23,267 nucleotides of DNA from a virus. The stretch is taken from positions 1 to 23,267 of the IMG/VR virus record IMGVR_UViG_3300048105_000010. One strand, written 5' to 3'. Both the position numbers and the translations under genes were made by a program. The notes beneath the pieces were generated by a model, which saw only the letters and a list, made by a program, of their open reading frames with translations, did not search any database and was not told the origin of the DNA. This document shows positions 1 to 23,267 of the stretch, piece after piece. How positions within the stretch are numbered: position 1 is the first letter of the stretch; each line of letters opens with the position of its first letter.

Positions 1-542
1 ACCTTAAAGAAGTAAGTAAAGTCTGAAGGTGAGTTGTCACCAACTGCAATGCTGAAATCGTTTGATGTATCATTCTTTCTGTCAGTAACAGTTAGTTTAA
101 TATCACCACCAGCAGTTCCAGTAAGAACCACATCTGGAACACCAAGAACAGCAGAGGCCTTGAGGATTTGATTAAACGTATCCTGTGTAAAGGTAAACTC
201 TACATCAACAGAGGGCATACTAATTTCAGTCTTTGGTGCAGTTACGATAGATGGGTCACTGAACATATAAGTCAGATTGCTTCCACCACCTTCTTCATTA
301 AGACGTACACTTTTCTCATCAAATGATAGTGTAGGGTCTTTGAATAGTGACAATGCAGACAAGAACTCGTTCAAGTCATAGATTGCAAATTCATTATTGA
401 AAGTATCTGGAACAGTTGCCTTTGCAACGATGTTTTTCATCGCAGACATTGTTCCAATCGCAGTACCATTTTTTACCATAAGATTCTGGTTAATGGTCGA
501 AAAGTTCTTTAGAACCTCTCGTGTATCATTACTAAGTTTCAT
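1..542 (-). CDS. 45: DNA polymerase sliding clamp gp45 (partial, C-terminus outside window)
   Basis: T4-type trimeric sliding clamp. It tethers the replicative polymerase to DNA and, in T4, also activates late transcription by contacting gp55. The 180 visible codons start MKLSNDTREVLKNFSTINQN, close to the T4 gp45 N-terminus. Further family landmarks follow: an 'AIYDLNEFL' strand near residue 52, then 'FSDPSIVTAPKT' around residues 92-103. T4 gp45 has about 228 residues, so roughly 45-50 are missing beyond the left edge. The ATG lies 3 bp after the TGA of the DUF3310 gene, and its AGGAG ribosome site lies inside the end of that gene, so the two are probably translationally coupled. Transcription most likely begins at the sigma-70 promoter at 884-912. 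The identity is by recognition of the family sequence and the neighbouring gp46/47/55 order. Confidence 0.93.
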   Translation of the reverse strand, partial: MKLSNDTREVLKNFSTINQNLMVKNGTAIGTMSAMKNIVAKATVPDTFNNEFAIYDLNEFLSALSLFKDPTLSFDEKSVRLNEEGGGSNLTYMFSDPSIVTAPKTEISMPSVDVEFTFTQDTFNQILKASAVLGVPDVVLTGTAGGDIKLTVTDRKNDTSNDFSIAVGDNSPSDFTYFFK

Positions 543-544
543 TT

Positions 545-856
545 TCAATTTTTCTCCTGAGTATCGTGATTATGTAGAGCCATTATACCATAATGGATCA
601 CCTTTAGCAAGTCATTTCTGTTCTTACCATCTTTTTTTCCATACCGTTGTGAATACTTTAAAATATTACCGATACAGAAACCTTCTCCATGGCCACTGTC
701 CATGATGAATTCTGTTGCTTGAAATTTGTTGTGGGAATAGTGAGCGTTATAGGTTTTATCTATATACTCTGTCATTTCTTTGAGGATTCTATCCTCTGAG
801 TATTTGTAGTCAATTCGCTTTTCAGCGACTACAGGTTCATCTTTTTTCTTAAACAT
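545..856 (-). CDS. DUF3310 family protein (T7 gp1.7-like domain), function unknown here
   Basis: A 103-residue protein with a Lys-rich N-terminus and a C-terminal DUF3310-like segment: 'GNILKYSQRYGKK' at residues 63-75 followed by 'NDLLKVIHY' at 81-89. This pattern is shared with many phage proteins, including the domain found in T7 gp1.7, a nucleotide kinase. Whether this copy acts on nucleotides is an inference. The ATG is preceded by a GAGG ribosome site about 8 nt away. It is the first gene after the terminator/promoter element at 884-922, and its stop is 3 bp from the gp45 start, so it is probably co-expressed with the clamp. No membrane segment or signal peptide is seen. Confidence 0.75.
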   Translation of the reverse strand: MFKKKDEPVVAEKRIDYKYSEDRILKEMTEYIDKTYNAHYSHNKFQATEFIMDSGHGEGFCIGNILKYSQRYGKKDGKNRNDLLKVIHYGIMALHNHDTQEKN

Positions 857-883
857 TACGAATCCTCAATTTCAATTAATCAT

Positions 884-912
884 ACTATAACATAAAAAGG
901 TGCCCCTGTCAA
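884..912 (-). promoter_or_regulatory. sigma-70-type promoter for DUF3310-gp45
   Basis: Read on the minus strand: TTGACA (plus 907-912), a 17-bp spacer, then TATAGT (plus 884-889). That is 6/6 and 5/6 matches to the consensus hexamers at ideal spacing. The expected start is near 877, giving a leader of about 20 nt before the ATG at 856. The -35 hexamer lies in the loop of the hsp20 terminator hairpin. No experimental support; called from hexamers and spacing alone. Confidence 0.7.
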
Positions 913-922
913 GAGGCACCTT
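897..922 (-). terminator. rho-independent terminator after hsp20
   Basis: Minus-strand transcript: stem AAGGTGCC/GGCACCTT (8 bp, plus 897-904 and 915-922) with a 10-nt loop, followed by a T run. The hairpin begins 8 nt after the hsp20 stop codon. It separates late hsp20 transcription from the DUF3310-gp45 unit and overlaps the promoter of that unit. Confidence 0.8.
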
Positions 923-930
923 CACTTTAC

Positions 931-1365
931 TTACTTGATTTTGATTGAACGTGGCTTCTTTTCATCTGGAATAATTCTTTCCATGTCGATTTTAAGAATA
1001 CCATCTTTCATATCAGCACCATTTACAACTACGTCATCTGACAGTGTAAATGCTTTTTTAAATCGTTTGTTTGAAATACCTTTGTATAAGTACTCCTTTT
1101 CATCATCACCCTCTGGTCGAGACTTAGATTCAATCTTGAGAACATTCTCTCTGAATTCAATCTCAATCTCATCCTTTGAGAAACCAGCAACGGCAATCTC
1201 AATGGTGAACTTATCATCATCGTGTTTTACGATGTTGTAAGGGGGGTAACTTGAAGGACTAGTTTGATTAGGATGATTCCCCATCAGACTGTCAAACATT
1301 CTATCGAAACCGATAGAGTAAGTATTGATCCTTGACGGATCTAGTGTAAAGGCTGTATTTACCAT
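931..1365 (-). CDS. hsp20: small heat-shock protein, Hsp20/IbpA type
   Basis: A 144-residue alpha-crystallin-domain chaperone, an ATP-independent holdase that keeps unfolding proteins soluble. The domain spans about residues 43-133, with 'IEIAVAGFSKDEIEIEF' as early strands and the conserved 'ADMKDGILKI' near 117-126. The C-terminal I-x-I oligomerisation motif is 'IKI' at 141-143. The N-terminal arm 'STYSIGFDRMFDSL'-like region resembles bacterial IbpA. The start has an AAAGGAG site upstream. An exact late promoter TATAAATA lies at 1428-1435 and a strong terminator follows, so this is a single-gene late transcript. Hsp20 genes are a regular part of marine T4-like phage genomes. Its client is not known; folding of virion proteins or host stress tolerance are both plausible. 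Confidence 0.92.
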   Translation of the reverse strand: MVNTAFTLDPSRINTYSIGFDRMFDSLMGNHPNQTSPSSYPPYNIVKHDDDKFTIEIAVAGFSKDEIEIEFRENVLKIESKSRPEGDDEKEYLYKGISNKRFKKAFTLSDDVVVNGADMKDGILKIDMERIIPDEKKPRSIKIK

Positions 1366-1427
1366 ATTTAATCTCCTTTATTAAGCAAGATACAGTGTAA
1401 TACCCATATAATATGGCGTATCACATT

Positions 1428-1435
1428 TATTTATA
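1428..1435 (-). promoter_or_regulatory. T4-type late promoter for hsp20
   Basis: Exact TATAAATA on the minus strand. Using T4 geometry (last A at -6) the start is about 1422, giving a leader of about 57 nt before the ATG at 1365. A 13-bp odd palindrome (CCATATAATATGG, 1404-1416) lies in the leader region. Confidence 0.75.
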
Positions 1436-1437
1436 AT

Positions 1438-1534
1438 GGTAGTTTTTTGGGCGGAAACTACCAAAACCGTGATTTGCGTCACAGAGTAAGCATATTATGT
1501 GACGTACAGGGCGACTTACGAACAGCACCCTGTA
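1438..1534 (-). other. structured intergenic element: three consecutive inverted repeats
   Basis: The 182 bp between DUF932 and hsp20 holds three inverted repeats. H1 pairs 1505-1511 with 1528-1534 (TACAGGG/CCCTGTA, 16-nt loop). H2 pairs 1477-1483 with 1498-1504 (CGTCACA/TGTGACG, 14-nt loop) and abuts H1 with no gap. H3 pairs 1438-1445 with 1455-1462 (GGTAGTTT/AAACTACC, 9-nt loop), directly next to the late promoter. The H1 and H2 loops carry complementary pentamers (CTTAC at 1515-1519, GTAAG at 1486-1490), so a kissing interaction is possible. None is followed by a T run, so these are not classical terminators. It may be a stable 3' end for the DUF932 mRNA, a small RNA, or a DNA-level protein site. 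Confidence 0.5.
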
Positions 1535-1547
1535 TTATATATAAGAC

Positions 1548-2507
1548 TTATGCAGCCTCAGCGTACTCTAGAGCTTTATCTAGGGCATTTAGTTTAACCT
1601 TACGGTTACGTCCATACCATGCAGACTGCAAACGTGAGTCACCTTCACGACCCTGTAAGTGGTCAGTCATGTATGTTACAGAGTTAAATGCCTGCCACCA
1701 AGAACCTTCGGCAAAGTTTGCACCTGGCTGTGTCTGCAAGTTTTCCATTGCAGTCTTGGCGTTACGAGAAGTATAAGGCATAACACCATCTACCTTCTCT
1801 TTTGCTGGAGCGCCAAATACTTCATTGAAGTACTGAATGACATTATCGCCAGTAGCAGGTTTACTACCAAGGAACTGAGCCATTGACTTATATTGCTCCA
1901 TTTTCTCACGAGCGATACCCATCTGCTCTTTCACCTCAGCGGCATCGAATGCCTTACGGTGATTTACAGTAACCATCTTGTCAGTGTCTTGTGACAGAGA
2001 CAATGTGAGAGTGTTGTTACATACGACACGAATTGGTGTCATACGAATGTTTAGTGCCTTACCAAACTGGTGAGGGTTAGTGAACAGGAAGTAGTTCTCT
2101 GTCAAATCACCATTGAACAATTCAAATGATTCTTTGGTTTTTGCAAGAGCCCACACAAGTTGTCCATTTTTCAATGAACCAGCAGTGTGCATCTCCATGT
2201 CACCAGCCATTACATAGTCGTGGAAAAACTCAAATGCTTCTGAGTTCTGTACTGGATTCCAACCAGTACCAACAACATCAAGTACTGAGTTGTCTGATGT
2301 ACGAACAAGTGCTTCCTTGTTCTTCACGATTGCACCTTGTGGGGTAACAAGTTTTTCTTTAGTTACTTCCCAATCAAGTCCAGCAACTTTTTGGAACTGG
2401 CCAGGTGTGAGGTCAGCCTCTACCTTAGTACCAAGTCCATGCCAAGGAACGTCACCAACGTATGCCATTTGTGCGTTTCCGTTTACGATTTCAAGTTCAT
2501 GTGCCAT
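1548..2507 (-). CDS. DUF932 protein (phage/plasmid-like family TIGR03299)
   Basis: A 319-residue protein of the DUF932 family, found in phages and plasmids and without an agreed function. The hallmark N-terminus is present: 'MAHELEIVNGNAQMAYVGDVPWHGLG' pattern at residues 1-26, with the 'PWHGLG' motif at 21-26. The central part has 'NSEAFEFFHDYV', and the 'TPIRVVCNNTL' segment near residue 160 is a family landmark. The length is usual for the family. The ATG at 2507 has an AGGAG site about 9 nt upstream and a sigma-70-type promoter at 2552-2580. It is a single-gene unit between the methyltransferase and the structured 3' element, suggesting early expression. No enzyme motif is visible. Confidence 0.85.
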   Translation of the reverse strand: MAHELEIVNGNAQMAYVGDVPWHGLGTKVEADLTPGQFQKVAGLDWEVTKEKLVTPQGAIVKNKEALVRTSDNSVLDVVGTGWNPVQNSEAFEFFHDYVMAGDMEMHTAGSLKNGQLVWALAKTKESFELFNGDLTENYFLFTNPHQFGKALNIRMTPIRVVCNNTLTLSLSQDTDKMVTVNHRKAFDAAEVKEQMGIAREKMEQYKSMAQFLGSKPATGDNVIQYFNEVFGAPAKEKVDGVMPYTSRNAKTAMENLQTQPGANFAEGSWWQAFNSVTYMTDHLQGREGDSRLQSAWYGRNRKVKLNALDKALEYAEAA

Positions 2508-2551
2508 AATATTTGTCTCCTAACGACTTTGTTTTCTCACTTTACTTATAC

Positions 2552-2580
2552 AGTATATACGTTCTTATAACAAAAGTCAA
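2552..2580 (-). promoter_or_regulatory. sigma-70-type promoter for the DUF932 gene
   Basis: Minus strand: TTGACT (plus 2575-2580), 17-bp spacer, TATACT (plus 2552-2557), each 5/6 to consensus. The start would be near 2545 and the leader about 38 nt. No TATAAATA is present here, which suggests host-polymerase early or middle expression. Confidence 0.65.
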
Positions 2581-2600
2581 GATGTTTTTATAACTTTTTT

Positions 2601-3125
2601 TCAGTTTCTTCCAAAAAATTGTGTTGGCCATTCACCATCTGGTTTATCGAACAGATACCAACAACAATTGTCCTTACCTGTACTCTTACTACCTTCTATC
2701 CACTTCACACGGCCGATGCTGACTACCTTCCTCAACCTAGGCATGAATTCTATACTTTGTTTCGTATGCATCCAATCTGCATCAAAGAGTAACCAAGTTG
2801 GTAACTGGTCAGATAGATTTACGATAAGGGGGTGTAGTATCTTACGATTCCAAGGTGGGTTTGTTATGCAAACATCACATCCTACAATCTTATCAGTCAT
2901 TGCATCACCATCACCAACAAAGTCTGCCATAGGTTCTATGTCAGTCATCCAGTACCCTAACAGTTTTGTCAGTTGTTCTATGTGTCGAATCAGTCTACCG
3001 TCACCGGCACAAGGTTCTGCAAACAATCCTGTCTTTGGTAAGTGGGGAACAAGAGGCCTTACTGCCTCTATAGGAGTAGGGTAGAAATCTCTTTCCACCC
3101 TCTCAAAATCACTTCTTTTTCCCAT
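2601..3125 (-). CDS. small class I SAM-dependent methyltransferase, DNA adenine/NPPW type
   Basis: A 174-residue protein with the two key signatures of amino-methyltransferases. Motif I is 'EPCAGDGRL' at residues 37-45, the SAM-binding loop. Motif IV is 'NPPW' at 89-92, the catalytic motif of N6-adenine and N4-cytosine enzymes. 'DFYPTP' at 13-18 is a typical N-terminal motif of phage adenine methyltransferases, and D62 fits the ribose-binding acidic position. No separate target-recognition domain is evident, so its specificity is unknown. I chose the ATG at 3125 over one at 3140 because GAGGAA lies 7 nt upstream. It overlaps the preceding DUF1599-like gene by 17 bp and is last in the gp55-47-46 operon. 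DNA is the likely substrate by motif IV, but a small molecule or protein cannot be excluded. Confidence 0.8.
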   Translation of the reverse strand: MGKRSDFERVERDFYPTPIEAVRPLVPHLPKTGLFAEPCAGDGRLIRHIEQLTKLLGYWMTDIEPMADFVGDGDAMTDKIVGCDVCITNPPWNRKILHPLIVNLSDQLPTWLLFDADWMHTKQSIEFMPRLRKVVSIGRVKWIEGSKSTGKDNCCWYLFDKPDGEWPTQFFGRN

Positions 3126-3420
3126 CCTTATATTCCTCATAAAGAATTAATGCTATCAAAGCATAATTGGCCATGTCAATAAGTGTATCCTTGATACTCT
3201 CATCTTTAACCTCAAGTAGTTCTTTCTTTGCAAAACCCATAATACGGCTGAACTTGTCTCCTAGTCGAACACAACATCCCTTCCATGCTGGGATACCACC
3301 CATCTCACAGGTTCTAAAGTTTGCAAACACATCTTCCACACTTGCATAGTCGTGACGCTTTGCATCGTGTGTCTTTTTCATTTCTTCTAGTAATTCTTTA
3401 AACCGTTCACTTTGATCCAT
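3109..3420 (-). CDS. DUF1599-like (nucleotide-modification-associated / MazG-like) protein
   Basis: A 103-residue all-helical protein. The pattern 'KRHDYA' (21-26), 'VRLGDKFSRI' (51-60) and 'DESIKDTLIDMANYA' (73-87) resembles the DUF1599 family, which is described as associated with modified-nucleotide systems. The acidic/DxxD-like helix recalls MazG-type nucleotide pyrophosphohydrolases. Activity is not established. Its ATG overlaps the gp46 stop by one base (TAATG), and its end overlaps the methyltransferase start, so it is locked into the recombination operon. The pairing with a methyltransferase suggests nucleotide or DNA modification, but this is inference. Confidence 0.65.
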   Translation of the reverse strand: MDQSERFKELLEEMKKTHDAKRHDYASVEDVFANFRTCEMGGIPAWKGCCVRLGDKFSRIMGFAKKELLEVKDESIKDTLIDMANYALIALILYEEYKDGKKK

Positions 3421-5126
3421 TATACCATCCTACTAAAGTTTTTCTCTTTCTTAAACTGAATAATGTTTCTAAACTTATCAAACAACATATCCTGTTTGTG
3501 TGATATGACAAATACATTCTGTTGGTCAAATGTATTCAAAATCTTTAGAAAATCATCAGTACCAGTGTTATCCAAAGATGAATCAAATATCTCATCTAGT
3601 ATTAGTAGATTCGTATTCGTAGAGTTTTTCATCTTTGCAATGGCTCTCCATGTAAATAGAAGTGCCAAATCAATTCGCATCTTCTCACCTTCTGAGAATG
3701 ATGCATAAGAGAACTCATCTCTGAAACGTGACTTGATTGTTTCATTGAAGTTCTCATCAATATTAAAGTTAACAAAGAAATCCATAGATGATAGATATGT
3801 GTTTACCAACTTATTCATAATTGGTAGATACTGTTTTACAATCTTTGTCTTGATGCCACTGTCTTGTAAAAGATTACGAGCAACATCAATGTAAAACTTA
3901 TCTTCATTCAACTTAGTCTTTTGTTCTTCAATCGACTTTATCTGTCCTTTTAGTTCTGCAAGTTTTATCTTATCTTCTTCTGACACAGAACCGTTTTGAT
4001 ATGCCTCAATATCTTTTTCTAGTTTTGCATTGAACTTTTCCAACTCTGCAATAGAGGAAAGTATTTTGGCCCTCTCAACATCATTCTTACGAATAGTTTC
4101 TAAGTCTACTAAGATTGATTGGAGTCTGTCTTGTTCTTCTGATTCCATTCTTTGTAAATCTGCGATACCGTTTTCGATGTCTCCGATTTTTGTGGTTCTG
4201 GATTCAATCTGCGTCTGCTTAGTTGATTCTGTAATCGGCTGTTCGCAAGACGGGCATTCATCGTTGTCCTTGAAAAATTTGATTTGACGGTCATGCTCAG
4301 ATTTCCTGTTCTGAAGGGCTGCTTCTGTTTGAGTTAGTTTCTTTAGTTTCTGTTCTAGTTTTGCTTTCTCTTCTGCATCATAAGATAGATTTTCGTTATC
4401 AATCTCTAATGCTTTCACATCATCTCTTCTGAAGTCAATAGTGCTTTTATTATCCCATAACTTCTGTTGGTTCTCTGCAATAATAGCAGACTTATTGTTT
4501 ACAACTTCTTTAATAAATTTTTCTTGTAATGTAACCTTTTCTTTTGTTAAGTCAAAGTTATACTGAACATCACGAATATCCTCTGCAAGAGACTTATTCT
4601 TGTTCTTGAGAAGAAAGTTCATCAGTGAGAAAATCTTGATATCTAGGATATCCTCGACAACCTCACGGCGAGCCTTTGTAGACAACTGCATGAAAGGAAC
4701 AAAGGTAGATGAACCAAGAATAACAACCTGTGTGAAAGAACGATAGTTCAATCCTAAGATTTGTTGTTCTAGATGTTTCTGATAATCCCTTGCATTTGCA
4801 TCTTGGTTTATCATAGTACCGCCAATCCAAACTTCAAACTTGTTTGGTTTGATACCACGAACAACCTTCACATCTTTATTGTTCACATTAAACTCTACTT
4901 CAACAATAGTGCCATTACCATTAACAGAGTTCACAAGTTGTGATTTTGAGATATTACGAAAAGGCTTATTGAACAGGACAAAACAAAGCGCATCCAGAAT
5001 AGTAGATTTACCGGCTCCGTTTTCCCCAATAATTAACGTAGTTGGAGCATAGTCCAACTGTATTTCAGTGAATTGATTTCCAGTGGATAGAAAGTTCTTC
5101 CACCGTACTTTATTAAATGTAATCAA
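3420..5126 (-). CDS. 46: recombination endonuclease subunit gp46 (Rad50/SbcC-like ATPase)
   Basis: A 568-residue SMC-type ATPase that works with gp47 to process DNA ends for recombination-dependent replication and, in T4, host DNA degradation. Walker A 'GENGAGKST' is at residues 34-42 and a long coiled coil spans about 170-415. The zinc-hook motif 'CPSC' is at 291-294. The ABC signature 'FSEGEKMR' is at 477-484, Walker B 'LLILDE' at 507-512, and the H-loop 'ISHK' at 541-544. The length is close to T4 gp46 (about 560). The start codon is TTG, overlapping the gp47 stop as TTGA; the family N-terminus 'VRWKNFLSTGN' follows directly, so no ATG alternative fits. All catalytic motifs look intact. 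Confidence 0.96.
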   Translation of the reverse strand: MITFNKVRWKNFLSTGNQFTEIQLDYAPTTLIIGENGAGKSTILDALCFVLFNKPFRNISKSQLVNSVNGNGTIVEVEFNVNNKDVKVVRGIKPNKFEVWIGGTMINQDANARDYQKHLEQQILGLNYRSFTQVVILGSSTFVPFMQLSTKARREVVEDILDIKIFSLMNFLLKNKNKSLAEDIRDVQYNFDLTKEKVTLQEKFIKEVVNNKSAIIAENQQKLWDNKSTIDFRRDDVKALEIDNENLSYDAEEKAKLEQKLKKLTQTEAALQNRKSEHDRQIKFFKDNDECPSCEQPITESTKQTQIESRTTKIGDIENGIADLQRMESEEQDRLQSILVDLETIRKNDVERAKILSSIAELEKFNAKLEKDIEAYQNGSVSEEDKIKLAELKGQIKSIEEQKTKLNEDKFYIDVARNLLQDSGIKTKIVKQYLPIMNKLVNTYLSSMDFFVNFNIDENFNETIKSRFRDEFSYASFSEGEKMRIDLALLFTWRAIAKMKNSTNTNLLILDEIFDSSLDNTGTDDFLKILNTFDQQNVFVISHKQDMLFDKFRNIIQFKKEKNFSRMV

Positions 5127-6199
5127 AGTTCCAAGTCGCTCGCTTCTACATAAAGTGACTTCATCATACTAGTCAATCTTTTCTTATTCAAATCTACATC
5201 AAGTTCATCAATGTAGCGCTCTAACAGAGTCATAGTGTCCTCTGCATTCTCAATGATTGCATCATCAACATTCGATGCATCTAAATCACTGAAGTCCTCT
5301 ACAATCTTTACCTCATGGGCTCCAGATTCACCAAGGACTTTATCAATGAATCTATCGAATTGATACAAGTCTTTTTTATTTACTACTACTATTTTAACAA
5401 ACTTATCTCTTAATGTCAAGATGTCAAAGTCATTATAATTTGTAGTAGTATCATCATAATATACTTTTTCAAATATAGTGTAAGGATTGACGATACGTTC
5501 TAATTCTCTGGTGTTGGTGTCAAAGATATGGAAACCTTTCTGACAACCATCATCACTCCAAGTCATCTGGTATGTGTTACCAAGATAATATACATGGCCA
5601 TCATCAGACTTCTTATGGAAGTGTCCAGAGAACACAGTATCGAACTTATTTAGAAACTTCTTATCGTAACCGTTTTCTGAGAAGTGTCCTTTATGCATTT
5701 CAAATCCATTGATTTCAAAATGCCCCATACAAACTTGTGCATAGGTTGATTGAATACTTCTCATAGAACGCTCGTAGTTATCAGAACAAATCCACGGCAT
5801 AAAGTGAATCCCTGTTCCATCAAACTCTTGGGTACATGGGCCATCATAACATTCAATACCAGAATATTTTTCTTCTCCTGGCCCACCTAGTAGTTCGTAG
5901 AGAGAGTTAATCTCATTGGTATTCTTATAATAAGTATCATGGTTTCCTGCCATAACGTGCATCTTGATTCCTCTAGATACAATAGGAAGGATAAAACGCT
6001 CACGCAAATCTTTTGCAATTTTATAGGATACAAACTTACGTCTGTCCATCAAATCACCAAGATGAATAATCGTATCAATCTTATGTTCGTCAAGATAAGG
6101 GAAGAAAGTATTCTCCCAAAACTTGTAGAAGTATTCGTTGAATGCTAGATTATCATTGCGAGCGCCAAAGTGGGTATCAGTTATCAGCGCTATCTTCAT
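5123..6199 (-). CDS. 47: recombination endonuclease subunit gp47 (Mre11/SbcD-like nuclease)
   Basis: A 358-residue calcineurin-like phosphoesterase, the nuclease partner of gp46. The metal-binding motifs appear in order: D8 and H10 in 'DTHFG', D49 in 'HLGDLMDRR', N86-H87 in 'GNHD', H160 in 'MGHFE', and H193/H195 in 'SGHFH'. It is slightly longer than T4 gp47 (about 339). The ATG at 6199 overlaps the end of gp55 by 23 bp, and the 3' end shares 4 bp with the gp46 start. The close overlap fits fixed-ratio production of the nuclease complex. Confidence 0.96.
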   Translation of the reverse strand: MKIALITDTHFGARNDNLAFNEYFYKFWENTFFPYLDEHKIDTIIHLGDLMDRRKFVSYKIAKDLRERFILPIVSRGIKMHVMAGNHDTYYKNTNEINSLYELLGGPGEEKYSGIECYDGPCTQEFDGTGIHFMPWICSDNYERSMRSIQSTYAQVCMGHFEINGFEMHKGHFSENGYDKKFLNKFDTVFSGHFHKKSDDGHVYYLGNTYQMTWSDDGCQKGFHIFDTNTRELERIVNPYTIFEKVYYDDTTTNYNDFDILTLRDKFVKIVVVNKKDLYQFDRFIDKVLGESGAHEVKIVEDFSDLDASNVDDAIIENAEDTMTLLERYIDELDVDLNKKRLTSMMKSLYVEASDLEL

Positions 6200-6722
6200 C
6201 GTAAAATTTCTCTAGTCCTTTAGGTTCAGTTTTCTTTTTCTTCTTAGGTTTATAAACATCTTCGGCTGGTAGGAAGTTCTTCTGTAGATACTCCACAAAC
6301 TGTGCCTGTTCCATATCCTCACCAACTGCAAGAATATCAACATTCATATTCTCAATCACTTTGTGACGAATGTGTTGTTGTTTCTTTTCTTTTTGAATTC
6401 TACGAATGAATGCGTAATAGATAATCTGTGTAAAATACGCAAATGGATTGTTTGATTTCTCTGGATTGAAGTTGCCACAGTATTGTAGACAATTCTCAAT
6501 ACCGTCTGAAATCATTTCATCTCTATAGGTATAATTAATAAAATTTGGTCTGTAAGAAAGATGGTTTGCAATTTTTAAGAAGCATTCACCAATATAGTTA
6601 GTCACTGGTGGTTGTGGTTCACCTAGTTCCTCAGCTTCTTTGCAACGATCTTTCCATTCTTTCATTGCTTCTAGGAATTGTGCATTGTTTACATAATGCA
6701 CTCCTGTTTTTCTTTTAGCCAT
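6177..6722 (-). CDS. 55: late-transcription sigma factor gp55
   Basis: A 181-residue relative of T4 gp55, the small sigma-like factor that directs host RNA polymerase to TATAAATA late promoters. Shared landmarks are 'YVNN' near residue 10, 'RDEMISDGIENCLQ' at 67-80, 'NPFAYFTQI' at 92-100 and 'FIRRIQKEKK' at 105-114. This is the sigma region-2-like core. A Lys-rich stretch (158-164) leads to an acidic tail with 'GLEKFYDED' at 169-177. In T4 the gp55 C-terminal tail binds the gp45 clamp, and the L170/F173/Y174 pattern could do the same. The start has a GGAG site upstream and a near-perfect sigma-70 promoter at 6767-6795. Exact TATAAATA words elsewhere in the window support the identity. Confidence 0.93.
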   Translation of the reverse strand: MAKRKTGVHYVNNAQFLEAMKEWKDRCKEAEELGEPQPPVTNYIGECFLKIANHLSYRPNFINYTYRDEMISDGIENCLQYCGNFNPEKSNNPFAYFTQIIYYAFIRRIQKEKKQQHIRHKVIENMNVDILAVGEDMEQAQFVEYLQKNFLPAEDVYKPKKKKKTEPKGLEKFYDEDSADN

Positions 6723-6766
6723 AATAACTCCACATAATTTATCGCTTTTATGCGATTAGTAGATAC

Positions 6767-6795
6767 ATAATACTATATCTTGATTCAATTGTCAA
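6767..6795 (-). promoter_or_regulatory. near-consensus sigma-70 promoter for the gp55-47-46 operon
   Basis: Minus strand: TTGACA (plus 6790-6795), 17-bp spacer, TATTAT (plus 6767-6772), 6/6 and 5/6 to consensus. The start is predicted near 6760. The leader of about 38 nt contains a small hairpin (ATCGC/GCGAT, 6741-6745 and 6752-6756) just before the gp55 ribosome site. This would let unmodified host polymerase make the late sigma factor. Confidence 0.75.
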
Positions 6796-6831
6796 TAGAT
6801 AAATTAATATTCATTTAATTTCAAAAAGTTA

Positions 6832-6860
6832 TTGACAAGCCCTTGACAACTTGGTATAAC
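6832..6860 (+). promoter_or_regulatory. sigma-70-like promoter firing antisense to the Sm-like gene
   Basis: Plus strand: TTGACA (6832-6837), 17-bp spacer, TATAAC (6855-6860), 6/6 and 4/6. A second TTGACA lies at 6843-6848. It stands back-to-back with the gp55 promoter, but no plus-strand gene follows. The start would be near 6867, and the transcript would run antisense into the 3' end of the gene at 6890-7282. No clear terminator for it was found. Confidence 0.45.
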
Positions 6861-6889
6861 AGCTATGCTGGGTTTGAGAATAGATAGAT

Positions 6890-7282
6890 CTAATGTATAG
6901 TACTAGAGTCAGGTTCACCAAACTCTTCCCACATTTCTTCATTTTCAATATCATTTAACTCTTGATTGGATGGGGCTAGAACTTCATCTTCTTCCCACTT
7001 TGCTTTCTTAACACAGTACTCATAAAATTTTACTAAGCCTAGAGAGGCTTCTGTTAATACCAGAACTTGAGATTTTGCAACATCAAAGGTATCTGTTTCT
7101 GCAAAATGAATCCACCTTTGTAGAGATAGTGCTTCTTCAAGTCCATGCTTAGTAGCCTTTGGATAAGAATTTAATTTCATTGGTTGCACAAGACTCATAT
7201 AATCATTCTCTGGTTGGTGAACCACCTTGCATATGATTTCCTCACCACTTGATAATTTTAATATTTTTGTATCGTGAATCAT
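6890..7282 (-). CDS. Sm/LSm-like protein of marine T4-like phages (putative)
   Basis: A 130-residue protein. Residues 4-40 read like the first strands of an Sm fold: 'KILKLSSGEEIICKV' resembles the Sm1 '..L.nGe.i.g.v' pattern, followed by 'DYMSLVQPMKL'. The C-terminal third is strongly acidic (about 96-125). A structure of an Sm-like protein of putative cyanophage origin has been reported from metagenomic data; homology with this one is my inference from pattern and gene position. Hfq-like RNA binding would be the obvious role, but no RNA-binding residues can be verified. The ATG overlaps the uvsW stop (ATGA), so it belongs to the uvsY-uvsW unit. Confidence 0.55.
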   Translation of the reverse strand: MIHDTKILKLSSGEEIICKVVHQPENDYMSLVQPMKLNSYPKATKHGLEEALSLQRWIHFAETDTFDVAKSQVLVLTEASLGLVKFYEYCVKKAKWEEDEVLAPSNQELNDIENEEMWEEFGEPDSSTIH

Positions 7283-8751
7283 TTCATTTTTATCCTTTTG
7301 ATTTCATAATCAAACTGCTCTTCATTGTATATATTTATTCTTTCTAAAAAGTGATTCAATGTAAAATTACGCTTTGACTTGTGGGTAAAGTCATCACTTA
7401 TGTCGAATAGGGTAGCGGTATCTTTAGTATCTCCAACTCGCAAGCCTCTTCCGATTGACTGCAAAACTCTGATACGACTTTTGGAAGGACTAGAGAACAC
7501 GATGTTGTGTAGATTACGAATATTAATGCCAGTAGAAAAAGTACCATAGGATGCAACAATAATCGCATTATTTTCTTTCTCAGTAATCGCACGAATATCT
7601 TCCCTTGTTTGGGTATCTGTTCCACCATGCACATAGAAAACTTTTCTATCTAAGTCTTTCATCATATCATATAGAACAGAACCGTGTTTCTCTACAAATT
7701 GAAATAGTACTAATGTATTACCTTTTATTGTCTTTGTCAACCCCAAAATAAATTTATTTCTTTCTGTGTGACGTACAATATAATCTACCTCATCTTGATA
7801 GTTCATATCTTTCACTAACTTGCATTCATTTTCTGGGTAAGATAAAACTAATGCTTTAATTGAAAAATCTGCAAGAGTTTTCTTGTCAATTAGTTCTTTT
7901 GTGGTAATAACTTTATTTAGACTGCCGAACAGGCCTTCTAATACAAGTCGATGGGTTTGCATACCGTCTAGTGTACCTGTCAATCCAAAACGATACTTAC
8001 ATAAATGTAGTTTAGTTAGAATAGATGTTAAGGATTTTGATTTAAATAAATGGGCCTCGTCACCAATTACACAACCGAATTGTTCAAAGTAACTCTTGGG
8101 CATTTTATACAAAGATTGCCATGTGGATATTACAAGTTTCTTTTCTACTTTTCTATCATACCCACTATATACTTTTTGCATATATGCTTCTAACCATCCA
8201 TAATCAATAAAGTCAGAATGCATTTGTTCAACCAAAGATGTTGTGGGAACAAGTATTAGTATCTTATCTTGTTCTGTCTCTGACAACAACATATCATAAT
8301 ATCGTATCAGAATGTAGATTATTAAAGATTTGCCCGAAGCAGTAGGGCTAAGGAGCAAAGCACGATGTTTTCTAATTGCGTACTCCACTGCAGCCACTTG
8401 ATAGTCACGAGGTTTAATTCCTCTTCCATTGGATCGAAGTCTAAGGCTGCGTATGAATCCATCCAATATCTGTCTGTCGATTTGTTTTTCATCTTGTAAG
8501 TCCTCACTTATAGTATAATCTTCTTCAAAATCATCTAGATATTTTGTTAGGTAGGGTAATAGTCCAATATACAATTCTCCATTGGCTGGAGAAAAAAGTC
8601 TTATCTTTCCATCCCAAATCCTATTTCTATATGCAGGCATAAATCTAGCGCCTGGCACTTCAAAGGTAAAGTAATCTGATAACATCCTTGCAACAGATGG
8701 TTCAGTCTCTACCCTTAGAAAAACCTCATTTTTCTTAGAGATTGATGTCAC
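7279..8751 (-). CDS. uvsW: recombination DNA-RNA helicase UvsW
   Basis: A 490-residue superfamily 2 helicase similar in size to T4 UvsW (about 503), which unwinds branched DNA and R-loops and shifts replication from origin-dependent to recombination-dependent. Motif I 'SPTASGKS' is at residues 135-142, motif II 'DEAH' at 231-234, motif III 'TGT' at 258-260 and motif VI 'QSIGRGLR' at 431-438. The N-terminal 'RNRIWDGKIRLF' segment (42-53) matches the UvsW N-terminal domain. The start is GTG, sharing one base with the uvsY stop (TAGTG), which implies translational coupling and probably low yield. It continues into the Sm-like gene by a 4-bp overlap. Confidence 0.95.
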   Translation of the reverse strand: MTSISKKNEVFLRVETEPSVARMLSDYFTFEVPGARFMPAYRNRIWDGKIRLFSPANGELYIGLLPYLTKYLDDFEEDYTISEDLQDEKQIDRQILDGFIRSLRLRSNGRGIKPRDYQVAAVEYAIRKHRALLLSPTASGKSLIIYILIRYYDMLLSETEQDKILILVPTTSLVEQMHSDFIDYGWLEAYMQKVYSGYDRKVEKKLVISTWQSLYKMPKSYFEQFGCVIGDEAHLFKSKSLTSILTKLHLCKYRFGLTGTLDGMQTHRLVLEGLFGSLNKVITTKELIDKKTLADFSIKALVLSYPENECKLVKDMNYQDEVDYIVRHTERNKFILGLTKTIKGNTLVLFQFVEKHGSVLYDMMKDLDRKVFYVHGGTDTQTREDIRAITEKENNAIIVASYGTFSTGINIRNLHNIVFSSPSKSRIRVLQSIGRGLRVGDTKDTATLFDISDDFTHKSKRNFTLNHFLERINIYNEEQFDYEIKRIKMK

Positions 8752-9179
8752 TAAATCGCACCATCTACAAACTTACGCCAAGCAATTGCGTTCTTAATAT
8801 TCCACTGTCTATCAGAAACATTCTTCATAATAGATTCACAAGTAGATACACACATCTCATAATATTCTATGAGTTGTTTCATCTCTACCATTTCTTTATC
8901 CGAATCTAGGTAGATATGCAAATCCGCTTTTAATATTTTATGATCGAATGGATTATCACGATACACTTCAGGGTCAGATTTACCTGAATAATATTCCCAC
9001 TTTTTTCTTTTAAGAATATTATATTCACCCCTCTTCATAATGAGAAGTTGTTTGTAGTGATTTAGGTGATTAAGATATTTTTGGTGAAGGGATGCGTTTC
9101 TTAAAGACTCATCTGCGAGTTCTAAGTCATCCTGTTTCATGTCAATCTCAGCCATTTGCTGAAGTTCATCTAGTTTCAT
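8751..9179 (-). CDS. uvsY: recombination mediator UvsY
   Basis: A 142-residue helical protein matching T4 UvsY (137 aa) in length and layout. UvsY loads the UvsX recombinase on gp32-coated single-stranded DNA. Visible parallels are the start 'MKLDELQQMAEID', 'YLNHLNHYKQLL' at 34-45, and 'KKWEYYSGKSDPEVY' around 59-73, whose 'YYSG' is characteristic. The gene immediately precedes uvsW as in T4. Its leader is preceded by a sigma-70-like promoter (9227-9255) and an exact late promoter (9292-9299), so expression in both phases is possible. The ATG follows a GGAG site. Confidence 0.9.
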   Translation of the reverse strand: MKLDELQQMAEIDMKQDDLELADESLRNASLHQKYLNHLNHYKQLLIMKRGEYNILKRKKWEYYSGKSDPEVYRDNPFDHKILKADLHIYLDSDKEMVEMKQLIEYYEMCVSTCESIMKNVSDRQWNIKNAIAWRKFVDGAI

Positions 9180-9214
9180 TATATCTCCATAGTATAAAGT
9201 GAGCAGAGTGGGTT

Positions 9215-9228
9215 GTAACTTGCGTTAC
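9215..9228 (-). promoter_or_regulatory. hairpin with GNRA tetraloop in the uvsY leader
   Basis: Minus-strand RNA: GTAAC-GCAA-GTTAC, a 5-bp stem closed by a GNRA-type GCAA tetraloop, 36 nt before the uvsY ATG. It would be whole only in transcripts from the late promoter at 9292-9299, because the nearer sigma-70 start lies inside it. It could be a translational control site; no binding protein is identified. Confidence 0.35.
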
Positions 9229-9255
9229 TATATTGTCTCTACGAAAGAGCCTCAA
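9227..9255 (-). promoter_or_regulatory. possible sigma-70 promoter for uvsY-uvsW
   Basis: Minus strand: TTGAGG (plus 9250-9255), 17-bp spacer, TATAGT (plus 9227-9232), 4/6 and 5/6 matches. The expected start is near 9220, about 41 nt before the uvsY ATG. Weaker than the gp55, DUF932 and gp45-unit promoters. Confidence 0.4.
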
Positions 9256-9291
9256 AAAAGGGTGTCCAAGTCAACCATTTTCTGCTCGGTA

Positions 9292-9299
9292 TATTTATA
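9292..9299 (-). promoter_or_regulatory. T4-type late promoter upstream of uvsY
   Basis: Exact TATAAATA on the minus strand, overlapping the stop codon of the gp3-like gene (9295-9297). By T4 geometry transcription starts near 9286, giving a 107-nt leader for uvsY that includes the GNRA hairpin. Confidence 0.65.
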
Positions 9300-9876
9300 T
9301 GCTTTCAAATTCGTACAAGTCATATTTCAGTGTAACAGTTGCAGTCAACTGCTCTGTATCTGTAACTTGTGTATTATAGTCAATACCAGTAAGGGTTGTT
9401 GGGAAACAGTTAGAAAAGTTTACTCTTACCTTTGGATTGTTTTTGTTGGTTAGAATAGTAAGTGTTGCATCACTCATCAATACTGATGGTTTACCCACAC
9501 TCTTTCTTTGTGTGTTTATTGAAGGTTCGCCAGGATTTGTTTGTGCCTCTGATGCGATAGCCGAAGTGAATTGTTCGTTATTTTTAGGAAAACCAATACC
9601 AATCATCCAATCGTGGATTTCACGATAGTTAGACAAATCTTCATTTACTAAAAACGTAATACTCAAATCTTCAAAGTCCATAGTGTCACCCATGAACGCA
9701 ATAGATTTAAAACGTGTATTAATAGATGCATCACCTGTAAAACTTATGCCAGGGATATTTACGTTTGTTGTAAAATACTCTACGTTAGGTATCTTCAACA
9801 ATGTAAACCTAAACTGCGTAGGACTTGCAAAGTCCATGTTAGAAGGTTGTCTTTGTAACGGATTTATTTTTGCCAT
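9295..9876 (-). CDS. 3: tail-tube-fold protein, probably tail completion and sheath stabiliser gp3
   Basis: A 193-residue protein of the gp19/gp3/gp54 tail-tube fold group. In-window comparison with gp19 shows the same layout: 'QFRFTLLKIP' then a '(I)PG' turn near residue 42, 'GDTMDFEDLSITFLVNEDL' at 63-81, and 'HDWMIGIG' at 89-96. In marine T4-like genomes the gene between gp23 and uvsY is gp3, the terminator of the tail tube that stabilises the contracted-sheath end. That position, plus the 'FLVNED...WM' segment, favours gp3 over a second gp19. It has its own late promoter at 9895-9902 and an AAGGAAGA ribosome site 13 nt or less from the mRNA start. A baseplate tube initiator (gp54-like) is the main alternative. 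Confidence 0.72.
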   Translation of the reverse strand: MAKINPLQRQPSNMDFASPTQFRFTLLKIPNVEYFTTNVNIPGISFTGDASINTRFKSIAFMGDTMDFEDLSITFLVNEDLSNYREIHDWMIGIGFPKNNEQFTSAIASEAQTNPGEPSINTQRKSVGKPSVLMSDATLTILTNKNNPKVRVNFSNCFPTTLTGIDYNTQVTDTEQLTATVTLKYDLYEFESI

Positions 9877-9894
9877 AGTGTTCTTCCTTTATAC

Positions 9895-9902
9895 TATTTA
9901 TA
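9895..9902 (-). promoter_or_regulatory. T4-type late promoter for gp3
   Basis: Exact TATAAATA on the minus strand. The start is expected near 9889, giving a very short leader of about 13 nt before the ATG at 9876. Its upstream edge is the T run of the gp23 terminator. Confidence 0.75.
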
Positions 9903-9903
9903 A

Positions 9904-9933
9904 AGAAAAAAGGGGAGCATTTCTGCTCCCCTT
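9904..9933 (-). terminator. rho-independent terminator of the major capsid gene
   Basis: Minus-strand RNA: 10-bp stem AAGGGGAGCA/TGCTCCCCTT (plus 9910-9919 and 9924-9933) with a 4-nt loop, then TTTTTTCTTT. It lies 27 nt after the gp23 stop. A smaller inverted repeat (GTTGTT/AACAAC, 9942-9955) sits between stop and terminator. It is the strongest terminator in the window, placed after its most highly expressed gene. Confidence 0.9.
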
Positions 9934-9960
9934 GAGTTTCGGTTGTTGAAACAACTCTTA

Positions 9961-11280
9961 TTACATGATGTTTGTAACTTGTACTCTTCTGTAATATACG
10001 TTGTCGTTGGCAGTAAGTGCGCCAGAGCGTACTGTTGCACCACCAGCAAATGGGTTTGCAGTAAGACCGTAACGAGTCTTGAAACCAATTTTAGGCTGGA
10101 AGTTGTTCTCACCCACTGCACGAACCATCTGAAGTGGAACGTATGGGCAGTAGAACAGACCTGCATCGTAAGGTGAAGTACCCTTATAACCTACAGTGTA
10201 GTACTGTTTTGCAGCACCGTTTGCAGCATATGGGTCGATAAACACTTTGTAACGTCCGTTAAGAACACCAGCGAAAGTGTTACCAGCATCGTCAACATTC
10301 AAGTTGTTGTTAAGAGCAGGTGTGTAATCAAGTACACCAGCCATTTGCAGTGCAGAAGCAACATCTGAAGAACAGATAATCATGTTACCTTTTCCTCTGC
10401 GTGTCTCTTGTGCAATTGCGTTGGCATCACGCTCAACTTGGAACATAAGTCCTTTAAACTTCTCAACACTCCAACGGCCGTTTGAATCAACGTCCATGTC
10501 GAAGATACCAGAAGTTGCAGTATCAGTCTGTGCGCCTGGCTTAGCAGTTACATAGATTGTACGGACAACTTCACGGTTGATTTCAGCAAGAATTTCAGAT
10601 GACAAGATGTTTGCCAATTCTGTTTCTGCATCCAAACCATGAATTGCTTTAAGGTCTTGTGCGAGTTCCATTGTATACTCGGCTTTAAGAGCTCTTGACT
10701 TTGCTTCAACGGTGTTTTTCTCGATTGAGAATGCCATTTCAGCGAATGCATTGTTTGACGCATCACCCAATGCTTCAGCAGTTGCAGTAGTCATACCACC
10801 ATCAGCAGTATATGCGCCTGGCGAACCATCGTTAAGAACTGCTGGGTTAGTTTCACCGTTAGATGAAGTACCGGCAGAGCCTGGGATGTTAGTGTTTGCT
10901 GCGGCACCAGAGAATGCTGATTCTGGTTCTGCGTACTGGTTCTCAGTACCGTTCTGAGCCTTGTAACGTGATCTCATTGCAAAGATAAGTCCTGTTGGGC
11001 CAGTCATTGGCTGAACACCAGCAATATCATATGCGATAAGGTTAGGCATCGCCCGTCTTACGAGGGAGATGAGGATCGGATCCCAATTGTCAACAGCTGA
11101 ACCTGTTGCGTTTGTTGGGGCTGCTTCGCCGAGGAAACCTCTGTCCTCATTGAGAGCCTTTTCTTGGTTTTCTAGGATTACAGTGGTGACAGCCTTACGA
11201 TAAGAGTCATTGATCTCTGGAAGATCGTTGTGCTCTAGTACTGGTGCCCACTTTTCCTGTAGATGTTCTGTTTTGAACAT
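9961..11280 (-). CDS. 23: major capsid protein gp23
   Basis: A 439-residue HK97-fold capsid protein of the T4 gp23 family (521 residues in T4). It has the typical start 'MFKTEHLQEKWAPVL', then 'DNWDPILISLVRRAMPNLIAYDI' around 64-86, 'GVQPMTGPTGLIFAMRSRY' at 88-106, and 'EKNTVEAKSRALKAEYT' in the middle. The C-terminus carries 'KIGFKTRYGLTANPF'. The prohead protease consensus [LI]-x-E is met at 'FLGE' ending at residue 52 before 'AAP', so the mature protein probably begins at A53. It has a late promoter (11312-11319), a 26-nt leader with an AAGGAGAAA site, and a strong terminator downstream. A Gly/Ser/Ala/Asn-rich segment about residues 120-165 is probably a surface-exposed variable region. 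Confidence 0.97.
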   Translation of the reverse strand: MFKTEHLQEKWAPVLEHNDLPEINDSYRKAVTTVILENQEKALNEDRGFLGEAAPTNATGSAVDNWDPILISLVRRAMPNLIAYDIAGVQPMTGPTGLIFAMRSRYKAQNGTENQYAEPESAFSGAAANTNIPGSAGTSSNGETNPAVLNDGSPGAYTADGGMTTATAEALGDASNNAFAEMAFSIEKNTVEAKSRALKAEYTMELAQDLKAIHGLDAETELANILSSEILAEINREVVRTIYVTAKPGAQTDTATSGIFDMDVDSNGRWSVEKFKGLMFQVERDANAIAQETRRGKGNMIICSSDVASALQMAGVLDYTPALNNNLNVDDAGNTFAGVLNGRYKVFIDPYAANGAAKQYYTVGYKGTSPYDAGLFYCPYVPLQMVRAVGENNFQPKIGFKTRYGLTANPFAGGATVRSGALTANDNVYYRRVQVTNIM

Positions 11281-11311
11281 TTTAGTTTCTCCTTATTGAG
11301 TTTTCTTATAA

Positions 11312-11319
11312 TATTTATA
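11312..11319 (-). promoter_or_regulatory. T4-type late promoter for gp23
   Basis: Exact TATAAATA on the minus strand between gp22 and gp23. The start is expected near 11306, 26 nt before the ATG. Confidence 0.8.
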
Positions 11320-11339
11320 AAAAACTAATTTCTTAGCTT

Positions 11340-12560
11340 TTATTTCGCCCGCTTTACATTTGTACTGATTGCAGCCATGTAAGCGGCCATTGCACCAGTT
11401 GTATCGAAAGATTCTGAACTATCTGTTTCAGAGTCTACTGATTCAGCGACAGTTGTTGCCTTTGGAAAATAACTTTCCTTGAGCTGGTCGAGTTTTTCCT
11501 TGAAAGATTCTTCATTACTAAAATCTACTTCTTCTGCGAGAGACTTAAATTTCTCGACTTCAGTAGCAGCAAGGTCAGAAGAAACTTCTGCAAAAACACT
11601 TTCACGAACTAGAACGTCATGTGATTTTTTCATCTCAGCACTCTTTTCAATTTGTTCGTTAAGTTTTGCTTCCAATTCATCAATCTTTTCAGACTGAGTT
11701 CCTAGAAGGTCGTACTTTTCATCTGGAACGTCAATGTAATGTTCTGCGAACAAGTCTTTCAGTCCAGAGATAAAGTCCTCTGCGATTTCGCCTTTGAGTC
11801 CACGCTCAATTGCGATTTCATTTTCTTTCATCCACTCTTCTACAACATAGTTCATGTAGTTGTCGACCTTTTCAGTCAACTCATCACGCACTCTGTTTAC
11901 TTCTTCAGCGACTTCTTGAACTTTATCTTCTTCAATTCTTTCGACTTCAGAGCGAAGTTTGGATTTAATAGCGGCTTCAAAAATTGTAGCAGCTTTGTCT
12001 TTGAATTCTTCAGAAAGTTCCTCATCTTTTGTGAGGGCAGAAACATCATCAGACACATCTACTGAAGCAATGCGCTCGTCAAGAGTAGATTCGTCAACTT
12101 TCACTGACTCTTCTTCTTCTTCCTTGCCCATCATCTCCATTTTATTGTACATGGCTTTGAGTTCTTTTGCTTTCATCATTTCCATCTTAGACGCCATAGC
12201 ATTAAGCATTTCTGATTTAGTCATGGCTTTTTCCTCTAGTGCTTCACCGTCATGTTCAATTTCGGTTTCTGCAGCAAGAGGTTCTTTGATTTTAGTTGGT
12301 GTGTCTGCACCACCGGCATCTTTTGCACCTTTGGTTTGAGCGTCAGTCGCCTTCTTCATCTTATCTCCAGCTTTTGCTGAACCTGATTCTGCTTCTGTTG
12401 ACTCTTCACCGGCACCGCCGAGGTCTTGGACTTCACCCTCTACCTTATCCATTGATTCGCCTTTTGCGGCACCCTTTTTAGGGGCATCCTGAGCTGCTTC
12501 TTCAAGCTCGCCCTGAACTTCCGCTTCTAGTTCCTCAATTGTCTTGTCTAGTTCTGACAT
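11340..12560 (-). CDS. 22: prohead core scaffold protein gp22 (enlarged)
   Basis: A 406-residue, very acidic, helical protein between the protease and the capsid gene, the position of the gp22 scaffold that fills the prohead and is later degraded by gp21. It is much longer than T4 gp22 (about 269). Residues 1-150 are low-complexity, rich in Glu, Ala, Gly and Lys, and include two 'KMEMM' repeats. Residues 180-350 are coiled-coil-like. The C-terminal 'AAYMAAISTNVK' resembles the conserved end of gp22 proteins. I start it at the ATG at 12560, which has an AAGGAG site; an in-frame extension upstream lies outside the promoter-defined mRNA. Many [LI]-x-E motifs fit multiple gp21 cuts. The identity rests on position and composition more than on motifs. 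Confidence 0.85.
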   Translation of the reverse strand: MSELDKTIEELEAEVQGELEEAAQDAPKKGAAKGESMDKVEGEVQDLGGAGEESTEAESGSAKAGDKMKKATDAQTKGAKDAGGADTPTKIKEPLAAETEIEHDGEALEEKAMTKSEMLNAMASKMEMMKAKELKAMYNKMEMMGKEEEEESVKVDESTLDERIASVDVSDDVSALTKDEELSEEFKDKAATIFEAAIKSKLRSEVERIEEDKVQEVAEEVNRVRDELTEKVDNYMNYVVEEWMKENEIAIERGLKGEIAEDFISGLKDLFAEHYIDVPDEKYDLLGTQSEKIDELEAKLNEQIEKSAEMKKSHDVLVRESVFAEVSSDLAATEVEKFKSLAEEVDFSNEESFKEKLDQLKESYFPKATTVAESVDSETDSSESFDTTGAMAAYMAAISTNVKRAK

Positions 12561-12594
12561 AGGGATTTCTCCTTGAGTTTTGTTTGTCTTATCA

Positions 12595-12602
12595 TATTTA
12601 TA
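12595..12602 (-). promoter_or_regulatory. T4-type late promoter for gp22
   Basis: Exact TATAAATA on the minus strand, 5 bp after the gp21 stop. The start is near 12589, 29 nt before the gp22 ATG at 12560. This placement excludes translation from the in-frame start at 12650. Confidence 0.78.
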
Positions 12603-12606
12603 ATGA

Positions 12607-13254
12607 TTAAAGTTTTGACAAGAACTTTGCAAATGCAAGGGCGGAAACATTTTCCTGTTTACGTCTTACACCTTCATTGATCTCATCTTTGATTCCAGCA
12701 ATCTCAACTTCTTTGAGAATACCATTATCCCACACCCATTCCTTACCTTCCATAATGCCCTCAACGAAGGCCTGAGGCGCAGAAGGGTCTGCAACGATAT
12801 CTGCCGCAGTTGCGAGATAGAAATCGTCTTTCACATAATTTGCACCACCTTTGTTTTCTAGTGAACCCATGCCTCTAGAAGAGACACCAAGTTTACCACC
12901 GTCTTTGATTAGTGCTTTCGCAATTTCCCCCATAGGAGTAGACAACAATTTTGCCTCACCAACGAAGTTCTTTCCATTAGCTTCAAGTTTTGTGATCATG
13001 TGCGATACCCTGTCAAGATTGACAGTAGGGCCTTCTGGATGTCCAAGTTCCCCAAACGCACGACCTTCAGCAACAAATTCTTTGTTATACCGAGCGACTT
13101 CTTTAGTAAGTACGCCCATTGGATAGACACGACCATTTCTGTTTTTCTGGTCAGCCTGCATAAAGATTCCACGAATCTTCATATCTTTACCACCACCGTC
13201 TTTATCTTCAGTGATGTATTCTACTTCTTGTATCTGTTCTGCAATAAGTTTCAT
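12607..13254 (-). CDS. 21: prohead core protein protease gp21
   Basis: A 215-residue serine protease of the phage prohead type (T4 gp21, 212 aa), related in fold to herpesvirus assemblins. It cleaves scaffold, core and capsid proteins after [LI]-x-E. Conserved features are 'GRVYPMGVL' at 41-49, the catalytic histidine H72 in 'ELGHPEG', the serine in 'GVSSRGMG' (S125 or S126), and 'ADIVADPSAP' at 151-160, which supplies acidic residues. The ATG lies 2 nt after the stop of the upstream 82-residue gene, with only a weak G-rich ribosome site, so reinitiation is likely. gp22 starts 46 bp downstream on its own promoter. Confidence 0.95.
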   Translation of the reverse strand: MKLIAEQIQEVEYITEDKDGGGKDMKIRGIFMQADQKNRNGRVYPMGVLTKEVARYNKEFVAEGRAFGELGHPEGPTVNLDRVSHMITKLEANGKNFVGEAKLLSTPMGEIAKALIKDGGKLGVSSRGMGSLENKGGANYVKDDFYLATAADIVADPSAPQAFVEGIMEGKEWVWDNGILKEVEIAGIKDEINEGVRRKQENVSALAFAKFLSKL

Positions 13255-13255
13255 G

Positions 13256-13504
13256 TTAGAACCCCGCCGAAACTATTGGGGTAATTTTAAAATCGGTTGC
13301 ACCACGCATTCCGACCCCAATATCTGTATGGATAATAACACCAGAGTTTGCATTAATTCTTATTGAGCCTGTATCGCCATCATCTGCAGCGTTTCTAATT
13401 GTAACTGCCGCCTTTGAACCATTATTGAATACATAATGTGCAGTAGCGGTTTTACCCTTAGTTGCTCCAGTGGCCAGTGCTTCTTCTGCTCCGATTATTT
13501 TCAT
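13256..13504 (-). CDS. hypothetical 82-residue protein between gp68 position and gp21
   Basis: I do not recognise a family. The start at 13504 is fixed by a GGAAGAG site 5 nt upstream; a longer reading frame begins inside the preceding gene. The product starts MKIIGAEEALATGATKG and is then beta-rich with Val/Ile/Thr alternation ('AHYVFNNGSKAAVTIR', 'GSIRINANSGVIIHTDIG'), like a small sandwich or structural protein. It has no transmembrane segment and no Cys. Its place in the head-assembly block suggests a virion or prohead component, but that is inference from position only. Confidence 0.7.
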   Translation of the reverse strand: MKIIGAEEALATGATKGKTATAHYVFNNGSKAAVTIRNAADDGDTGSIRINANSGVIIHTDIGVGMRGATDFKITPIVSAGF

Positions 13505-13514
13505 GTTACTCTTC

Positions 13515-13763
13515 CTATATTGATAGTACTTCTGCCTCAAAATAATCCATAAGTTTCTTTGGCGGAACTTTGAACTTCTTTGAAACACTATTTATTGTTT
13601 TGTCAAAAGTATTTAGGAAATCTGAGGGTTTAGAATCCATTTCCTTAAAAATAGCGTCAACAGCTTCTTTCATCTTAGGAGATAACTTCTTATACTCCTT
13701 AGATGATTTGTGTTCATCCTTTTCTGGTAGTTCTTGTGCGAACTGAGAAAAAGGTTTACTCAC
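13515..13763 (-). CDS. putative prohead core protein in gp68 position
   Basis: An 82-residue, Lys/Glu-rich, helical protein. Its GTG start overlaps the gp67 end by 8 bp, so it is coupled to gp67. T4 has gp67 and gp68 in this place between portal and protease; T4 gp68 is longer (about 141) and similarly charged. The core 'LSPKMKEAVDAIFKEMDSK' and 'FKVPPKKLMDYFEAEVL' looks like amphipathic helices. I see no clear sequence match to gp68, so the gp68 call rests on position and composition. It may also be an unrelated small protein. Confidence 0.6.
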   Translation of the reverse strand: MSKPFSQFAQELPEKDEHKSSKEYKKLSPKMKEAVDAIFKEMDSKPSDFLNTFDKTINSVSKKFKVPPKKLMDYFEAEVLSI

Positions 13764-13932
13764 TATCTTCTACCTCTGGTACATGGTGAGTTACAAATGT
13801 TTTTGCAACGTCCTGTCTTTTTGTTTCTAATGCGTCACCAACTTTGGCTGCAAGTGCATTATTGAAATGTGTCTCTGCTGAGAGATTATCTCCATCTCCA
13901 ATAGCGCTAACAAAATCTTTTACTGTGTCCAT
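13756..13932 (-). CDS. 67: prohead core protein gp67, short form
   Basis: A 58-residue gene (59 if the adjacent ATG at 13935 is used). It reads MDTVKDFVSAIGDGDNLSAE, then a 'HFNNALAAKVGDALETKRQD' segment and 'VAKTFVTH'. The pattern of a short helix, 'AI..gD...A...F..A.A.K..D.L...K..VA..F', matches the N-terminal half of T4 gp67, a prohead core protein. The T4 protein (about 80 aa) continues into a long acidic tail; here only 'VPEVEDSE' remains. The start codons form ATGATG overlapping the portal stop; AAGGAG is 7 nt from the second, which I prefer. It is cotranscribed with gp20. Confidence 0.8.
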   Translation of the reverse strand: MDTVKDFVSAIGDGDNLSAETHFNNALAAKVGDALETKRQDVAKTFVTHHVPEVEDSE

Positions 13933-15452
13933 CATTTATCTCCTTTTGAGGGGTCATTATGTGCAAACATACCATCGTCATCTCCACCCATTTCACCACC
14001 TTCTTCATCTTTAATTTGGTTTTCAACTTCTTCAATTTCTTCATCATTCATACGAAGAACTTGTTTGCGTACATATTCTTTAGAGAAGTATGTACCCACA
14101 TAACTTTCAATTTGTCCGAGCATATCTAAACGGTTCTGTAGAATTTCTGCATTCTTCAACTCTGTAAAGTGTCCGTCTTGCATAAAGTCAAACTGGATAT
14201 GTTCTTTCATCATATCCCATTCTTCCATTGCAATAACACCTTTGAGAACCAACTGTGTTTTTAGAATATCCATAAACAATACTGAAAACTTCTTACGAAG
14301 CTTCTGTACAAACTTTGTAAACTTCAGTTCGTCACGAGTAATGTTATCAGAACGTCCAATACTGAATGAGTTCTCTGCCTCAAGTCTTGAGATAGGAACA
14401 TTTAATGAACGATATAATTTGTTTTGGAAGTACTTGATATCATCAATCTCACCAAGGTTTGAACCGCCCGGCAAAGTTGTAATCTCTGTACCTCTACCAC
14501 CTTCTCTACGAGGTAGCCAAAAATCTTCCAACATAGACATATGATTTCTATCGTCACGAATTTCGCCAGTTCGTGCATCATACACCAACTTGTTCCGATA
14601 ACGATTCATTACGTCTTTCAAGTATGCTTCTGCTTTGACTTTAGGTAAGTTACCTACATCAATGTAGAAGATACGTCTTTCAGGCGCACGAGAGATACGA
14701 TAGATAACCAACGCATCTTCAATCATACGCAACTGATTGACAGGTTTAATTGCTTTATTCAGATAAGAGAGGACTGTTCCTCTGTGCATATCTACAACAC
14801 CTGAAGGACAATATGAAACAGAATCTTGTGTAATCTTTACACCACTGGTAGTTCCAGTATTTTGATCTAATCCCTTTTCATTGTAAAGGTAAAAATCTTC
14901 AATATCCTTTACCAAGTCCATACCTGTCTTTGGATCTTTTTCTTTTCTTTGTTCTCTAACCTTCTTAATCTTACGAGGGTCGATGTAACGTAATTCTTTA
15001 ATACCCTTTCGTGGAGCCTTTGTATCAATTACCTTATGATAATAGATACGTCCATCCACATACCAGCGCCTAAAAATATCATGTCCTTTTGCATTGAAGT
15101 CCATCAAACGCAAAACTTCATCGAATTCTTCACGAATTTTTGATTTAATATTTCTGGAAAGGTCTAGTCTATCAAGGGAAAGTGAAACTGATTTATCTCT
15201 TTCATCTGAGACAATCGCTTCGTTTGCGATATCTTCAATTGCACTATCACACTCTGGTTGTTGTGCAATATCACGATATCTTCTAATTAAGTCAAGTTCA
15301 TTTTTATCACGCCCATCCATGTCAAGCACAGATGCATAATGTCCACCGCCTGATACAATATCAAGTGTGCCATCATCAGAAGGGGGAGCGGTGAAACCAT
15401 CACCACTCCCTTTGTCTGCTCGTGTGATTCTGAAACCAAAAAGTTCAGCCAT
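13932..15452 (-). CDS. 20: portal vertex protein gp20
   Basis: A 506-residue portal protein of the T4 gp20 family (524 in T4). It forms the dodecameric ring for DNA entry and nucleates prohead assembly. Recognisable segments are 'MAELFGFRITR' at the start, 'DLIRRYRDIAQQPECDSAIEDIANEAIV' around 55-82, 'FDEVLRLMDFNAKGHDIFRRWYVDGRIYYHKV' around 114-145, and 'RMIEDALVIYRISRAPERRIFYIDVGNLPK' around 243-272. Later come 'REGGRGTEITTLPGG' and 'DELKFTKFVQKLRKKFSVLF'. The C-terminus is acidic and Gly-rich. The start has an AGGAG site. Its stop overlaps the gp67 start. No exact TATAAATA precedes it, so it is probably read from the gp18 promoter. Confidence 0.96.
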   Translation of the reverse strand: MAELFGFRITRADKGSGDGFTAPPSDDGTLDIVSGGGHYASVLDMDGRDKNELDLIRRYRDIAQQPECDSAIEDIANEAIVSDERDKSVSLSLDRLDLSRNIKSKIREEFDEVLRLMDFNAKGHDIFRRWYVDGRIYYHKVIDTKAPRKGIKELRYIDPRKIKKVREQRKEKDPKTGMDLVKDIEDFYLYNEKGLDQNTGTTSGVKITQDSVSYCPSGVVDMHRGTVLSYLNKAIKPVNQLRMIEDALVIYRISRAPERRIFYIDVGNLPKVKAEAYLKDVMNRYRNKLVYDARTGEIRDDRNHMSMLEDFWLPRREGGRGTEITTLPGGSNLGEIDDIKYFQNKLYRSLNVPISRLEAENSFSIGRSDNITRDELKFTKFVQKLRKKFSVLFMDILKTQLVLKGVIAMEEWDMMKEHIQFDFMQDGHFTELKNAEILQNRLDMLGQIESYVGTYFSKEYVRKQVLRMNDEEIEEVENQIKDEEGGEMGGDDDGMFAHNDPSKGDK

Positions 15453-15504
15453 ACTATAGTTCTCCTAATTTTACCCAACTATTTAGTCGGTTTGTAAAAC
15501 TAGA

Positions 15505-16026
15505 TTATACGCCTGCATTAAATGACGTATAACGCCATGTAATATCAAAGGTTTCAATATCACTTACTGTGTCCATGCTCAGTTCAATTGGAGCAAGTGC
15601 CTGTGGCCAACAACTAGTTAGAGTGTACTGTTTTAGTACAGTATCATCTCTGTCAAGTTGTTGTACTACCATATCGGCAGTATAGTCAGTAACATTAGTA
15701 ACACCAGTATTAGTATCAAGGTCGTTGATACCGTTCATCCATCTTTCCATACCGTTTCTGATTGCAAAATCGGTATCGTTAAGAATAGTAGTTGTCCATG
15801 TTTCAAATGTTCTGTCACCAGCGAGGAACAACTGGCGTCCTCTGAAGTTCACAGTAATTTCAGGGATTGTCTGGCCAGGCAAACTTGCTGCCTTAATAAA
15901 GAACGATGAAGTTCCCAATGGTAAACCAGTTGCAATTCCTGGCGGTGTATTCAGAATAACTCTGAATTGGTTTGCTCTTGCACCACCACCGATAAGTTGA
16001 GCTTTAAATTGATCAATTGTTGCCAT
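15505..16026 (-). CDS. 19: tail tube protein gp19
   Basis: A 173-residue tail tube subunit (163 in T4) that forms the inner rigid tube pushed through the envelope on sheath contraction. Typical features are 'ANQFRVILNTPPG' at 18-30, 'AASLPGQTIPEITVNFRGRQLFLAGDRTFETW' around 46-77 and 'GMERWMNGIN' at 92-101. The C-terminus ends 'TFDITWRYTSFNAGV'. It lies 11 bp after gp18 with a GGAGAG ribosome site, so it is co-transcribed with the sheath. It shares fold landmarks with the gp3-like protein at 9295-9876. Confidence 0.95.
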   Translation of the reverse strand: MATIDQFKAQLIGGGARANQFRVILNTPPGIATGLPLGTSSFFIKAASLPGQTIPEITVNFRGRQLFLAGDRTFETWTTTILNDTDFAIRNGMERWMNGINDLDTNTGVTNVTDYTADMVVQQLDRDDTVLKQYTLTSCWPQALAPIELSMDTVSDIETFDITWRYTSFNAGV

Positions 16027-16037
16027 TTTTTCTCTCC

Positions 16038-18083
16038 TTATCCTGCTATCTCTGAGAACTCAACGCCAGTTCTTACGGCGATGAAGTTCAGTGTGATGAA
16101 GTTAATAGAACGGGCTGGTTTGATGTAAATGTCACCAATAAACTCGTTTCTGTCAACAACCTCACCTGTGTTGTTTGTATCATCACAGATTACTTTAAAG
16201 TCTGTGATACCTCTACGTCCTTGCACATCTCTCAAGAATGGCTCAATTAAGTTCTTGAACTGTGCTCTTGTGAAGTCATCGTTGAACTCAAAGAGTTGGA
16301 ACTTGGCTGCATTTGCAATTGCTTTCTCAAGAACAAGGAACAATCTACGAACATTGATTCTGTCAAATGCAGAAGGTCTTGAAAGCGCAGTCTTGTCACC
16401 AAAGAGGAATGTTCCCTGTCCTGCCTCAGAAATAACTGGGTTAATTCTAGCAGGGTAAAGAATGTCTCTCTGTGCCTTGTTTGGGTTGAATGCAAGTTTC
16501 ACTGCACCACGAATTTGACCTCTGTTGAGTCCGGCAGGTGAGAACCATGCGTCTGCAACTTGGTCAGTATATGCGGCCAAACCGGCAACATCACCATTCA
16601 GTGGAACAAAACGATACACATCATTATATCTGTCGTACATATACTTGTATCCACTATCGAATACTGCATATGAAGAACTTGCAAGTCCATCAAAGAAACC
16701 TTTGACGTTTGCAGTTTGTGTGATTGATGATGGAATACTTACAACATCTGATCTAGTAGGTGAGATGAAACAGATACAATCTTTTCTTGCCTCTACAAGG
16801 TCAATGACGTTAGTTGCATGAGTTACACCATCTGCTCCTGATGCTCCAACTTCAGTTGAACCGGCCATTACTAGGTTAATGTCAACTGTTGCTGAGTCTG
16901 CAAAGAATTGATATGCAGTATCTAGTTCACCAACTGATGGAACACTACCTGAGTTAGTTGTTAATACACCGCCAGCCAGTACGTCTGTAATAACTCCACC
17001 TTTACCAGCAGTTGATGCAAATGTAGAATCGCCTGCGGCTCTTGTTGAAGCGGTATCTCCTGCCTCACTCAAAGATGCAGTGTGTGTACCCCATCTGATA
17101 TAAAGTGATGCAGTATTGATAACATTCACATAATAGTTAGTGCCACCTTGTGCAGTTTTGGCATCTAATGCCTGTGATACGAAAGGATATACCTCTACCA
17201 CAGAACCAGCTCTACCACCAGCAGTACCATACTTAGAACCAGTAATTTCTCCTGTTGTGTCATAAACAACAACATGGATTTCATCAGCAGTTAGGTTTTT
17301 GCCTGTTGCCCATGTGGATGAGCCTGGGGCAGCATCTACTTGGTCATAAAACTTCCAACGTCTACGAACATTAGTCGCAGCTGCAAGTGCAGTTTTAACT
17401 CCACCACCGTTAGGATTGTCTAGTTGTCTGATTGTTAGATTGTCAGTTGAAATAGCAGTAACCTCGTACTCTGTTCCATCTGCTTCTTGGAAGTGAACAA
17501 TGTCACCTACATTAAATGCAGCTCCACCGGCACCAGCAGAACCACCACCATTGTCAACACCGACAGTAGTTGCACCAGCGGCAGTTGTTCCAGTTGTTAC
17601 GCCAAGTGTACCAGCGTTTCCTGTGAAGTTTTGTTCAAATGCTGTTGCATTCGTACACATTGATACGCCGAGAGAGTTTCCTTCTATTCCGGCTTCTTTT
17701 GCAATCCACTCACCCACAGAGGCTTTACCACTGCCGGGCGCTGTAGCATTAAAGATGCTATCATCATAATCCGTATTATTTTTTACTAGTTCTGGTGTTC
17801 CTACTGCTGCATTTTTCATACCAGCCATTTCTGCTCGTACTATTCTCAATGCATTGCCATACTGTAGGAAGTTGGCGGCAGTAAACCAGTTCTCAAAGTT
17901 ATTTGAGTCGGGCGTGCCAAAAACTGATGCCAATTGTTGTTCCGAACTAATTGCAGTAACTTCTCCGACAGGGCCTTTGTTAAAGCTACCTGCCATCGCA
18001 CCTATAGAGGTGGATACTGCTGGAACAATATTGGTCAAATCAATTTCTTTGACTAGAACGCCAGGCGATACTTGAAATGCCAT
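16038..18083 (-). CDS. 18: contractile tail sheath protein gp18
   Basis: A 681-residue sheath subunit (659 in T4) that contracts around the gp19 tube. The N-terminus 'VSPGVLVKEIDLTNIVPAVSTSIGAMAG' and 'GPVGEVTAISSEQQLASVFG' are family hallmarks. The C-terminal third has 'DAWFSPAGLNRGQIRGAVKLAFNPNKAQRDILY' and 'INVRRLFLVLEKAI', and ends 'RTGVEFSEIAG'; this is the conserved core that carries the inter-subunit contacts. Residues of about 140-400 are Gly/Ala/Thr-rich and look like the variable outer domains. It has a late promoter at 18136-18143 and an AAGGAGAAAAG site before the ATG. It leads the gp18-19-20-67 transcript. Confidence 0.96.
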   Translation of the reverse strand: MAFQVSPGVLVKEIDLTNIVPAVSTSIGAMAGSFNKGPVGEVTAISSEQQLASVFGTPDSNNFENWFTAANFLQYGNALRIVRAEMAGMKNAAVGTPELVKNNTDYDDSIFNATAPGSGKASVGEWIAKEAGIEGNSLGVSMCTNATAFEQNFTGNAGTLGVTTGTTAAGATTVGVDNGGGSAGAGGAAFNVGDIVHFQEADGTEYEVTAISTDNLTIRQLDNPNGGGVKTALAAATNVRRRWKFYDQVDAAPGSSTWATGKNLTADEIHVVVYDTTGEITGSKYGTAGGRAGSVVEVYPFVSQALDAKTAQGGTNYYVNVINTASLYIRWGTHTASLSEAGDTASTRAAGDSTFASTAGKGGVITDVLAGGVLTTNSGSVPSVGELDTAYQFFADSATVDINLVMAGSTEVGASGADGVTHATNVIDLVEARKDCICFISPTRSDVVSIPSSITQTANVKGFFDGLASSSYAVFDSGYKYMYDRYNDVYRFVPLNGDVAGLAAYTDQVADAWFSPAGLNRGQIRGAVKLAFNPNKAQRDILYPARINPVISEAGQGTFLFGDKTALSRPSAFDRINVRRLFLVLEKAIANAAKFQLFEFNDDFTRAQFKNLIEPFLRDVQGRRGITDFKVICDDTNNTGEVVDRNEFIGDIYIKPARSINFITLNFIAVRTGVEFSEIAG

Positions 18084-18135
18084 TTTCTTTTCTCCTTATG
18101 GGTTCATTAATATAAAGTTTCCAAACTTACATCAA

Positions 18136-18143
18136 TATTTATA
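18136..18143 (-). promoter_or_regulatory. T4-type late promoter for gp18
   Basis: Exact TATAAATA on the minus strand. The start is near 18130, giving a 47-nt leader. It is back-to-back with the plus-strand late promoter at 18185-18192. Confidence 0.78.
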
Positions 18144-18184
18144 AAAATCTTATTCTACACTAGTTTTTTATAGGTTTGTTTACA

Positions 18185-18192
18185 TATAAATA
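18185..18192 (+). promoter_or_regulatory. T4-type late promoter for the plus-strand HNH-like gene
   Basis: Exact TATAAATA on the plus strand, the only plus-strand copy I found. With T4 geometry the transcript would start at about 18198, the A of the ATG, so the mRNA may have no leader. Confidence 0.65.
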
Positions 18193-18197
18193 TATCT

Positions 18198-18497
18198 ATG
18201 TCAGAACACTATCAGAAATACAAAGAAACCATTAAAAAGGTTTCTAAACGTAACTACAGGGCTCGCAAGATATGGGTAAATGAATATCTTGGGAACAAAA
18301 CCTGTGGTTACTGTGGGGAATCTGAAACTGCCTGTCTCCAATTTTATCCTCACGAGAGGAAAATACGTTCTCTTACCAAAAGAAAAGGTTTAAATGAACA
18401 CTCTAGAACTGAAGTAAATGATTACATAAGTAAATCTAAAGTTGTTTGTTCAAATTGCTTTCTAAAATTAGAGAATGATATTATTGATATTATGTAG
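18198..18497 (+). CDS. HNH-like zinc-binding protein, probably catalytically degenerate
   Basis: A 99-residue basic protein and the only plus-strand gene. Two CxxC pairs (C36/C39 in 'CGYC', C84/C87 in 'CSNC') flank a central 'LQFYPHERK' at 47-55 and a helix 'RTEVNDYISKSKVV' (70-83). This is the layout of small zinc HNH endonucleases: 'CxxCG...L.F.H...K...Ei.K..v.CxNCH'. Here the catalytic histidine pair is altered (Y50-P51 before H52) and the His normally after the second CxxC is F88. Zinc binding looks intact but cleavage is doubtful. It converges on gp17, ending 14 bp from its stop, and diverges from gp18. No ribosome site precedes the ATG. It may be a remnant homing-type nuclease or a repurposed DNA/RNA-binding protein. 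Confidence 0.75.
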   Translation: MSEHYQKYKETIKKVSKRNYRARKIWVNEYLGNKTCGYCGESETACLQFYPHERKIRSLTKRKGLNEHSRTEVNDYISKSKVVCSNCFLKLENDIIDIM

Positions 18498-18511
18498 GGT
18501 TTTAATGTTTT

Positions 18512-20161
18512 CTACCAATCTGAATCATAGGAACGAACCACTGGACTCCATCTCGTTCCGTACTCATCAATCATAGTTGGAGCGTCATCGACATCTCCCA
18601 ACCCATCATCAAAAAATCCAAATGGGGCCATGTCCTGTTCTAGTTGGTGTTGTTGTTCCAAGAACATTCTAGCACGAATATCATCATCTGTCAACTCTTT
18701 AAAATATGTTTGTTCTACTAACCATGCAAACAATACACAACACATTGCAAGGTCATCTGTGTGTCCTTCTTCTGCTTCATATGATTGTCCTTTAAGAATA
18801 AAGGTTGAGAACTCATTGATTAAGTCATAATCATTGATAATTAACTTGTCTGTCTCTACAATCTGCTTTAGATTGGAGCATCCTAGTCTTTTTACCGCTT
18901 TTGTTGTCCTTACCCCAAGTTGGGCTTTTCCACCGCTAAAACCGCCTCCAACGACTTGACCTGCACGACCTCGCATACTTGCCATAATAAGGTTGTCATA
19001 CTCTAAGTCAAACTGTAGTGCAGTTGCAACCTGTTCACCGATATCATTTACCTCAACCATAACGTATGCTTCGTTGTATGCCTTAGATACATCATAGATA
19101 ATGTTAGGAAACAGTAGAGGTTTGATTTCGTTGTTACGATACTTTGCAACAATATTATAAGGAACTGTACTTACATCAAAAACAATAAATGCAGAGTAGT
19201 CGTTGTTCGTTCCTCTGGCCACGTCAGCAACCACAACGTATGTACCACCTTCTTTTGGTTTCTCATACATATCCAATCCAGCGTTTGACTGAATAGGATT
19301 ATGAAATGCCATTGACTTAATCTTTGCAGGGGCAATCAGTGTGTTTGCAGAACCAAGGAACTCACAGTCGAACTCTCTTCTGAACTGCTCTTCTGAAGTG
19401 TTTGCGATTGTTTCTGTTCGCCACTTCTCATCTCGGCCTGGCACTTGACTCCAGTGAACATCTATGATATTATACGAGTTTCTTTTATTCTCTGCATCCA
19501 CCCATAACTTGTAGAAAAGATTCATACCGTTAGGTGTTGATACAATAATAACCTTTGTAGTTTTACCAGATGAGATTGTAGGATACACAGAACTGAAAAA
19601 GTCCTCTGCCACGTTAGTTGGAACGAATGCAAATTCGTCCAAGAATATCATGTTGTAAGAACCACCACGAACAGCAGATGAAGATGTTGAGGATGCAACC
19701 ACCCTACTACCATTCTCTAAGTCTACCGAACCCTTGTTCCAAGATACCACCCCTTGTTGTAACCACTTAGGAAGGTTCTCGTATGCAAGTTGCAGTCTAC
19801 CAAGAATGTCTCGTGCAGTCGCAGCCTTGTTGGCAAGGATTGCAACATTCATGTTAGGGTTGAATAGAACGTAGTGAAGAATGTAAGATACCATAGTCGT
19901 GGATTTACCAGACTGTCTTGGCATCTTACATATAGTGAATCTGTCGTTATGAATTGTGTCTACGATATCTTCTTGGAAGTCATACATCTTGAACGGCACA
20001 AGTCCTTCATCAAGAGACACAATCTTGATGTAGTTCTTAATGAAGTATATGGGATTTTCCATACACTTCTGATATTCAAGGATTTGTTTTTTTGTCCACT
20101 CTACAGGAACATTAGATTTCTTTAGTAGAGGGTTTCCAAGGTAATGATCATAATTCTGCAT
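18512..20161 (-). CDS. 17: terminase large subunit gp17
   Basis: A 549-residue DNA-packaging motor and nuclease (610 in T4). Walker A-type 'PRQSGKST' is at residues 81-88, Walker B 'MIFLDE' at 171-176 with catalytic E176, and coupling motif 'STPNG' at 208-212. The C-terminal RNase-H-like nuclease has D313 in 'VVADVARG', E370 in 'VMVEVND' and D469/D470 in 'GHTDDLAMC', matching the T4 acidic triad. The ATG at 20161 has no strong ribosome site. The upstream 86-residue gene ends 19 bp away. The shorter length reflects missing N- and C-terminal extensions. No small terminase gene is seen in the window. Confidence 0.97.
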   Translation of the reverse strand: MQNYDHYLGNPLLKKSNVPVEWTKKQILEYQKCMENPIYFIKNYIKIVSLDEGLVPFKMYDFQEDIVDTIHNDRFTICKMPRQSGKSTTMVSYILHYVLFNPNMNVAILANKAATARDILGRLQLAYENLPKWLQQGVVSWNKGSVDLENGSRVVASSTSSSAVRGGSYNMIFLDEFAFVPTNVAEDFFSSVYPTISSGKTTKVIIVSTPNGMNLFYKLWVDAENKRNSYNIIDVHWSQVPGRDEKWRTETIANTSEEQFRREFDCEFLGSANTLIAPAKIKSMAFHNPIQSNAGLDMYEKPKEGGTYVVVADVARGTNNDYSAFIVFDVSTVPYNIVAKYRNNEIKPLLFPNIIYDVSKAYNEAYVMVEVNDIGEQVATALQFDLEYDNLIMASMRGRAGQVVGGGFSGGKAQLGVRTTKAVKRLGCSNLKQIVETDKLIINDYDLINEFSTFILKGQSYEAEEGHTDDLAMCCVLFAWLVEQTYFKELTDDDIRARMFLEQQHQLEQDMAPFGFFDDGLGDVDDAPTMIDEYGTRWSPVVRSYDSDW

Positions 20162-20180
20162 AACATAACTTTAGAGTTGA

Positions 20181-20441
20181 TTACTCTTCAGATGGTTTAT
20201 TATCTTCTAGATGTTTTGCATATGCAGCTTTGACTGTATCAGTATGAAACTGTGCAACCATTGCCTTTACATCTGCACTTTCACCAGATGAATCTGCATC
20301 TGGATCAACAGTATGTCTGTGGAAACTTCTAGAAAGTTCTACACCATCTTCTTCAATAACAGTAGCAGTTCTCACTTGAATGTGCTTGAACTCGCCTACT
20401 ACTTCAATTTTATCTTGTTCTGTACGTTTTGTAATCGCCAT
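20181..20441 (-). CDS. hypothetical 86-residue protein upstream of gp17
   Basis: Not recognised as a named family. I set the start at 20441 because AAGGAG lies 8-9 nt upstream; an in-frame ATG at 20471 lacks this. The product begins MAITKRTEQDKIEVVGEFKH, with a short beta-rich N-terminal half ('HIQVRTATVIEEDGVELSRSFHRHTV'), then an acidic linker and a C-terminal helix ('VKAMVAQFHTDTVKAAYAKHLED'). Position between fibre genes and terminase suggests a virion-related or assembly role, by inference only. A CATAAATA late-promoter variant precedes it. Confidence 0.75.
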   Translation of the reverse strand: MAITKRTEQDKIEVVGEFKHIQVRTATVIEEDGVELSRSFHRHTVDPDADSSGESADVKAMVAQFHTDTVKAAYAKHLEDNKPSEE

Positions 20442-20489
20442 TATTTTTCTCCTTTTGTCCGCCCCTAGCATCCACTAGAGGTATAAAGT

Positions 20490-20497
20490 TATTTATG
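20490..20497 (-). promoter_or_regulatory. possible variant late promoter (CATAAATA)
   Basis: One mismatch from TATAAATA on the minus strand. It overlaps the stop codon of the fibre gene, as the exact copy at 9292-9299 overlaps the gp3 stop. It would start near 20484, 43 nt before the ATG at 20441, and could serve gp17 as well. Confidence 0.35.
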
Positions 20498-21101
20498 CAA
20501 GACGTAATGTACCACAGGCGCTAATAATAAACCAAGAACCAGATGTTCCGTATGAAGTAGAATTTTGACTATACATATCTAGAATTCCACTTGAGTAATT
20601 TACTTGTAATCTTGCAGATTTTCCAGTTGTAGATTCTCCTTTACTGTCAATACCATCATAGTGATAACCAAGTGGCAGAAAGTTAATACTATTTGTTTCA
20701 TAATTACTGAAAGGTAAACCAGTGATTCTCCATCCACCAGAACCAGCGCTGGATACTGCTGATGTTGCCCATTGAATATAAAAATTTATCTGCACAAGCT
20801 TGCCAATTTTTGTATACTTTCCAGTTCGGCTGTGTGGACTTCCAGTAAATGTCATATCACTTGTCCACCTAGTAAGAACTGGAGTAAATGTGCCTTCTTC
20901 ATAATCGTCAAGGGTGTTAACAGCACCAGTTCCACCAATTGCGACACCAGCACTTGCAGTAATTAATCCAGTTGATGTAAGTGTTCCAGATGCAGTAAGG
21001 TTTGTTCCACTAATCGTGCCAGAACCAACGATATTATTACTTACAGTAAGGTTGCCAGAACCACTAACGGTTGATAGGGTGTCTACTTTTATTTCACTCA
21101 T
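20493..21101 (-). CDS. small tail fibre / tip protein
   Basis: A 202-residue protein starting MSEIKVDTLSTVSGSGNLTV, with Ser/Thr/Gly repeats to about residue 50 typical of trimeric fibre stalks. It continues 'VNTLDDYEEGTFTPVLT' (about 62-78), a motif common in marine phage fibre proteins, and a C-terminal beta-rich head ('GKYTKIGKLVQINFYIQW'). I use the ATG at 21101 because GGAG precedes it and it overlaps the upstream stop as TAATG; an in-frame ATG at 21119 would lie deep in the neighbour. It probably contributes to host recognition. The chaperone-like gene just upstream is a natural partner. Confidence 0.75.
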   Translation of the reverse strand: MSEIKVDTLSTVSGSGNLTVSNNIVGSGTISGTNLTASGTLTSTGLITASAGVAIGGTGAVNTLDDYEEGTFTPVLTRWTSDMTFTGSPHSRTGKYTKIGKLVQINFYIQWATSAVSSAGSGGWRITGLPFSNYETNSINFLPLGYHYDGIDSKGESTTGKSARLQVNYSSGILDMYSQNSTSYGTSGSWFIISACGTLRLA

Positions 21102-21388
21102 TATGGTTTCTCCGGCCAACTAAATCCATCATCTTCTGTAGATTGATACGTTTTAGTTATGTCTTTAAGGGCAGTTCTATATGTTACCCACGCTGTCTTT
21201 TCTGAGTCACTCAAAGAACTATCTGCTGTTTGTGTCCAATCACATTCTGCGAGTTTAGCGTTTCTTTCGTCTCTTAACACCACTAGTTTATTAGCAGCAA
21301 TTTCTGAATCAGAAGGTAATCCTGCCAAGAATTCTTTTTCTTCCTCAGCAGTCATTTCAACTGTTATACCGTTTAATGATTTTTTCAT
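21101..21388 (-). CDS. tail fibre assembly chaperone-like protein (Phage_tail_APC type)
   Basis: A 95-residue protein with the pattern 'LRDERNAKLAECDWTQTADSSLSDSEKTAWVTYRTALKDI' over residues 38-77, ending 'FSWPEKP'. This 'R..RN..L..cDWTq..D..ls......W..YR..L+' pattern is characteristic of phage tail assembly chaperone-like proteins that sit beside fibre genes. It lies between two fibre genes, 3 bp after one stop and overlapping the next start by one base. The likely role is folding or attachment of the adjacent fibre; the exact partner is not shown by the sequence. Confidence 0.75.
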   Translation of the reverse strand: MKKSLNGITVEMTAEEEKEFLAGLPSDSEIAANKLVVLRDERNAKLAECDWTQTADSSLSDSEKTAWVTYRTALKDITKTYQSTEDDGFSWPEKP

Positions 21389-21391
21389 ACC

Positions 21392-22090
21392 TTAATCCTT
21401 TTCAATACCATATAGTGTATAGGTATCATAATATATATTTCCACTGGCTTGGTAAAATCTAAGTCTGTCCACTACACCCTCATGGCCATTGTGTCTAAAC
21501 CCACCCATATCTGCTGTCTGGTCATTGCTTGTATCTACACCATATCTTCTGAAATAAGCATATGACCTTTTATTGGTATTAGTTGCAAAAAATTCAAACA
21601 TCCAAGTGCTTGTTTCGGTAGCGGCATTACCCATCGTATACCATCCCAATCTTGCATAATTGTCACCATTAGATGACCTCTTTGCCGATGAATTTGTACC
21701 GTGGTGTACAGAGTTCATAATCCAATTGTATGCGTTGGATGATGAATCAAAAGTACTGTCACCAGACTTTCTGAATCTCATATAAGGGTCACCACCACCA
21801 CCCCAAGCACCAGTAATCACTAATTGAAAATATCTATATTTTGAATCTGTAGGTAAATCAATTTCAAGATTGGCAACATTACTAGCACCAGTATCGGAAC
21901 TGCTTATAACTGATACCTTACCAACTCCTGTCAATGCAGAGCCGTCAATAGCGGGCAAGGCACTTCCACTAGATAACAATGTTCCTGATTCATCAGGAAG
22001 CGCAATAGTCCTATTCGTGTTCGTATTTGGAGCAGTAATAGTTACTGTTCCAGAACCACTCGCATTTGGGGATAGTGCAATTTTACTCAT
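21392..22090 (-). CDS. tail fibre / receptor-binding protein
   Basis: A 232-residue protein. The N-terminal part, 'GSGTVTITAPNTNTNRTIALPDESGTLLS' pattern at about 12-40, is the repeat-type segment common to marine phage fibres ('..LPD..GTL.'), followed by 'IDGSALTGV'. Residues 85-232 form an aromatic, Gly/Ser-rich beta domain ('YFQLVITGAWGGGGDPYMRF', then 'FEFFATNTNKRSYAYFRRYG') likely to be the receptor-binding head. The ATG has AGGA 8 nt upstream. No enzymatic motif is visible. Confidence 0.75.
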   Translation of the reverse strand: MSKIALSPNASGSGTVTITAPNTNTNRTIALPDESGTLLSSGSALPAIDGSALTGVGKVSVISSSDTGASNVANLEIDLPTDSKYRYFQLVITGAWGGGGDPYMRFRKSGDSTFDSSSNAYNWIMNSVHHGTNSSAKRSSNGDNYARLGWYTMGNAATETSTWMFEFFATNTNKRSYAYFRRYGVDTSNDQTADMGGFRHNGHEGVVDRLRFYQASGNIYYDTYTLYGIEKD

Positions 22091-22111
22091 CTGTTATTAT
22101 CCTGTTTAATT

Positions 22112-22119
22112 TATTTATT
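22112..22119 (-). promoter_or_regulatory. possible variant late promoter (AATAAATA)
   Basis: One mismatch from TATAAATA on the minus strand, overlapping the end of the S74 fibre gene. The predicted start near 22106 would give a 16-nt leader for the gene at 22090. Weak: single-mismatch words are expected by chance in AT-rich DNA. Confidence 0.25.
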
Positions 22120-22984
22120 ACTCTTTAGATTCTAATGTTGCAACTTTAGTTTTCAATGTTTCGATTTCAGCAATAGCCTCTTGTAATGCTTTAGTCAATA
22201 CCGCTGTCAAATGTCCATAATTTACACCCTTTGAACCGTCATCACCACTCACAACTTCTGGCACTACAGTTTCTAACTCTTGTGCAATGAATCCAATGTT
22301 ACGAGTAGTATCTTCAATTGATTCGTCTTTCATATAGTAAAAACGAGGCTTCATATCTTTGACAGCATCAATTCCGTAAGTAGCATCAGTAATATCTTTT
22401 TTATATGCAATATCTGATGCGTTAGTCCAAGCGCCGCTACTAGACAAATATGCTTGAACAGAACCATTTGTGAAATAAGTATTTTGGTCGCCGGATTGAT
22501 AAATTGCTCTGAAATGACCATTAGTGTCGGCGTTGATTATATTAATACCTTGTGATGGTAAATTTATAGCAGAAAAGGCACTGGAAGCATATGGAGCTCC
22601 ACCAATACTTATTTTACCATCTTGACGGATTTGCATACGTTCAGTTGCATTGACTGTGAAACCCATAGTTTCACTGCCATTAGTGGTATTATAATTAATA
22701 ATTCCATCATTATTGTCACCACTATGACCAAAGTTTATTCCAAGAACAGATGAACTACCACCTAATATACTTAATTCTGTATTGTCATTACCATCAATAA
22801 TTGCAACTGAGCCAGTTGTTGCTGTTGCACCACTACCACTTGGTAGAGATACATGAAGAGTTTTAGATGGGCTTGCAGTTCCTATGCCCACACGATTATT
22901 TGATGGGTCTACCGTTATTGTAGTAGTATCTACTGTAAGGTCTGGCGTGGTTACACCATTTGTTCCGTCTAAAGTAATTGCCAT
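22118..22984 (-). CDS. tail fibre with C-terminal S74 intramolecular chaperone
   Basis: A 288-residue trimeric fibre protein. The N-terminus 'LDGTNGVTTPDLTV' and 'NRVGIGTASPSKTLHV' (30-45) are common fibre-stalk elements of marine phages. Residues about 190-288 form a peptidase S74 domain: 'SDIAYKKDI' at 190-198, 'GFIAQELETVVPEVV' at 231-245, and a closing coiled coil ('ALQEAIAEIETLKTKVATLESKE'). In this family the fibre trimer folds with help of the domain, which then cuts itself off before the conserved Ser; S190 and K195 have the family's Ser/Lys spacing, so release after A189/N188 region is expected. The start overlaps the upstream stop as TAATG. Confidence 0.88.
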   Translation of the reverse strand: MAITLDGTNGVTTPDLTVDTTTITVDPSNNRVGIGTASPSKTLHVSLPSGSGATATTGSVAIIDGNDNTELSILGGSSSVLGINFGHSGDNNDGIINYNTTNGSETMGFTVNATERMQIRQDGKISIGGAPYASSAFSAINLPSQGINIINADTNGHFRAIYQSGDQNTYFTNGSVQAYLSSSGAWTNASDIAYKKDITDATYGIDAVKDMKPRFYYMKDESIEDTTRNIGFIAQELETVVPEVVSGDDGSKGVNYGHLTAVLTKALQEAIAEIETLKTKVATLESKE

Positions 22985-23267
22985 TATACTACCACCAATC
23001 TTGCACCAGAAGGTACGGTTAATGTTACACCACTATTTACAGTGATAACCCCTGCCGCCATGGCATTTTGACTTGCAGTAATTGTATAGTTTGTGGTAAC
23101 TGCCTGATCATTCTCATAGAATACTGCATCAGTACCACCGCCAGTTGCACCACCACCGATAGAACCCCAAGCACTATTTGAGTATCCCTCAAAAGAGTTT
23201 GTGGTTGTGTTAAATCTAAATTTACCGTCTACCCCTGTACCTCTTTGTGCAGTTGTACCTTTTGGAA
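22984..23267 (-). CDS. tail fibre protein, C-terminal part only (runs off window)
   Basis: Minus-strand open frame entering from the right edge and ending in TAA at 22984-22986; 93 residues are visible. It reads '...GTTAQRGTGVDGKFRFNTTT', then 'NSFEGYSNSAWGSIGGG' and ends 'TVNSGVTLTVPSGARLVVV'. The 'G..RFNT.T..FEGY....W' segment is a widespread motif of phage fibre and neck proteins, and the VTLTVPSGA end resembles other fibre tips. The stop shares a base with the start of the S74 fibre gene, so they are in one transcript. Start and total length are unknown. Confidence 0.75.
   Translation of the reverse strand, partial: PKGTTAQRGTGVDGKFRFNTTTNSFEGYSNSAWGSIGGGATGGGTDAVFYENDQAVTTNYTITASQNAMAAGVITVNSGVTLTVPSGARLVVV

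Follow-up and report, generated by a model that had tools for sequence, protein, structure and literature searches.

Genes and signals at the hsp20 junction

The window, by which we mean the whole 23,267-nucleotide stretch taken from an IMG/VR virus record, comes from a marine T4-like phage and is a fragment of 23 kb. Within the phage collection, megablast matched it only to the Melnitz phages of OM43 methylotrophs, with about 81% identity over 1 kb. The minus strand carries, in order, genes for a gp55-like sigma factor, gp47, gp46, two small proteins, DUF932, Hsp20, DUF3310 and gp45 (Table 1), the gp names having been assigned partly by gene order in Melnitz.

Table 1. Features at the hsp20/DUF3310-gp45 junction, and the related RNA candidates in other phages
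Feature	Position	Strand	Basis
Late promoter box of T4 type, TATAAATA, 63 nt before the hsp20 ATG	1428..1435	-	motif count
hsp20 (Hsp20/alpha-crystallin), gene predicted to be ended by the terminator	931..1365	-	Pfam PF00011, 1.9e-18
Hairpin of the predicted intrinsic terminator, stem of 12 bp, TGAC loop	896..923	-	hairpin scan, RNA fold, covariation in relatives
-35 hexamer TTGACA (hairpin loop plus closing T-A pair)	907..912	-	promoter scan; invariant in 48/48 class-L junctions
Terminator T run, within the promoter spacer	894..898	-	sequence
Extended -10: TG (892-891), T, TATAGT (889-884)	884..892	-	scan; TGN in 46/48, spacer 17 in 48/48 class-L junctions
Predicted transcription start of the DUF3310-gp45 unit, leader of about 21 nt	877	-	inferred from -10 spacing
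Shine-Dalgarno-like GAGGA	863..867	-	sequence
DUF3310 gene, first of the putative restarted unit	545..856	-	Pfam PF11753, 1.3e-10
5' part of the gp45 sliding clamp gene, which continues beyond the window	1..542	-	reading frame; DUF3310-gp45 order annotated in Melnitz and HTVC008M
Candidate structured RNA in relatives	Melnitz 137758-137875; HTVC008M 91764-91869; Mosig 9908-9786 (weak)		covariance model

On the minus strand between 935 and 850, the hsp20 stop codon is followed by GAAGGTGCCTCT-TGAC-AGGGGCACCTTT (923-896), TT and ATG T TATAGT. Positions 923-912 pair with 907-896 in a stem of 12 bp, G-U pairs included. The stem has six GC pairs and leads into TTTTT, the first three T of which also pair at the stem foot, giving the G+C-rich hairpin and T run of an intrinsic terminator. 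RNA 3' ends would be expected at about 893-889. The T run is short, with five T and then ATG, and the hsp20 stop codon lies only about 8 nt ahead of the stem, so that a ribosome stopping there could make termination less efficient. The same DNA carries TTGACA, a 17-bp spacer and TG-T-TATAGT, the arrangement of an extended -10 sigma-70 promoter (TTGACA, 16-18 bp, TGN TATAAT), and in a consensus scan it matched at 11 of 12 positions.

The initial annotation had proposed that a terminator and a near-consensus sigma-70 promoter occupy the same DNA, with the T run inside the 17-bp spacer, and the scans agree with it on both points. The hairpin that it described is present, but not at 897-922, its stem having the limits given above. 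It was also right to put TTGACA at the loop, except that the loop proper is TGAC (911-908), with the outer T and A of the hexamer forming the closing pair. The extended -10 was absent from that annotation.

The RNA of 930-884 has a predicted folding energy of -19.1 kcal/mol (z -4.14), which none of 200 shuffles equalled, and its hairpin is the longest terminator-like hairpin that our scan found within the first 12 kb. One composite of such geometry was observed in the window, against 0.017 per dinucleotide shuffle; a chance match is ruled out at that rate. A role for the hairpin as leader of the DUF3310 mRNA, whether as a riboswitch or in translation control, is likewise ruled out, because the expected start is downstream of it. 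A search of positions 1-10000 of the window gave no Rfam matches at E<=1.

Conservation of the junction in relatives

IMG/VR loci were recruited with the DUF3310 and Hsp20 proteins and not with the motif, and phage genomes were added. Examination of the DNA 3' of each hsp20 covered 155 loci with 78 distinct junctions. The set also includes a few contigs found by motif pattern, nearly all of which had already been recruited by protein. A hairpin encloses the -35 in 48 of the 78 junctions (class L). Within this class TTGACA is exact and the spacer is 17 in every junction, and TGN precedes the -10 in 46. The stems, in contrast to this fixed TTGACA, fall into 20 different arm pairs. Their loops range from 4 to 17 nt, and they include such unrelated kinds as GCGCC-TC, GGGGGGAA, AGAGGGGA, GGGGGATT, AACCTCTT and GCGTTCCA. 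When arms were swapped between junctions, pairing over the apical 8 positions fell from 7.9/8 with a junction's own arms to 3.5/8. Among the 23 sequences of class A, which are close relatives, 96.4% of cells are paired and five pairs have changed on both sides (19 cells), counts that come from sequences related to each other; these pairing and covariation scores were reached by 0 of 500 shuffles, and no slid register came close. The exact class-A core pattern matched 20 IMG/VR contigs, once in each. By our own reading, a further five or six junctions, which our script placed in the class "other", show a -35 that either overlaps the stem in part or sits at a nested one. Stem pairing and TTGACA are therefore conserved together across related phages, the point that the initial annotation had suggested checking in an alignment of these junctions.

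The promoter is tied to what lies downstream. DUF3310 or gp45 occurs within 1.1 kb of 62 promoter-bearing junctions and is absent from one, the context of two others being not known; promoter-bearing here takes in class L, L-like, spacer type and weak spacer type, with borderline cases grouped by us. Only one junction without a clear promoter adjoins DUF3310 or gp45, while 12 do not, and 12 of these 13 keep a plain hairpin. Homologues with the stem and without the hexamers, which the initial annotation had named as a refuting case, are thus nearly confined to junctions that lack a downstream DUF3310-gp45 unit. The gene directly downstream varies among relatives, being either DUF3310 at once or one extra ORF first.

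Both the co-conservation and the restriction of the promoter to the DUF3310-gp45 context indicate that stem and hexamers are selected together. The predicted terminator and promoter functions are well supported by this apparent selection on both. The TTGACA could be nothing more than a loop and the promoter match an accident, since other matches of 10-11/12 occur inside genes of the window. We give this almost no weight, because TTGACA, the spacer and (in 46/48) TGN stay invariant while the loops vary, and because the plain hairpins at junctions not followed by gp45 have other loops.

Known composite cassettes and other geometries

Arbiol (2010) and Comeau (2014) reportedly deal with PeSL motifs of T4-like myoviruses. 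Composite promoter-terminators of these phages had thus already been named, as PeSLs (promoter-early stem-loops), according to work cited in PMC4503421, and the novelty had been overstated. Like a PeSL, the window element is a small intergenic cassette in which a sigma-70-like early promoter is fused with a stem-loop terminator. It differs in that TTGACA is the loop and not a stem arm, leaving the stem sequence free to change, and in that a single copy is present in the 23-kb fragment, fixed at the hsp20/DUF3310-gp45 junction, where PeSLs occur in several copies. KVP40 has five copies of AAAAGGG-TTGACT-ACGGTCAGCCCTTTCTTG-TATTAT, in nearly the same register as the window element, with a hairpin over the -35 and a T run in the spacer, but with TTGAC as a stem arm. 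The 12 cassettes of RB49 have their stem-loop between the -35 and the -10. The T4-like early promoters read by host sigma-70 resemble the element in having TTGACA-17-TATAGT and TGN before a replication gene unit, and differ from it in that the element uses its upstream half as a terminator too.

In a strict sense a PeSL would serve mainly as a recombination cassette, providing homology for the shuffling of gene modules. The near-identical copies in KVP40 (five) and RB49 (twelve) fit such a role, and at our junction the downstream gene differs among relatives, as expected at a module edge. We nevertheless regard it as quite improbable here. The window has one copy, the class-A core occurs once per contig in 20 IMG/VR contigs, Mosig has one copy and Melnitz none, and from one site to another the stem sequences show no relationship and so offer little homology.

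Melnitz is the nearest cultured relative and yet has a different arrangement at the hsp20 junction, where it and its relatives have TTGACATTACCCTAGAAATAGGGTATTAT, with the stem-loop inside the spacer. This spacer stem-loop, with a poor T run and RB49-like, was seen at Melnitz 138367-138395 and in IMG/VR loci L131, L044, L046, L043, L030 and L033; with spacer type and loop type both occurring at the hsp20 junction, the geometry of the cassette has switched during evolution at a single site.

We see an even chance that the overlap reflects compaction only, terminator and promoter sharing DNA to save space with neither activity affecting the other. The gap to the next start is 62-90 nt in most class-L loci, and the spacer geometry that Melnitz and others have at this junction suggests that exact overlap is interchangeable. 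On the other hand, the overlap is unchanged in those class-L loci where DUF3310 is about 400 nt away and an extra ORF lies between, and spacing is 17 in 48 of 48, although the promoter alone would demand 17 too.

The cultured Pelagibacter phage Mosig has a composite between hsp20 and gp45, its Hsp20 sharing 39% identity. The loop type is also found at other junctions in P-SSM4 (3) and S-SM2 (2 strict, 4 loose), for example between gp32 and the next gene and between the phoA region and hli, and in the IMG/VR contigs L055, L058, L063 and L065, with promoters of 11-12/12. In these four cyanophage-like contigs the composites (L058 2302, L063 299, L055 551, L065 3751) lie upstream of an 87-aa ORF (MSAKDKILNFLSKDGPYNTLT...). 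Strict composites of the window geometry were found in none of T4, HTVC008M, syn9 and C48C1, and the element is therefore not a general T4-like feature. The architecture thus recurs as a design in this phage family, and its general kind is the known PeSL. New are the -35 in the loop, the single copy and the fixed junction, which make it a compact variant of the known T4-like cassette.

Late promoter motif and candidate structured RNA upstream of hsp20

The motif TATAAATA occurs seven times in the window, with 1.51 expected, and once before hsp20. The further boxes are at 9292, 9895, 11312, 12595, 18136 (minus) and 18185 (plus), and most lie just 5' of gene starts, those of structural genes and of the only ORF on the plus strand (18198-18497), which is where T4-type late promoters would be expected. 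A second strong terminator (AAGGGGAGCAGAAATGCTCCCCTT TTTT), at 9933-9910 on the minus strand, stands just before the box at 9902-9895, so that a terminator is closely followed by a late promoter motif there.

Among class-L relatives with upstream sequence the late box is kept in 30 of 46; the other 16 have no TATAAAT there, and the element therefore does not depend on the box. T4 late transcription requires gp45, gp55 and gp33 (PMC2988020), so that a stop-and-restart between a late hsp20 and an early clamp unit would make sense. A late-to-early reading of the hsp20/DUF3310-gp45 junction is thus plausible; going by the motif, hsp20 would be late and the DUF3310-gp45 unit early. Papers on cyanophage transcriptomes held no usable data on the timing of hsp20 or gp45. 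The "early/late insulator" of the initial annotation is in keeping with the box before hsp20, as a motif, but does not extend to all class-L relatives.

An unannotated candidate structured RNA lies at 1545-1430 on the minus strand, between DUF932 and hsp20. It consists of a hairpin with an invariant UUCGUAAG loop, a second hairpin with CYUACUC and an H-type pseudoknot (CGG..GGUAGUUU..CCG..AAACUACC in the window) that ends a few nt before TATAAATA. Over 52 distinct sequences 94.5% of cells are paired and 10 pairs have changed on both sides, 0 of 500 shuffles being as good and slid registers reaching 40-50%. The candidate gave no Rfam match at E<=1. A covariance model, built with nested pairs only, matches Melnitz (1.7e-26), HTVC008M (5.9e-8) and, weakly, Mosig (4e-4). 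A different gene precedes the RNA in HTVC008M, and it therefore seems to go with hsp20. A conserved box before the RNA (window 1545-1530, minus) reads TATATAATA in relatives, CATAAATAG in HTVC008M (L150 765-775) and GATAAATAG in Mosig. As this is roughly where a late-type promoter for the RNA would be, the candidate may be both an hsp20 leader and a late RNA in its own right.

A proposed stop-and-restart element

The near confinement of the promoter to clamp-unit junctions points to an element between hsp20 and the clamp unit. We propose, with a probability of roughly 0.82, that it is a composite stop-and-restart element at which hsp20 transcripts end and the DUF3310-gp45 unit starts on the same DNA. 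Transcripts through hsp20, from the late-type promoter or from the preceding early genes, would form the hairpin and stop at the U run, and termination there would keep them out of DUF3310-gp45. As duplex DNA, the same stretch would be read by host sigma-70 polymerase as a strong extended -10/-35 promoter, and the DUF3310-gp45 mRNA, starting at about 877, would not contain the hairpin. With the -35 in the loop, TTGACA would escape the need to pair that binds the stem. With the 3' arm and the T run inside the 17-bp spacer, both signals would fit in about 40 bp. From its geometry, a terminating and an initiating polymerase presumably cannot share these 40 bp at once. The sequences themselves show the anatomy, the co-conservation, the covariation and the link with the downstream unit; from these we infer termination and initiation, their timing, and a purpose, that of uncoupling clamp supply from hsp20 transcription. 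Several points weigh against the proposal: the short T run and nearby hsp20 stop codon, the relatedness of the sequences behind the pair counts, the 16 of 46 relatives that lack the late box, and the different arrangement in Melnitz.

The host polymerase could instead stay on the DNA after releasing the hsp20 RNA, take up sigma-70 and restart on DUF3310-gp45, so that hsp20 transcription would feed clamp transcription. Retention of E. coli polymerase after termination, its one-dimensional diffusion and its reinitiation at nearby promoters have been shown in vitro, and reinitiation is expected to depend on the distance between terminator and promoter and to rise with sigma-70 (PMC6978380, PMC11347151). 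This distance is about 12-20 bp here, and T4-like phages use the host enzyme. Such recycling was not yet shown in vivo according to the same two papers, and the late polymerase carries gp55 and not sigma-70; we consider this course unlikely. Recycling termination resembles our case in having a terminator beside a promoter and the host polymerase, but was seen in vitro with separate terminator and promoter (PMC6978380, PMC11347151), whereas the two overlap in the element described here. It is very doubtful, further, that the polymerase terminating at hsp20 is passed, still on the DNA, to the promoter of the late-activating clamp; late activity would then feed back on clamp supply.

Significance

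As a stop-and-restart element, the junction would be a naturally optimised case in which 40 bp carry two transcription signals of opposite effect. It offers clear design rules, namely a -35 in the loop, a 17-bp spacer that holds the 3' arm and T run, and an extended -10, which many different stem sequences obey. For phages of this sort, promoter and terminator predictions in which each signal is handled on its own may miss such a composite; the Melnitz paper lists 31 early promoters and only 6 terminators (PMC9004378). The elements of the relatives are natural templates for asking whether a near-zero distance between terminator and promoter makes the polymerase restart.
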